From Nocardia asteroides (lineage in GTDB: Bacteria; Actinomycetota; Actinomycetes; Mycobacteriales; Mycobacteriaceae), in contig CP082844.1 of assembly GCA_019930625.1 (NCBI GenBank), forward strand, positions 3,658,001 through 3,722,000: DNA of 64,000 nt, read 5' to 3'. Numbering within the stretch: position 1 is the stretch's first letter; every line of letters begins with the position of its first letter. Below the pieces are notes generated by a model that saw only the letters and a list, made by a program, of their open reading frames with translations, did not search any database and was not told where the DNA came from. This document shows positions 1-64,000 of the stretch, piece after piece. A program made the position numbers and the translations under genes.

Positions 1-3000
1 ACCACGCCCACCTCGGCGCCCTCGGCCTTCAGTTTCACCGCGGCCGCGTGGGCGATCAGGCCGCCGAACGACCAGCCGAGCAGGTGGTAGGGCCCTTCGG
101 GTTGCAGGGTCCGGATCTCGCGCACGTAGCGTTCGGCGAACTCCTCGATCGAGCGCGCGGGTGGTTCGTTGCCGCTCAGATCGGGCGCTTGCAGGCCGTA
201 GATCGGGCGGCCGGGCGCGAGCGCGTCCGCGAACCCCAGGTAGGTCCACGACATCCCGGATGACGGGTGGATGCAGAACAGCGCCGGTTGCGAGCCTCCG
301 AGCCGGATCGGCAGCACCACGTCGAGCCCGAGTCCGCCCGCCGCCGGAACGGCCGGACGCGCCGTGGCCGCCGCTTCTTCCTCGGCGGCGATCCGCGCCG
401 CCGCGGACTGCGCGAAACGGGCCGCCGCGTGCAGCGTGTCGATCCACAGATCGGCCAGCTCGGCGACCTCGTCCCGGCCGAGCAGAGACGACGGGAAGCC
501 GAAGCTCGCCCGCAGCCGGTCCCCGATCACCACGGCGTTCACGTCGATCGCCGCCTGCAAGGGCACGCCGGGATCCTCGGTGACGTGCACGTCACCCAGA
601 TCTTCGGCCGGTAGCCAGCCCAGGCCCTCGAGCCCGGCCGGGATGTCGCCGGTGGAGTACCGGCCGAGGTAGTTGAACCCGACCCGTCCCGGCAGCCGTC
701 GCGGCAACTGCCGCGCGGTCTCGGGGTTGAGGTAGCGCAGCAAGCCGAAGCCGATGCCTTTGTCCGGGACCGCGAGCAGTTGATGCTTCACCGCGCGGAT
801 CGCCCTGCCCAGCGCGGGCCCGCCGGCGAGCGCGTCCTCGATGTCGATCCCCGCCAAGTCGAGGTGAACCGGGTACATGCTGGTGAACCAGCCGATGGTG
901 CGCGAGAGATCGGCGCCGGGCACCACTTCTTCCTGACGGCCGTGACCTTCCAGGCGCAGCAACGCCGACGGGTCGGACTGTCGCCAGCGCACCAGCGCCA
1001 GCGCCAAAGTGGCCAGCAGCGCGTCGTTGACACTGCCCTGGAACAAGCCGGGCAGGGTGGTGAGCAGCGCGGCGGTGACCTCCTCGGACGCCTCCCGCTC
1101 GACCATGCGCAGCGTGCCGGTCCGGTCGAGCTCGGGATCCAGCTCCCGCCCGCCGATCAACGGATCGGGTCCGTCGAGCACGTCATGCCAGTACGCCAGC
1201 TCGGCGCCCCGATGTTCCGAGCGTGCCTCCTCGGCCAGCGCGTGCGCCCACCGCCGCATCGAGGTCCCGGTCTCGGCGAGCACCGGGCTGTTGCCGACCG
1301 ACACCTGAGCCCAGGCGGCCACCAGATCCGGCACCAGGATGCGCCAGGACACGCCGTCGATGACGAGGTGGTGCGCCAGCACGATCAGCCGTCCCGCGCC
1401 GGTGCGCGTGCCCGCGGCGCCCACCGGGTCCAGCCAGATGAACTGCAGCACGGTGCCGTTCGCCGGATCGAGCCGGTCGGCCGCGGCGTCCAGTTCGGTC
1501 ATGGCGAACTCGTGCAGCTCGATCGGCTCGATCGCGTCGAATTCGATGCGGTGCACGAGCGCGTCCACGTCGACCGAGCCGGGCGCGCCGACCACGATGC
1601 GCGGGCCGTCTTCGGCGTCGGCGAGCAGCCGGGCGCGCAGGATGTCGTGCCGGTCCACCGCGGCGGTGAGCACCGCGACGATCTGCGAGCGCTCGATGCC
1701 CACCGGCAGTTCCAAAACCGCGGTCTGGGCGAAGCGGTCGTAGTTCCCGCCCCGCTCGAGCATGTAGTGCACGATCGGCGGGGCAGGCAGCTCGCCGACG
1801 CCGCCGCCGGGCAGTTCCTCCAGCGTCACCGTCGTGCCCGCGGCGTCGACCGCCGCGGCCAGCGCCGCCACCGTGCGGTGCTCGAACACCTGCAAAGGCG
1901 TGCAGTTGATGCCTTGCTGCTTGGCCCGCGACACCAGCTGGATGGCCAGGATGCTGTCTCCGCCGAGGGAGAAGAACGAATCGTCGGCGCCGACCTCCGC
2001 CACGCCGAGCAGTTCACCGAAGATTCCGGCCAGCTGCTGTTCGGTCGGCGTGGACGGTGCGCGGTATTCGGTGCGGTCGGTGGTGAATTCCGGTTCGGGC
2101 AGCGCCTTGCGGTCCAGTTTGCCGACCGCGTTGCGCGGGATCTCGTCCAGCACCACGAACGCCGAGGGCACCATGTAGCCGGGCAGGATGTCGGCGGCGA
2201 ACGCGCGCACTTTCGCCACGTCGAGTTCGACCCCGGGCGCGTGGACCAGGTACGCGGCCAGCGCGGTGGCCCCGGTGGGGCCGGGCACGCCGAGCGTCAG
2301 CGCGAAATCCACGCCCTCGGCGCGGCCGAGCACCGCATCGATCTCGCCGAGCTCGATGCGCTGGCCGCGCACCTTCACCTGGAAATCGGTGCGGCCCAGA
2401 TATTCCAGTTCCAGTCCCGCCTCGCCGCGGATCCAGCGCACCAAGTCGCCGGTCCGGTACATCCGTTCGCCCGCCGCGCCGAACGGGTTCGCGTGGAAGC
2501 GGGCGGCGGTGAGACTCGGCCGCGCGTGGTAGCCGCGAGCCAGCGCGGGGCCTGCGAGGTACAGCTCGCCCGCCACGCCCACCGGGACCGGGCGCAGCCG
2601 GTCGTCGAGCACCAGCGCGGCCGCGCCGTGGACCGGTGTCCCGATGGAAACGGGCAGGCCGAGCTCCATCGGCGTCGAACCCGTTGCCCAGATGGTGAAT
2701 TCGGTGGGGCCGTACAGGTTGACCATGGTGCGTCCGGTGGCCCAGCGTTCGACCAGCTCGGCGCTGACCGCTTCACCGACCGACGCGAGTACCCGCACGC
2801 CGGCCAGTTCGGCGGGATCGAGGGTGGCCAGCGCGGACGGTGTGATCACCAGGTGCGTGACCTGCTCGGCGGCGATCAGCTCGGCGAGCTCGCTGCCGCC
2901 GAACACCTCCGGCGGCGCGACCACCGACGCGCCACCGGAGCCGAACGCCATGAGCGCTTCGAACAGCGACGCGTCGAAACTCGGCGACGCCACTTGCAGT

Positions 3001-6000
3001 ACCCGGGAGTGCTCGTCCAATTCGAGTAACTTCTGTTGCGCGGCGACGAAATCGGCGATGCCGCGGTGGGAGACCGTGACACCCTTCGGCGTGCCGGTGG
3101 AGCCGGAGGTGTAGATCATCCAGGCCGCGTTGTCCAGCCGGATCGGGCTGGGCAGTTTACGCTCGTCCAGTGGGCGGCTGCTCGCGGCGCTCCAGCGTTC
3201 CACGAGGGCCAGGTCGTCGAGCACCAGCCAATTCGTGCTGTCGGGCAGCATCGGGCGGAAGGCGGCGAGGGTGAGGCCCAGCGTCGCGCCGGAATCGGTG
3301 AGCATGTGGTCGATGCGGTCCACCGGGTGCTTCGGGTCGACCGGCAGGAACGCCGCGCCGGCCTTGGCAGCGGCCCACACGCCGGTCAACAGTTCCGCCG
3401 AACGCGGAAGCCCGAGTGCCACCACGGTTTCCGGGCCCGCGCCTTCCTCACGCAACACCCGCGCCAGGCGATTGGCGTGCGCGTCGATCTCCCGATAGGT
3501 GGTGGTGTATCCGCCGACGACCAGGGCGGGCCGCTGCGGGTATCGGTGTGCGGTCTCGGCCAGCAGCCTCGCGAGCGTTGTCGTCCCGGTGGATTCGGGA
3601 CCGCGCACCGGCACCAGCGTCGCGCGTTCGCCGTCGTCGAGGAGGTCGATATCGGCGATACGAACCTCGGGCCGCGCCAGGACCGCCGCGAGCACTCGCC
3701 GCCACCGGTTGGCGAACGCGGCCATCGTGGCCGAGTCGAACAGATCCGTCGCGTAGGTCAGCACGGCGTCGATGCCGGCCGGACCACTGTCGGCGAAGCG
3801 CTCGCGCAGGTCGAGGGTCAGGTCGAACTGGGAGGCGTTGCGGTCGAAATCCTCCACCTCGAAGCGCAGGCCGGGCAGCTCCAGGACCGGTTCGACGAAG
3901 TTCTGCAGCGACAGCGAGACCTGGAACAGCGGATGGTGCGCGGTCGATCGCGGCGGGTCCAGCACTTGGACCAGCCGCTCGAACGGCACGTCCGCGTTGG
4001 CGAAGGCGTCCAGGTCCGCGGACCGGACGGCGTCCAGGAACGCCACGAAGCCTGCTGCGGTATCGACCGGAGTGCGCAACGCCAGAGTGTTGACGAACAT
4101 GCCCACGAGCTGGTCGAGCGCTTCTTCGCCACGTCCGGCGACCGGGGTGCCGATCACCACGTCGTCGGTGCCGCCGAGCCGGGCAAGCAGCACCGCGAGC
4201 GCGGCGTGCACGACCATGAACGGGCTGACGTTGTGCGCGGCGGCGAAGTCCACCAGCGCTCGGTGCGTCTCGGTGTCGACGGTGAAGCCGTGATCGGCGC
4301 TGTGCATGGTCTGCACCGCGGGGCGCGGCCGGTCGGAGGGCAGTTCCAGCACCTCGGGCGCGCCCGCCAGCGTCTCGCGCCAGAACCGGATCTGATCGGC
4401 CGCCAGTGATTGCGGGTCCGCCTCGTCGCCGAGCACCTCGCGATGCCAGAGCGCGAAGTCGGCGTACTGCACCGGCAGCGGGACGCGGATGGCGTGCCCG
4501 CCGCCCGCCCGCTCGGAGTAGGCGGCGACCAGGTCGGCGGCCAGCGGCGCCATCGACGCGCCGTCCGCGCTGATGTGGTGCACGACCAGCACGACGACGT
4601 GCACCGCCGACGTGGCGGCCGCGATCTCGCCGGGGCTCGCCGTATGGCCTGACGCGACCGGTGCGGTGCCCGCGGAGGGGCCGGAGGAGACCGGCGCCGC
4701 ACCGGTGGAATGACCCGACGACACCGGCGCGGCACTCACGGAAGGCTCCGGGCCACCGTGGAGCCGGAACAGGCTCACCCGCAGCGGCGGTTGGGTGGCG
4801 AGATCGAATCCGGTGCCCGCCAGTTCGGTGATCCGGGCGCGCAGCGCCGCGCCGTCCCCGGTGCCGACCACCGGCATGTCGGGCACGGCGACGTCGGCGC
4901 CGACCACCACCTGACGCGGTCCCTCCGCGTCCGCCGGATAGAGCGTGCGCAGGCTCTCGTGCCGGTCGACCACATCGACGAGCGCGGCCCGCAGCGCGTC
5001 GACGTCGAGTTCGCCGGTGAGCCGCAGCGCCACCGCGATGTTGTAGGCGGCCGAGGCGGGATCCATCCGGTTGAGCACCCACATGCGCTGCTGCGCGGGG
5101 GACAGCGGAACGCGATCGGGCCGGATCCGCGGCGCCAGGGCGAATCGGCCCGGCGCATCGCCGGTGGCCGGGATCACCCGGGCGGACAGCTGAGCCACGG
5201 TCGGCGCGTCGAACACCTCGCGCAGCGCGATCCGCGAGCCGAGCGCCGCGTTCACCCGCGCCACCACTTTCGTCGCGCTGAGCGAATTGCCGCCGAGTTC
5301 GAAGAACGACTGGTCGACGCCGACTCGCTCGCGCTCGAGCACCTCGCCGAACACCGCGGCCACCGCCTCCTCGACCGGTGTGCGCGGCGCGAGGTAGGGG
5401 CGGTGGCTCTCGGAGAAGTCCGGCACCGGAAGGGCTTTGCGATCCAGTTTGCCGACCGGGGTGAGCGGAATCGTGTCGAGCACCACCAGGTAGCCGGGCA
5501 CCATGTAGCCGGGCAACTCGGCGGCCACCTGGGCGCGCAGCCGCTCGACGTCCAACCGAACGCCCTCGACGGGCAGCACATAGGAGACCAGCACGGTGGT
5601 CCCGGCAGGGCCGGTGCGCCCGATGGTCACCGCGTACTCGACCTCGTCGTCACGGGAGAGCACCGCGTCGATCTCGCCCAGCTCGATGCGCAGGCCGCGG
5701 ATCTTGACCTGGAAGTCGCTGCGGCCCAGATACTCCAGCTCGTAACCGTTGCCGTTGTCGACCCAGCGCACCATATCGCCGGTGCGGTACATCCGGCCGC
5801 CGGGTTCGCCGAACGGGTCGGCGACGAACCGGCTCGCGGTCATCTCGAAGCGGTTGAAGTAGCCGCGGGCGAGCGCGGGGCCCGCCAGATACAGCTCACC
5901 GGGCACTCCGACGGGCACCGGACGCAGCCAGGTGTCCAGCACCACCGTGGCCGATCCGCGGATCGGTCCGCCGATCGTGATCGGCTCACCCGAGACGAGT

Positions 6001-9000
6001 TCGCCAGGGCCGGTCGCCCAGATGCTGAACTCGGTGGGGCCGTACAGGTTCACCATGCGCCTGCCCGGCGCCCATCGCTCGATCAGCTCCGGCGTCGCCG
6101 CCTCGCCCGCGACCGCCAGCACGCGCAGATGTTCCAGGCCGGCGGGTTCCATGGTGGCCAGCGCCGACGGCGTGATCACCGCGTGGGTGACGCGCTGGGT
6201 GCGCAGCAGGGTTTCCAATTCCGTTCCGCCGTAGACGTCCGGCGGCGACACCACCAGCCTGCCGCCCGCGCCGTGCGCGGTGAGCAGCTCGAACACCGAG
6301 GCGTCGAAGCTGGGGGAGGCCACCTGGAGCGCGCTGGCGGTGTGATCCAACCCGAGCGTCTCCCGTTGCGCGGCGACAAGGTTCGCGATTCCGCGGTGGC
6401 TGAGCAGCACGGCCTTCGGTTTGCCGGTGGAGCCGGAGGTGTAGATCAGGTAGGCCGTCTGGTCCAGGTCGATCGGCCCGCCGCGCTCCTCGTCGGTGAT
6501 CGGCGCTTCGGAGACCGTCATCACCCGCCGGATGGTGTTGAGGTCGTCGAGCAGCAGCCAGTCGATCGTGCCTGGCAGCGTCTCGCCGGTCGCGGTGACC
6601 GTCACGCCGATCGGGGCCTTGGAGTCGGTGAGCATGTGCTCGATGCGCTCCACGGGGTAGTTCGGGTCCAGTGGGGCGAACGCCGCGCCGGTCTTGGCCA
6701 GCGCCCACACCGCGACCACCGATTCCAGTGAGCGGGTGAGTGCCAGCACGACGAACACCTCGCGCCCGACACCCCGGCGCAGCAGCATCCGGGCGAAGCG
6801 ATTGGACCAGGCGTCGAGTTCGCCGTAGGACATGGTGAGTTCACCGGCGGTGATCGCGATCGCGTCCGGATCGATCCGCGCGCCCGCGGTGAGCAGCTCG
6901 GGCATGGTGGCCTGCGGCACCGACTCCGGGCCGCGCACCGGCACGAGCGCGGCGCGTTCGGCCTCGTCGCAGTACTGCAGTTGCGAGACCAGCGCGTGGG
7001 GGCTGTCCGCCAGCTGGGTGAGCAACCGGACGAACCGATCCAGCAGCGGCAGGGCCGCTTCCCGCGGAAGTTGGTCGGCCATGTACTTCAGCGTGATCCG
7101 CAGCGTGTCCTGACCGTTGTCGCCGCGCAGCGGGATCACCATGAGATTCAACGGGTACGGCGTCGCGTCGGTGCCTTCCACGTCGAGCACCCGCATGCCC
7201 GCGATGTCCAGCGCCTGCGACAGCGCCTCGCGATCGATCGGATAGGACTCGAAAACGGTCAGCGTGTCGAACAGTTCGGCCAGCCCCACCGCTTGGTGGA
7301 TGGCGGCCAGTCCCACGTGCTGGTGGTCCAGCAGCCGCACCTGCTCGGACTGCAGGCGCGCGAGGAGGTCGGTGACCTTCTCCGACGGATCCAGCCGCAC
7401 CCGCACCGGCAGCGTGTTGATGAACAGGCCGACCATCTCCTCGACTCCGGCCAGTTCCGGCGGCCGTCCCGAGACGGTGCCGCCGAACACCACGTCGGTG
7501 CGACCGGTGAGCATGGCCAGCAGCATCGCCCACGCGGCCTGCACCAAGGTGTTCACCGTGGCGCCCGCTTCCCGGCCCGTGGTCTCCAGCCCGGCGACGG
7601 TGGCGCGGGACAGGTCGACGGAGATCATCCCGGTCTCGGTCGATTCGATTCCGGCGAGGGTGGGCACCGCGCGGGTCGGCGTGTCGATGCCGGCCAGCGA
7701 ATCGGTCCATGCCGCGAGGGATTCGCTGTCGTCCCTGCTCGCCAGCCAGGTCAGGAACTCGCGATAGGAATGCGCCTGCGGCAGGGCCGTGGTGTCGCCG
7801 TCGGTGACGTAGAGGGTGAGCAGTTCGCGCACGAGCAGCGGCGTCGACCAGCCGTCCAGCACCAAGTGGTGATTGGTCAGCACGAAGCGGTAGGTGTCGG
7901 GTGCGATCCGGATGAGCGTGCAGCGCAGCAGCGGGGGATGGGTGAGCTCGAACCGGGTGCGCGCGTCCAGCGCGATCAGCCGGTCCAGCTCCCTGGCGCG
8001 CTCGTCCTCGTCGGCCATGCCGGTGAGATCCGCTTCCCGCCACTCGATCTCGGCGTCGGCCAGAACCAGCTGGCGCGGGCCGTCCTCGGTCTCGACGAAG
8101 GCGACGCGCAGGTTCTCGTGGCGGGTCACCAAAGCCTGTGCGGCGCGACGCAACCGGGCCGCGTCGACGGTGCCCGCCAGGGTGAGCAGCGACTGCACCG
8201 TGTAACCGTCCGCGGTGTCGGAGTCGTAGAGCGCGTGGAAGAGCAGACCGTATTGCAGCGGCGAAAGCGGCCACACGTCGGCGAGGTTCGGGTAGTCGCG
8301 CTCCCAGGCATCGATCTGCGCCTGGGTGACGGTGACCAGGTCGAAGTCCGACGGTGTGCGTCCGCCCGCGCTCGCGGACCCGGCGTGCCCGGCGAGCGCG
8401 GCCAGCGCCTGCCCCCACAGCGCGGCGAGCTCGCCGAGGTCGGCCTCGTCGAACAGCCGTGCGGCGTAGGCCCAGGTCACTTCCAGGCCCGCGTCGGTGA
8501 GCACGGCGTTGATGTCCACCGCGGCGGCCAGCGGCGCGCGGTCGTCCTGGGTCGCGGCGAACCGGCGCGGCAGCCACGGCTGCGCGTCGCCGCCGGTGGA
8601 CGCGCGACCGAGGTAGTTGAAGCTGATCTGGGGGGTGGGCGCGTCCGCGAGCGCCGCCGCGGTCTCCGGGACCAGGTAGCGCAGCATGCCGAACCCGATG
8701 CCCTTGTCCGGCAGGGCGCGCAGCTGTTCCTTGGTCGCCTTGATCGCCGCGCCCGCCGCGGGGCCGCCCGCGAACGCCTCCGCCACGTCGATGCCGGTCA
8801 GATCGATCGCGACCGGGTAGACGCTGGTGAACCAGCCCACCGTGCGCGCCACGTCGGCGCCGGGCAGGATGGTCTCCTCGCGGCCGTGGCCCTCCAGCGT
8901 GAACAGCGCCGAGGTGCGCCCTCGCCAACGGGCCAGCGCCAGCACGAGCCCTGCCAGCAGCACGTCGTCGGCGCCGCAGTGGAAACGGTCCGGCGCGGTG

Positions 9001-12000
9001 GTGAGCACGGTCCGCGCGATGTCCGGCGCAACGAGGGTCGTCAGATTCGCCATCGAGCCCACCACATCGCGGGCGGGGTCCATCGGCGCCGAGCCGAGCG
9101 CGGGGTCGGGCGTGGCCAGAACGCGTTGCCACATCGGCAATTCCGCGGTGCGCGTGGCCGCGTGCTCGCGCTGTCCGTGGGCCCAGCGCCGGAACGAGGT
9201 ACCGACCGGCGCGAGCTCGGCGCCCAGCGCGGCGGTGGCCAGATCCGGCAGCAGGATGCGCCAGGAGATGCCGTCGGTGACGAGATGGTGCAGCACCAGC
9301 CACAGCAGCGGCGCGGCGCCGGCGCGCTCGATCCACACGAAGCGCGCGACCACGCCCGCCTCCGGGTCGAGCAGGTCGGCGGCGCGCTGCAACGCACCCT
9401 CGCAGGTCGCCTCGAGATCCGTCTCCGCGGTCACGACGTCGAGCAGGGGGCCCGCGTGCACCGCACCGCGTTCGGCGACCACCCAGTTCCAGCCGTCGCT
9501 CGTGCGGCGCAGCGTCGAGCGCAGCACGTCGTGCCGGTCCAGCAGCGCCTGGAGCGCGGCGACCAGACTCGCGCGCTCGATGCCGGTGGGCAGATCGATC
9601 AGCACGGCCTGGGCGAACCGCTGCCACGTGTCGCCGTGCTCGAGCATCGCGTGCACGATCGGCGTCGGCTCCACCTCGCCCACCCCGCCGCCGGGCAGCT
9701 CGTGCACCACCCCGGTCGGTACTTCGGCGGCCACCGCGGCGAGCGCGGCGACGGTCTTGCGCTCGAAGACATCGCGCGCGCTGAGCCCGAGCCCTGCCGC
9801 CTTCGCCCGCGACACCAGCTGGATCGAGACGATGCTGTCGCCGCCGAGTGCGAAGAAGCTCTCGTCGACACCTACCGATTCCAGCCCGAGCACCTCCGCG
9901 AACAACGCGGCGAGGAGCTCCTCGCGTGGCGTGGACGGCGGCCTGGTCGTGCTCGTGCGCGCACCGAACTCCGGTGCGGGCAGCGCCTTGCGGTCCACCT
10001 TGCCAAGCGGTGTGAGCGGGAGGCTGTCGAGCACCATGACCACCGAGGGCACCATGTAGGCCGGGAGTGTTTCGCCCGCAGCGGCTTTCAGGGCCTCCGG
10101 ATGCAACTCCGCGCCCGGCTTCGGCAGCACGTACGACACGAGCGCGGTCGCGCCCGAACCGGTTTCGACGCCGAGGGTGAGCGCGAAGTCGACGTCGGGA
10201 TGCCGCTGCAGGGCGGCGTCGATCTCGCCGAGCTCGATGCGGAAGCCGCGCACCTTGACCTGGAAATCGCTGCGCCCCTGGTACTCCAGTTCGGCACGAC
10301 CGTCGTGCTCGACCCAGCGCACCAGGTCTCCGGTGCGATACATGCGCTCGCCGGTCGCGTAGGGGTTGGCGACGAATCGGTCGGCGGTGAGCCCGTTGCG
10401 CCGGTGATAGCCGCGGGCCACACCGGGACCGGCGAGGTAGAGTTCGCCGGTCGTACCCGGCGGCAGCGGCCGCAGCCACGGGTCGAGGACGACGGCCGAC
10501 ACCTCGCGGGCCAGACCGCCGATGGTGATCGGGCTGTCGGGTGTCAGCGGGGCGCTGAGGGTCACGGTGACGGTGGTCTCGGTGGGGCCGTAGCCGTTCA
10601 GCAAGGTCCGGCCCGACCATTTCGCGACCAGCTCGGGCGGGCAGGCGTCGCCGCCGACGATCACGGTGCGCAGGTCGGGCAGCGTGGCCGGGTCGAGCGA
10701 TCCGACGACGGCCGGGGTCACGTTGAGATGGGTCACGCGGTGGGCGCGCAGCACCTGAGCCAGCTCCGCGCCCGCGTACGCCGACGGCGGCACAACGGCC
10801 AGCGTCGCGCCCGCCGCGAGCGTGACCAGAATCTCCTCGACGGAGATGTCGAAACTCGGTGATACAGCATGGGCGACAACCGAATTCGCGTCGATGCCGA
10901 AACCGGCGCCGGAACTCGCCACCAGGTTGGCCAGGCCGCGATGCGGGACGAGCACGCCTTTGGGGAGTCCGGTGGAGCCGGAGGTATAGATGACGTACGC
11001 GACCTGGTCGGGGCGCAGCGCGGCGGTGCGCTCGGCGTCGGTCAGCGGTGCGGCGTCCTGCTCGCCCAACGCCCGCTCGGTGCCCTCGTCATCGAGGATC
11101 AGCCAGGACACCCGATCCGACAACGACTTTCGCGCCGACGCCGTCGTCACCCCGGCGACGACTCCGCTGTCGCCGACCATGTGCTCGATCCGGTCGGCCG
11201 GATAGGTCGGGTCGATCGGCACGAACGCCGCGCCGGTCTTGGCCACCGCGATCGTCGCCAGGACCGACTGGATCGACCGCGGAATCGAGATCGCCACGGT
11301 GTGTTCGGGGCCGGCGCCCGCGGCGATCAGCACCCGCGCCAGCCGGTTGGTGTAGTCGTCCAGCCCGCGGTAGGTCAGCGCGGTCTCGCCTTCGACGAGC
11401 GCGGTCGCCAGCGGATCCCGGGCCGCGCCCTCGGCGAGGATGTCCGGCAGCGTCCGCGCCGCGACGCCCACGGGGCCGCGCGCGGGGGCGAAGTCCGCGC
11501 GCTCGTCGGCCGACAGCACCGGGACGGTCGCCAACGGCGCGTCCGGTCCCGCGGCGAGGAAGCGGTGCAGGAAGGACAGGAACCGGCGGTGCTGCCCGGT
11601 CAGCTCGGCGTCGGTGTAGAGGTTGCCGTTGGCCTGGAAGTCGACATGCGTGCTCTCGCCGCCGACGCCCGGATACAGGTTGACGAACAGGTCATCGATC
11701 AAACCGGAGGTCAGCACGTGCAGCCGGCCGGTGACCTGGCCGAGCTGAATCCTGGTGTCGACCATCATCAGGTTCACCGAGGGGCCGAAAGACGCGGCCT
11801 CGTCCATCGGCCAGCCGAGGTCGCGGAAGATGTCTTCCTGCCGGTAGCGCTGGCGCCGCAGCGCACCCGTCAACTCGCCCTGGGCGGCGCGGATGACGTC
11901 GCCCACCGTCGTGGAGGGCGTCAGGCGCAGCCGCAGCGGAACGACGTTGGCGATCATGCCGCCGGAACGCCGCAGCGTGGCGGTGGTGCGCGCGGACACG

Positions 12001-12854
12001 GGAAGGCTGAGCACGACCTCGGGTGCGCCGGTCATCGCCGACAGGTACGCGCCGAACGCGGCGACCACGGTCGGCGCGACGCCGGAGGACACCTGCTCGG
12101 CGACGTCAGCCAGCAGTCGGGCGGTGTCGGCGGGCAGCGCGCCCGCGACCCGCCTCGGATGCCCGTCCACGCCCGCGGTGCGACCGGCCAGGTTCACCGG
12201 ATCGGCCATGCCGTCCAGATGTGCCAGCCAGTGCTCGCGGTCGGCGACGAACCGCTCCGAACTGCGGTAGGCCAGGTCCGCGTCGACAATCTTGCGCAGG
12301 TCCTCCGCCTTCGCCGGCGGCGCTGCACGGCCCTCCACGGCGGCGTTGTAGAGCTCTCCGGTGCGCTGCACCATGGTCAGCGCGCCCATACCGTCCAGCA
12401 CGATGTGGTGGATCCGGGAATACCAGAACCAGCGTTCCGCTCCGACGCGCAGCATGGCGATGCGCACCAGGCGGTCGCGGGTCAGTTCCAACGGCGCCTC
12501 GTACTCGGCGCGCATCCAGGTGTGCGCGGCCGCCTCGGGGTCGGGTTCGGAGCGGAAGTCGAACGTTTCCAGGCTGTCGTCGAGGGTGGGGTCGACGAAT
12601 TGGAACGGGTGCCCCTCCACTTCGACGAGACGGAGGTAGCCGGTGCCGAACTCGCGCCCGGCCTGCTGCGCCGAACGCGCGAGCAGGTCGAGGTCGATCG
12701 GTCCGTTCAGTTCGACGTACTGGGCGATGGAGATCGGAGTGTCACCGGCGACGTGCTGGGCGAACCAGATGCCGCGCTGTGCCGCCGACAAGGCGAAGGC
12801 CCCGTCGGGAAGAACCGTGTCCGTATTTTTCGCCGAAAGGGAAGGCTGTTGCAT
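1..12854 (-). CDS. Three-module nonribosomal peptide synthetase (C-A-T-E-C-A-T-C-A-T-E-TE), 3' end cut by window
   Basis: One open frame of at least 4,284 codons; ATG at 12854 has AGGA six bases upstream. Domain order with rough residues: C1 10-440 (HHIVLDG near 148, EntF-like N-terminus); A1 455-960 (YTSGSTG near 621); T1 GGDS near 1003; E1 1040-1495 ([10 protein letters not shown]); C2 1525-1955 (HHLVLDG); A2 1970-2470; T2 GGNS near 2521; C3 2580-3070 (HHISADG); A3 3080-3580; T3 GGDS near 3631; E2 3670-4125 ([10 protein letters not shown]); TE from about 4180 with GWSFGG near 4258. All HHxxxDG motifs are intact, and GGDS precedes both E domains while GGNS precedes the plain C. Predicted product: a tripeptide with D-configured first and third residues, made in the cytoplasm and released by the TE. 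C1 resembles EntF, so an upstream aryl or peptidyl donor is possible; siderophore function is inferred. No MbtH-like gene is visible. Confidence 0.93.
4644..4742 (-). repeat. Three tandem 33-bp in-frame repeats inside NRPS condensation domain 3
   Basis: Units at 4710-4742, 4677-4709 and 4644-4676 encode three consecutive 11-residue units, [22 protein letters not shown] and [11 protein letters not shown], at residues 2705-2737. They sit just before the beta strand that leads into the HHISADG catalytic motif, where ordinary C domains have a short turn. The insert is rich in Ala, Ser, Pro and Gly, is probably a flexible surface loop, and keeps the frame. Confidence 0.9.
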
Positions 12855-13003
12855 GACGTGTCCTACGTTCAGACCGCGGTCGGACTACCCGGCGATGACC
12901 GCCCGTAGCCGCCGCGGTTGCGGTAGTACCTGCCGCCGCACAGCTCGCGGCAAGTCAATTCTGAACCGGCGCGGTCGGCGCTGCGGGGGTATTGCGCACA
13001 CTG

Positions 13004-13033
13004 CGCGACCCGAACATCGCTGTTCGGGTCGCG
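13004..13033 (-). terminator. Perfect hairpin between the adenylation fragment and the NRPS gene
   Basis: The arm GCGACCCGAACA (13005-13016) pairs with TGTTCGGGTCGC (13021-13032) around the tetraloop TCGC, and 13004/13033 adds a thirteenth pair. It lies 20 bases past the stop of the adenylation-fragment gene and 150 bases before the NRPS start, on the transcribed minus strand. No U-run follows, as is common for actinobacterial hairpins. It may be a partial terminator or attenuator, or may stabilise mRNA ends. Confidence 0.7.
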
Positions 13034-13052
13034 TGGGGAGGGATATGCCCGG

Positions 13053-13514
13053 TCAGGCGGATGCGGGAAGAAGGTCCAGGTCGGCGGTGCCCAGCGGGGC
13101 GGAAGAACTGGTGAGGTAGCGCTGGAGGGTGGAGCGCTCGTCCAGCACCAGCCAGGTGATCGCGCCGGCCTGGTCGGGCCGCTGATCCTTGGTGGTGACG
13201 CCCACCGGGGTGCCGAGCGCGAAGGAGCCGTCTTCGGTCACGGGGATGGTCACTGCGCCGATCTTGGTGGCGGCCCGCTCGGCCACGACGGACTCGATGG
13301 GCTGGTCGATCGCCACCGCGATGCGGGTGCCGGGGCCCGCGCCGATGCCGAGCAGCAGGCGGGCGAGGCGGTTGGACCAGCGATCCAGTTCGGCGTAGGT
13401 GAGGTCGCAATCGGCGGTGGACACCACGACCGCCTGCGGATCGACCTCGGCGACGGGCTCGGCCAGCGGCAGGACGTAGAGGTTGTCGGCGAGCGAATCG
13501 GTCAGCGTGTGCAT
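13053..13514 (-). CDS. Free-standing N-terminal adenylation-domain fragment
   Basis: A 153-residue protein; ATG at 13514 is preceded by GAGGA at good spacing. Residues 38-85 match the start of NRPS A domains: LTYAELDRWSNRLARLL is the A1 core, and the A2-like region runs AATKIGAVTIPV. The usual DPxYPxxR after A2 is replaced by TEDGSFALG. The protein ends where the A3 P-loop (YTSGSTG) would begin, so it lacks the ATP-binding loop, the aminoacyl pocket and the C-terminal subdomain and cannot adenylate. It lies 198 bp upstream of the NRPS in the same direction, with a hairpin between. It could be a decaying domain remnant or a dedicated accessory protein; the intact frame, good ribosome site and clean ends favour a translated gene. 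Function unknown. Confidence 0.75.
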   Translation of the reverse strand: MHTLTDSLADNLYVLPLAEPVAEVDPQAVVVSTADCDLTYAELDRWSNRLARLLLGIGAGPGTRIAVAIDQPIESVVAERAATKIGAVTIPVTEDGSFALGTPVGVTTKDQRPDQAGAITWLVLDERSTLQRYLTSSSAPLGTADLDLLPASA

Positions 13515-13619
13515 TTCGTGTCCTCGAGTGTCGATTGGGAGGTTGTTCTGCGTACCTCTTAATCTCGTCCTCGAGCGGCCCTTCCGACAGCAACCCCAGC
13601 GCTGGTCCGGGCACTCCCA

Positions 13620-13639
13620 GGGTGGGCGAAATCCCACCC
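13620..13639 (-). terminator. Hairpin after fecB
   Basis: GGGTGGG (13620-13626) and CCCACCC (13633-13639) pair around a 6-base loop, 13 bases beyond the fecB stop codon on its coding strand. There is no T tract. Weak candidate terminator separating fecB from the adenylation-fragment gene. Confidence 0.5.
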
Positions 13640-13652
13640 AAGGGTGTGGCGC

Positions 13653-14741
13653 TCAGTCGGTCACGTAGCCGTTGAGCGTGTTGCGCAGATCGGTGAGCAG
13701 GGCGCGGGCGGCGGTGAGGCCCTCGCCGTGCCAGACGCTGTCCTCCACGGCGAACACCCGGCGGTCGGTGGCGGCGCCGAGTTCCTTCCATTCGTCGGTG
13801 CGCAGCACCGCTTCACCGTGCTCCTTGCCCTCCCGGCCCGCGAGGATCACGTAGATCACGTCGCCTTCCACCTTCGTGGCGAACTCGCCCCCGCGCACGT
13901 CGAACGAGGCGCCGCGCTGGGCGGCGGGCCGCTGCACGCCCGCGTCGCCGAGCACCTGGCCCGCGAAGCTGTCGCCGCCCTGCACCTGGTCGGTGTCGGC
14001 GGTGAACCGGATGACCGATGCCTGCGTCTGGCCCGCCGCCAGCGCGACACCGGTGTCGCGCGCCTCGGTGCGGTAGTTCTGCAGGGCGGTCTCCGCCGCG
14101 CCCAGACGTCCCGAACCCGCGGCGAAAGCCGCGAATTCGGCCTGCCAGCTGTTGTTCGAGCCGACCAGCACGGTCGGGGCGATGGCCTGGAGCGCGGCGA
14201 AACTCGCCGCGCCGGTGGGGATCTCGCCGAGGATCAGGTCGGGGCGCAGATCGGCGATCCGGGCCGGGTCGGGTTGCGCGGCGGTGCCGACGCCGGGAAT
14301 CTTCAGCACGCCGGTCCCCAGATAGGCCGGTTGCGGGCTCGGCCCGTCGAGGGTCACCGTGCCGACGACCCGCTCCCACAGGCCGAGCGCGCAGACCGCG
14401 TCCAGCGCGGAGGTGGTGAGCACGACGATGCGCTGTGGATCGGCGGGCACCTCGGAGACCCCCGCCGCATGCGTGACGCTCCGGGTCTGCGCATCCGCCG
14501 GGTCCGGCGCGCTCGGCAACGCGCACGCCCGGGTGGTGTCACGCTCCAGACCCACCACGCCCGCACCCGCGATATTCGTGGTGGTGCGCACGATCGAGAC
14601 GTCGTCGTCGCTCTTGCCGCCACAGCCCGCCGCCAGAACAGTCGCGCACACGGCGGCGACCACGATCACCCGGCGACCCGCGGCGGCGGGTGTGGGAGAA
14701 GCTGTGCGGTTTCGGAAGCGAACGAAGGCGCTCAGCGGCAT
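13653..14741 (-). CDS. fecB: FecB-type iron-siderophore-binding lipoprotein
   Basis: A 362-residue periplasmic-binding-protein-type protein. The N-terminus has basic residues, a hydrophobic segment and a lipobox ending LAAGC (Cys near 40), so it should be lipid-anchored outside the membrane. Hallmarks of the FecB/BtuF fold follow: PADPQRIVVLTTSALDAVCALG near 100, and LRPDLILGEIPTG near 170. Divergent from ctaD, as M. tuberculosis fecB (Rv3044) is beside ctaD (Rv3043c); that protein is implicated in carboxymycobactin/heme binding. Here it points toward the NRPS cluster, so a role in capturing its iron-loaded product is plausible but inferred. No transporter permease is in the window. The ribosome site before ATG 14741 is weak, so the start is uncertain. 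Confidence 0.88.
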   Translation of the reverse strand: MPLSAFVRFRNRTASPTPAAAGRRVIVVAAVCATVLAAGCGGKSDDDVSIVRTTTNIAGAGVVGLERDTTRACALPSAPDPADAQTRSVTHAAGVSEVPADPQRIVVLTTSALDAVCALGLWERVVGTVTLDGPSPQPAYLGTGVLKIPGVGTAAQPDPARIADLRPDLILGEIPTGAASFAALQAIAPTVLVGSNNSWQAEFAAFAAGSGRLGAAETALQNYRTEARDTGVALAAGQTQASVIRFTADTDQVQGGDSFAGQVLGDAGVQRPAAQRGASFDVRGGEFATKVEGDVIYVILAGREGKEHGEAVLRTDEWKELGAATDRRVFAVEDSVWHGEGLTAARALLTDLRNTLNGYVTD

Positions 14742-14790
14742 GCGGCTGAGGGTACCGTGTCTGATTCGCAGCGCCGGACGGCGCCGTGAA

Positions 14791-15597
14791 TCACGCTTTC
14801 TCGCCGCCGATGCTGAAGCGGGCGCCGGTGGCGTCGGTGACCGCGGCCATGCGGCCGTAGGGGGTGTTCTCCGGGGGCGAGAGCACCGAGCCGCCCAGTT
14901 CGGCGAGCCGGTCGACGGTCTTGTCCACGTCGTCGGCGCCGAAGTAGACGGTCCAGCCGGCGGGTGCGCCTTCGGGCAGGAACGCCGAGGCGTCCATGAC
15001 GCCGCCGAGCATCGGACTCTCCGCGTGGATGGTGGAGTAGCGGAATTCCGGGACGTCGGAGATCGTGAAGACGTCCGACCAGCCGAACACGTCGCGGTAG
15101 AACGTCAGCGAGGCGTCGTAGGCGCGGGTGTGCAACTCGAACCACGACGGTGCGCCCGCGTGGTCGCGCCACTGCCCGCCGGAGACCAGGCCCATGGTCT
15201 CGAAGCCGGGGAACGTCCCGGCCTGCCAGATGCCGACGCCCGCGCCCCCGACGTCGCCGAGCACGGCCATCGTGCCCAGCTCGCCGACCGCCATCGGCGG
15301 CACGACCAGCGACGCCCCCGCCGCGGTCGCCGCGTCGGCGGTGGCCTGGGCATCGGGACTGGCCAGATACACCGTCCACTGTTCCGGGCTGTCGGTGTCG
15401 CCGGGCATCCTGGCCATCGCGCCCGCCACCACGCGCCCGCCCTTGCGGAAGGTGATATAGCCGCCGAACTCCTCGCCCGCGCTCTCGGCGGTCCACCCGA
15501 ACAGGTCGCGATAGAACGCGATGCTCCGGTCGGGATCGGAGGTGTACAGCTCTACCCAACAGGGATCGCCCGGCTTGGTGTCGTTCGGTTTCGTCAT
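14791..15597 (-). CDS. Two-domain VOC (glyoxalase-fold) protein
   Basis: A 268-residue protein made of two vicinal-oxygen-chelate repeats, each opening alike: PCWVELYTSDPDRSIAFYRDLFGW near residue 12 and SWFELHTRAYDASLTFYRDVFGW near 146. The first half ends with GVGIWQA and the second with GARFSIGG. Arrangement and motifs resemble mycobacterial Rv0577/Rv0911-type double-VOC proteins, which have no firmly assigned reaction. The ATG at 15597 has a perfect AGGAGG six bases upstream. It lies between fecB and ctaD, 49 bp upstream of fecB and in the same direction, so may be co-transcribed with it. Substrate unknown. Confidence 0.88.
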   Translation of the reverse strand: MTKPNDTKPGDPCWVELYTSDPDRSIAFYRDLFGWTAESAGEEFGGYITFRKGGRVVAGAMARMPGDTDSPEQWTVYLASPDAQATADAATAAGASLVVPPMAVGELGTMAVLGDVGGAGVGIWQAGTFPGFETMGLVSGGQWRDHAGAPSWFELHTRAYDASLTFYRDVFGWSDVFTISDVPEFRYSTIHAESPMLGGVMDASAFLPEGAPAGWTVYFGADDVDKTVDRLAELGGSVLSPPENTPYGRMAAVTDATGARFSIGGEKA

Positions 15598-15902
15598 CAC
15601 TGGCCTCCTGGCTGCGAGGTGAACTGATGTCACCGGTACAGACGGACCCGGCCCGCCGAACTGATCGGTGCCGACCGCAGTAGGACCAGAATCGCAACCC
15701 GAGCCCCGAGGGGACCGCGAACACGCCGTGCCGCAGGTGCGGCCGAACAAATACGACAGAGAGTAGGACCCGTTCGGCTCGCTCCATCGCCACGGTTTAC
15801 GATTCGAAGAGCGCAAGCGAACTGTCGTCTGTCCCGACATAGCGGATGGATGCGATCAGCGGAGCCTGCGGAGCGACCTAAAGGCACCTTTCAGGAGGAT
15901 CA
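15598..15902. other. Divergent promoter region, VOC gene / ctaD
   Basis: 305 bp without a credible gene. It must hold the start signals for the VOC-fecB unit (left) and ctaD (right). The ctaD ribosome site AGGAGG lies about 5 bases before its GTG. I see no clear operator or iron box. Confidence 0.6.
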
Positions 15903-17645
15903 GTGACTGCCGTAGAGCCCCAGCCAGTCCCTCAGTTGGAAGCGACTCGGCCTTATCCGGCTCGGACCGGGCCGAAGGGCTCGTTCATCTACAAGATGGT
16001 CACCACCACGGACCCCAAGGTCCTGGGTGTCATGTACCTGACCACGTCGATGGGCTTCTTCCTCATCGGTGGCCTGATGGCGCTGCTGATGCGCGGTGAG
16101 CTCGCGCGCCCCGGCCTGCAGTTCCTGTCGACCGAGCAGTTCAACCAGCTGTTCACCATGCACGGCACGATCATGCTGCTGTTCTACGCGACCGCGATCG
16201 TGTTCGGCTTCGCCAACATCATCCTGCCGCTGCAGATCGGCGCCCCCGACGTCGCCTTCCCCCGCCTGAATGCCTTCAGCTACTGGCTGTACGCGTTCGG
16301 CGCCAGCATGGCGACCGCGGGCTTCATCACCCCGGGCGGCGCCGCGGACTTCGGCTGGACGGCGTACGTGCCGCTGACCGACATCCTGCACTCGCCCGGC
16401 GTCGGAACCGACCTGTGGATCCTGGGCCTCGCGGTGTCCGGTCTGGGCACCATCCTCGGTGGCGTGAACATGCTGACCACCGTGGTCTGCCTGCGTGCTC
16501 CCGGTATGACCATGTTCCGGATGCCGATCTTCACCTGGAACATCGCCGTCACCAGCGTCCTGGTGCTGCTGGCCTTCCCGCTGCTGACCGCCGCGCTGTT
16601 CGGCCTGGCCTACGACCGCCACCTGGGTGGCCACATCTACGACCCCGCGACCGGCGGCATCCTGCTCTACCAGCACCTGTTCTGGTTCTTCGGCCACCCC
16701 GAGGTGTACATCATCGCGCTGCCGTTCTTCGGCATCGTCTCGGAGATCTTCCCGGTCTTCTCGCGTAAGCCGATCTTCGGTTACACCACGCTGGTCTACG
16801 CCACCCTGGGTATCGCCGCGTTGTCCATCGCGGTGTGGGCGCACCACATGTACGCCACCGGCGCGGTCCTGCTGCCGTACTTCTCGTTCATGACCTTCCT
16901 CATCGCGGTCCCGACCGGTGTGAAGTTCTTCAACTGGATCGGCACGATGTGGCGCGGTCAGCTGACCTTCGAGTCGCCGATGCTGTTCTCCATCGGGTTC
17001 ATCGTCACCTTCCTCTTCGGTGGCCTGTCCGGCGTCATCCTGGCCAGCCCGCCGCTGGACTTCCACGTCACCGACTCGTACTTCGTCGTGGCGCACTTCC
17101 ACTACGTGCTCTTCGGCACCATCGTGTTCGCCACCTACGCGGGCATCTACTTCTGGTTCCCGAAGATGACCGGACGCATGCTGGACGAGCGCCTGGCCAA
17201 GTGGCACTTCTGGACGACGTTCATCGGCTTCCACACCACCTTCCTCGTCCAGCACTGGCTGGGCGCCGAGGGCATGCCGCGCCGCTACGCCGACTACCTG
17301 CCCAGCGACGGCTTCACCACGCTGAACACGATCTCCACGATCGGCGCCTTCGTGCTCGGCGCGTCGATGCTGCCGTTCCTGTGGAACGTCTTCAAGAGCT
17401 ACCGCTACGGCGAGGTGGTCACCGTGGACGACCCGTGGGGCTACGGCAACTCGCTGGAGTGGGCCACCACCTGCCCGCCGCCGCGGCACAACTTCTACGA
17501 GCTGCCGCGCATCCGCTCCGAGCGTCCCGCCTTCGAGCTGCACTACCCGCACATGATCGAGCGCATGCGCGCCGAGGCCCACGTGGGCTGGGGTGCGGGC
17601 AAGCACGCCACCGAGGTCCACGAGACGGCCGCGTTGACGAAGTAG
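15903..17645 (+). CDS. ctaD: Cytochrome c oxidase subunit I
   Basis: A 580-residue integral membrane subunit of the aa3-type oxidase, which reduces oxygen to water and pumps protons as part of the bcc-aa3 chain. Conserved ligands are visible: FTMHG near residue 84 (heme a), HPEVY near 264 (CuB His and cross-linked Tyr), HHMYATG near 314 (CuB pair) and HFHYVLFG near 398 (heme a3/a). About twelve transmembrane segments. GTG start with AGGAGG just upstream. Followed by a strong terminator, so probably monocistronic; serB comes next as in M. tuberculosis (Rv3043c-Rv3042c). Confidence 0.98.
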
Positions 17646-17662
17646 GCGAAAGATACCGCCAT

Positions 17663-17702
17663 GAGTGTGCACCTGCTGGTGACAGCGGGTGCACACTCTT
17701 TT
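17663..17702 (+). terminator. Intrinsic terminator after ctaD
   Basis: GAGTGTGCACC (17663-17673) pairs perfectly with GGTGCACACTC (17688-17698); the loop can extend through GCTG/CAGC. A TTTT tract (17699-17702) follows. It lies 18 bases after the ctaD stop. Confidence 0.92.
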
Positions 17703-17706
17703 GTGA

Positions 17707-19002
<1,296 letters not shown>

Positions 19003-19097
19003 GCGGTCCGGACCCACACCCCGGACAGCGCGCCGGTGCGCGCAGCCGCCGATCGGTAGGCTCACTGCGGGTTGATCATTCGGCGATCGGAGGAAGG

Positions 19098-19520
19098 GTG
19101 CGGAAGTCCCTGCTTGTGCTGCTGATCGGATCGGCGGTGGCGGGGTGCGGCAACGGCTCGTCGGAGACGACCACCGCCGAGGTCGCGAATGCCGTTGTGC
19201 GCGTAGGTGAGGCCGACAACGCGCAGCAGCGGCGGCTGTCGGCCGGACAGCGGCTCGTGGTCGCCCTGCCTGCCAACCCGTCGACCGGATACTCCTGGAG
19301 CGTCGCGGCACTCGACTCGTCGGTGGTGAAACCGGACGGCGAGGCCGATTTCGAACCGGATGCGGCCGCGCCGGTCGCGCCGGGCGCCGGCGGCACGGCC
19401 GTGCGGAGCTTCGTAGGCGTCGGGACGGGTGCGACCACATTGAAGATGGAGTACACGCGTCCGTGGGACCAGGGTTTGGAGCCGGCCCGGACGTTCTCGT
19501 TGACGATCGAGGTGCGGTGA
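19098..19520 (+). CDS. Chagasin-type (I42) protease-inhibitor lipoprotein
   Basis: A 140-residue exported protein. GTG at 19098 follows GGAGGAA; the signal peptide ends with the lipobox AVAGC (Cys about residue 17). The rest carries the chagasin family signatures in order: NPSTGYSW near 64 (the NPTTG loop), GAGGTAVRSF near 102, and TRPWDQG near 122 (the RPW loop). These three loops plug the active site of papain-like cysteine peptidases in characterised members. The stop codon overlaps the next ATG by one base, so it is translationally coupled to the PTH2-like gene. No obvious target protease is in the window. Confidence 0.85.
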   Translation: MRKSLLVLLIGSAVAGCGNGSSETTTAEVANAVVRVGEADNAQQRRLSAGQRLVVALPANPSTGYSWSVAALDSSVVKPDGEADFEPDAAAPVAPGAGGTAVRSFVGVGTGATTLKMEYTRPWDQGLEPARTFSLTIEVR

Positions 19521-20329
19521 TGACGAGCATGCCGGACTGCGGCGCCGAGCCATCCGTGGCGGCAGCCACATCGGACGTCACCACAACGACATCGGATATC
19601 GCGGCATTCGACGCCCGGCATGCGGAACTGGCCCGCGGCTATTACGGGGCGGCCGACCCGGACGACCCCGCCATGGTGCAGGCGATGCAGATGGTCCTGC
19701 ACTTGCCCAAAGCCGATCCGCCTCCGCGCAGCGCCCTGCTGGCCGCGGCGGCGGCCGCCGCGGTGGCGCTGTGCCTGGACGAGCGGGTCGGGCCGGGTGG
19801 CGAATGGGAAGAGCCGTATCTGGCGTGGAAGCGATCCCGCATCCGCAAGGTGGCTCGTCGCGCGCGGGGCGCCCAGTGGCAGGCGACCTGCGCGGTGGAC
19901 GGCGTCACCGTCGAGATCGACGGTGCGCGGGCGCGGGCGCTGGTCCCGGGGCCGGTGGGCCGGGTCGATCCACGGATCAAGCGTCTGCAGATCGGCGGCA
20001 CCGATCTCGAGCACGACGAGCCCGGGCCGCCCGATCCGAGCCTGCCCGTCCTGTGGGTGAACACCGGGCTCGGGATGACACTGGGCAAGGCGGCCGCCCA
20101 GGTGGGCCACGCGAGCATGCTGCTGGCGGGCGCGCTGCCGATCGAGCACGCGCGGCGCTGGGCCGAACTCGGCTTCCGCTGCGCGGTGCGCGAGGCCGAC
20201 GCGGGACGCTGGGCCGCGCTGGTCGAGCAGGTGGCCGAGGGCGGCGCGGTCGCCGTGCGCGACGCGGGCTACACCGAGGTTGCGCCGGGCTCCATGACGG
20301 TGATCGCCGTACCCGCCCGATCCTGGTGA
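19520..20329 (+). CDS. PTH2-like protein with N-terminal extension
   Basis: A 269-residue cytoplasmic protein. The C-terminal half (about residues 172-265) resembles peptidyl-tRNA hydrolase type II: TLGKAAAQVGHASM corresponds to the GKxAAQxxHA core, and the end reads GYTEVAPGSMTVIAVP as in PTH2. The first 170 residues are not part of that fold and contain PYLAWKRSRIRKVARRARG, a basic stretch. Bacterial housekeeping Pth is a different family, so this may act on peptidyl-tRNA or another substrate. Overlaps the inhibitor gene stop by one base (TGATG). Confidence 0.75.
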   Translation: MTSMPDCGAEPSVAAATSDVTTTTSDIAAFDARHAELARGYYGAADPDDPAMVQAMQMVLHLPKADPPPRSALLAAAAAAAVALCLDERVGPGGEWEEPYLAWKRSRIRKVARRARGAQWQATCAVDGVTVEIDGARARALVPGPVGRVDPRIKRLQIGGTDLEHDEPGPPDPSLPVLWVNTGLGMTLGKAAAQVGHASMLLAGALPIEHARRWAELGFRCAVREADAGRWAALVEQVAEGGAVAVRDAGYTEVAPGSMTVIAVPARSW

Positions 20330-20465
20330 ACATCGCGCGGTGACGTCGCGGGCGTGTCGGACGCTCGGGCGATACGGCCCTGATGGCTGCGATCGGGCAT
20401 GGATTCCAGCCACGGCTCGGCTTTCCCCTCCCCGCGTTGGCAAGTGCCCCCTCAGGTGGGCCAAG

Positions 20466-21299
20466 ATGGAGCCCGTGCCGCAACCGGATCCCGATCTGCT
20501 CATCGATTTCACCGACGTGACCGTCCGCCGCTCGGGGCATACCCTCGTCGGTCCGGTCACCTGGCAGGTCGAGCTCGACGAACGCTGGGTGGTCCTCGGC
20601 CCCAACGGCGCGGGCAAGACCTCGCTGCTGCGAATGGCCGCCGCCGAGATGCACCCGACCGCGGGCGTCGCCCATCTGCTCGGCGAGCGGATCGGGAAAG
20701 TGGACGTCAGCGAGTTGCGTCCGCGCATCGGCCTGTCCTCGGCCGCGGTGGCCAGCCGGGTCCCGATCGATGAGAAGGTCAGCGATCTGGTGGTGTCCGC
20801 CGGTTACGCGGTGCTCGGCCGCTGGCGCGAGCGCTACGACGACATGGACACCGATCGCGCCATCGACATGCTGGAAAGTCTCGGCGCCGAGCACCTGTCG
20901 GACCGCACCTACGGAACACTGTCGGAGGGCGAGCGCAAACGGGTGCTCATCGCCCGCGCCCTGATGACCGATCCCGAGCTGTTGTTGCTCGACGAACCGG
21001 CCGCGGGCCTGGATCTGGGCGGCCGGGAGGAACTGGTCGAGCGGCTCGGCGATCTGGCCGCGGACCCGGACTCGCCCGCGATTGTGCTGGTCACCCATCA
21101 CGTCGAGGAGATCCCGCCCGGATTCACCCACGGCCTGCTGCTCAACGAAGGCTCAGTGGTCGCGCAGGGCTTGCTCTCCGACGTGCTCACCGCGGAGAAC
21201 CTCAGCGACGCCTTCCGGCAATCGATCGCGCTGGATCGAGTCGACGGCCGCTACTTCGCGCGGCGTGCGCGGCGCGCGGGCAGGCACCGCACCCGCTGA
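20466..21299 (+). CDS. ABC transporter ATP-binding protein
   Basis: A 277-residue single nucleotide-binding domain. Walker A is GPNGAGKTS near residue 46, the signature is LSEGERKRVLIARAL near 155, and Walker B is LLLLDEPAAGLD near 175, with switch His in VTHHVEE. No membrane segment and no permease beside it. It occupies the position of M. tuberculosis Rv3041c, downstream of serB. Such soluble ATPases of the ModF/YheS-like kind may work with a distant permease or without one; the substrate cannot be read from the sequence. Confidence 0.9.
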   Translation: MEPVPQPDPDLLIDFTDVTVRRSGHTLVGPVTWQVELDERWVVLGPNGAGKTSLLRMAAAEMHPTAGVAHLLGERIGKVDVSELRPRIGLSSAAVASRVPIDEKVSDLVVSAGYAVLGRWRERYDDMDTDRAIDMLESLGAEHLSDRTYGTLSEGERKRVLIARALMTDPELLLLDEPAAGLDLGGREELVERLGDLAADPDSPAIVLVTHHVEEIPPGFTHGLLLNEGSVVAQGLLSDVLTAENLSDAFRQSIALDRVDGRYFARRARRAGRHRTR

Positions 21300-21348
21300 C
21301 CGGCAACGGCCGTGTCGTCGCCCACCAAGCGCGCGTTAGGGTGCAGAC

Positions 21349-22185
21349 GTGAGTGAGACAGAAGCGCAGGCAGACTCTCAGCAACAGGCGCCGCCGCTGA
21401 AGGACGCGTCGACGGTGATGCTCGTGCGCGACGGCGTCGACGGGCCCGAGATCTTCCTGCAGCGCCGGGTCGGCGCCATGGCGTTCGCCGCGGGCATGAC
21501 CGTGTTCCCTGGTGGCGGCGTCGACTCGTCCGACGCGACCGCGGACATCGCCTGGGCCGGACCGGAGCCCGCCTGGTGGGCCGAGCGATTCGCCACCACC
21601 GAGCCGAGAGCCAAGGCGCTGGTCTGCGCGGCGGTGCGGGAGACGTTCGAGGAGTGCGGTGTGCTGCTGGCCGGCCCGACCGCCGACAGCGTCGTCTCCG
21701 ACACCGCCGGGTACCGGGACGCGCGCGGCAGGCTCGAGCGCAGGGAACTGTCGCTGGCGTCGTTCCTCGCCGAGGAGAGGCTCGTGCTGCGCGCCGACCT
21801 GCTGCGGCCGTGGGCGAATTGGATCACCCCGGTCATCGAGCCGCGCCGCTACGACACCCGGTTCTTCGTCGCGGTGCTGCCGCAAGGACAGCGGGCCGAC
21901 GGCGCCACGTCCGAGGCGGCGGAGGTGCGCTGGAGCACCCCGGCGGCGGCGCTGGACCGATGGCGTTCGGGCGCCGACGTGCTGCTGCCGCCGACCTGGT
22001 CGCAGCTGGTCGCGCTGGGTGCGTTCCGCTCCACCGCCGACATCCTGGCCGCGCAGCGGGCCATCGATCCGATCCTGCCCGTACTGGCCGATCTGGACGG
22101 CAAGCGGATGCTGTCGTTCCCGGACAACCAGCGCTACTTCGCCGATCTTCCGGATGCTCGACGGCTGAAGGGGTCCGCGCGCTGA
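21349..22185 (+). CDS. Nudix hydrolase with split Nudix box (NUDT19-like)
   Basis: A 278-residue protein, GTG start. The Nudix motif is present but interrupted: FPGGGVDSSD near residue 48 carries the first glycines, and the helix AAVRETFEECGVLLAG, with the catalytic REUxEE core, follows about 45 residues later. A long insertion between the two halves is typical of the NUDT19/RP2p class, several of which hydrolyse coenzyme A or acyl-CoA. Position equals M. tuberculosis Rv3040c, directly upstream of an enoyl-CoA hydratase gene, which fits a CoA-linked substrate. Substrate is inference. Confidence 0.87.
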   Translation: MSETEAQADSQQQAPPLKDASTVMLVRDGVDGPEIFLQRRVGAMAFAAGMTVFPGGGVDSSDATADIAWAGPEPAWWAERFATTEPRAKALVCAAVRETFEECGVLLAGPTADSVVSDTAGYRDARGRLERRELSLASFLAEERLVLRADLLRPWANWITPVIEPRRYDTRFFVAVLPQGQRADGATSEAAEVRWSTPAAALDRWRSGADVLLPPTWSQLVALGAFRSTADILAAQRAIDPILPVLADLDGKRMLSFPDNQRYFADLPDARRLKGSAR

Positions 22186-22220
22186 CCGCCCACGCTGTGT
22201 CTGTTGGTCGGCGTGGGCGG
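22186..22220 (+). terminator. Hairpin after Nudix gene
   Basis: CCGCCCACGC (22186-22195) and GCGTGGGCGG (22211-22220) form a perfect 10-bp stem immediately after the stop codon, with a 15-base loop and no T-run. Another CCGCCCACGCCGG lies at about 22261, a partial repeat of the arm. Confidence 0.6.
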
Positions 22221-22299
22221 GGTCCTGCGTGGTTACGCTGCGCTACCTCCTCCGGTCCTGACCGCCCACGCCGGTGAGCACGCGGTAGCGTGACCTCTC

Positions 22300-23076
22300 A
22301 TGGCCGAATTCGTGACCCTGGATCTGCCCGAGGGTGATGCCGCGCGCCGCGTGGCCGTCCTCCGGATCGATCGCCCGCCGCTGAATCTGCTGAATCTGCA
22401 GCTGGTGCGCGAGCTGGCCGAGGCGGCCGACGCCGTCGCCGCGGACCCGGGCGTCGCCGCGGTGGTCGTGTACGGCGACGAACGAGTGTTCTCGGCGGGT
22501 GACGACGTGGCCGAACTGAGCGGGCTGAGCAGTGACGAGGCCACCGCCATGGCGGCCGATCTCCAGCGGGCCCTGGGCTGCCTGGCCAGGATCCCGCAGC
22601 CCACTGTCGCGGCGATCAGCGGTTACTGCCTCGGCGGCGGGCTGGAACTGGCGCTGGGCGCGGATCGCCGCGTCATCGGTGACAACGTGAAGCTGGGTCT
22701 GCCGCAGATCAAAACCGGCCTGATCCCGCTCGCGGGCATCCGGCGCCTGGCGCTGCTGATCGGGCCGGGCCCGGCCAAGGACCTCGTCTACACCGGCCGT
22801 TTCGTCGAGCCGGAGGAGGCGAAGGCTCTCGGCCTGGTGGACGAGGTCGTCGCGCCGGACGACGTGTACACCGCCGCGATGGGTTGGGCGCGCCAGTTCG
22901 CCGATGGTCCCGCCCGCGCGCTGGCCGCCGCCAAAGCGGTCTTCGAAGCCGGTCCGCACGGTCTGGATCGCGCCCGTGACGAGTGGTCGGTCCTGTTCAC
23001 CACGGAAGATCGCCTGATAGGAACAGGTTCCTATTTGGCCGACGGTCCGGGGTCGGCGCAATTCGTGGGGCGATAG
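22300..23076 (+). CDS. Enoyl-CoA hydratase/isomerase family protein (EchA17-like)
   Basis: A 258-residue crotonase-fold protein. The CoA/oxyanion-hole segments are clear: VFSAGDDVAEL near residue 64 and ISGYCLGGGLELALGADRR near 107. The two catalytic glutamates of classical hydratases appear changed: the PExxLG position reads LPQIKTGLIP (Gln) and the second reads AKDLVYTG (Asp). It may therefore be an isomerase, a hydrolase or a weak hydratase rather than a standard beta-oxidation hydratase. Position matches M. tuberculosis echA17 (Rv3039c), between the Nudix and methyltransferase genes. Confidence 0.88.
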   Translation: MAEFVTLDLPEGDAARRVAVLRIDRPPLNLLNLQLVRELAEAADAVAADPGVAAVVVYGDERVFSAGDDVAELSGLSSDEATAMAADLQRALGCLARIPQPTVAAISGYCLGGGLELALGADRRVIGDNVKLGLPQIKTGLIPLAGIRRLALLIGPGPAKDLVYTGRFVEPEEAKALGLVDEVVAPDDVYTAAMGWARQFADGPARALAAAKAVFEAGPHGLDRARDEWSVLFTTEDRLIGTGSYLADGPGSAQFVGR

Positions 23077-23113
23077 CAGGCGTCAACTGGGGATTTGGGT
23101 AGGCTTGCCGACC

Positions 23114-24091
23114 ATGACGGTACGTCCCGACGACCCCGCGCCGAACCCGCACGCCACCGAGGCAGAGGTCGAAGCAGCGCTCAAGGATACGAAGCTGGCC
23201 CAGGTTCTCTACCACGACTGGGAAGCCGAGACCTATGACGACAAATGGTCCATTTCCTATGACGAGCGCTGTATCGAATACGCGCGCGGCCGGTTCGACG
23301 CGGCCGTCGGTCCCGCCCCGCTGCCCTACGACAAGGCGCTCGAACTGGGTTGCGGTACCGGCTTCTTCCTGCTGAACCTGATGCAGGCGGGCGTGGCGAA
23401 GTCCGGCTCGGTCACCGACCTGTCGCCGGGCATGGTGAAGGTCGCGCTGCGCAACGCGCAGAACCTCGGGTTGGACGTGGACGGCCGGGTCGCCGACGCC
23501 GAGACCATCCCTTACGAGGACGACACCTTCGATCTGGTGGTCGGTCACGCGGTGCTGCACCACATCCCGGACGTCGAACTGGCGCTCAAGGAGTGCCTGC
23601 GCGTGCTGAAGCCGGGCGGGCGCTTCGTGTTCGCCGGTGAGCCGACCACGGTCGGCAACTTCTACGCGCGCTGGTTGGGCCGGATCACCTGGAAGGCCAC
23701 CACCACGGTCACCAAGCTGCCGATGCTCAGCGACTGGCGGCGCCCGCAGGAGGAGCTGGACGAGTCCTCGCGCGCCGCGGCCCTGGAAGCGGTCGTCGAC
23801 CTGCACACCTTCGACCCGCGCGCCCTGGAGGCGATGGCCCGCTCGGCGGGCGCTGTCGAGGTGGCCGCCAAGACCGAGGAATTCGCGGCTGCGCTGTGGG
23901 GCTGGCCGGTGCGCACCTTCGAGGCGGCCGTGCCCGCCGAGAAGCTCACCTGGCGCTACCGGATGGCGATGTACCGCGCCTGGCTGGGGCTGAGCTGGGT
24001 GGACGAGAACGTCATGCGCCGCGTGGTTCCGCGTCAGTTCTTCTACAACGCCATGATCACCGGCGTGAAGCCGAGCTCCGCCGGAAAGTAG
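23114..24091 (+). CDS. SAM-dependent class I methyltransferase (Rv3038c-like)
   Basis: A 325-residue protein. The Rossmann motif I is ALELGCGTGFFLLNL near residue 77, followed by motif II SVTDLSPGMV, DAETIPYEDDTFDLVVGHAVLHHI near 130 and the VLKPGGRFVFAGE strand. The last 140 residues are helical and carry Trp/Arg-rich segments such as LTWRYRMAMYRAWLG, probably a lid or membrane-surface element. ATG 23114 chosen; a TTG three codons upstream is possible. Same place as Rv3038c. Acceptor substrate unknown. Confidence 0.88.
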   Translation: MTVRPDDPAPNPHATEAEVEAALKDTKLAQVLYHDWEAETYDDKWSISYDERCIEYARGRFDAAVGPAPLPYDKALELGCGTGFFLLNLMQAGVAKSGSVTDLSPGMVKVALRNAQNLGLDVDGRVADAETIPYEDDTFDLVVGHAVLHHIPDVELALKECLRVLKPGGRFVFAGEPTTVGNFYARWLGRITWKATTTVTKLPMLSDWRRPQEELDESSRAAALEAVVDLHTFDPRALEAMARSAGAVEVAAKTEEFAAALWGWPVRTFEAAVPAEKLTWRYRMAMYRAWLGLSWVDENVMRRVVPRQFFYNAMITGVKPSSAGK

Positions 24092-24242
24092 TGGGCCGCG
24101 TCACCCTTCGCGACCATGTCGCTCCCCACGATGGCACGGTCGGTGCAGTCGAGGGGTGCGAGCCCCTGGTCGCATTCCCGCGCCGGGCTCCCGAGGCGGC
24201 ACGCCGCGACAGCGGTGGGACGGACGTCCTGGGGGATCGGTA

Positions 24243-25466
24243 GTGGGCTATCGCTTCTCCCACGAGGATGTCCGGTACCTGGGTAGCGCGGCAGGCAATG
24301 CCGCGCTGACCGAGGTGGCCCTGCTGGAGCTGACCCCGGCGACGCACTTGCGCGATCTCGAACAGGTGCGCCGCACGCACGGCGACCGAACGGCGGCCCT
24401 GATCGAGACCGTGCGCTTGCGGCGCAGGGCAGGCGCGAAGCTCCTCGATGCCGCGCAGTGGCTCTTCACCGACGACGCGCTGCAACAGGCCACCCCGACG
24501 CTCGTCGCGCGGCAGCGTGCCGCCCGGCTCGCCGGACGGACGGTGCACGACGTCACCTGCTCGATCGGAGCCGAACTCGTCGAGCTGGCCCGGGTGTGCC
24601 CGGCGGTGCTCGGCAGCGATCTGGACGCAGTGCGGCTGGCTTTCGCCGCGCACAATCTGGGGCCGCACTGGCACGAGGCGGCGGAGCCGGGTCCGCTCGC
24701 GTCCGCCGGGGGACCTGCGGAGCGAACCCGAAACGTGATGCTGGTCCGCGCGGATGCGCTGCGTCCGAGCAGTCGCGACACCGTGATCATCGCCGACCCC
24801 GCCCGGCGCGCCGACGGCAGGCGCACCCACGACCCGGCCGCGCTGAGCCCGCCGCTGCCGGACCTGCTCGCTGCCTACGCGGGTCGCGATCTGGCCGTGA
24901 AGTGCGCGCCCGGTCTCGATTTCGACCGGCTCGGCTGGTCGGGTGAGGTGGAGGTGGTCTCGCTCGACGGCTCGGTGCGTGAGGCATGCCTGTGGTCCGC
25001 GGGACTCACCGAGTCCGGCGTCACCCGTCGCGCGACGGTGCTCTCCTCCAAGGGAGCCGCGTGGACCATCACCGACGCCGAGCCCGACGACATCGATGAG
25101 CGCGCGCCGGGGCAGTGGATCATCGATCCGGACGGTGCGATCGTGCGCGCCGGGCTCGTCCGTCATTACGCCTCGAAATACGCCCTGTGGCAACTGGATC
25201 CACGCATCGCCTATCTCACCGGCGACACCGTTCCCGAGGGTGTACGTGGTTTCCGCATCCTCGATCGCATGGATTTTCGCGAGAAAATCCTGCGCGCCGA
25301 ACTGCATCGCCGCGATTGCGGGCCTCTCGAAATCCTCGTCCGGGGCGTCGATGTGGATCCTGACGCGTTGCGTTCGCGACTCAAACTCCGCGGCACCCGG
25401 CCGCATACGCTGGTGATCACTCGCATCGGCCGCGCCGCGACGGTCTTCCTCTGTTCCACCCCGTGA
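24243..25466 (+). CDS. THUMP-like-domain class I SAM protein (Rv3037c-like)
   Basis: A 407-residue protein starting at GTG 24243, preceded by GGGGGAT. The middle holds a SAM-fold segment: TVHDVTCSIGAELVELAR near residue 102, then VLGSDLDAVRLAFAAHN and DTVIIADPARRADGRR near 180. This resembles the 23S rRNA/RlmI-like class in which DPxR replaces the usual DPPY. The C-terminus carries the THUMP-like domain found in this actinobacterial family. An RNA methyltransferase role is likely from the fold, but no substrate is established. Lies in the Rv3037c position, convergent with the next gene. Confidence 0.82.
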   Translation: MGYRFSHEDVRYLGSAAGNAALTEVALLELTPATHLRDLEQVRRTHGDRTAALIETVRLRRRAGAKLLDAAQWLFTDDALQQATPTLVARQRAARLAGRTVHDVTCSIGAELVELARVCPAVLGSDLDAVRLAFAAHNLGPHWHEAAEPGPLASAGGPAERTRNVMLVRADALRPSSRDTVIIADPARRADGRRTHDPAALSPPLPDLLAAYAGRDLAVKCAPGLDFDRLGWSGEVEVVSLDGSVREACLWSAGLTESGVTRRATVLSSKGAAWTITDAEPDDIDERAPGQWIIDPDGAIVRAGLVRHYASKYALWQLDPRIAYLTGDTVPEGVRGFRILDRMDFREKILRAELHRRDCGPLEILVRGVDVDPDALRSRLKLRGTRPHTLVITRIGRAATVFLCSTP

Positions 25467-25492
25467 TCATCGGATGTCTGCTCGAATCGCTT

Positions 25493-25981
25493 CTACGCGG
25501 GAAGGGCGGCGACGACGAGTCTCGCAGCGGCCGCCCATCGCTGGTCGGTCGGATTCGTCAGCCGCGCTATGGTCGCCTCGGTCACCGAACTCTGTTGTGG
25601 CCGCGCCACTTCGATGGATGCGCTGAAGGACAGTACTCCACCGGCTGTGAGGTGGTAGGTGCAGCTTCGACCATAGGAACCGTCGTGGCGTTCGGTGCTG
25701 GTGTCTCGCCCGTCGCCGAGGCTCACATCCGCGAGGGCGCTGATTTCCCCACCGCTGAGCACGCATTCGTCGTCGACGGCGTGTTCGGCGAACGGCTCGC
25801 CGGTCACCTTCGCCGGTGTGGTCGCGGCCGGGCTTCGCGGCACTGCCACCGGCTGCCCGTCGACCGTGTCAGCGCACGCGGCGGTAGACGTGAGTAGAGC
25901 GATCGCGACTATCGTCGCCTTACCGAGCCGCGGGAGAATTCCGGCCCCTGGCCATAGTTCCCCCCGCTCGAACCGGAACAC
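25493..25981 (-). CDS. Small secreted lipoprotein, DUF3558-like
   Basis: A 162-residue protein with a hydrophobic stretch (residues 20-34) ending in the lipobox TSTAAC, followed by a Thr/Pro/Ala-rich linker. The mature part contains DECVLSGGEISALADVS, similar to the Cys-start segment of DUF3558 lipoproteins of Nocardia and Rhodococcus, and a second Cys in GRSCTYH that could form a disulfide. The only in-frame start ahead of the signal is GTG 25981, with a poor ribosome site. Ends 26 bp from the convergent Rv3037c-like gene. Confidence 0.65.
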   Translation of the reverse strand: MFRFERGELWPGAGILPRLGKATIVAIALLTSTAACADTVDGQPVAVPRSPAATTPAKVTGEPFAEHAVDDECVLSGGEISALADVSLGDGRDTSTERHDGSYGRSCTYHLTAGGVLSFSASIEVARPQQSSVTEATIARLTNPTDQRWAAAARLVVAALPA

Positions 25982-25999
25982 GACAAGTTCGAGGTGACT

Positions 26000-27307
26000 C
26001 TACTCCGGTTCGAACGCGAAGATCTCGCCGATCCGGGTGGCGACCACGACCTCGCCCTTCGCGCCCACCGACGTGCCCGTGACGGTCCCCTTCGCGCCCG
26101 GCAGGACGTCGGAGTCGATGGTGGCTCCGGTCTGCGTGTCGAAGGTGACGAGATTCAGGCCGTCTCCGATCGCCGCGGCGGCGTATCCGGTGTCGCCCGC
26201 TGTCTGCGCCGCAGGCCCGCGCAGCGCGAGATCTTTTCGCTCCCAAACAGTTTCAACCGCGTCGCCGTTGTCCCGCAGCCCGAGCAGGTAGCCGTCGTCG
26301 CCGGACGGGATGATCAGGCCGTCGCCGGATACCGAGATGCCGCCGCGCGGCGCCCACTCCAACTGGTGGACCCACTTGGTCCGCCCGTCGGCGGTATCGA
26401 GGGCGATCAGCCGATTGCTGTTGTCGCCGACGTAGAGGGTGCCGCCGTCGGCGGACAGGGCCGGGCTGGTCGCGCTGCCGCGCTGCAGCAGTTCGGCGCT
26501 CCACTCCCGCTCGACCTTGCCATCGGCATAGCGCAGCGCGACCACCGCCCCGGACGGCCGACCCGGCTGCCACAACGTCACATAGAAACGGCCGCTCGCG
26601 GTGTCGATCGGGGAGATGTTCGCGACGGGGCACTGCGGCCCTCCGGCGGCGCAGTCGTCCAGTCCCTGACCTGCGGCAGGCCAGCCGAGGTTGGCGTGGG
26701 CGAGGAAGTCCGGCTCGCCGAGCAGTTGCACGGTCGGCACCATTCGATCGCCGGTCTGCCGCGACAGCACGTCGACCTGGCCGGATTGCGTGACCGTCAG
26801 CAGCTTTCCGTCACCGGTGAACTGCACCGAGACCGGCGTTCCGGCAACGGGCGTGGCCCATCGCGGCTGCCCCAGGTAGTTGAACGAGATCATCCTGCTG
26901 TCGTCGCCGACGTAGACGTTGGTCATCCCGTCGACCGCGGACGGCGCCGAGATCGCGCTCGAGCCCAAGGCATTGCAGAACCGCTTGCGACCGGTGGCCA
27001 TCTGGAAGGAGAAGATCGAACAGTTCGGCAGTTGCGTGGTGACGAACAGCTGACTGTCGGGCCCCAGCGTGATCGGCTGGGCGATCGGCCCGCCGACCGG
27101 CCGCGACCAGCTCAGCTCGATCTTTTGCGATCCGGTGACCGGACTGGTGCCGCTGTTGCGGCCGTCGTGGTAGGCGGCGGTCCAGCCCTTGCCGGAGCCG
27201 ACGGTGATGTCGTCGTAATCGGTGCCGCAACCGGTCGATGCCAGCGCACCGACCGTAACCAGCACGGCCAGCACGACCGGGGCACGTTTCCGGGACGGTC
27301 GCCACAT
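26000..27307 (-). CDS. PQQ-like beta-propeller lipoprotein (Rv3035-like)
   Basis: A 435-residue exported protein from ATG 27307. The signal ends in a lipobox ALASTGC (Cys near 27). The rest is a beta-propeller with repeated blade motifs: GTLYVGDNSNRLIALDTADGRTKW, GLNLVTFDTQTGATID and GEVVVATRIGEIFAFEPE. Four cysteines in the middle (NCSIF, RFCN, DDCAA, PQCPV) may form disulfides. M. tuberculosis Rv3035 sits at the same place, divergent from the acyltransferase Rv3034c. Its function is not established; propellers of this type scaffold envelope complexes. An upstream start at 27388 would add a basic leader and is less likely. Confidence 0.85.
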   Translation of the reverse strand: MWRPSRKRAPVVLAVLVTVGALASTGCGTDYDDITVGSGKGWTAAYHDGRNSGTSPVTGSQKIELSWSRPVGGPIAQPITLGPDSQLFVTTQLPNCSIFSFQMATGRKRFCNALGSSAISAPSAVDGMTNVYVGDDSRMISFNYLGQPRWATPVAGTPVSVQFTGDGKLLTVTQSGQVDVLSRQTGDRMVPTVQLLGEPDFLAHANLGWPAAGQGLDDCAAGGPQCPVANISPIDTASGRFYVTLWQPGRPSGAVVALRYADGKVEREWSAELLQRGSATSPALSADGGTLYVGDNSNRLIALDTADGRTKWVHQLEWAPRGGISVSGDGLIIPSGDDGYLLGLRDNGDAVETVWERKDLALRGPAAQTAGDTGYAAAAIGDGLNLVTFDTQTGATIDSDVLPGAKGTVTGTSVGAKGEVVVATRIGEIFAFEPE

Positions 27308-27537
27308 GGAAGTAGCCAGTACGCCGCCGCTTCGCACCTGCCGCACTCCTGTCGTCGTTGGCGTTCGCCGTCGCCGTCTCCGGCGCACGAGTCACTGTAC
27401 GGGAGGCCCGTGCGCGGGTGAACGCGTCCCGGCGTTGTCGTCGCGGGTGCTCGTCACGGTGCTCGTCGTGGGCGATAGGCTCTATCCGTCGCCGCGAGGC
27501 GGGCGACGGCCGTAGGACCACGACAGGAGAACCGTTC

Positions 27538-28287
27538 GTGACGAGCATGTGGGGCGCACCGTTGCGCTCGCGCTGGCGGGGATCGCGCCGCCGGGATCCG
27601 CAGCAGGCGCGTTTTCTGACGCTGGCGTCGCTGCGCTGGGTGCTCGCGAATCGGGCGTACACGCCCTGGTATCTGGTGCGCTACTACCGGCTGCTCAAAT
27701 TCCGCCTGGCCAACCCGCACATCGTGCTGCGCGGCATGGTGTTCCTCGGCCGCCGCGTGGAGATCCATGCGACGCCGGAGCTGAGCCGTATGGAGATCGG
27801 CCGCTGGGTGCACATCGGCGACGGCAACGCGATCCGCTGCCACGAGGGTTCGCTGCGCATCGGCGACAAGGTGGTGTTCGGCAAGGACAACGTCGTCAAC
27901 ACCTACCTCGACATCGAGATCGGGGACTCGACCCTGGTGGCCGACTGGTGCTACATCTGCGACTTCGACCACAAGATGGACGACATCACCGTGCCGATCA
28001 AGGACCAGGGCATCGTGAAGAGCCCGGTCCGCATCGGTCCCGACACCTGGATCGCCGCCAAGGTGACCGTGCTGCGCGAGACCCGCGTCGGTCGCGGCTG
28101 CGTGCTCGGCGCGCACGCCGTGGTCAAAGGCGAGATCCCGGACTACAGCATCGCCGTCGGCGCACCGGCCAAGGTGGTCAAGAACCGCAAGGCGGCCTGG
28201 GAGGCGGGCGCTGAAGAGCGCGCCAAGTACTTCGCCGCGCTGGAGGACATCGCGCGCAAGAAGAACGGCGCCACACAGACCGCCTGA
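27538..28287 (+). CDS. Left-handed beta-helix acyltransferase (Rv3034c-like)
   Basis: A 249-residue protein from GTG 27538, with AGGAG 8 bases upstream. Hexapeptide repeats form a left-handed parallel beta-helix: MEIGRWVHIGDGNAIRC, LRIGDKVVFGKDNVVN, IEIGDSTLVADWCYICD, then VRIGPDTWIAAKVTVLRET and VGRGCVLGAHAVVKGEIPDYSIAVG. The catalytic-type His in CDFDHKMDD is present. This architecture belongs to O-acyltransferases using acyl-CoA. In mycobacteria Rv3034c lies with the MGLP genes and has been connected to acylation of methylglucose lipopolysaccharide; I infer a similar role. Confidence 0.88.
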   Translation: MTSMWGAPLRSRWRGSRRRDPQQARFLTLASLRWVLANRAYTPWYLVRYYRLLKFRLANPHIVLRGMVFLGRRVEIHATPELSRMEIGRWVHIGDGNAIRCHEGSLRIGDKVVFGKDNVVNTYLDIEIGDSTLVADWCYICDFDHKMDDITVPIKDQGIVKSPVRIGPDTWIAAKVTVLRETRVGRGCVLGAHAVVKGEIPDYSIAVGAPAKVVKNRKAAWEAGAEERAKYFAALEDIARKKNGATQTA

Positions 28288-28402
28288 CGGCGAAACAGCC
28301 GGACGAGTCGCGCAGCGAGGTGACTCACCCCGGCATCCGAGCCGGTGGGACCTGCTCTGTGAAGCCCTGGATTCGTCGGTGCGGACGAGTAGGTTCGGCG
28401 CT

Positions 28403-28948
28403 ATGACTGCCTATGCCGCCCTGCTGCGGGGGATCACGCCGAGCAACCCGAACATGAGCAACGCGAAGTTGCGGGCGGTATTCGAGGCGCTCGGATTCGA
28501 GGGAGTCGGTTCGGTGCTGGCCAGCGGCAACATCGTGTTCCGCAGCGCGGAGACCGACGTGCCCGCGTTGGAGGAGCGTATCCAGCAGGCGCTGACCGCC
28601 GAACTCGGGATCGGCGGCGGCACGATCATCCGCAGCCACGACGAACTGCGCGCGCTGCTGGACAGCGACCCGTTCCCCGGCCTGACCCACGGGCGCGGCA
28701 CCTATCTGATCGCCACATTCCTCAAGGACACGGCCGAGCATCCGGCGACACTGCCCGAGCAACCCGATCCGCTCACCAGGATCGTCGCCTACGACAAGGC
28801 AGCGCGCGCCTTCCTCGCGGTCATCGACAACAGCGAGCCGGGCAAGACGCCGGACTTCATGGCCTGGCTGGACAAGACGTACGGCAAGGACATCACCACC
28901 CGCACCTGGCTCACCGTCGAGCGCATCGTCAAGAAGCTCGCGGCCTGA
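28403..28948 (+). CDS. DUF1697 family protein
   Basis: A 181-residue soluble protein. It opens MTAYAALLRGITPSNPNM, close to the family start (YxALLRGINVGG), and continues with SNAKLRAVFEALGFEGVGSVLASGNIVF, the best-conserved DUF1697 block. The C-terminus TRTWLTVERIVKKLA is also typical. Biochemical function unknown. Convergent with the glycosyltransferase, stops 10 bp apart; it occupies the place of Rv3033 in M. tuberculosis but is unrelated. Confidence 0.88.
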   Translation: MTAYAALLRGITPSNPNMSNAKLRAVFEALGFEGVGSVLASGNIVFRSAETDVPALEERIQQALTAELGIGGGTIIRSHDELRALLDSDPFPGLTHGRGTYLIATFLKDTAEHPATLPEQPDPLTRIVAYDKAARAFLAVIDNSEPGKTPDFMAWLDKTYGKDITTRTWLTVERIVKKLAA

Positions 28949-28958
28949 CCGGGCGGCC

Positions 28959-30212
28959 CTACTTCGGATCGCGTTCCGGCAGCGGACGTTCCACGATGGT
29001 CGGCCGGCCCAGCGGATTGCGCACCCGCCGCTTGGCCGAGTGGTACACCTGGGCGGTTTCCGCGGCAACCACGTCCCACGCGAAATCGGCGGTGAGCCGT
29101 TCGCGGGCGGCGTAGGCCCGCTGCTGCGCGGCGGCCGGGTCGTCGAGGGTGGCGCGGACCGCCTCGACCAATCCGTCGACGTCCGCGGGCGCGAACGAGG
29201 CGCCGGTGACGCCGTCGATCACGGCCTCGCCCAGGCCGCCCGCCGTCGAGGTGATCAGCGGGGTGCCCGCCGCGGCCGCCTCGAGCGCGACGATGCCGAA
29301 GGGTTCGTACCGGCTGGGCAGCACGATCGCGTCGGCGCCGTGCAGCCAGCCGAGCAGTTCGGCGTGGTCGAGCTGACCGGCGAAGGTCACCGCGCGGGCG
29401 ACGCGGTGCACGCGGGCGCGCTCCCGCAACCACTCGAACTGGGTGCCGACGCCCGCGACGGTCAGGGTGGTGCCGGGGTGGGCGCGGCGGATGCGCGGCA
29501 GCGCGGCGATCGCGTCCTGTACGCCCTTCTCGTACTCGAGCCTGCCCACGTACAGCAGCCGGGGCGGACCGCTGCGCGGCGAGCGCGGACGAAACGTCCA
29601 CGCGCTCACGTCGATTCCGTTGCGGATCACCGTCATCGGGATCCGCTCCGGACCGTAGAGCCGCTCGACCTCGTCCTGCATGGACGCCGAGCAGGTGATC
29701 AGCGCGTCGGATTCGTTGGCGAGCCACCACTCCACCGAGTGCACCTGCTTGTTGACCTTGCCCGCGACCCAACCGCTGTGCCGCCCCGCCTCGGTGGCAT
29801 GGATGGTCGACACCAGCGGCACGTCGTAGTACTCGGCCAGGGCGATGCCGGGGTGGGCGACCAGCCAGTCGTGCGCGTGCACGACGTCGGGCGTCCAGCC
29901 GTCGCCGATGCCCGGCTTGCCGAGCGCGACGCCCGCGCGCACCATGGCGTGGCCCATGGCCAGCGTCCAGGCGAGCATGTCCTCGCCGAAGTCGAACACC
30001 GGCGGGTCCTCCGCGACCGCCACCACCAGCACGCCGTCGGCGATGTAGGAGTGCGTGGGATGGGTCGCGGCGTCGGTGCCGGAGGGACGCCGCGACAGGA
30101 CGACCACCTCGTGGCCCGCCGCGGCCAGCTCGACGGCGAGGTGATGCACGTGCCTGCCGAGCCCACCCACCACGACCGGCGGGTACTCCCACGACACCAT
30201 CAAAATCTTCAT
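28959..30212 (-). CDS. GT4 glycosyltransferase of MGLP synthesis (Rv3032-like)
   Basis: A 417-residue GT-B fold glycosyltransferase. N-terminal donor/acceptor loop is SWEYPPVVVGGLGRHVHHLA near residue 7; the nucleotide-sugar site is LPSRYEPFGIVALEAAAAGTP near 305 (EPFG plus E7E pattern), as in alpha-glucan transferases. The M. tuberculosis counterpart Rv3032 elongates the alpha-1,4-glucan of methylglucose lipopolysaccharide. Its ATG overlaps the stop of the GH57 gene (ATGA), and the methyltransferase gene precedes both, the same three-gene order as Rv3030-Rv3031-Rv3032. Confidence 0.93.
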   Translation of the reverse strand: MKILMVSWEYPPVVVGGLGRHVHHLAVELAAAGHEVVVLSRRPSGTDAATHPTHSYIADGVLVVAVAEDPPVFDFGEDMLAWTLAMGHAMVRAGVALGKPGIGDGWTPDVVHAHDWLVAHPGIALAEYYDVPLVSTIHATEAGRHSGWVAGKVNKQVHSVEWWLANESDALITCSASMQDEVERLYGPERIPMTVIRNGIDVSAWTFRPRSPRSGPPRLLYVGRLEYEKGVQDAIAALPRIRRAHPGTTLTVAGVGTQFEWLRERARVHRVARAVTFAGQLDHAELLGWLHGADAIVLPSRYEPFGIVALEAAAAGTPLITSTAGGLGEAVIDGVTGASFAPADVDGLVEAVRATLDDPAAAQQRAYAARERLTADFAWDVVAAETAQVYHSAKRRVRNPLGRPTIVERPLPERDPK

Positions 30213-31858
30213 GCAAGTCCTTCTGCGGCCGAGCCCGGGTCCGCCGGGTCCGGTCCGTGGTCCGCGGTGGCGGGGCCCGAACCTGGCGCGGCGGCGGATA
30301 CTGCCCCGGTGACGCTGGGTACGGACCCCGCGGAGATGAGTCGTCGCGCGTCCACGCCGGGGAAGAGTCCGTCAGCTGCCCCCCATCCTGCCGCCAACTG
30401 CCGTGCTTTCGCGAGTTGGCCCGCCCCGACGGCCGTGGCGATTTCCCGGACCGCGTGGGCGTGGCGGTGTGCGCGGTCGCGCGCGTAACCCGCCGCGGAG
30501 TCCTTGCTGACCATGAACGCCCAGTCGCTGGAGACGGTCAGGATCGCCTCGCGCAGCAGCTGGTCGGCCACGTGGTCGCGCAGCCCGGGCGCGCCGCCCT
30601 GCGCGGCGCGCATCTTGTCGAGGGTGTCCAGGGTCAACCGGACGATGTCGTCGTTGAGCTCGACCAGGTCGCTCACCTGCTCGCCCGCCCACACCCGCCA
30701 GTCCTTGCCCGAGCCCCAGGAGGAGTCGGCCAGCGGCACCGGTTCGCCCAGGTAGCCGCGTGTCCGCGCGTCGGCGAGGGTGCCCACGGTGACGCCCGCC
30801 TCCGGCAGCGCGCGCAGCACCTGTGCCAGCCATTGCGGGCCTTCGTGCCACCAGTGGCCGAACAGTTCGGTGTCGAACGCCGCGACGACCAAGGCGGGCC
30901 GCCCGATCCGCTCGGACTCGGAGACCAACCGCTCCCGCACGGTGCGCACGAAGTCCTCCACGTCCCGGGCGACGGCCGCCGCGGCCAGTTCCGGATCGTA
31001 GGGAGCTTTGTCGGGACCTGCGACGGTCTTGCCGGTGACCCGGGCGGGTTTGAGACCCGTCGCGTGGTCGTAGTGATGAAAGTCACGGTAGGCGCCGTGG
31101 CCCGGATAGCCGGATTTCGGTGACCAGACCCGGTAACTCACCTGCAGATCCCGGCCGAACGCGACCACATCGGAATCCCGCACCGGGCGGCCGAGCGTCG
31201 TGTCACCGCGCAGGGCTGGTCCGTCGACCATGAAATGCGTCACACCCGCGGCGGCGTAGCCGGCCTCCATGCCGGGGGTGTATCCGCACTCCGGCGCCCA
31301 GATGCCGGTCGGCGTGCGACCCCAGCGGTGCCGCGCGTCGGCCAGGCCCTCGGTGAGCTGGAATTGCCGCAGTCGCGGATCCAGTAGCGGCTGGAACGGA
31401 TGGGCCAGCGGCCCGCCGAGCAGTTCGATGGTCTCCGCGTCGATGAGCGCCCGCCATACCGGCGCGGCGCCGTGCCGCCAGTGCCGCTCGAATTCGGCCA
31501 AGGCTGCTGCGGCGAGCCGGTGTTCGTGCCTGCCCAGCGCGACATTGCCCGCCATGGCCGCTTCGTCGGCGCGCAGCTGCCAGTTCCCCAGCCAGTGGTG
31601 CATACCCGCCAGGCAGTGCGGGTCGTCCAGCTGAGCCGCGAGCACCGGAGTGATGCCGAGACTGAGCAGATGCGAACGCCCTTCGGCGGCAAGGGTTCGC
31701 AAGACCTCGACGACGGGCAGGTAGGACGCGGCCCAGGACTGGTAGAGCCATTCCTCGCCGACCGGCCAGCGGCCGTGATGGGCCAGCCAGGGCAGGTGGG
31801 AGTGCAGGACCAAGGTGAACTGGCCCGGCACAGGGCTTGCCGCGTGCCCGCCGGGCAC
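30209..31858 (-). CDS. GH57 alpha-1,4-glucan branching enzyme, DUF1957 type (Rv3031-like)
   Basis: A 549-residue cytoplasmic enzyme that adds alpha-1,6 branches to the methylglucose lipopolysaccharide glucan. GH57 motifs: HSHLPWLAHHG near residue 17, GIWAPECGYTPGME near 180 (catalytic Glu in APEC), AFDTELFGHWWHEGP near 340 (catalytic Asp in FDTE). The C-terminal helical DUF1957 region has SSWGSGKDWRVWAG and SDWAFMVSKD. GTG 31858 gives an N-terminus (GGHAASPVPGQFTLVLH) matching Rv3031. Coupled to the glycosyltransferase by ATGA; only 14 bp after the methyltransferase stop. Confidence 0.92.
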   Translation of the reverse strand: MPGGHAASPVPGQFTLVLHSHLPWLAHHGRWPVGEEWLYQSWAASYLPVVEVLRTLAAEGRSHLLSLGITPVLAAQLDDPHCLAGMHHWLGNWQLRADEAAMAGNVALGRHEHRLAAAALAEFERHWRHGAAPVWRALIDAETIELLGGPLAHPFQPLLDPRLRQFQLTEGLADARHRWGRTPTGIWAPECGYTPGMEAGYAAAGVTHFMVDGPALRGDTTLGRPVRDSDVVAFGRDLQVSYRVWSPKSGYPGHGAYRDFHHYDHATGLKPARVTGKTVAGPDKAPYDPELAAAAVARDVEDFVRTVRERLVSESERIGRPALVVAAFDTELFGHWWHEGPQWLAQVLRALPEAGVTVGTLADARTRGYLGEPVPLADSSWGSGKDWRVWAGEQVSDLVELNDDIVRLTLDTLDKMRAAQGGAPGLRDHVADQLLREAILTVSSDWAFMVSKDSAAGYARDRAHRHAHAVREIATAVGAGQLAKARQLAAGWGAADGLFPGVDARRLISAGSVPSVTGAVSAAAPGSGPATADHGPDPADPGSAAEGLA

Positions 31859-31872
31859 GGTACCGCGATCGG

Positions 31873-32691
31873 TCAACGCTTCACCGCGATGGCGACCAGA
31901 TCCAAGCTCGCGTCGATGTCCGCGGCGACCAGCGCGAAGTCGTCGATCGTGATGGCGGCGACGTCCGCGGTCAGTTCGGCGGGCCAGGGTTCTCCGGCCA
32001 GCGCTCGTTCGATCTGCGCGTCGATGAACGATCCACCGTGCTTGGCGTCCAACGCTTTCAAGCCGGGCCCGTGGTGCACGCCGACCATCTGCGCGATTTC
32101 GAAACCGGCGTCGACCAGCAGTTCGGTCAGCTCGGCCGCGTTCAGTTCCCTGGTGTGGAAGGGGTTGAGCGGTGTGTCGCGACCGGGGGAGAAGGTGATC
32201 CGGTTGGGTGTGCTGATCAGCAGTTCGCCGCCGGGCCGCAGCACGCGAAGGCACTCCCGCAGGAACTGCGACTGGTCCCACAGGTGCTCGATCACCTGGA
32301 AGTTCACCACGACGTCGACCGAGGCGTCCTCCAGTGGCAGCTCGGCGAGGTTGCCCTGGATCATCTCCACGCGCGGGTAGCGCGCGCGCACGTGCTCGAC
32401 GGCGCTGGTGTCGTAGTCGACACCGATCACCTTGGTGGCCACGCCCGCGATCATGTCGGCGCCGTAGCCCTCTCCGGAGCCGGCCTCCAGCACGGTCTTT
32501 CCGGCGCAGCGGTCCAGCAGGCGGGCGTAGGCGATCTCGTGCCTGCGGAACCAGTAGTTCTCCTCGGCGATGCCGGGAACGGTGCGCTCGCCGGTCAGCG
32601 GCAGCGGTTCCGCGGTGCCCACGGTCGTCTCGGGATCCGCGGTGATGCCGGTCGGGTCGCCCACTGCGGCAGGGATCACAGCCTCGCTCAT
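31873..32691 (-). CDS. SAM-dependent methyltransferase of MGLP operon (Rv3030-like)
   Basis: A 272-residue class I methyltransferase. SAM motif I is VLEAGSGEGYGADM near residue 66, motif II VIGVDYDTSAVEHVR, and NFQVIEHLWDQSQFLRECLRVLRPGGELLIS near 125 completes the Rossmann core. First gene of the three-gene MGLP unit on the minus strand, divergent from etfB, as Rv3030 is from fixA. Candidate 6-O- or terminal methyltransferase for the polysaccharide; the exact position methylated is not readable here. GTG one codon upstream is an alternative start. Confidence 0.9.
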   Translation of the reverse strand: MSEAVIPAAVGDPTGITADPETTVGTAEPLPLTGERTVPGIAEENYWFRRHEIAYARLLDRCAGKTVLEAGSGEGYGADMIAGVATKVIGVDYDTSAVEHVRARYPRVEMIQGNLAELPLEDASVDVVVNFQVIEHLWDQSQFLRECLRVLRPGGELLISTPNRITFSPGRDTPLNPFHTRELNAAELTELLVDAGFEIAQMVGVHHGPGLKALDAKHGGSFIDAQIERALAGEPWPAELTADVAAITIDDFALVAADIDASLDLVAIAVKR

Positions 32692-32831
32692 CACTCCGAC
32701 GTTACTGGCACCGCCTCCGCACGGAACACCCCACCCGGTCGGCCCCGATGTGCGGCTTCGCGGGGCCGGGACGGGCCCGCCGAATCGGCGGACTGTAACG
32801 CGTGGTACCCAGTTGGTGAGAGAGAAGCCAC

Positions 32832-32853
32832 TAAGTTACCCACGAGTAACTTA
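32832..32853. promoter_or_regulatory. 22-bp palindromic operator in etfB / MGLP divergent region
   Basis: TAAGTTAC (32832-32839) and GTAACTTA (32846-32853) are perfect inverted repeats around CCACGA. The site is AT-rich compared with its surroundings, about 105 bp before the etfB ATG and 140 bp before the methyltransferase start. Its size and symmetry fit a TetR-family operator of the kind controlling lipid genes in mycobacteria. The regulator is not identified. Confidence 0.75.
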
Positions 32854-32958
32854 ACGTAGGGTAATCTCACGGCCTGAGCCACAAAACACCCGGACGTACG
32901 GCACCGCTCGTGCGACCACCACATACGTGTACCCAGAACAGGAGGTCGACGAAGACCG

Positions 32959-33744
32959 ATGCCGAACATCGTCGTACTCATCAAGCAGGTTCCCGACACC
33001 TGGTCCGAGCGCAAGCTCACCGATGGTGACTACACCCTCGATCGCGAGGCCGCCGACGCCGTTCTCGACGAGATCAACGAGCGCGCCGTCGAAGAGGCGC
33101 TGCTGATCAAGGAGGCCCAGGGCGGCGAGGTCACCGTGCTGGCCGCCGGTCCGGACCGCGCCACCGAGGCCATCCGCAAGGCGCTGTCCATGGGCGCCGA
33201 CAAGGCCATCCACATCAACGACCCGGCCATCCACGGTTCCGACGCCGTGCAGACGGCGTGGGTGCTGGCCAGCGCGCTCGGCCAGGTCGAAGGTGTCGAG
33301 TTGGTCATCGCGGGCAACGAGGCCACCGACGGTCGCGCGGGCGCCGTGCCCGCGATCATCGCCGAGTACCTGGGCCTGCCGCAGCTGACGCACCTGCGCA
33401 AGCTGACCGTCGACGGTGACAAGATCACCGGCGAGCGCGAGACCGACGATGGCGTGTTCAAGCTGGAGGCCAGCCTGCCTGCCATCGTCAGCGTCACCGA
33501 GAAGATCAACGAGCCGCGCTTCCCGTCGTTCAAGGGCATCATGGCCGCGAAGAAGAAGGAAGTGCAGACCTTCACGCTGGCCGATCTGGGCGTCGACCCG
33601 TCGACCGTGGGTGTCGCGAACGCGGGCACCACCGTCACCGCGGCCACGCCGAAGCCCCCGCGCACCGCGGGCGAGAAGATCGCGGACGAAGGCGACGGCG
33701 GCTCCAAGATCGCCCAGTACCTGATCGGCCAGAAGATCATCTGA
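32959..33744 (+). CDS. etfB: Electron transfer flavoprotein subunit beta
   Basis: A 261-residue protein beginning MPNIVVLIKQVPDTWSERKL, the usual EtfB N-terminus, with VLAAGPDRATEAIRKALSMGADKAIHIN (nucleotide-binding region) near residue 60 and the conserved signature LVIAGNEATDGRAGAVPAIIAEYLGLPQ near 115. With EtfA it carries electrons from acyl-CoA dehydrogenases to the membrane quinone pool. Preceded by AGGAGG; 38 bp ahead of etfA in one operon. Equivalent to M. tuberculosis fixA (Rv3029c). Confidence 0.97.
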   Translation: MPNIVVLIKQVPDTWSERKLTDGDYTLDREAADAVLDEINERAVEEALLIKEAQGGEVTVLAAGPDRATEAIRKALSMGADKAIHINDPAIHGSDAVQTAWVLASALGQVEGVELVIAGNEATDGRAGAVPAIIAEYLGLPQLTHLRKLTVDGDKITGERETDDGVFKLEASLPAIVSVTEKINEPRFPSFKGIMAAKKKEVQTFTLADLGVDPSTVGVANAGTTVTAATPKPPRTAGEKIADEGDGGSKIAQYLIGQKII

Positions 33745-33782
33745 TCTCGGCAGCGCTGCAGACTTCCTAGGAGAGAACACAA

Positions 33783-34739
33783 ATGGCAGAAGTACTTGTG
33801 CTCGTGGAGCACGCCGACGGTGCGATCAAGAAGGTCAGCACCGAACTGCTCACCGCCGCTCGCGCCCTCGGCGAGCCCGCCGCCGTCGTGCTCGGCACCG
33901 CGGGCACCGGTGAGAAGCTGGCCGACGCGCTGGCCGCCGCGGGCGCCGAGAAGATCTACATCGCCGAGTCCGACGATGTGGACAACTACCTGGTGACCCC
34001 GAAGGTCGACGTGCTGGCCGGGCTGACCGAGTCGGCCTCGCCCGCCGCGGTCATCGTCGCCGCCACCGCCGAAGGCAAAGAGGTGTCGGGCCGTCTCGCC
34101 GCCCGCATCGGGTCCGGCCTGCTGGTCGACGTCGTCGAGGTCAAGTCCGACGGCACCGCGGTGCACTCCATCTTCGGTGGCGCCTTCACCGTCGACGCCA
34201 AGGCCACCGGCGACGTGCCGGTGATCTCGGTCCGTCCCGGCGCCGTCGAGGCCTCGGCGCAGGCCGGTGCGGGCGAGAAGGTGACCGTCGAGGTGCCCGC
34301 GCAGGAAGAAGGCGTGGTCAAGGTGACCTCGCGCGAGCCGGTCGTGGCCGGTGACCGTCCGGAACTCACCGAGGCGAACATCGTGGTCTCCGGTGGCCGC
34401 GGCGTCGGTTCCGCCGACAACTTCGCGGTCGTCGAGGCGCTGGCCGACTCGCTCGGCGCGGCCGTCGGCGCCTCGCGCGCCGCGGTCGACTCGGGTTACT
34501 ACCCGGGCCAGTTCCAGGTCGGCCAGACCGGTAAGACGGTCTCACCGCAGCTGTACATCGCCCTCGGCATCTCCGGCGCGATCCAGCACCGCGCAGGCAT
34601 GCAGACCTCGAAGACCATCGTCGCGGTCAACAAGGACGAAGAGGCGCCGATCTTCGAGATCGCCGACTACGGCATCGTGGGCGACCTGTTCAACGTCGCC
34701 CCGCAGCTGACCGAAGCGGTCAAGTCGCACAAGGGCTGA
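33783..34739 (+). CDS. etfA: Electron transfer flavoprotein subunit alpha
   Basis: A 318-residue protein. N-terminal domain [22 protein letters not shown]; the FAD-binding C-terminal domain holds [14 protein letters not shown] near 203, [13 protein letters not shown] near 237, [25 protein letters not shown] near 254 and [22 protein letters not shown] near 280. Complete and normal in length. AGGAGA lies 7 bases before the ATG. A strong terminator follows 19 bp after the stop. The codons for [10 protein letters not shown] are copied at 36651-36680 (see findings). Confidence 0.97.
34619..34648 (+). repeat. Etf-internal copy of a 30-bp direct repeat
   Basis: The 30 bases inside etfA match 36651-36680 at 29 positions; the only difference is A (34636) versus C (36668). 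The two copies are in the same orientation and bracket the end of etfA, its terminator and the DUF4365 gene pair. Confidence 0.85.
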
Positions 34740-34758
34740 TCCGCCGCTTGCGCCATCG

Positions 34759-34795
34759 AAGGTGGCCCTGACCGTCAGGTCAGGGCCACCTTTTT
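34759..34795 (+). terminator. Intrinsic terminator of etfBA
   Basis: AAGGTGGCCCTGAC (34759-34772) pairs perfectly with GTCAGGGCCACCTT (34779-34792) around a 6-base loop, followed by a run of T. One of the strongest terminators in the window. Confidence 0.95.
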
Positions 34796-34895
34796 GCTAG
34801 AGGCACTCCAAATGAGTGAGCTGGCAGCCACATTGAGCTACTGTTGGCGAGCGCGACTACGTAGCCAAATGTGGGGGCAAGGGGAGCCGGGGGCG

Positions 34896-35456
34896 ATGAG
34901 CGTCGTCGAAGACAATGGCAGCTTTCGAGCGGTGGCGACCGTCGATGGCGGTCTCCCGATCTCCGCGCGGCAGGAACAGTTCAGCCTCGCCTTCGTCCGC
35001 ATGGTCGCCGCTGCGGCAGGCTGCTCCATCAAGAGCCATGAGACCGACTACGACGGAGTCGACGTTACGATCGTGGCGTCTGCGGAATACGCGAAGTTCT
35101 ACTGCCCCGAATTCGAGATTCAAATCAAGTGCACGACGCAGCAACGTCTACTCCGAAGCCACGATTTGACATGGCAGCTCGAGCGTGAGCGGTTCTTGAA
35201 GTTGGTCAGTCCTAAACGGTTCGTTCCCGCGCTGCTCGGCGTGTTGCTCATACCGGACGATCCTGACCAGTTGATCGACCTCTCGGAAGACGGGCTGAGG
35301 AGTTCCAGCCGCATGTACTGGGAACATGCGGCGAACCTCGGTGGCATCGAGGACGAAAAAGCCAGCAAGACGGTCCACCTACCCCGAAGTAACCTGTTCG
35401 ATGTAGGCGGGTTGAAGGGCATTATGCAGTCGATCGGCGAAGGAGGTCAGTGGTGA
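34896..35456 (+). CDS. DUF4365 protein, PD-(D/E)xK nuclease-like
   Basis: A 186-residue protein from ATG 34896, which has AAGGGGAG upstream; earlier in-frame starts fall in or near the etf terminator. Residues 22-82 match the DUF4365 start: ISARQEQFSLAFVRMVAAAAGCS, then DYDGVDVTI and FEIQIKCTT. D53/D56 with E74, Q76 and K78 trace a PD-(D/E)xK-type active site. Base composition is visibly lower in GC than the flanking genes, suggesting transfer. Its stop overlaps the next start (GTGA), so the two are translated together. DUF4365 proteins are often found in defence-associated or mobile settings; no activity is proven. Not part of the mycobacterial gene order here. Confidence 0.78.
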   Translation: MSVVEDNGSFRAVATVDGGLPISARQEQFSLAFVRMVAAAAGCSIKSHETDYDGVDVTIVASAEYAKFYCPEFEIQIKCTTQQRLLRSHDLTWQLERERFLKLVSPKRFVPALLGVLLIPDDPDQLIDLSEDGLRSSSRMYWEHAANLGGIEDEKASKTVHLPRSNLFDVGGLKGIMQSIGEGGQW

Positions 35457-36607
35457 CGAATACTCCGCTCGGAGGCCTCCGGGAGGTTGCGTCCGTTCTA
35501 TCGCCACCCGCCGTATCCCAGTACCTGGCGACCCATGATTGGCAACTCGAAGTCCGTGAGCAAGACGTCAGGGAAATCTGGCGACTTCCGGGCGAAGACG
35601 GACTCCTTGGCCGGATCATGCTGCCCTTGGCTACCGACTATGTCGACTTCTCCCGGCGCTTCCGTGACACACTTCAAGCCCTCGCCACCATCTATGACTG
35701 GGACGCGGCGCAATTGGTCGAACGCATCGCGGCCGCACGGGCTGACCTGTTTTTCGTGCGCCTCGACCAGGAGATGAGTGACGGCACCATCCCGTTCCGG
35801 CAGGCCGAAACCACCTTGGAAGCGTTGTTCACGATGATGAGGGCCGCCGCAACCACCGCCGACGATCCGACCCACTCGCACCGGGGTCGCCGATCGGCCG
35901 TGGTCACGAACTTCCTCGAAGACGACATTCGTCTCGGACACACCAAGCGCGGCAGTTTCGTGTTCACCGTTGTCACCCGCCTCGGCGAGATTCCGTCATC
36001 ACAAGGTGCCGGGATGCCGGCGGTGCCCTTTCCTCGCAAAGTGATGACAACGCTGGCAACAGGTCTGCGGTCGGCGCGGCAACTCGCCCTCAATTGGGAC
36101 GAGCGCGCCCTCGACCACGCGGGGCAGTTGGGTCTGAGTGGCAGTTTGGTCGAGTCGCTGCTGGACCTGACGCAGCCCGAAGCTTTACGCGCACTCGATC
36201 TGTCCTTCGACTGGGCGGCCGGCGAGGGGCCACCCGAAGTCGAGACCTCCCGGATTGTGATCGACCGCAACGCGATGGCGGGATTGCCCCGTGTCCGAGA
36301 GCGATTGGTTCGGCGTGAGGAGCCGCCGCGTCATCTGACTCTGATCGGTATGGTGCGCACACTCAACCGGGACGACCTCGGTGACGAGGATCAAGAAGCC
36401 ACGAGCATCGTCCTGTCGACACATGTGGACGGACATCTGCGAAAAGTGCACGTACCACTCGCCGGCGACGATTACCAGTGGGCAATCCGCTCCCACCAGA
36501 GCAAGCAGCCGATTGTTGTGTCAGGCGACCTGGTTTTCGAACGCCGTGCTTGGCGCTTGACCGGAACGATCAGCGTGGACCCGAGTTATCTACACCGCGA
36601 ACGCTGA
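35453..36607 (+). CDS. Unknown protein paired with DUF4365, possible C-terminal OB-like domain
   Basis: A 384-residue soluble protein. GTG 35453 is six bases after AGGAGG and overlaps the previous stop by four bases; GTG 35450 is the alternative. I do not recognise a family. The N-terminal 90 residues are amphipathic (WQLEVREQDVREIWRLPG, DFSRRFRDTLQALATIYDW). A middle section, AVPFPRKVMTTLATGLRSA, may hold DNA- or RNA-binding helices. The last 90 residues (HLTLIGMVRTLNRDD to RAWRLTGTISVDP) have the beta-rich alternation of an OB-like fold, hinting at nucleic-acid binding. No transmembrane segment or signal. Tight coupling suggests a two-protein system with the nuclease-like partner. Confidence 0.7.
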   Translation: MTNTPLGGLREVASVLSPPAVSQYLATHDWQLEVREQDVREIWRLPGEDGLLGRIMLPLATDYVDFSRRFRDTLQALATIYDWDAAQLVERIAAARADLFFVRLDQEMSDGTIPFRQAETTLEALFTMMRAAATTADDPTHSHRGRRSAVVTNFLEDDIRLGHTKRGSFVFTVVTRLGEIPSSQGAGMPAVPFPRKVMTTLATGLRSARQLALNWDERALDHAGQLGLSGSLVESLLDLTQPEALRALDLSFDWAAGEGPPEVETSRIVIDRNAMAGLPRVRERLVRREEPPRHLTLIGMVRTLNRDDLGDEDQEATSIVLSTHVDGHLRKVHVPLAGDDYQWAIRSHQSKQPIVVSGDLVFERRAWRLTGTISVDPSYLHRER

Positions 36608-36650
36608 CGTCGAGGTATGAACTACTCCGTCCAGTGCTGGTCGATTCGAG

Positions 36651-36680
36651 CGTCGCGGTCAACAAGGCCGAAGAGGCGCC
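36651..36680 (+). repeat. Second copy of the 30-bp etfA segment, at the junction with a truncated gene
   Basis: Identical to etfA positions 34619-34648 except one base. It is followed without a gap by sequence that reads in frame into the methionine-synthase remnant, so it marks a recombination joint. Outside the 30 bases the two loci do not resemble each other. Confidence 0.82.
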
Positions 36681-37082
36681 ACTTGCCCGGGCGGTGACCA
36701 GGACTCCACGCACAGCTTGGACTATGTCCAATTCCTGCCGAAGTTGCTGCAACTGGGGGTGAGCGCGTTCTACCTCCAGTTCGCCAGCGAGCCCGATCCG
36801 GAGAAGGTGCTCGCCGTGGCCGCCGAGCATCTGCCGGCCGAGGCGTGGGTGTTCATCGGTGTCACCGACCCGATCGACCCGCAGGTCGAGACACCCGAAC
36901 AGGTGCGTGATCGGGTGCTGCTCGCCGCTCGCTACCTGCCCGTCGAACGGTTGGGCACCTGTGACGACTGCGGTTTCGCACCGTTCGCCGACGACACCTC
37001 CACCTCACGGGAGACCGCGTTCGCCAAGATTCGTGTCCGCATCGAGGGCACGGCGCTGGCGGCGACACAACTGCGCCTCTGA
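36681..37082 (+). pseudogene. 3' remnant of a cobalamin-independent methionine synthase-like gene
   Basis: About 130 codons that resemble only the C-terminal third of MetE-family (UROD/MetE-like) methyltransferases: THSLDYVQFLPKLLQLGVS, YLQFASEPDPEKVL, GVTDPIDPQVETPEQVRDRV, ERLGTCDDCGFAPF with the terminal zinc Cys, and TSRETAFAKIRVRIEGTALAA. The reading frame continues upstream of the first possible start (TTG 36717) as GGDQDSTHS and stops being similar at about 36681, where the 30-bp repeat ends. The catalytic N-terminal portion and other zinc ligands are absent, so it is non-functional. Confidence 0.82.
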
Positions 37083-37170
37083 TCGGTGTGACGCGCTCGT
37101 CTCCACCGCTCGGGCATCGATGCCTGCGGTTCTGGTTCGGAGCAGCCCGACGCGACCCCGCCCCATCCGG

Positions 37171-38028
37171 TCAGCAGCGGTGCAACGCCGTGAGCAGGGT
37201 GTCCAGGATCGGTGAGCGCCGGGCGTCGGCGCGCAGCACCGCCGACACCGGGATGCGCAACTTCGGCTCGGCCAAGCGCAAAGCGACCAAGCCCTCGATG
37301 GCGCTCTCGGCGTAGAGCACGGTCCACGCGTCGGGCCGGTTGATCAGCTCCATCGTCGCGGTGTGGTCCGGGGGGATGGGTGGCCCGAACGTGGGCCCGG
37401 TGGGCAGTTCGGCGAACGTCTTGCGAATCACGGTGTGCAACAACACCTGTTCCTGCTCCGGTGGCAGCAGCAGGGGATACGAACTCAGATCCGCCAGCGT
37501 CACCATGTCCTTCGTCGCCAGCGGATGCGCGCTGGAGGTCGCGATCACCAGATCCTCGACCCACAGTTGCTCCACCACGAGCCCGGGTTGGTCGACGCTG
37601 CCGCGGATCAACGCGAGGTCGCAGTCGCCGTCGGCCACCGCGGTGATGCGCTGACGGAAGGGTTTGATCACGAACTCGATCTCCGCCTCCGGGTGCGCTG
37701 CGCGCGCCCCCGCGATCGCCGACAGCGAGCGGGTGGCGAAGGACATGTTCGCGGCCAGCCGGATGCGCGGACCAACGGTCCGCACGGCCGCGCGGATCGC
37801 TGATTCCAGGCTCAGCATTTGTTTCGCGAGGGGAAGTAGCCGGGCGGTGGCGTCGGTCGGCACCACCGAGCGGGTCGAGCGCTCGAACAGTTGCACGCCG
37901 AGGTCGCGCTCCAGCCGGGAGATCTGATGGCTGATCGCCGACTGCGAGATGAAGCAGCGCGCGGCGGCGCCGCTGAAGCTGAGCTCTTCGCACACCGCGA
38001 CGAAGTAGGTGAGCTGCCGAAGTTCCAC
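37171..38028 (-). CDS. LysR-family transcriptional regulator
   Basis: A 285-residue regulator. The N-terminal winged helix-turn-helix is classic: MELRQLTYFVAVCEELSFSG, AARCFISQSAISHQISRLE, LGVQLFERSTRSVVPT. A periplasmic-binding-type effector domain follows from about residue 90 (IRLAANMSFATRSLSAI; LALIRGSVDQPGLVVEQLW). GTG 38028 has AGGAGG 5 bases upstream. Divergent from ndh with 112 bp between, so control of ndh and of itself is the simplest guess. Effector unknown. Confidence 0.92.
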   Translation of the reverse strand: MELRQLTYFVAVCEELSFSGAAARCFISQSAISHQISRLERDLGVQLFERSTRSVVPTDATARLLPLAKQMLSLESAIRAAVRTVGPRIRLAANMSFATRSLSAIAGARAAHPEAEIEFVIKPFRQRITAVADGDCDLALIRGSVDQPGLVVEQLWVEDLVIATSSAHPLATKDMVTLADLSSYPLLLPPEQEQVLLHTVIRKTFAELPTGPTFGPPIPPDHTATMELINRPDAWTVLYAESAIEGLVALRLAEPKLRIPVSAVLRADARRSPILDTLLTALHRC

Positions 38029-38043
38029 AGCGGCCTCCTATTA

Positions 38044-38123
38044 ATTACGAATCAAGATAAGAGTCATCTGAATTATGCGCCCAGACACCTGAAATATCCG
38101 CCCTCCGGATCGCGGTTCGTAAT
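38044..38123. promoter_or_regulatory. Split inverted repeat in LysR/ndh divergent promoter
   Basis: ATTACGAA at 38044-38051 and its exact complement TTCGTAAT at 38116-38123 sit next to the LysR and ndh starts, 64 bp apart. The region is unusually AT-rich. Paired half-sites are consistent with a LysR tetramer bending the promoter, but the spacing is longer than usual. Confidence 0.5.
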
Positions 38124-38140
38124 GAGAGAAGGAGGCTGTC

Positions 38141-39433
38141 ATGCAGTACGTGGATGCGGGAATCGAAACCGCGGGTGTCGTCATTGTCGGATCGGGGTTC
38201 GGCGGGCTCGCCGCCGCCAAACAGCTGGCCAAGTCGGGGGTGGACTATGTGCTGATCTCCAGCACGCCCGAGCATCTGTTCCAACCGCTGTTGTACCAGG
38301 TAGCGACGGGTGTGCTCACATCGGAGGAGATCGCGCCGCCGATCGCGGGCATCCTGCGCCGCCATCGCGAGGCGGACGTGCGCCTGGGCACGGTGGTCGA
38401 CATCGATCCCGACCGGGCCATCGTCACCTACGAGCACGAGGGCATGCGCCACCGCATCCGCTACGGCTCGCTGATCGCGGCCACCGGCGCCAGCCAGTCC
38501 TACTTCGGCCGGGACGATTTCGCCGAGAAGACCTTCTCGCTCAAGACCATCGATGACGCGCGGCGGCTGCGCGCCCAGATCGAGCGCGTCTTCGCCGAAG
38601 CCGCGGGCGCCGACGAGCAGACCAGGCGCAGGCTGTTGAGCTTCGTCGTGGTCGGCGCGGGCGCGACCGGCGTCGAGGTGGCGGGTCAGCTGAAGGAACT
38701 GGCGAAACGGCATTTCCACCAGGAGATCTCGGTCACGCTCGTTGAGGGCGCGGGTGAGGTGCTCCCGCCCTTCGGCGGCGGGCTGTCGGAGTACGCGAAG
38801 AAGTCGCTGATCCGCAGCGGCGTGGACGTGCTGCTCGGCACGTTCGTCACCGACATCGAGCACGGCAAGGTCACCGTCAAGGACACCGACGGCGTCGAGC
38901 ACGGCATCGCGGCGGAGACCGTGGTCTGGTCGGCCGGCGTGCAGGCGGGCGGATTCGCGAAGATCCTGGCCGAGGCCACCGGCGTGGCGACCGACCGGGC
39001 CGGCCGGCTGCTGGTCAACCCGGACCTGACCGTCGGCGGGTACGCCGACATCTACGCCATCGGCGACATGACCTCGCTCAACGGCTACCCGGGCCAGTCG
39101 CCGGTGGCCATGCAGGAGGGTAGGCACGCCGCCGACATCATCCGCCGCAAGAAGCAGCCCGGCACCCCCTTCACCTACTGGGACAAGGGCAGCATGGCGG
39201 TGATCAGCCGGTTCAGCGCGGTAACGAAGCTCAACGAGCGCATCACCTTCCGTGGCGTCATCGCCTGGTTCATGTGGCTCGCGGTGCACCTGTTCTACCT
39301 GGTCGGCTTCCGCAACCGCTTCGCCGCGGTCGCCTCGTGGCTGGTCGCGTTCATCGGCACCGGACGTCCCGGTTTCGCCGAAGAGCGCACCACCCCGACG
39401 AAGGTACGCACCTCGGAGAGCCGCGCCGCGTAA
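38141..39433 (+). CDS. ndh: Type II NADH dehydrogenase (non-proton-pumping)
   Basis: A 430-residue flavoprotein that oxidises NADH and reduces menaquinone at the inner face of the membrane. FAD-binding GxGxxG motif VVIVGSGFGGLAAAKQL near residue 13; NADH-binding motif VVVGAGATGVEVAGQL near 169; third motif YADIYAIGDMTSLNGYPG near 303. The C-terminal segment (about 370-410: GVIAWFMWLAVHLFYLVGFRNR) is the amphipathic/hydrophobic membrane anchor of Ndh. AGGAGG precedes the ATG. A perfect hairpin follows the stop. Confidence 0.95.
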   Translation: MQYVDAGIETAGVVIVGSGFGGLAAAKQLAKSGVDYVLISSTPEHLFQPLLYQVATGVLTSEEIAPPIAGILRRHREADVRLGTVVDIDPDRAIVTYEHEGMRHRIRYGSLIAATGASQSYFGRDDFAEKTFSLKTIDDARRLRAQIERVFAEAAGADEQTRRRLLSFVVVGAGATGVEVAGQLKELAKRHFHQEISVTLVEGAGEVLPPFGGGLSEYAKKSLIRSGVDVLLGTFVTDIEHGKVTVKDTDGVEHGIAAETVVWSAGVQAGGFAKILAEATGVATDRAGRLLVNPDLTVGGYADIYAIGDMTSLNGYPGQSPVAMQEGRHAADIIRRKKQPGTPFTYWDKGSMAVISRFSAVTKLNERITFRGVIAWFMWLAVHLFYLVGFRNRFAAVASWLVAFIGTGRPGFAEERTTPTKVRTSESRAA

Positions 39434-39451
39434 CGGCTTCCCGCACCTGAG

Positions 39452-39487
39452 GAATCGCGCCGCTCCCAGCCGGGAGCGGCGCGATTC
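39452..39487 (+). terminator. Terminator hairpin after ndh
   Basis: GAATCGCGCCGCTCCC (39452-39467) and its exact complement (39472-39487) form a 16-bp stem with tetraloop AGCC, 18 bases after the ndh stop. No T-run. Confidence 0.88.
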
Positions 39488-39711
39488 ACTGCGTCCGGCT
39501 TCCGCGCGCACCTTCGGTCCCGGTGCTGGGCCGAGCGCAGTGACTTGTGCGACAAACCGCATGGACGGAAGCGCTGGAGGTGCCGATGAGCGAACGCGGT
39601 GGAACCGTTCGGTGAACGCTCGGTGTGACAGTCGTCTCGTTCACCCAACCGGCATCGTCGCGACACTTCGAGGTTGCTGCGGCGCATTCTCGGACTGGCT
39701 TCATCGTGGAT

Positions 39712-40539
39712 ATGACTATTTCGTCCGTGCTGACAGCCTCGGCTCGACCGACGGAGTCCGGCGAGGAACGGTCGCGCTACTCGCTGGTGGTCTCCTCCGA
39801 TCTCGACCACCGTGTCGCCGCGCAGCGCCTGCGCTACAACGTGTTCGCCAACGAGCCGGGCTTCCGGATCCCGGACGACGGCACCGGTTTGGACGCCGAC
39901 CGTTTCGATGAGCACTGCGATCACCTGCTGGTGCGCGACGACGCCAGCGGGGAGTTCGTAGGCTGCTACCGGATGCTGCCGCCGGACAAGGTCGCCGCCG
40001 CGGGCGGGTACTACACGGCCACGGAATTCGATCTCGCGCAACTGGATCCGGAGGGCATGCGGATCGTGGAGATGGGCCGCGCCTGCGTGGTCCCCGACCA
40101 CCGCAACGGCTCGGTGCTCACTCTCATGTGGGCGGGCATCCTGCACTACATCCAGCTCACCGGTTACGAATGGGTGATGGGCTGCGTGTCGGTGCCGATG
40201 CAGGACACCCCGGCCGATCCGCCCGGAGTGAACGTGCGCGGCGTGCGCGACATGCTGCTCGGCCGCCACGCCACCGATCCGGAACGCCGGGTGCACCCGT
40301 ACAACCCGGTTGTCGTCGACGGCAAGCCGCTGGACGAACTGACGCCGCCGCCGCGGCCGAAGCTGCCGCCGCTGGTGCGGGGCTACCTGCGGCTGGGCGC
40401 GGAGATCTGCGGCGAGCCCGCGCATGATCCCGCCTTCGCGGTCGCGGACTTCGTCGTACTGCTCGGGCTGGACACCATCAACACCCGGTACCTCGACCGA
40501 CTACGCGATGCCGCCGCGACCCTCGACGGGGGACGGTGA
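39712..40539 (+). CDS. GNAT-fold N-acyltransferase (Rv3027c-like, OlsB-type)
   Basis: A 275-residue acyltransferase of the OlsB/autoinducer-synthase-like GNAT group, which transfer acyl chains to amines. Diagnostic segments: QRLRYNVFANEPGF near residue 42, DHLLVRDDASGEFVGCYRML, and EMGRACVVPDHRNGSVLTLMWAGILHYI near 122, then YEWVMGCVSVPM. ATG 39712 chosen; starts at 39625 or 39706 are open. It overlaps the next gene (GTGA) and the pair matches Rv3027c-Rv3026c, so they probably act in sequence, N-acylation then O-acylation, as in ornithine-lipid synthesis. That pathway is inferred. Confidence 0.86.
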   Translation: MTISSVLTASARPTESGEERSRYSLVVSSDLDHRVAAQRLRYNVFANEPGFRIPDDGTGLDADRFDEHCDHLLVRDDASGEFVGCYRMLPPDKVAAAGGYYTATEFDLAQLDPEGMRIVEMGRACVVPDHRNGSVLTLMWAGILHYIQLTGYEWVMGCVSVPMQDTPADPPGVNVRGVRDMLLGRHATDPERRVHPYNPVVVDGKPLDELTPPPRPKLPPLVRGYLRLGAEICGEPAHDPAFAVADFVVLLGLDTINTRYLDRLRDAAATLDGGR

Positions 40540-41573
40540 GGACCGTGGTCTTCGACGCGCCGCCCGCCATGTCCTCCGCGCACGCATGGATGCCGTCGAG
40601 CCCCTGTGGGCCCGGCTGTCTGGATTCGATCGACGAAGTCGGCCTGGCACGTGTGGCCGCCCGGCTGGCCGGGGTCGCCGGATTGCTGCTGAGCTTCCCG
40701 GTCGCGAACGCGGTGACGCCTCGCGGCAAGCGTGTGCCACTGCAGCGCGGTTACGCGCGCCTATTGCTCGGTTGCCTGGGCATGCGGCTGCGCGTAGTCG
40801 ACAACCGGGTGGCCGCGGACGAGCGCGGTGTCGTCGATGGGGGCGACGCCGCGCTCCCTCCCGCCGGATTCGGAGCAGCGGACGGCGGCGTATTGGTCGT
40901 GAGCGGACACATCGGCTGGACCGATATCGTCGCGCTGGCCTCGGTGCAGCCGCTCGGGTTCGTGGCGCGCGCGGACATGGTGGACTGGCCGCTGATCGGC
41001 AACCTCGCCAAGCGGATGCGGGTGATCCCGATCGAGCGCGAGAGTCTGCGTCAGCTGCCCGATGTGGTGGCCGAGGTGGGGGCGCGGCTGGCCGCGGGCG
41101 AGCGGGTCGGCGTCTTCCCCGAAGGCACCACCTGGTGTGGCCGCGCCTACGGCACGATGCGTCCCGCGTTGTTCCAAGCTGCCGTGGACACCGGAACTCC
41201 GGTGCAGCCGGTTCGGTTGCGGTACCTGGACCGGCACGGCGTGCCCTGCACGGTGCCCGGGTTCGTCGGCGCCGACACCTTCGGCTCGTCCGCGCGACGG
41301 GTGCTGCGGTCGCGCGGGATGATCGCCGAAGTAGTGCTGGAGCCGGTACAGCAGCCCGGCACGGACCGGCGCGAGCTGGCCCGCCGCTGCGAGGCCGCCG
41401 TCCGCGACAGCGTCGTGTCGCGCCACGGTGCGCTGGAAGCCATGGAGTGGATCGAGGCGGGGCACACCCGGGTGCAGGACCCGTCGGTTGCGGCCGATGC
41501 GCCGGAAGTGGTTCGCAGGCCGCGCCGCCGCCCGGTCTTGCTGGGCCGCCGGGGTGCGGCCGCCGCGCGTTAG
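40536..41573 (+). CDS. PlsC-like lysophospholipid acyltransferase (Rv3026c-like, OlsA-type)
   Basis: A 345-residue membrane-associated acyltransferase. The catalytic HX4D motif appears as SGHIGWTDIVAL near residue 128, and the glycerolphosphate-binding motif as GVFPEGTTWCGRAYG near 190; VIPIERESLRQL lies between them. Starts at GTG 40536, overlapping the upstream stop by four bases. The N-terminal 90 residues include a hydrophobic segment (AGVAGLLLSFPVANAV). Substrate acyl acceptor not readable; pairing with the OlsB-type gene suggests a lyso-lipid. Confidence 0.87.
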   Translation: MRTVVFDAPPAMSSAHAWMPSSPCGPGCLDSIDEVGLARVAARLAGVAGLLLSFPVANAVTPRGKRVPLQRGYARLLLGCLGMRLRVVDNRVAADERGVVDGGDAALPPAGFGAADGGVLVVSGHIGWTDIVALASVQPLGFVARADMVDWPLIGNLAKRMRVIPIERESLRQLPDVVAEVGARLAAGERVGVFPEGTTWCGRAYGTMRPALFQAAVDTGTPVQPVRLRYLDRHGVPCTVPGFVGADTFGSSARRVLRSRGMIAEVVLEPVQQPGTDRRELARRCEAAVRDSVVSRHGALEAMEWIEAGHTRVQDPSVAADAPEVVRRPRRRPVLLGRRGAAAAR

Positions 41574-41664
41574 GAAGGGCGCAGCGCGTGGGTCCGGAGT
41601 CGCTGCCGCCGGAGTCCCGTGCTCATCCGCGAATCAGAACCGCGCGCCGCCCGTCCACACGAAT

Positions 41665-41694
41665 CCGGAGCGAACCGCAGGCGGCTCGCTCCGG
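41665..41694. terminator. Bidirectional terminator between convergent genes
   Basis: CCGGAGCGA (41665-41673) and TCGCTCCGG (41686-41694) are exact complements; the loop adds CCGC/GCGG pairing. It lies between the convergent acyltransferase and His-rich genes. Confidence 0.75.
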
Positions 41695-41709
41695 GAAACG
41701 TGAATCGAC

Positions 41710-42090
41710 TCAGAAACCGCTGCCCGTGGGTGGCCGGAACCCGTGGTGCCAACCGTGCCTGCCGTGATCCCAGTCGTCGTGGCGGTTGCGGCCCCGGAAC
41801 CAGTCGTCGTGGCGTCCCCGATCCCAGTCGTTGTGCCGCCCGTGGTTCCACCTGTCGTGGCGGTGCCAGTTGCTGTGGTCGTGCCGGTTGCGGTGGTCGT
41901 GGCCGTGGCCGTGGCCGTGGCGGTGGCCGGGACGGCCGTGGGCCGGCTCGATCTGCTCGGCCGGCTCGAGCACGATCGGACTGGCCAGCGCCGGCACCGC
42001 GACGGCGGTGATCGGCATCAGGGCGAGTACGGACGCGGCCGCGGCGCGTGCCAGCACACGTCGAGTACGTCCATGGGGGCGTGGTTCCAT
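41710..42090 (-). CDS. Secreted histidine-rich protein, probable metal binder
   Basis: A 126-residue protein. Residues 1-36 are a Sec signal peptide (RR, then a hydrophobic run, cleavage after PALA). The mature part is about one quarter histidine with many Asp, Arg, Asn and Trp: GHRHGHGHGHDHRN near 57, followed by irregular HDRWNHGRHNDWDRGRHDDW-type units. Such composition binds Ni, Zn, Cu or Co ions at the cell surface. A 20-bp palindrome lies 105 bp upstream of the start. I do not recognise a named family, and no transporter is adjacent. Confidence 0.78.
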   Translation of the reverse strand: MEPRPHGRTRRVLARAAAASVLALMPITAVAVPALASPIVLEPAEQIEPAHGRPGHRHGHGHGHDHRNRHDHSNWHRHDRWNHGRHNDWDRGRHDDWFRGRNRHDDWDHGRHGWHHGFRPPTGSGF

Positions 42091-42195
42091 CGGAACTTCC
42101 TCACATATCGATTCGTCCGGTAGTCGACCGCTCGGCGCACCGGCCCTGGATCCGCTCCGTGATCGGGCCGGGCAGCGATCAACACGTCATTCAAC

Positions 42196-42215
42196 GTACC
42201 GCTATATAGCGGTAC
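42196..42215. promoter_or_regulatory. 20-bp perfect palindrome upstream of the His-rich gene
   Basis: GTACCGCTATATAGCGGTAC is a perfect palindrome in an AT-richer patch between the His-rich gene (start 42090) and iscS (start 42353). Probable operator for one or both; a metal-responsive regulator would fit the His-rich product, but the regulator is unknown. Confidence 0.75.
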
Positions 42216-42352
42216 ATTCAATAGGGGAATACCCTGAGATTCGCGCCCCGACGGGGGTATTCGACGGCGCGGCGGCCCGGGAACGCATCCCTCACCGGCG
42301 CGCGAGCAGGGGGGAATAACCGGCTGACGGTGACGGCTATCCTTAACTGGTC

Positions 42353-43582
42353 ATGAAGTCGGCTTTTTCGGGTCCGGTCAACGGTGCTGCGCCCCACACG
42401 GTCTACCTCGATCACGCGGCCACCACACCGATGCTGCCCGCGGCCATCGAGGCGATGACGGCTGCCCTGCGCACCACGGGCAACGCGTCGTCGCTGCACG
42501 GCTCCGGCCGCGCCGCCCGGCGGCTGCTGGAGGAGGCCCGCGAGTCGATCGCCGCCGACCTGGGCGCCCGGCCCTCGGAGGTCATCTTCACCTCCGGTGG
42601 CACCGAGAGCGACAACCTGGCGGTGAAGGGCATCTTCTGGGCGCGCCGCGACGAAGATCCGCGCCGGCACCGGATCATCGCCAGTTCGGTCGAGCACCAC
42701 GCGGTGATCGACGCGGTGGAGTGGCTGGAGCGGCACGAGGGCGCTGAGGTCACCTGGCTTCCGGTGGACGCCGAGGGCGTGGTCGCGCCCGCCACGCTGC
42801 GGGCCGCGCTCGCCGCGCATCCCGACGAGGTCGCGCTGATCACCGTCATGTGGGCGAACAACGAGGTCGGCGCCGTCCAGCCGATCGGCGAACTCGCCGC
42901 GCTGGCTGAGGAATTCGGCGTGCCGATGCACAGCGACGCGGTGCAGGCGGCGGCCCAGTTGCCCATGGATTTCGCGAAGACTGGTCTTTCCGCGGCGAGC
43001 TTCGCCGGGCACAAGGTCGGCGGCCCGCACGGTGTCGGGGTGCTGCTGCTCGGCAGGCAGGTGCCGTGTGTGCCGCTGCTGCACGGCGGTGGGCACGAGC
43101 GCGACCTGCGATCGGGAACCTCCGACACGGCGGCGGCCATCGGGCTGGCGGCGGCACTGCGCCAGACCGCGGCCGAACTGCCCGCGCGGACCGCCGAGCT
43201 GGTCGCGTTGCGGGAAGCGCTGATCGACGGCATCCGCGCGACGGCGCCCGAGGCGGTGCTCAACGGACCGGTCGGCGAGCGGCGCCTGCCCGGTAACGTG
43301 CACGTCACCTTCCCCGGTTGCGAAGGGGATTCGCTGCTTATGCTGCTGGACGCGGCGGGGATCGAGTGCTCGACCGGTTCGGCGTGCACCGCCGGCGTGG
43401 CCACGCCCAGTCACGTGCTGATCGCCATGGGCGTCGAGCCGTGGCAGGCGCGTGGATCGCTGCGGTTCTCGCTGGGACACACCTCGACGCGCGCCGATGT
43501 CGAGGCGTTGCTGGAAGTATTGCCGCAGGTGGTGGAGCGGGCCAAGGCCGCGGGTCTGGCCGGTGCGAAAGGAGGTGTCTGA
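42353..43582 (+). CDS. iscS: Cysteine desulfurase (IscS/NifS class)
   Basis: A 409-residue PLP enzyme converting cysteine to alanine and an enzyme-bound persulfide, the sulfur source for Fe-S clusters and tRNA thiolation. [15 protein letters not shown] near residue 17 opens the fold; SVEHHAV near 113 and MHSDAVQAA near 191 position [17 protein letters not shown] near 214 carries the Schiff-base Lys; the catalytic Cys is in [10 protein letters not shown] near 340. Its stop shares one base with the mnmA ATG. Rv3025c equivalent. Confidence 0.96.
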
Positions 43583-44697
43583 TGCGGGTACTCGCCGCGA
43601 TGAGCGGTGGTGTGGATTCGGCCGTGGCGGCGGCGCGTGCTGTCGATGCCGGTCACGAGGTGGTCGGCGTCCATCTGGCGCTGTCGGCGACGCCGGGCAC
43701 GCTGCGCACCGGGTCGCGCGGCTGCTGCTCGAAGGAGGACGCCGGTGACGCCCGGCGCGCCGCCGACGTGCTCGGCATCCCGTTCTACGTCTGGGATTTC
43801 GCCGACCGGTTCAAGGAAGACGTCATCGATGATTTCGTCGCGGCCTACGCGGCGGGCGAAACGCCGAATCCGTGCCTGCGCTGCAACGAGAAGATCAAGT
43901 TCTCCGCGCTGGCCGACCGAGCGGTGGCGCTCGGCTTCGACGCGGTGGTCACCGGCCACTACGCGCGGCTCGAGGACGGCGTGCTGCGCCGTGCCGTCGA
44001 CGCCGACAAAGACCAGTCCTACGTGCTCGCGGTGCTGACCGCGCAGCAGCTTTCGCGCGCGATGTTCCCGGTGGGCGACACGCCGAAGCCGCGGATCCGC
44101 GCCGAGGCCGCCGAGCGCGGCCTCGCCGTGGCGAACAAGCCCGACAGCCACGACATCTGTTTCATCCCCTCCGGTGACACCCGCGCCTTCCTCGGCGCGA
44201 AGATCGGCATCCGGCCCGGCGCGGTCGTCGACGCCGAGGGCCAGGTGCTCGCGCGGCACGAAGGTGTGCACGGATTCACCATCGGGCAGCGCAAGGGACT
44301 CGGGTTGCCGGGCCCCGCCGCCGACGGCAAGCCGCGCTACGTCACCGGCATCGACCCCGATTCCGGCACCGTCCACGTCGGTTCGGCCGACGACCTGCAG
44401 GTTCGAACCGTCGAGGCGGAGCGTGCGATCTGGACCTCGGGCTCCGCACCCGCCGGCCCGATCGAATGCGTTGCGCAGGTCCGCGCGCACGGCGGCACCG
44501 CGCCCGCGGTCGCCGAAGCGGTGGGCGACGGACTGATCGTGCGGCTGCGTGAGCCGCTGACCGGCGTCGCACGCGGCCAGGCCGTGGTGCTCTACCGGCC
44601 GGATCCCGAGGGTGACGAGGTGATCGGCAGCGGCACCATCTCCGGCACCGCACGGGATCAGGTGGCGAGTGAAGCGGAGGCCGAGACGGCCCGGTGA
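43582..44697 (+). CDS. mnmA: tRNA-specific 2-thiouridylase
   Basis: A 371-residue enzyme that thiolates U34 of Lys, Glu and Gln tRNAs using sulfur passed from IscS. The PP-loop ATP site is [14 protein letters not shown] at residue 5; the first catalytic Cys is in [12 protein letters not shown] near 98 and the second in [15 protein letters not shown] near 193; [13 protein letters not shown] and YVTGIDP follow. Starts one base inside the iscS stop with GGAGG ahead. Operonic with iscS as in mycobacteria (trmU Rv3024c). Confidence 0.96.
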
Positions 44698-44796
44698 TCC
44701 GGACCGCCCCGCCTGGTGTGGCCTGCGACGCTGTCCGGTGTAGCCGCTGAGGACGGCGGAGTCCTGTAATGGCGGAATCGAACGGACGGAGCACGG

Positions 44797-48152
<3,356 letters not shown>

Positions 48153-48426
48153 CCGGCGCGTCAGACCGATGCGGCTCCGCGCTCGCTCGGGCGCCGATAG
48201 GACCGGGATGCGAATGGTCGGCACAGCGCGTCGTGCTGATCGGTTGAAACGGGCGGCCGCCATCGCGCCCCGGCGCTCCCTCGCGTCGCTCTGATCGCAG
48301 CGCGGAATGCTCAGCGGGGCAGAACCGTTCGCCGAGCGTCTGGTGCTGGGCCCATACAGCAGCCGTGGAGACCGGCTATCGGTGGCACGAGTCCGGCGAC
48401 AGCGCTCCGGTGTTCGGGCCGCCGAC

Positions 48427-48780
48427 TCAGTTGACCGTAACCGTGGCGCCCAGTTGACCCGCGATGTCGAACCGCCCGCAACGCCCGGAATTCAATTCGA
48501 GTTTCTGCGTCGTCAGCTTGCCGCGGCGGTTCTTGAACGTCGCCTCGGCGGACACGTCCGCGCTCGGCGTCGAGCACACCTTCGACACCACGCCGGGCGG
48601 GTCGTAACTGACCGTCCCTGCGCCCTGGCAGGTGTTCGTGCTGTCGGCCAGGAACACGCGTGCGGTGCCCTCCGGACACGGCGCGTCCGCCACCGCTTCC
48701 GGCGCCACGACCAGCGTGCCCAGCGCCAGCGCGGCGACGACCGAGCTGCCAACCACAAGACGACGAATCGTCGGCCCCAT
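48427..48780 (-). CDS. Small secreted protein of unknown function
   Basis: A 117-residue protein. ATG 48780 follows GAGGG by five bases. Residues 1-31 form a signal peptide (RRLVVG, hydrophobic run, cleavage after AVA). The mature part has four cysteines (APCPEG, NTCQGAG, KVCSTP, GRCGRFD), likely two disulfides, and beta-prone sequence ending LGATVTVN. I do not recognise the family. Adjacent to the TetR-Uma2 gene, same strand, 66 bp downstream of it. Confidence 0.7.
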   Translation of the reverse strand: MGPTIRRLVVGSSVVAALALGTLVVAPEAVADAPCPEGTARVFLADSTNTCQGAGTVSYDPPGVVSKVCSTPSADVSAEATFKNRRGKLTTQKLELNSGRCGRFDIAGQLGATVTVN

Positions 48781-48846
48781 CGATACCCTCATCCCATCGA
48801 ACATTCCGGCAGTACGCCGTGGAAACGACCGCGGCGTGCAGGCATG

Positions 48847-50052
48847 CTAACCCGCTATCACCGGAGTTGTCCCGACGACCGACCTCGACCAGTGCGGGTA
48901 CAGCAAGTCGTCCACGGCGAGTTCGGCGTCCGCGTAGCCCACGGGAATGTGGTCGCCGGACCGGTACCTGGTCCGGGTGCGATAGCCCTGGGCAGTCGGC
49001 TCGGTGTGTTCGTAAATCACGTCTTCGGTGACGACCCAATAGACCGGATATCCAGCGCGGCTGTAGAGATCTGCTTTGCGATTGAGATCCTGTGGCACCG
49101 TTTCGTCGGAGACTTCGACGACGAGCAGTACGTCGGAAGCTGCCCAGACCGACAACTTCGTGCCGATCATGTCGACCGGTTCGGCGTCCGACCGAAGTGC
49201 CCAGCAGTCGGGATCGGGCAGGGAGTCACCGGTGGGCAGCGTCGCCGTGGCCACTTCCACGCCGGCATGCGAGAGCCGACCGACGATCCGGCCCGCTGTG
49301 AACCCGTGCCAGTCCCCGATCACCACCGGCCATACCTCCCCCTCGACGAGTTCGACGCGATGGTCGAACGCGCCCGCCTCCCACGCGCGCAGGAACTCGC
49401 TGCGCGTCCAGCGGTAGGCGATCGCGACTGCCGCCGCCGACGTGCACAGAGCGCGCTCCGCGGTGGTGGTGAGGCGTTCCACGGCGTCCTCGACGTCGAG
49501 TCCGCGTCCGGTGATCAGCAGGTCGAGGCTTTCGAAGCTGGTCAGCGCCCACAGGATGTCGGTGGCCCATTCGACCGAGACGTCCTCGCGGAGGACGCCC
49601 GCCGCGGCGAGGCGGTTGGCCAGATGGGCGACGCCGCCTCGTCGGTCTTCTTCCATGCGGCGCACCGCCTCCGCGGCCGAGGCCGGATCCAGCCGGTCCA
49701 TCGCGTGCAGGACTCGATAGATCTCGAGATCGCGCGCCTTCATGCGGCCGGCCGCGGCGATGGCCGCGCGCAGATGAGTGCGGGGATCGTCGGAACCGAC
49801 GGCGGCGGTCAGCTCCCGGATGCCCGTCCGCTCGGACAGGTCGGAGACGAATGCGTCGAAAAGTCCTGCGCGAGAGCCGAAATCGACATAGATCGTCGAG
49901 CGGGACACACCTGCGATCCTCGCCACCTTGTCGAGGCTCAGTTGCTCTGTCGGGGCCTCGCGCAACCGCTGCGCCACGGCGTCGAGGATGTTTCGCCGGG
50001 TCTGTTCGGCGCCCTCGGCCCGCGCGACTTGGTCGTACTTGCGCTTGCTCAT
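48847..50052 (-). CDS. TetR regulator fused to Uma2 (DUF820) nuclease-fold domain
   Basis: A 401-residue protein in one uninterrupted frame. Residues 12-65 are a TetR helix-turn-helix (LSLDKVARIAGVSRSTIYVDFGSRAGLFDAFV) followed by a TetR ligand domain to about 205. Residues 213-387 resemble Uma2: ELVEGEVW near 235, LPDPDC with D282, VVEVSDET with E313 and LNRKADLYSRAGYPVYWVV with K326, a complete PD-(D/E)xK-type set. TetR proteins normally end near 200, so the fusion is unusual. ATG 50052 was chosen because GGAAGGA lies 8 bases upstream. Divergent from a membrane gene with two operator-like sites between. It probably represses that gene; why a nuclease-fold domain is attached is unknown. Confidence 0.85.
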   Translation of the reverse strand: MSKRKYDQVARAEGAEQTRRNILDAVAQRLREAPTEQLSLDKVARIAGVSRSTIYVDFGSRAGLFDAFVSDLSERTGIRELTAAVGSDDPRTHLRAAIAAAGRMKARDLEIYRVLHAMDRLDPASAAEAVRRMEEDRRGGVAHLANRLAAAGVLREDVSVEWATDILWALTSFESLDLLITGRGLDVEDAVERLTTTAERALCTSAAAVAIAYRWTRSEFLRAWEAGAFDHRVELVEGEVWPVVIGDWHGFTAGRIVGRLSHAGVEVATATLPTGDSLPDPDCWALRSDAEPVDMIGTKLSVWAASDVLLVVEVSDETVPQDLNRKADLYSRAGYPVYWVVTEDVIYEHTEPTAQGYRTRTRYRSGDHIPVGYADAELAVDDLLYPHWSRSVVGTTPVIAG

Positions 50053-50078
50053 GCGTTTCATCCTTCCATATTTCAGTT

Positions 50079-50124
50079 GACAGTCTGTCCGACTAAAGCT
50101 CACTATTCGACAAGACATACTGTT
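50079..50124. promoter_or_regulatory. Two operator-like sites in TetR-Uma2 / membrane gene divergent region
   Basis: GACAGTCTGTC (50079-50089, near-perfect palindrome) and GACATACTGTT (50114-50124) match at eight of eleven positions and are 35 bp apart on centres. Both lie in an AT-rich 93-bp gap between divergent starts. This is the usual layout for TetR autoregulation with control of the facing gene. Confidence 0.6.
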
Positions 50125-50145
50125 CGATGAAATGGAGACAAAGGG

Positions 50146-51024
50146 ATGGACCCGTCCGTACGAAGAGCCGGCTACGGTCTGCTCGCCCTCTGGCCGACGG
50201 GGCTCGTCCTCGTCATGGCCCACTCCGAGCACTTGGTGACCACACCGGTGTTCGTGCTCTCGGACGCGATCTATGTGCTGGGCGCGGTGGTGCTCGTGCG
50301 GCGCCTCGCACCGGCCGCGGAGTGTGCCGCGACGACGTTCGTGCTGGCAGGGATCGGCTTGTTCGCTGTCTGCGGGTTCACCGGCGGTCCCACGGCCCGC
50401 CACACCTCGTCGATGATGGTGAACACCGCCGCGCTGCTCGTCATGTCCGTGGCGCTGCTGACCGGCGCTGCCGGACTGCTGCTGCGGCATCGGCGCTCTG
50501 CTTCGATACACACGGCGGTGCCCGCGGTGGTGCTACTGGCGATCGGCACCTGCGGGTTCTGCATGAACCTCCTGGCTCGATTCGCGATCGTGCTCACGGG
50601 CGCCGGCCAGCAGCAACTCGCGGTCGAGGAAACACACTGGATGGCCGCCCGATACCTGCGCGGCCTGGAAGGCCCCGCGGACTTCGTCGGTTACACGCTG
50701 GTCTGGCTGGATCTGGTGCAGATCGCATACATCCTCACCGCGTACCTGGCGGCAGCGGCTCTGGCACGGGTGGTGGCAACGGAATCATCGGTGATTCGGC
50801 ACGCGGGACTGGTCCTCACTCGCATCGGCTACGGGCTGGCGGCCACCTTGTCGGCCGGTGCCGTGCTCGCCGTCGTCATGCCGCGGTCGGTCGACGAGGT
50901 TCCCGCGACCGTCGCGTTCGTCACCAGCATCCCGTTCATGGCGACGCTGGTTCCCTTTGCTCTCGGCGTGGCGGTGCTGGCCGCCGCCGGTAGCCGTGCT
51001 CGACAGACTCAGGAGCTGAAATGA
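50146..51024 (+). CDS. Multi-pass membrane protein, unknown function
   Basis: A 292-residue protein with about seven or eight hydrophobic helices, starting RAGYGLLALWPTGLVLVMAHSE, then FVLSDAIYVLGAVVLVRRL, and later WLDLVQIAYILTAYLAAAAL and TSIPFMATLVPFALGVAVLAAA. Several His and Arg residues (AHSEH, ARHTSS, RHRRSAS) lie in loops. No named family recognised. Faces the TetR-Uma2 gene and overlaps the DoxX-like gene by four bases (ATGA), so the two form an operon likely under TetR control. Confidence 0.8.
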   Translation: MDPSVRRAGYGLLALWPTGLVLVMAHSEHLVTTPVFVLSDAIYVLGAVVLVRRLAPAAECAATTFVLAGIGLFAVCGFTGGPTARHTSSMMVNTAALLVMSVALLTGAAGLLLRHRRSASIHTAVPAVVLLAIGTCGFCMNLLARFAIVLTGAGQQQLAVEETHWMAARYLRGLEGPADFVGYTLVWLDLVQIAYILTAYLAAAALARVVATESSVIRHAGLVLTRIGYGLAATLSAGAVLAVVMPRSVDEVPATVAFVTSIPFMATLVPFALGVAVLAAAGSRARQTQELK

Positions 51025-51368
51025 ACGTGGTGACAGCGCTTGTCGCGGGTGTGCCGGGGTGCGCCGTGGCCGGTTCCGGGGTGGCGACCCTCGCGCGTCA
51101 GCCGAAGCTCGTCGGCATCGTCGCCGCGGTCGGCTTTCCGGTGCGGCGGATGTGGATGCTGGGGGTGGTCGAGCTCGCCGCGGCCTTCGGGTTGGCCTTC
51201 GGGCTCTGGTGGCGGCCACTGGCGGTAGCCGCCGCCATCGGGCTGGTCGTCTACTTCTGTGCGGCGATCGGGATGCATCTGCGCATGCGGCAGCGCGATA
51301 TCGCCGCGCCGGTCGTATTCCTTCTGTTCTCGGTCGTGGTCCTGGCGCTCTCGGCGGTCGGCTTTTGA
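51021..51368 (+). CDS. DoxX-like membrane protein
   Basis: A 115-residue protein with four predicted helices. The pattern AGSGVATLARQPKLVGIVAAVGFPVRRMWMLGVVELAAAFGLAFGLWW is typical of the DoxX_2 group (loss of the first helix loop, then GxxELxxAxGL). No catalytic residues are known; relatives are linked to thiol or redox stress. Translationally coupled to the membrane gene upstream. Confidence 0.83.
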   Translation: MNVVTALVAGVPGCAVAGSGVATLARQPKLVGIVAAVGFPVRRMWMLGVVELAAAFGLAFGLWWRPLAVAAAIGLVVYFCAAIGMHLRMRQRDIAAPVVFLLFSVVVLALSAVGF

Positions 51369-51491
51369 ACCTTGCGTGCGCATCCGCGCGGTACGTTGCC
51401 ACCTCGGCAGGCACCGCGACTCGCCGCTGCCGGACTGTCGAGCCGAGTGTCGACCACGCCGGAACGGCCTCAACCACTAAGGACATCAAAC

Positions 51492-52286
51492 GTGCTCAAC
51501 GACAATTTCCCGCGCTCGAACGCCTATCACCCGGACTGGGTGCGGTCGGGCGTCAGCGGTGGAGCCAACCCCCTGTGGCTCACCGAATGGCTGACAGAAG
51601 CCCTCGACCTCCGGCCCGGCATGCGGGTGCTGGATCTTGGATGCGGGCGAGGCGCGTCATCGGTGTTTCTGCACCGGGAGTTCGGCGTTCAAGTGTGGGC
51701 GGCGGATCTGTGGTTCGGCCCCGACGAACGCGCGGCCCGCTTCCGCGACGCGGGCGTATCGGACGACGTGTTCGCGATCCGCGCCGACGCGCGTGCCTTA
51801 CCGTTCGCCGGGGAGTTCTTCGACGCCATAGTGAGCATCGATTCGTTCGTCTACTACGGCACCGACGACCTCTATGCCAATTATCTGGCCGCCTACGTCC
51901 GGCCCGGCGGGGCGATCGCGATCGCGGGCGCGGGTCTGACGCGTGAGATCGACGGACCGCTTCCCGATCATCTGCGGCCCTGGTGGGAGCCGAGCATGGC
52001 TTGCCTGCATTCGGCGTCCTGGTGGCAGCGGCACTGGCGGCGCAGCGGCGTCCTCGACGTCGACACCGCCGACACCATGTCCGAAGGCTGGCTGCGCTGG
52101 CTGGACTGGCAGTACGCGGTCGCGCCGGAGAACACGGTCGAGATCCGCGCGCTCGAACAGGACGAGGGCAGGTATCTCGGTTATGTGCGCGCCGTCGCGC
52201 ATCGCACCGACGCCGCCCTCGACCCGCCGATCACCTCCGTGACCACCACTTATCAGCGGCATCCACTGCTGCGGGCGAGCCGGTAG
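51492..52286 (+). CDS. SAM-dependent methyltransferase
   Basis: A 264-residue class I methyltransferase from GTG 51492 (AAGGA 9 bases upstream). Motif I VLDLGCGRGASSVFLH near residue 46, acidic VWAADLWFGPDERAARF, DARALPFAGEFFDAIVSIDSFVYYG near 105, and YVRPGGAIAIAGAGL. The N-terminus WVRSGVSGGANPLWLTEWL resembles small-molecule methyltransferases of the UbiE/sarcosine type. Acceptor unknown. Stands alone after the DoxX gene. Confidence 0.88.
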   Translation: MLNDNFPRSNAYHPDWVRSGVSGGANPLWLTEWLTEALDLRPGMRVLDLGCGRGASSVFLHREFGVQVWAADLWFGPDERAARFRDAGVSDDVFAIRADARALPFAGEFFDAIVSIDSFVYYGTDDLYANYLAAYVRPGGAIAIAGAGLTREIDGPLPDHLRPWWEPSMACLHSASWWQRHWRRSGVLDVDTADTMSEGWLRWLDWQYAVAPENTVEIRALEQDEGRYLGYVRAVAHRTDAALDPPITSVTTTYQRHPLLRASR

Positions 52287-52370
52287 GAAACGGCGTGCGC
52301 GCTCGGCGCGGATCGCGGGTGTCACCGGGCTGATGTCGCCCCACCGCGGCGCAGACGGAAGTATGGCGGC

Positions 52371-53615
52371 ATGCTGCGCAGTTTTCAGGTGACCAACCAC
52401 AGATCGCTGGCCGACGAGCAGGAGTTGCGGCTCACCAAGGGAAGCGGGCCGGTGGCCGTGCCGGTGACCGCCGTTCACGGCGGCGCCGCGGCGGGCAAGA
52501 CGAACCTGATCGATGCGCTCGGGCACATGCGCGACGCGGTGCTGCATTCGGTGACCGGGTGGGACCCGTACGCGGGTCCGGTGCGGGCGCCGCATCTCGG
52601 ATTTCCGGAGCGCCCTTCGGAATTCGTGGCGGCGTTCGTCGCCGAGGGCGTGCCCTACACCTACGGGTTCCGGTTGGACAACGCCGACGTGACCGCCGAA
52701 TGGCTGCACACCCACCCGCGCTCGCGCAAGCGAATCGTGTTCGAGCGCAGCGGGGAACAGATCAAGGTCGGCCCGATGTTCGAGGCAGCGCGCTACGGGA
52801 TCACCGCGCTGGCTCCGCTGGTGCGTCCGAACGCCCTGCTGCTCAGCCTCGCGGGCCAGATGTACTCCGACGCGCTCGTGCCCGCGTATCGATGGTTCGA
52901 GTCCATGCTCGAGGTGCAGCGCGGTCCGGTCGAACCCGACGCCATCGCCCACCGGGTGGGCAGCCACATCTCCCGGTCACCGGACAACGCGGCCCGGCTG
53001 CTGATGTTGTTGCGCACGGCCGAGCTGGGCATCACCGACCTGCTGCTCGCCGAGCACGACCCGATGTACGCCGACTACCTGCGCGAACTGGACGCCGACA
53101 TCGCCGGCCTCGGCAAGCAGATCGACCTGTGCGCCACCTCGCCGGGCTACGGCGACCAGTTGCTGCGCGAGAGCGGCCTCACCGTCGTGCTGCTCGAGCG
53201 GGAGCTGACCAACATGAAGGCGGCGCGTGACGCCCTGTACGCGCGGATGGTGGCCCGGCGCGGCGTGGGCCTGCGCTTGGTGCACGACGGCATCGACAAC
53301 CCGTTCGAGATCGGCGACGAGTCCAGCGCCACCCTCTCGTTGCTGCGGGTCCTGCCCGCCATGCTCGACGCGCTGGACGCGGGCCGCGTCCTCGCGGTCG
53401 ACGACATCGGCGCGCGCCTGCCCGCCGAGGAGACCGACCGGTTGATCCAGCTGTTCCAGAATCCGGAGACGAATGCCCGTGGCGCGCAATTGATTTTCAC
53501 CACCGACAACCGGATGCTGATCGATCGGGGCAACGGACGTTCGCAACGCACCCGCTCCTCGGTCTGGCAGGTGCGGCGCACCGATCAGGGCACCAGCGAG
53601 CTCGCGCCCGTATGA
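52371..53615 (+). CDS. AAA-type ATPase (RecF/OLD-like AAA_15/AAA_21 group)
   Basis: A 414-residue cytosolic ATPase. N-terminal SFQVTNHRSLADEQEL and Walker A HGGAAAGKTNLIDALGHMRDAV near residue 40 match the ABC-type ATPases related to RecF, SMC and OLD. Between them, helical linker sequence; GDESSATLSLLRVLPAMLDAL is signature-like near 322, and the Walker B reads RVLAVDDIGARL with Asp-Asp instead of Asp-Glu near 345. QLIFTTDNRMLID follows like the D-loop/H-region. No TOPRIM domain and no partner gene nearby. Members of this group act in defence or chromosome functions; role here unknown. Confidence 0.8.
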   Translation: MLRSFQVTNHRSLADEQELRLTKGSGPVAVPVTAVHGGAAAGKTNLIDALGHMRDAVLHSVTGWDPYAGPVRAPHLGFPERPSEFVAAFVAEGVPYTYGFRLDNADVTAEWLHTHPRSRKRIVFERSGEQIKVGPMFEAARYGITALAPLVRPNALLLSLAGQMYSDALVPAYRWFESMLEVQRGPVEPDAIAHRVGSHISRSPDNAARLLMLLRTAELGITDLLLAEHDPMYADYLRELDADIAGLGKQIDLCATSPGYGDQLLRESGLTVVLLERELTNMKAARDALYARMVARRGVGLRLVHDGIDNPFEIGDESSATLSLLRVLPAMLDALDAGRVLAVDDIGARLPAEETDRLIQLFQNPETNARGAQLIFTTDNRMLIDRGNGRSQRTRSSVWQVRRTDQGTSELAPV

Positions 53616-53635
53616 GGCGCACCTAGCATGGGGGC

Positions 53636-53959
53636 ATGCTGGAGTTCGCCTCGCTGCTGATCCTGACCGCGGTGCTGGTCTCGCTGATCGTCTTCGTGAT
53701 CCGCGGCAGGCGGGGCTATCAGCCGGCGAACCCGGAGGAGGGGACGCTGTACATCACCGGCGTGAGCCCGCCGCCGGACGCTCCCGGTGAGCAGTACGTG
53801 ACCATCACGGGGAAGCTGACCGGTCCTTCGGTCCCCGGCAAGGTCGTGTACGGCCGCTTCGTCTGGGACACGAAGTCCTGGCCGGCGACCGGCGATCTGC
53901 TCACCGTCGTCTATCCGGCGGGCAAGCCCGACCGCTGGCAGATCTCCCGGCCCGGCTGA
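53636..53959 (+). CDS. Small single-pass membrane protein
   Basis: A 107-residue protein: residues 3-25 are one transmembrane helix (LEFASLLILTAVLVSLIVFVI), then a basic RGRRGY and a beta-rich domain (YVTITGKLTG, KVVYGRFVW). No signal cleavage site. Family unrecognised. Lies between the AAA ATPase and a GNAT, 20-22 bp from each, so likely co-transcribed. Confidence 0.75.
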   Translation: MLEFASLLILTAVLVSLIVFVIRGRRGYQPANPEEGTLYITGVSPPPDAPGEQYVTITGKLTGPSVPGKVVYGRFVWDTKSWPATGDLLTVVYPAGKPDRWQISRPG

Positions 53960-53981
53960 GGACGCCACGGCCGATGGCATC

Positions 53982-54578
53982 ATGCCGGATATGGATGTAT
54001 ATGACACCGAGGTCGTCGTCCGCACGGCGCGGCCGCAGGATTACGAGGCGGTAGGCGAGCTGACCGTGGAGGTCTACGTCGGCGAAGGGTACGTGCGGCC
54101 GGACAGCCCGTACGTGCACGAACTGGCCGATACCGCCCGGCGCGCGACCTCCGCCCGGGTCCTCGTCGCCGTCCATGCCGATCGAGTCGTCGGCTCGCTC
54201 ACCGTCGCGCGTCCCGGCACGCCTTATGCGGAGACCGCGCTGCCGGACGAGTTGGAGTTCAGGATGCTCGCGGTCGCGCGATCGGCGCGCGGCCTCGGGG
54301 CCGGAACCGCGTTGGTGCGCAGTGTGATCGATACGGCCCGAGCGGAAGGCTTCGCCGCCGTCGCGTTGACGACCATGCCCGCCATGGCCCACGCCCGTCG
54401 GATCTACGACCGCTTCGGCTTCCGCCCTGTCCCGAGCCGGGACTGGCACACCACTGTGGGTGACCCGCTGCACGTCCTACGGCTGCCGGTGGACTCGGCG
54501 GGAGCGATTCAGGCCGATCGAGTGCGGCCGCGAGGCTGGGATCAGCCGAGAACGGTGGCGACGATTCCCGAGAGATAA
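53982..54578 (+). CDS. GNAT acetyltransferase
   Basis: A 198-residue GNAT. VVVRTARPQDYEAVGELTVEVYVGEGYV opens the fold; the acetyl-CoA motif A is FRMLAVARSARGLGAGTALVRSVIDTA near 92 (R/Q-x-x-G-x-G/A), and YDRFGFRPVPSRDWH completes it. Substrate unknown. Its last 37 bases overlap the convergent ACT gene, so the terminal codons lie within the coding end of that gene. ATG 53991 is a possible later start. Confidence 0.86.
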   Translation: MPDMDVYDTEVVVRTARPQDYEAVGELTVEVYVGEGYVRPDSPYVHELADTARRATSARVLVAVHADRVVGSLTVARPGTPYAETALPDELEFRMLAVARSARGLGAGTALVRSVIDTARAEGFAAVALTTMPAMAHARRIYDRFGFRPVPSRDWHTTVGDPLHVLRLPVDSAGAIQADRVRPRGWDQPRTVATIPER

Positions 54579-55192
54579 CCGAGCCGGGCCACCTCGGAGG
54601 GCCGGAAGTCGGGGCCGCCCGGGCGGCCGAGCAGCAGCACCTTCCCGGAGTTGCCGAGCGGAGCGGCGGCCAGTTTGGTATCCATGTCGCGCCAGATCTC
54701 CGGCACCCAGTCGGCTTCGGGATCGAGCACGGTGGGTTTCTCCAGCGGCATCCACGGCGCCGAACCCGCCTGTGTCTGTGGCGCGCTCGGGCTGCCGACC
54801 ACCCGGTAGGCTCCCTGCGGCCCGACGTCGATGATCGTGCTCCAGCCGACCCGCAGTACTCGCGGCACGCCGTCCACCAGCACCTGCATCCGGTCGTCGC
54901 GGGCGCTGGCCACCTGATCGATGAGCTCGAGTTCGCGGTGGGTGTCGAGCACGCCGGAATACGGGCGGATCGAGTCCACGTGCACGTCGCCGATCGATTC
55001 GGCGGCGGTGATGAGAGTATCGGGGAGTGCGCCGGAGGGGACCTCGACGACCAGGTCGTCGACGGCGTACCCCGCGCCGCGCTCGACCACATCCAGCGAG
55101 AGGATGTCGGCTCCGACGGAGCCGAGTGCGAGGGCGAGAGCACCCAGGCTTCCCGGTCGATCCGGAAGTTGCACGCGGAGCAGATACGACAC
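54542..55192 (-). CDS. ACT-domain protein (Rv3013-like)
   Basis: A 216-residue protein. Residues 2-70 form an ACT domain: YLLRVQLPDRPGSLGALALALGSVGADILSLDVVERG, the classic betaalphabeta ligand-binding start. The remainder is not a known enzyme; VGWSTIIDVGPQGAYRVV and VARLGYLSGIVATVLG are its most regular parts. GTG 55192 has AGGA upstream. Sits between ligA and gatC as in mycobacteria (Rv3013). Amino-acid-sensing function is inferred from the domain. Confidence 0.87.
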   Translation of the reverse strand: MSYLLRVQLPDRPGSLGALALALGSVGADILSLDVVERGAGYAVDDLVVEVPSGALPDTLITAAESIGDVHVDSIRPYSGVLDTHRELELIDQVASARDDRMQVLVDGVPRVLRVGWSTIIDVGPQGAYRVVGSPSAPQTQAGSAPWMPLEKPTVLDPEADWVPEIWRDMDTKLAAAPLGNSGKVLLLGRPGGPDFRPSEVARLGYLSGIVATVLG

Positions 55193-55507
55193 GTGCGTTT
55201 CCTTTCTTAGAGCGGCCGAGGCTCTGAACGGATACCCGGGTGACGCAATACTTACACCCCTTACGGCCGGTTATCGAGTCGAAGCCCGTCCAGTGACGTA
55301 CGCCACTCGGCAAATTCGCGCCGCGGCGGCGTGTCGTGCTATCCGGCGACGTCGTGTCGCGGCTGAGCGGGGGTTGCCGGAGACACGCTGGGCGACGGTC
55401 GCGCCGCCGTGCCGACGAAGCACGGGTGCCGGGTGGTGACGTGGTCGCCGGTGGCTAGGCTGTGTGCGTTGAGCACAGTTGATAACGAAGCCGAAAGGGG
55501 TCCCGCG
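55193..55507. other. Divergent region, ACT gene / gatC
   Basis: 315 bp without a supportable gene; contains the promoters of the ACT gene (left) and gatCA (right). The gatC ribosome site AAAGGGG lies just before GTG 55508. No clear operator found. Confidence 0.55.
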
Positions 55508-55807
55508 GTGCCCGCCATCTCCCGTGACGAGGTCGCACACCTCGCCCGGCTGTCCCGGCTCGCGCTGTCCGACGCGGAACTGGATCAGTTCGCCGGACAG
55601 CTGGATTCGATCCTGAGCCACGTGCGGACCATCTCCGAGGTCGCCGCCGCCGACGTCCCGGCCACGGCCTCGCCGAATCCGGCGACCAATGTGACCCGGC
55701 CCGACGAGGTGGTGCCGGGCCTGACCCCGCGTGAGGCGCTGGCCGCGGCCCCCGCGGTGGACGAACAGCGGTTCATGGTCCCGCAGATCCTGGGAGAAGC
55801 CGAATGA
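55508..55807 (+). CDS. gatC: Asp-tRNA(Asn)/Glu-tRNA(Gln) amidotransferase subunit C
   Basis: A 99-residue small subunit that holds GatA and GatB together. It reads [41 protein letters not shown], then [23 protein letters not shown] and FMVPQIL, the full GatC pattern. GTG 55508 chosen for its ribosome site; the length matches M. tuberculosis GatC. Overlaps gatA by four bases. Confidence 0.95.
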
Positions 55808-57291
55808 GCGCGACGGCCGGGCCGGACCTGACCACGCTGTCGGCGGCCGAGCTGGCCGACAAGATCCACGGCCGCGAACTGTCCTCGGTGGAGGTCACCC
55901 AGGCGCACCTGGATCGCATCGCCGAGGTCGACGGCGAGTACCACGCCTTCCTGCACGTCGCGGGAGAGCGGGCGCTCGAGGCCGCGGCCGCGGTGGACGC
56001 CGCGATCGGCTCGGGCGCCGAGCCCGCCTCGCCGCTGGCCGGAGTTCCGTTGGCGCTCAAAGACGTTTTCACCACCACGGACATGCCGACCACCTGCGCG
56101 TCGAAGATCCTCGAAGGCTGGGTGTCGCCCTACGACGCGACGGTCACCAGGCGGCTGCGCGAAGCGGGCATCCCGATCCTCGGCAAGACCAACATGGACG
56201 AGTTCGCCATGGGCTCCTCCACCGAGAACTCCGCCTACGGCCCGACCCGCAACCCGTGGGACGTCACCCGCATCCCGGGCGGCTCGGGCGGCGGTTCGGC
56301 GGCCGCGCTGGCTTCGAACCAGGCGCCGCTGGCCATCGGCACCGACACCGGCGGCTCGATCCGCCAGCCCGCGGCCGTCACCGCCACCGTCGGCACCAAG
56401 CCCACCTACGGCACGGTGTCGCGCTTCGGCCTGGTCGCCTGCGCGTCGTCGCTGGATCAGGGCGGTCCGTGCGGCCGCACGGTGCTGGACACCGCACTGC
56501 TGCACGAGGTGATCGCCGGCTACGACCCGCGCGATTCCACCTCACGGGACGTGCCGGTGCCACCGGTTGTGGCGGCCGCGCGAGCGGGGGCGCAAGGCGA
56601 TCTGCGCGGGGTCAGAATCGGCGTGGTGAAGGAACTGCACTCCGACAGCTACCAGCCCGGCGTGCTCGCCTCCTTCGACGCCGCCGTGGCGGTGCTGAAG
56701 GATCTCGGCGCCGAGGTGGTCGAAGTGTCCTGCCCGCACTTCGAATACGCGCTGTCGTCCTACTACCTGGTGATGCCGTCGGAGGTGTCGTCCAACCTGG
56801 CGCGCTTCGATGCCATGCGCTACGGCCTGCGCGTCGCCGACGACGGGCAGCACAGCGCCGAGCAGGTCATGGCGGCCACCCGTGCGGCCGGGTTCGGCCC
56901 CGAGGTCAAGCGCCGCATCATGATCGGCACCTACGCGCTGTCGGCGGGCTACTACGACGCCTACTACGGTCAGGCCCTCAAGGTGCGCACGCTCATCGCC
57001 CGCGATTTCGACAACGCCTACGAGCAGGTCGACGTACTCGTCTCGCCGACGAGCCCGTTCACTCCGTGGAAGCTGGGCGAGAAGGTCGACGATCCGCTGG
57101 CCATGTACCTGTCGGACCTGTGCACCCTGCCGACCAATCTGGCCGGCCACCCCGCCATGTCGGTCCCGTCCGGTCTGAGCGAGGACGACGGCATGCCCGT
57201 CGGTCTCCAGATCATGGCTCCCGCCCTCGCCGACGACCGCCTCTACCGGGTGGGCGCGGCCTACGAGGCAGCCCGCGGACCCATCGCCTGA
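55804..57291 (+). CDS. gatA: Asp-tRNA(Asn)/Glu-tRNA(Gln) amidotransferase subunit A
   Basis: A 495-residue amidase that supplies ammonia from glutamine to convert misacylated Asp-tRNA(Asn) and Glu-tRNA(Gln). The amidase catalytic triad is present: Lys in [10 protein letters not shown] near 86, the cis-Ser in [19 protein letters not shown] near 162, and nucleophile Ser in [12 protein letters not shown] near 185. Ends with [19 protein letters not shown] shares four bases with the gatC stop. No gatB follows; an SRPBCC gene on the other strand comes next. Confidence 0.97.
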
Positions 57292-57421
57292 TGTTGCTCT
57301 CGGAGCCGCTCGGTTCCTCGCACCGGTGACACGGACTGCGCGGAATCGAGCGGTTGCACTGGACGCCGCACCGGCCTACTTCGCGCCTGACCGGGCGGGC
57401 TGCCGTCGCTGCCCGGTTCGC

Positions 57422-57868
57422 TCACGAGGCTCGCAGCGACTCCGCCTGCTTCTGGATGCCGTCGGTCATGCCTTGGAAGCCGCGCCGCAAATTCTTGCCG
57501 AGCAGGGCCACGACCACGGGATGCAGCCATCCGCCGAGTTCGAAATGCGACTCGTAGCGGGTGCGGTCGTCCCCGAGCGGCGTCACGGTGTGCGAGCGCA
57601 GGCTGCGCAGGGCGCCAGGGGGGACCGGCTTCATCGAGTAGCTGAGTTCGCGGCCGGGTGTGTGCGAGCGAATCCATTCGCGCTGCTTGCGCGGGCGCGA
57701 ACCGGAGAGGCGCACGAGCATGTCGATCGGCTCGCCGGGCACCAGCGAACTGCTGCACTCCGTGACGAACGGATTCCACTCGCCGTAGCGCGGGAAGTCG
57801 GTGATCACCTGCCACACCAGTTCGGCGGGAGCGTCGATGTCGGCGGTGAGGTCGATGACGAAGGCCAT
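57422..57868 (-). CDS. SRPBCC (START-like) family protein
   Basis: A 148-residue single-domain protein with the Bet v 1/START fold: FVIDLTADIDAPAELVWQVITDFPRYGEWNPFVTE near residue 3 and LGGWLHPVVVALLGKNLRRGFQGMTD near 112 are the conserved ends around a ligand pocket. Family members bind hydrophobic small molecules; none of the polyketide-cyclase residues needed for certainty are visible. Independent gene, followed after 130 bp by gatA on the opposite strand. Confidence 0.85.
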   Translation of the reverse strand: MAFVIDLTADIDAPAELVWQVITDFPRYGEWNPFVTECSSSLVPGEPIDMLVRLSGSRPRKQREWIRSHTPGRELSYSMKPVPPGALRSLRSHTVTPLGDDRTRYESHFELGGWLHPVVVALLGKNLRRGFQGMTDGIQKQAESLRAS

Positions 57869-57923
57869 GCGGAAATTAGAACATGTTCTATGACGGCTCC
57901 GCGCGGGCGCCGCGCCGAACGGT

Positions 57924-59315
57924 TCAGCAGGAACCCATGGCGGTGCCCTGGTCCGTGCCGTAACGGTGGCCGTGGCCCGGCGGAGCGTTCAATGCGGCGA
58001 GCAGGTCGGCGGTGGTCTGCGCGAAGCTGACCACCGGAAGCCATTGGGGGACCGGAGCGTCGACGCGGGTCCCGGCCAGGTCGGGCGCGCGCCACAGCTG
58101 GGAGAGCGACCAGTGGATCACCGGGTCGGAGCTGTTGGCCAGCACCGTCGCGCCGCCGCGGTGGACCTGGTTGGCGGGCGGACCGGCCCAGAGGGCCGCG
58201 CAGGTCCGGCGGTCCTGCTCGGCGTCGTCGGAAAAGACGGCATTGCCGCCGAGAGCGCCCAGGCTCTGCCCGTACAGGTACAGCTTCGGCTTGTGCGGCA
58301 GCCCTCGAACGTGGTCTTCCACGGCGGTGAACAGCGTGCGTGCGGCCGTCACCGCCGCGTCGCGACCGAACACGAACGTCGCCCAGCTCGGGGCATAGGA
58401 GTACTGCAGCCCGACCAGCGCCACGTCACCGTCGAAGCGCTGATCGAAACCCGCTACGGCGTTCGCGTCGATCCAGCCCGAGCCGGTGGGCACCGTGACC
58501 ACCAGGTGGGAGCGCGTGAAGCCGCCCGACCGTTCCAGTTCCCGAATCGCCAGCGCGACGCGGCTGTTCAAGTCCGGCGCCGAGGCCACCCCGACGTAGA
58601 CGCGCACGGCCCGCACCGATGCGCCGCTGACGAACTTCCGTCCCTCGGCGCCCAGCGACGCCCAGCTCACCGCGGATTCCGAGCTACCGGACCCCGTGTG
58701 CGAAACCGGGCGCACCAGAGCGGGATCGAGTTCGGCATTGGCCTTCGCGTACACCGATTCCCGCCATCCGACCATCGCGGGCACGCCGACGACATACAGC
58801 AGGACCCCCACGACGGCGGCCAGCGAGATTCCCCGCGCCCAGCCCAGCTTGCCCCATGCCCAAGCGACCGAGCGGGTGGCGCAGGCGAATAACCCGATGA
58901 TCAACGCCGCCCCGAGCGCCCATCGCACCCAGTAGTCCGTTCCGATCGGCGGTATGCCCATCGCCGCACGCAGCCGGTTCTGCCAGTGCCCCGCGTTCGC
59001 CGCGGCGCCCACCACCGATACCGACGTCGCGATCAGCAGCGGCCACCGCACCCACGCCTGCCGTTGGTCGATGTCGAAATCCCAGCGGCGCAGGAGGATG
59101 CGCAGCACGCCGGCCGCGCCGAGCGCGAGCGCCGCGAGGAGCCCGGTCAGCACGGCTTGTGCGCTGGGCGTACGCGGCAGCAGTCCCGGGGCCGAGGACG
59201 CCAGTGCGCCTGCCCCGACGCCGAGCGTCGTACCGATCCGTGGCGGCGTCACTCGCCACAGGATGACGGCAACCCGGGGACGGCGGTTCATGAAGGCCGT
59301 CACGCTCGATGTCAT
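57924..59315 (-). CDS. Membrane-anchored alpha/beta hydrolase (PF10081 type)
   Basis: A 463-residue protein. The N-terminal third has about four membrane helices (ILWRVTPPRIG, LTGLLAALALGAAGVL, WPLLIATSVSVVGAA, LAAVVGVLLYVVGVPAMVG), matching the Abhydrolase_9 N-terminal region. The C-terminal hydrolase domain holds the nucleophile elbow LYLYGQSLGALGGNAVF near residue 350 and later AGPPANQVHRGG. ATG 59315 overlaps the upstream PLA2-like stop by four bases. Lipid or cell-wall ester substrates are likely given both partners; unproven. Confidence 0.83.
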   Translation of the reverse strand: MTSSVTAFMNRRPRVAVILWRVTPPRIGTTLGVGAGALASSAPGLLPRTPSAQAVLTGLLAALALGAAGVLRILLRRWDFDIDQRQAWVRWPLLIATSVSVVGAAANAGHWQNRLRAAMGIPPIGTDYWVRWALGAALIIGLFACATRSVAWAWGKLGWARGISLAAVVGVLLYVVGVPAMVGWRESVYAKANAELDPALVRPVSHTGSGSSESAVSWASLGAEGRKFVSGASVRAVRVYVGVASAPDLNSRVALAIRELERSGGFTRSHLVVTVPTGSGWIDANAVAGFDQRFDGDVALVGLQYSYAPSWATFVFGRDAAVTAARTLFTAVEDHVRGLPHKPKLYLYGQSLGALGGNAVFSDDAEQDRRTCAALWAGPPANQVHRGGATVLANSSDPVIHWSLSQLWRAPDLAGTRVDAPVPQWLPVVSFAQTTADLLAALNAPPGHGHRYGTDQGTAMGSC

Positions 59316-60103
59316 CGTGGCACCGCTGTCGCGTAGGCGTCGTTCGGCAAGCGGTCCGCCAGTGCGGGCTCGCGCCGCCGATTGCGCAGGACGAGAACCG
59401 CGGTGAGCCCCGCGATTCCGGCGCCGAGCACGCCGAGCAGCTTCCAGGTCGCCGCCGAATCGGCATGCGCGGTGCCGAGCAGGGGTTCGACCACCGGCGC
59501 GCCGTAGTCCTGCCGCCGCGAGTTCAGGTCGACGGCGGTCTTCGCGACCGATGCCATCGCATCGCAGCGGGCGCGGGAGAACGCCTCGACGCGGTTGGCA
59601 CAGGCTCGGTGCATCTCCCGGTCCAAGGTCGCGTCGAGGGCCTGCCGCGCCCACGGTCCCAGCGGTTCGCCGCGCCGGTCGGCGTAGCGCAGCAGGTCGT
59701 AGCCGAGGTCATGGGCCTTGCACGCGGTATCGAACTCGGCGGGCAGCGTCACCGGGGACGAGCAGTCGCCGCGCGGATTGACCACGAGGCCGTCCATCGT
59801 GCTCGGCCGGTAGCCGAACGACGCGACGAAGTCCGCCGGGATGGCGCCGAGCACGCCCGCGCCGCCCGCGGCCAGTTCGGCGACGGCGGCGCCGACCTGT
59901 GCGCTCTCGATCGGGGCCGCCGCGGCGGCGTGCGGGGTGGGTGCGAGGAATACCGTCGCCGCCACGGTGGTCAACGCCGCCGCGGTGAGCGCCGCGTAGC
60001 GTCTCGGGTGTTCTGTGACGGAAAGGGTTGGGGCGGAATGGGTTCGGGCTCCTGCGGCCGAAGCGTACCGGGTCTCGGGCCCGGCGCTGGTCGGTGTCCT
60101 CAT
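59312..60103 (-). CDS. Prokaryotic phospholipase A2-like protein, secreted or anchored
   Basis: A 263-residue protein. A signal-like segment (residues 38-62) ends in AAAAA. The core DGLVVNPRGDCSSPV then FDTACKAHDLGYDLLRY near 128 matches bacterial PLA2 (PF09056): DGCSSP calcium-binding turn and the catalytic His-Asp in ACxxHDxGY. A hydrophobic C-terminal helix (LLGVLGAGIAGLTAVLVL) followed by RNRRR would tether it to the membrane. Coupled to the alpha/beta hydrolase gene (ATGA). May cleave phospholipids outside the cell; activity not shown. ATG 60103 has no clear ribosome site. Confidence 0.78.
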   Translation of the reverse strand: MRTPTSAGPETRYASAAGARTHSAPTLSVTEHPRRYAALTAAALTTVAATVFLAPTPHAAAAAPIESAQVGAAVAELAAGGAGVLGAIPADFVASFGYRPSTMDGLVVNPRGDCSSPVTLPAEFDTACKAHDLGYDLLRYADRRGEPLGPWARQALDATLDREMHRACANRVEAFSRARCDAMASVAKTAVDLNSRRQDYGAPVVEPLLGTAHADSAATWKLLGVLGAGIAGLTAVLVLRNRRREPALADRLPNDAYATAVPR

Positions 60104-60271
60104 GGCGACGACGTTAGGGACCTGTCTCCCGCGACCGCCTCACGCCCGGGGAGGTTTCCCGTGCCGTGCCGCCGGGGGAGCCGTCGCGCGGGTCTGGCAC
60201 CGGGGTATCGGGCCGGAAATCACCCGTGGGTATGAGGCCCCCGCGAGCCGCGAGTTCCTAGTGTCATAGGC

Positions 60272-61519
60272 ATGAACCGAGAAGATCGCGCCTGGACGCG
60301 ACGGCTGGACGCGCGGACCTGGTTCGACCTCGGCACGGTGCTGCTCGCGCTGATCTGGTACACGGTGGCTTGGCCCACCCTGCATCTGACCCACGCGGTG
60401 CCCGCCGCGGCACAGCCGTTCATCGCGGCGCTGGCCGCGTTCCCGGTGCTGCTGGTGCGGATCAACCCGGCGTTGGGCTGGGCCATCTCGGCGGGTTCCG
60501 GGCTGGTGATCGCGCTGGCTATCCCACATCAACCGAACAACGACCTGCCGTTCCAGGTCGTGCACGTGCTGAGCCTGCTGGTGCTGCTGTTCGCGGTGGC
60601 GCTGCGCGCGCCGGGACAGATCGTGGCGGTGGCCTGGGGTGCGACGGCGCTGCTGTTCGCGGCCACCATGCCCGGTGAAGGAGAGGCGTTGGCGAGCGCC
60701 GCGTGGGGCTGGCCGGTCGCGCTGGCGGCGCTGGTGCTGTTCGGGCTGCTCGTGCGCTGGCTGGCGCTGTCGCGTCGACAGCTGGTGCGCCAGGAAGAGG
60801 AGAACGAACTCGAGCGGGCCCGCCGGGCCATCCTGGAGGAGAAGGCGCGCATCGCTCGCGACCTGCACGACGTGGTCGCCCATCACATGTCCCTGGTGGT
60901 AGTGCAGGCGCAGACCGCGCCGTACCGCGTCGAGGGGGTCACCCCGGCCGCTCGCGCCGAGTTCGAGTCCATCGGCGCCACGGCGCGCGAAGCGCTCAAC
61001 GAGATCCGCGGCATGCTGGGCGTCCTGCGTAGCGACGGCCAGTTGCCCGAGCACGCGCCCCAGCCGAAGGCGGCCGATGTCATCGGCCTGTTCGAGGGCG
61101 CGCGGCGGGCCGGTGTCCGCATCGAGTGGACCGTCGACGGCTCGCTGGACACGATCCCGGAGACCACCGGCCTCGCCCTCTACCGCATCGCCCAGGAATC
61201 GCTGTCCAACGCGTCCCGGCACGCACCCGGCTCCCCTGTCGAAGTGCGCATCGCGCGCGGTGCGGATCTGCTGCTCAGCGTCGAGAACGAGCCGGGAGCC
61301 ACCCCTGCCCGGCCGGTCGGCAACGGCGGACACGGCATCGCGGGTATGCAGGCCCGAGCGCTCGCCGTCGGCGGCGAGGTCACGGCGGGCCCGCGCGACG
61401 ACGGTGGCTTCCACGTCCACGCGCGCTTCCCGCTCACCGCGCCCGACAGCGTCGCGGAACTCGTCGGGGCGGCCGCATCCGTGCCCGCCGAACCGGCACC
61501 TCGAGTCCCGAACCCCTGA
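60272..61519 (+). CDS. Sensor histidine kinase (HisKA_3 / NarX-DesK type)
   Basis: A 415-residue membrane kinase. Residues 10-175 contain about five or six transmembrane helices without a large external sensor loop. The phosphoacceptor region is RIARDLHDVVAHHMSLVVVQ (His near 199), the HisKA_3 type; the ATP site has ALYRIAQESLSNASRHAP near 295 and NGGHGIAGMQARA near 350. Pairs with the response regulator 78 bp downstream. Signal not known. The ATG lies 11 bases after CCTAGTGTCATAGG, a possible promoter element. Confidence 0.92.
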   Translation: MNREDRAWTRRLDARTWFDLGTVLLALIWYTVAWPTLHLTHAVPAAAQPFIAALAAFPVLLVRINPALGWAISAGSGLVIALAIPHQPNNDLPFQVVHVLSLLVLLFAVALRAPGQIVAVAWGATALLFAATMPGEGEALASAAWGWPVALAALVLFGLLVRWLALSRRQLVRQEEENELERARRAILEEKARIARDLHDVVAHHMSLVVVQAQTAPYRVEGVTPAARAEFESIGATAREALNEIRGMLGVLRSDGQLPEHAPQPKAADVIGLFEGARRAGVRIEWTVDGSLDTIPETTGLALYRIAQESLSNASRHAPGSPVEVRIARGADLLLSVENEPGATPARPVGNGGHGIAGMQARALAVGGEVTAGPRDDGGFHVHARFPLTAPDSVAELVGAAASVPAEPAPRVPNP

Positions 61520-61597
61520 CGGCGCAGGTTCCGCACACGGCGGCCGCGGGAGATACGGGCGCAGCGCGAGCACGCGCTGGGCAATTATGGTGAGCGG

Positions 61598-62263
61598 GTG
61601 TCAATTACCGTGTTGATCGCCGACGACCAGGCGATGGTCCGTCAGGGTTTCGGGGCGCTGCTCGCGGCCCAGCCGGATATCAGCGTTGTGGGCGACGCGG
61701 CGGACGGAAAAGTCGCGGTGGCAGAGGCGAAGCGGCTGCGCCCGGATGTCGTGCTGATGGATGTGCGCATGCCGGAGATGAACGGGCTGGACGCGGCCCG
61801 CGCCATCCTGGCCGCCGGGTTCGACCCGCCGGTCCGCGTGCTGATGCTCACCACCTTCGACATCGACGACTACGTCTACGAGGCGCTGAGCCTCGGCGCC
61901 AGCGGTTTCCTGCTCAAGGACGCGCCCGCCGAGGAATTGGTGCGCGCGGTGCGGGTGGTCGCAGACGGTCAGGCGCTGCTCGCGCCGACGGTCACGCGCA
62001 GGCTCATCGCCGACGTCACCCGCCGCCGCAGCGCCGCCCGCGCCAAGCCGGCGCCGCAGCTGTCCGCGCTGACTCCCCGCGAGCGGGAAGTGCTCGAACT
62101 GATCGCGAAAGGCATGTCGAACAGCGAGATCGCCGAAAGCCTCTTCGTGGCCGAACAGACCGTGAAAACCCATGTCTCCAAGGTCTTCTCCAAGCTCAAT
62201 CTGCGCGATCGAGCCCAGGCGGTGGTCTTGGCCTACGAGACCGGCCTGGTCACGCCGGGCTGA
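61598..62263 (+). CDS. Two-component response regulator, NarL/LuxR type
   Basis: A 221-residue regulator. Receiver domain: LIADDQAMVRQGF near residue 6, phospho-Asp in VVLMDVRMPEMNG near 54, Lys in FLLKDAPAEEL near 105. LuxR DNA-binding domain: LTPREREVLELIAKGMSNSEIAESLFVAEQTVKTHVSKVFSKL near 157. Acts with the upstream kinase. Its stop is six bases from the stop of the convergent hydrolase gene. Confidence 0.94.
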   Translation: MSITVLIADDQAMVRQGFGALLAAQPDISVVGDAADGKVAVAEAKRLRPDVVLMDVRMPEMNGLDAARAILAAGFDPPVRVLMLTTFDIDDYVYEALSLGASGFLLKDAPAEELVRAVRVVADGQALLAPTVTRRLIADVTRRRSAARAKPAPQLSALTPREREVLELIAKGMSNSEIAESLFVAEQTVKTHVSKVFSKLNLRDRAQAVVLAYETGLVTPG

Positions 62264-62269
62264 TCCGGC

Positions 62270-63172
62270 TCACAGTGGCGCGCAGGAGCCGCCGCGCAGT
62301 TCGTCCAGATGACGCCCGAGCAGCTGCGCCATCCGGCTCAGGATGGCGGTGGAGTCCTCGAAGGTACCGGAATCGGCCTGCGCCGCGAGCGCCACGGCGA
62401 TCATGCCGGACCGGACCGGCACCAGCCCGAACTGGCGGACGGTGTAGACGCCGGTCTCGTCGTCCGGGCCCCAGCCGCCCTTGAAAGCGGTGCCCTCGAG
62501 CACGCCCAGACCCCACGCCTGTTCGGGTGTGATCTCCGTCATCAGCTCGGTGACGTGGAACGATTCGGGCAGGCACGGCAGCTGGGAGGCGAAGCGGACC
62601 TGATTGGCCAGTGTCCATTCGGTGCCGCCGAAGGAGGTGTAGTCCAGTGTGGTGCGCGGGCCCGCCACACCGGTCGTGGCGTCGCCCGCCTCATCGATCA
62701 CGTCCTGGACCGCCTTGGCCGCTTCCAGCCCGTCGCCGAGCGACTGCCACAGCGCCTCGGCGGCGTCGTTGTCCGACCAGGTGATGGCGGCCTCCACCTC
62801 GTGGCGGATCTCCTCCTGGGAATCGTGACGCAGCGCCGCGATCGCGAGCGGCACCTTCATGGTGGACCACGCGATGCCGCTGACCCAGTCGCCGAAGACG
62901 GTCATCCGGCCACCGCCCACGGGCATGATGGCCATGCCGACCTGTCCGCCCAGCCGCGGTTGCAACTGGGTGAAGTCCGCGGCCAGCGAGTCGGGAACGG
63001 ACACCGTGAGGTTCGGCCGCCAGGCTCCCACGGTGTCGACGACCACCGGCGGCGCTTCGGTGGCGGTGCGCTCGCCGGGAAACAGCGCGCACGAGGTCAG
63101 TGTGAGCAGCACCACCATCGCCACGGCGCGTAGCCCCGAACGACGCGTCGAAGCGGATCTCGTCGACCTCAC
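62270..63172 (-). CDS. Beta-lactamase-fold serine hydrolase lipoprotein
   Basis: A 300-residue exported protein from GTG 63172 (GGGGAGGA 7 bases upstream; GTG 63175 also possible). Signal with lipobox TLTSC, Cys near 27. Motifs of class A beta-lactamases: SxxK in IAWSTMKVPLAIAAL near 102, SDN in AAITWSDNDAAEAL near 129, and a KTG-like KGGWGPDDETG near 230. The Omega-loop glutamate of true class A enzymes is not obvious. Penicillin-binding or beta-lactamase-like peptidase; resistance function not inferred. Confidence 0.8.
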   Translation of the reverse strand: MRSTRSASTRRSGLRAVAMVVLLTLTSCALFPGERTATEAPPVVVDTVGAWRPNLTVSVPDSLAADFTQLQPRLGGQVGMAIMPVGGGRMTVFGDWVSGIAWSTMKVPLAIAALRHDSQEEIRHEVEAAITWSDNDAAEALWQSLGDGLEAAKAVQDVIDEAGDATTGVAGPRTTLDYTSFGGTEWTLANQVRFASQLPCLPESFHVTELMTEITPEQAWGLGVLEGTAFKGGWGPDDETGVYTVRQFGLVPVRSGMIAVALAAQADSGTFEDSTAILSRMAQLLGRHLDELRGGSCAPL

Positions 63173-63438
63173 CACCGAGTCCTCCCCACCACCAGTGGCG
63201 CGTCGCGCTGTTCTTCGGCGGTGCAAAATAGCTCATCGGGCTCGTCCGGTCGGTGACCGGACGAGAGACATCGCCGCGGCACGCGACGGTGTCGCCGGCA
63301 CGATATCTCGGACATAGTTTTGCGGATCTTCCCGGAGAATTCGAAACCCCGTGGCCACGGGGTCACCCGGTAGGCTCCGTGATCGATAGGAAAGCGCCCG
63401 GACGTGATGTCCGGTCGCCGCGGTCACCTGAAGGGGGC

Positions 63439-64000
63439 GTGTTGCTCGACAGCGGTGCGGTGTTCGCCGGGTTCACCATAGAGAAGCTGCTCGGCCAGGG
63501 CGGCATGGGGTCGGTGTATCTCGCCCGTCACCCCAGACTGCCGCGGCAGACCGCGCTCAAGCTGCTCAACCGGGAGCTGTTCACCGACGTGGAGGTCCGC
63601 GCCCGGTTCGAGCGGGAGGCGGACCTGGCGGCCCAGTTGGACCATCCGAACATCGTCGCGGTGTACGACCGCGGCGCCGAGGACGAACAACTGTGGATCT
63701 CCATGCAGTACGTCGACGGCATCGACGCGGCGACGGTGAATCCGCAGAGCCTGCCGCCGGATCGCGCCGTGCAGATCATCGAGGGCGTCGCGGCCGCACT
63801 GGATTACGCGCACGGGATGGGAGTGCTGCACCGGGACGTCAAGCCCGCGAACATCATGCTGGCCCGCGCGATGGGCGGCCATGGCGAGCGGGTCTTCCTC
63901 ACCGATTTCGGCATCGCCCGCCTGCGCGAGGATTCCACCCATCTGACCCAGACCGGCATGTTCACCGCGACGCTGGCCTACGCCTCGCCGGAGCAGATGA
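63439..64000 (+). CDS. Serine/threonine protein kinase, N-terminal part (cut by window)
   Basis: The first 187 residues of a Pkn-type kinase. P-loop [15 protein letters not shown] near residue 18, ATP Lys in TALKLL near 42, Glu in [15 protein letters not shown] near 64, catalytic loop [13 protein letters not shown] near 130, DFGIARL near 157 and the APE-equivalent YASPEQM at the edge. Starts GTG 63439, or TTG 63442, just after AAGGGGG. The rest, likely a membrane helix and sensor domain, lies beyond position 64,000. Confidence 0.93.

Follow-up and report, generated by a model that had tools for sequence, protein, structure and literature searches.

Our analysis showed that the gene at positions 13053 to 13514 of the window, which is the whole stretch of 64,000 nucleotides of Nocardia asteroides DNA that was analysed, belongs to a conserved gene family adjoining one type of synthetase in most of the carriers sampled. 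On balance, its product is probably a catalytically dead accessory, derived from an adenylation (A) domain, which is dedicated to the adjacent trimodular starter-C nonribosomal peptide synthetase (NRPS) and would act in trans.

The coordinates given to this gene in the preliminary description were correct, and the gene lies on the minus strand (Table 1). PF00501 (AMP-binding) was the sole Pfam family detected in the 153-aa protein, whose residues 22-93 match positions 5-77 of that family with 49.2 bits (cut-off 29.9). The protein corresponds by homology to the N-terminal ~150 residues of an A domain and ends about 6 residues short of YTSGSTG, which bears out the earlier proposal of half an A domain cut before the P-loop. 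The P-loop (A3) and motifs A4-A10 are all missing from it, and it therefore cannot adenylate in the known way. Both the A1 and the A2 cores had been said to be retained. The A1 core (LTYAEL) is indeed present, but only the first half of the A2 core (K-x-G-A) remains, and the invariant F and D after K-x-G-A are gone.

Table 1. Positions in the window of the stand-alone gene and of the features around it.
Feature	Position	Strand	Remarks
Trimodular NRPS, 4434 aa	1..12854, extends beyond window	minus	begins 198 bp 3′ of stand-alone gene
N-subdomain of second A domain (A2N)	6441..6908	minus	ends computed from P-loop position
Hairpin between gene and synthetase	13004..13033	minus	perfect 13-bp stem, no T run
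Stand-alone N-terminal A-subdomain protein gene	13053..13514	minus	153 aa (P0001); ATG 13514-13512, stop ends 13053
Shine-Dalgarno-like GAGGA	13521..13525	minus	6 nt 5′ of ATG, read from sequence
Conserved upstream element	13539..13660 (genome 3671539-3671660)	minus	~25-146 bp upstream of gene
FecB-like periplasmic binding protein gene	13653-14741	minus	upstream of stand-alone gene, Pfam

A joint alignment with the domains A1, A2 and A3 of the synthetase from 41 loci showed that the block D-P-x-[YH]-P-x-x-R-I, near-invariant across all three domains, is absent from the stand-alone protein. The loss of the DPxYPxxR element noted before is thus confirmed; the invariant F preceding this block is lost as well, and the W-L-x-L-D strand near the C-terminal end is retained. 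In the same alignment R127, L130 and Y133 are near-fixed in the stand-alone protein and not so in A1-A3, and W46, S47, L55, A68, V77 and R132 are common to the stand-alone protein and A2, and not to A1 or A3. These fixed residues of its own, together with those shared with A2, indicate that the protein is a remodelled one with its own signature rather than a simple piece of an A domain.

The neighbouring NRPS contains a starter C domain, three A domains, three T domains, one TE domain and six condensation-family stretches, and by their motifs its E domains are presumably in modules 1 and 3. It is followed on its 3′ side by an ABC-type ATPase gene and two permease-like genes, which we take to be DrrABC-like. 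The FecB-like gene on the other side of the stand-alone gene is probably outside the unit, because the same place is occupied by different genes in G065 and G133. The hairpin between the stand-alone gene and the synthetase, possibly a terminator or an attenuator, was not conserved in the 38 of 41 loci tested: it is identical in 3 of the 38 intergenic stretches (those of the window and two near relatives), and a stem of at least 8 was found in 7 of them.

A single-sequence protein search returned 96 proteins at E<=0.001, the named ones being nearly all Nocardia 'AMP-binding protein', and a profile search with members of other genera included returned 248 proteins at E<=1e-8, with Aldersonia and Antrihabitans among the best 120 of the 248. 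These searches admit only 0.55-1.75 times the query length, so that similar length is partly by construction, and the genome searches therefore provide the independent evidence that the frames stand alone. Across 150 genomes of the genus Nocardia, 109 stand-alone frames in 106 genomes were found among the matches listed, which are best matches, weaker copies being missed. The starter C domain gave 124 listed matches at 60-100% identity, 60% being the cut, and these were spread over 109 of the 150 genomes. All but four of the listed frames (105/109) were directly upstream of the synthetase on the same strand, with a median gap of 205 bp from match to match. Among the matches listed, 105 genomes had both the frame and the starter C domain, 40 had neither, four had the starter C domain only, and one had the frame only. 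The 56 distinct stand-alone proteins from the loci were 129-157 aa long, and orthologues of similar length beside the same synthetase, the check proposed earlier, have thus been found.

Linkage is not complete. One of the four genomes with only the starter C domain, G156, carries a lower-scoring stand-alone copy, and in the others, G167, G246 and G272, no copy was found among the listed matches or in the upstream regions. The synthetase of G246 without a listed copy has the same architecture as the linked ones. Altogether 19 starter C matches lacked a listed partner, and the upstream regions of 18 of them (all except G190:C18) were examined. A copy was present in five of these regions (degenerate in one) and absent from 13, which counts against the accessory reading. 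The degenerate copy, in G262 (L102 2758-3396), adjoins a paralogous synthetase frame of 2860 aa. In G042 (L063 10773-12096) three tandem stand-alone copies were found ahead of one NRPS. G001 and G032 (another genus) have the stand-alone gene 3′ of the NRPS, in G032 as judged from match positions. Orphan copies, with no NRPS in the stretches examined, occur twice in G015 and once each in G061 and G042:C20. Among the four unpaired listed frames, G157:C409 and G217:C23 were also orphans (5 kb around each examined), and G200 and G221:C75 were left out of further reading.

Selection on the gene was compared with that on the synthetase in 14 close genomes (13 and our own). The stand-alone gene had a median dN/dS of 0.39 with a dN of 0.089, and the N-subdomain of A1 had 0.27 with a dN of 0.084; the ratio was 0.12 for the starter C domain and 0.11 for the rest of A1. 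In more distant pairs the median of the stand-alone gene rose up to 0.59. The NG86 method handles such GC-rich codons only crudely and gives inflated ratios, and the comparison with A1 outweighs the absolute value. Purifying selection acts on the gene and is little weaker than that on the homologous subdomain. In a quick-method tree of 78 rows with few columns (145), built from 68 of 137 domain rows and 10 P proteins, all 38 stand-alone rows fell on one side of a single branch with an SH-aLRT of 97, and 10 of the 11 rows labelled as second A domain formed their own group with a support of 98. This is compatible with a single origin of the stand-alone family.

Relationship to the synthetase was closest for its second A domain, which scored best of the three against the family profile in 41/41 linked synthetases (A2 123-142 bits, A1 84-117, A3 54-101); 40 of the synthetase loci had been drawn from a set of 86, itself reduced from 97. 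The A2 N-subdomain (A2N) was also abnormal in its rate. The ratio of N-subdomain to core distance was 0.78 in A2 versus 1.60 in A1 and 2.04 in A3, and five A domains from another Nocardia NRPS, sampled in 20 genomes and with a starter C domain 56-59% identical, gave 1.46-2.08. Thus the N-subdomain is faster than the core in seven other A domains, and A2 is reversed. Among the 14 close genomes, 3.2% of residues and 18% of fourfold sites differ in A2N, compared with 13.5% and 23% in A1N, so that the constraint on A2N is mainly on the protein; 39 of the 41 loci entered the second part of the fourfold-site comparison. Such a constraint could come from binding of the stand-alone protein or from another demand on A2N. 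Four NRPS copies without an adjacent gene had N/core identities to the A2 of the window's synthetase of 0.87/0.84, 0.88/0.87, 0.77/0.81 and 0.74/0.79, that is, in two of the four A2N was at least as conserved as the core. In other genera A2N was less conserved than the core in four of five loci. A mirror-tree analysis did not single out A2, the partial correlations being 0.31 for TE, 0.23 for the A2 core, 0.18 for A2N, 0.17 for C2 and 0.16 for A1N.

The conserved upstream element consists of three CACCC..GGG-like units ~22 bp apart, followed by TTGCTGTCG and GACGAGATT, and is a putative operator or promoter. A profile built from 27 sites found it ahead of 40 of 41 copies of the gene, with training that overlaps these genomes. 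Another profile, from 12 Nocardia NRPS-linked sites, was run on 25 other loci (327 kb) and gave 11 distinct sites at E<=1e-3. Nine of them precede stand-alone genes, some of these being orphans and one the 3′ copy of G001, and two precede NRPSs without the gene. This profile failed to detect the copies of L111, L112 and L113, and the tandem copies of G042 gave weak scores (E 0.04-0.08). We dropped the idea that the element is specific to the stand-alone gene, since the 27-site profile also found it in 10 of 21 upstream regions of synthetases lacking the gene, corresponding to 8 of 18 distinct loci. As an RNA family the element gave four matches, all far below gathering scores, and this candidate was rejected too. 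Elsewhere in the own genome, sites were found at C1:4375467 (L198, E 5.8e-14), 4331676 (L199, E 1.3e-8), 6604327 (L200, E 7.1e-6) and 6518731 (L203, E 0.008). The genes after them are presumably FAD monooxygenase-like, alpha/beta hydrolase-like, fatty acyl-AMP ligase-like and type III PKS-like, respectively, and these sites may represent a multi-cluster regulon. Because the element stands before orphans and before other loci, it appears to mark a regulon of which the stand-alone gene is a member even when unlinked, and it is not private to the gene.

An accessory of the adjacent synthetase, as suggested in the preliminary description, is supported by linkage, selection and co-occurrence; it may be a docking partner or chaperone. 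The tie to one synthetase, the kinship with A2 and the constraint on A2N favour an accessory that would dock in trans. Against such an accessory stand the synthetases with no copy, the mixed behaviour of A2N outside the linked loci, the outcome of the mirror-tree analysis and the presence of the element ahead of synthetases lacking the gene. Action in trans is suggested by the orphan copies (G015, G061, G042, G157 and G217) and by the finding of the element before orphans with a model that had not been trained on them. The stand-alone protein would thus work as a protein partner of the synthetase and might help an A domain to fold, to stay soluble or to adopt its working position. Its likeliest contact would be module 2, since no other part of the synthetase is as closely related to it as A2N, which is also under abnormal constraint. 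It is possible, if rather doubtful, that the family represents a new class of NRPS accessory, namely an A2-related, catalysis-free half-subdomain that serves as folding or conformational partner of module 2 in clusters without an MbtH gene. Completion of a split A domain in trans was rejected, because the protein has no active site and its neighbour has three complete A domains.

Several other explanations have to be considered. The stand-alone protein is a truncated A domain and a degenerate copy exists in G262, as would be expected for the decaying relic of a lost loading module. However, the family occupies one branch, is under purifying selection and has conserved residues of its own, and 102 frames out of the 109 listed had no reported early stop (the stops of the remaining rows are near the frame end, or the frame was not examined further). 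We therefore consider a relic extremely improbable. The earlier opinion that the gene is not obviously a pseudogene is supported, with orthologues of similar length, intact frames and, apart from G262, no degenerate copy. Slightly less improbable, yet still very unlikely, is a leader reading frame needed for expression of the synthetase by coupling or attenuation and not as a protein. The position directly upstream of the synthetase and the hairpin after the gene in the window agree with it, but conservation is seen in the amino acids, with synonymous sites about as variable as those of the synthetase, the window has a 198-bp gap between gene and synthetase, the hairpin lacks conservation, and the copies of G001 and G032 are 3′ of the synthetase. 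The least probable reading, also raised earlier, is a decoy for an MbtH-like protein. A Pfam search found one to three MbtH genes in each of 33/33 genomes, which agrees with this reading, but in none of the 33 did one lie within 0.8 Mb of the stand-alone gene on the same contig. PF03621 had two matches in the own genome, at 2.52 and 2.72 Mb, and none in the 153-aa protein. An earlier regular-expression scan of 176 loci had given a single match, itself an MbtH locus, and had missed a second known one. As far as the accessible text of the sources goes, MbtH contacts centre on A-domain residues ~378-422 (PMC7593251) and include Ala841 of ObiF1 (PMC6668435). Going by these published residue numbers, the main contact region would lie beyond the fragment, which disfavours the decoy; single contacts described for E94 of TxtB and E163 of TxtA may fall in or near the fragment.

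Two further alternatives carry more weight. The product could be a protein of the same regulon whose function is outside the synthetase, for example a small protein that binds a ligand or acts as a regulator and has no more than the operator in common with the synthetase. This would suit the orphan copies with the element and the sites elsewhere in the own genome, yet only one of the 150 genomes had a listed copy but no listed starter C match, and this genome (G200) is fragmented, with ~1340 contigs, and holds part of a related synthetase. We regard such a function as distinctly unlikely. A negative regulator or decoy, in which a dead mimic of A2N occupies a C domain, the C-terminal part of A2 or an external partner and so limits activity, is unlikely as well, if a little less so. 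It would have the same linkage, the same kinship with A2 and the same A2-type residues, and helper and restraint cannot be told apart from sequence. Nevertheless, that the gene and the synthetase mostly occur together one to one would be more usual for a helper. We thus prefer the accessory acting in trans on the adjacent synthetase.

Small partner proteins of NRPSs are known chiefly as MbtH-like proteins. A conserved, dead A-domain fragment found together with a single synthetase family would add a second and unrelated kind of partner. If the folding of A domains or the conformation of a module is under its control, the fragment would offer a small and separable tool for the expression and engineering of such enzymes, and also a route to the product of one of the most common Nocardia NRPS clusters. 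The unusually constrained A2N is a concrete place for testing the partner role.

We recognised no description of such a stand-alone protein in the literature searched by titles and abstracts, and the small protein is unmentioned in the accessible text of PMC7413640, PMC4035055, PMC5550956 and the A-domain review PMC11253843. The neighbouring synthetase fits the cluster family GCF 5, by its published description and by E domains that we placed by motif. According to PMC7413640, GCF 5 is likewise a trimodular NRPS with E domains in its first and last modules and is widespread in Nocardia, found in 75 of 101 genomes; the accessible text mentions no small protein of this kind, and 'AMP-binding' and 'truncated' occur 0 times in the main text. 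Compared with the A domains of the ANL superfamily (PF00501), the stand-alone protein has clear homology over the first ~150 residues, with the A1 core and half of the A2 core, but differs from them in lacking the A3 P-loop, A4-A10 and DPxYPxxR and in having new fixed residues. NbtT of the nocobactin pathway, as described in the accessible text of PMC7413640, is similar in being A-domain sequence apart from an NRPS and acting in trans; it is, however, a stand-alone A domain, whereas the fragment is under a third of one and has no active site. If the helper model is right, the protein would resemble the MbtH-like proteins (PF03621) in being a small product of an NRPS-adjacent gene that acts on the NRPS in trans, but it is unrelated to them in sequence, about twice as long, devoid of the MbtH motif and descended from an A domain.
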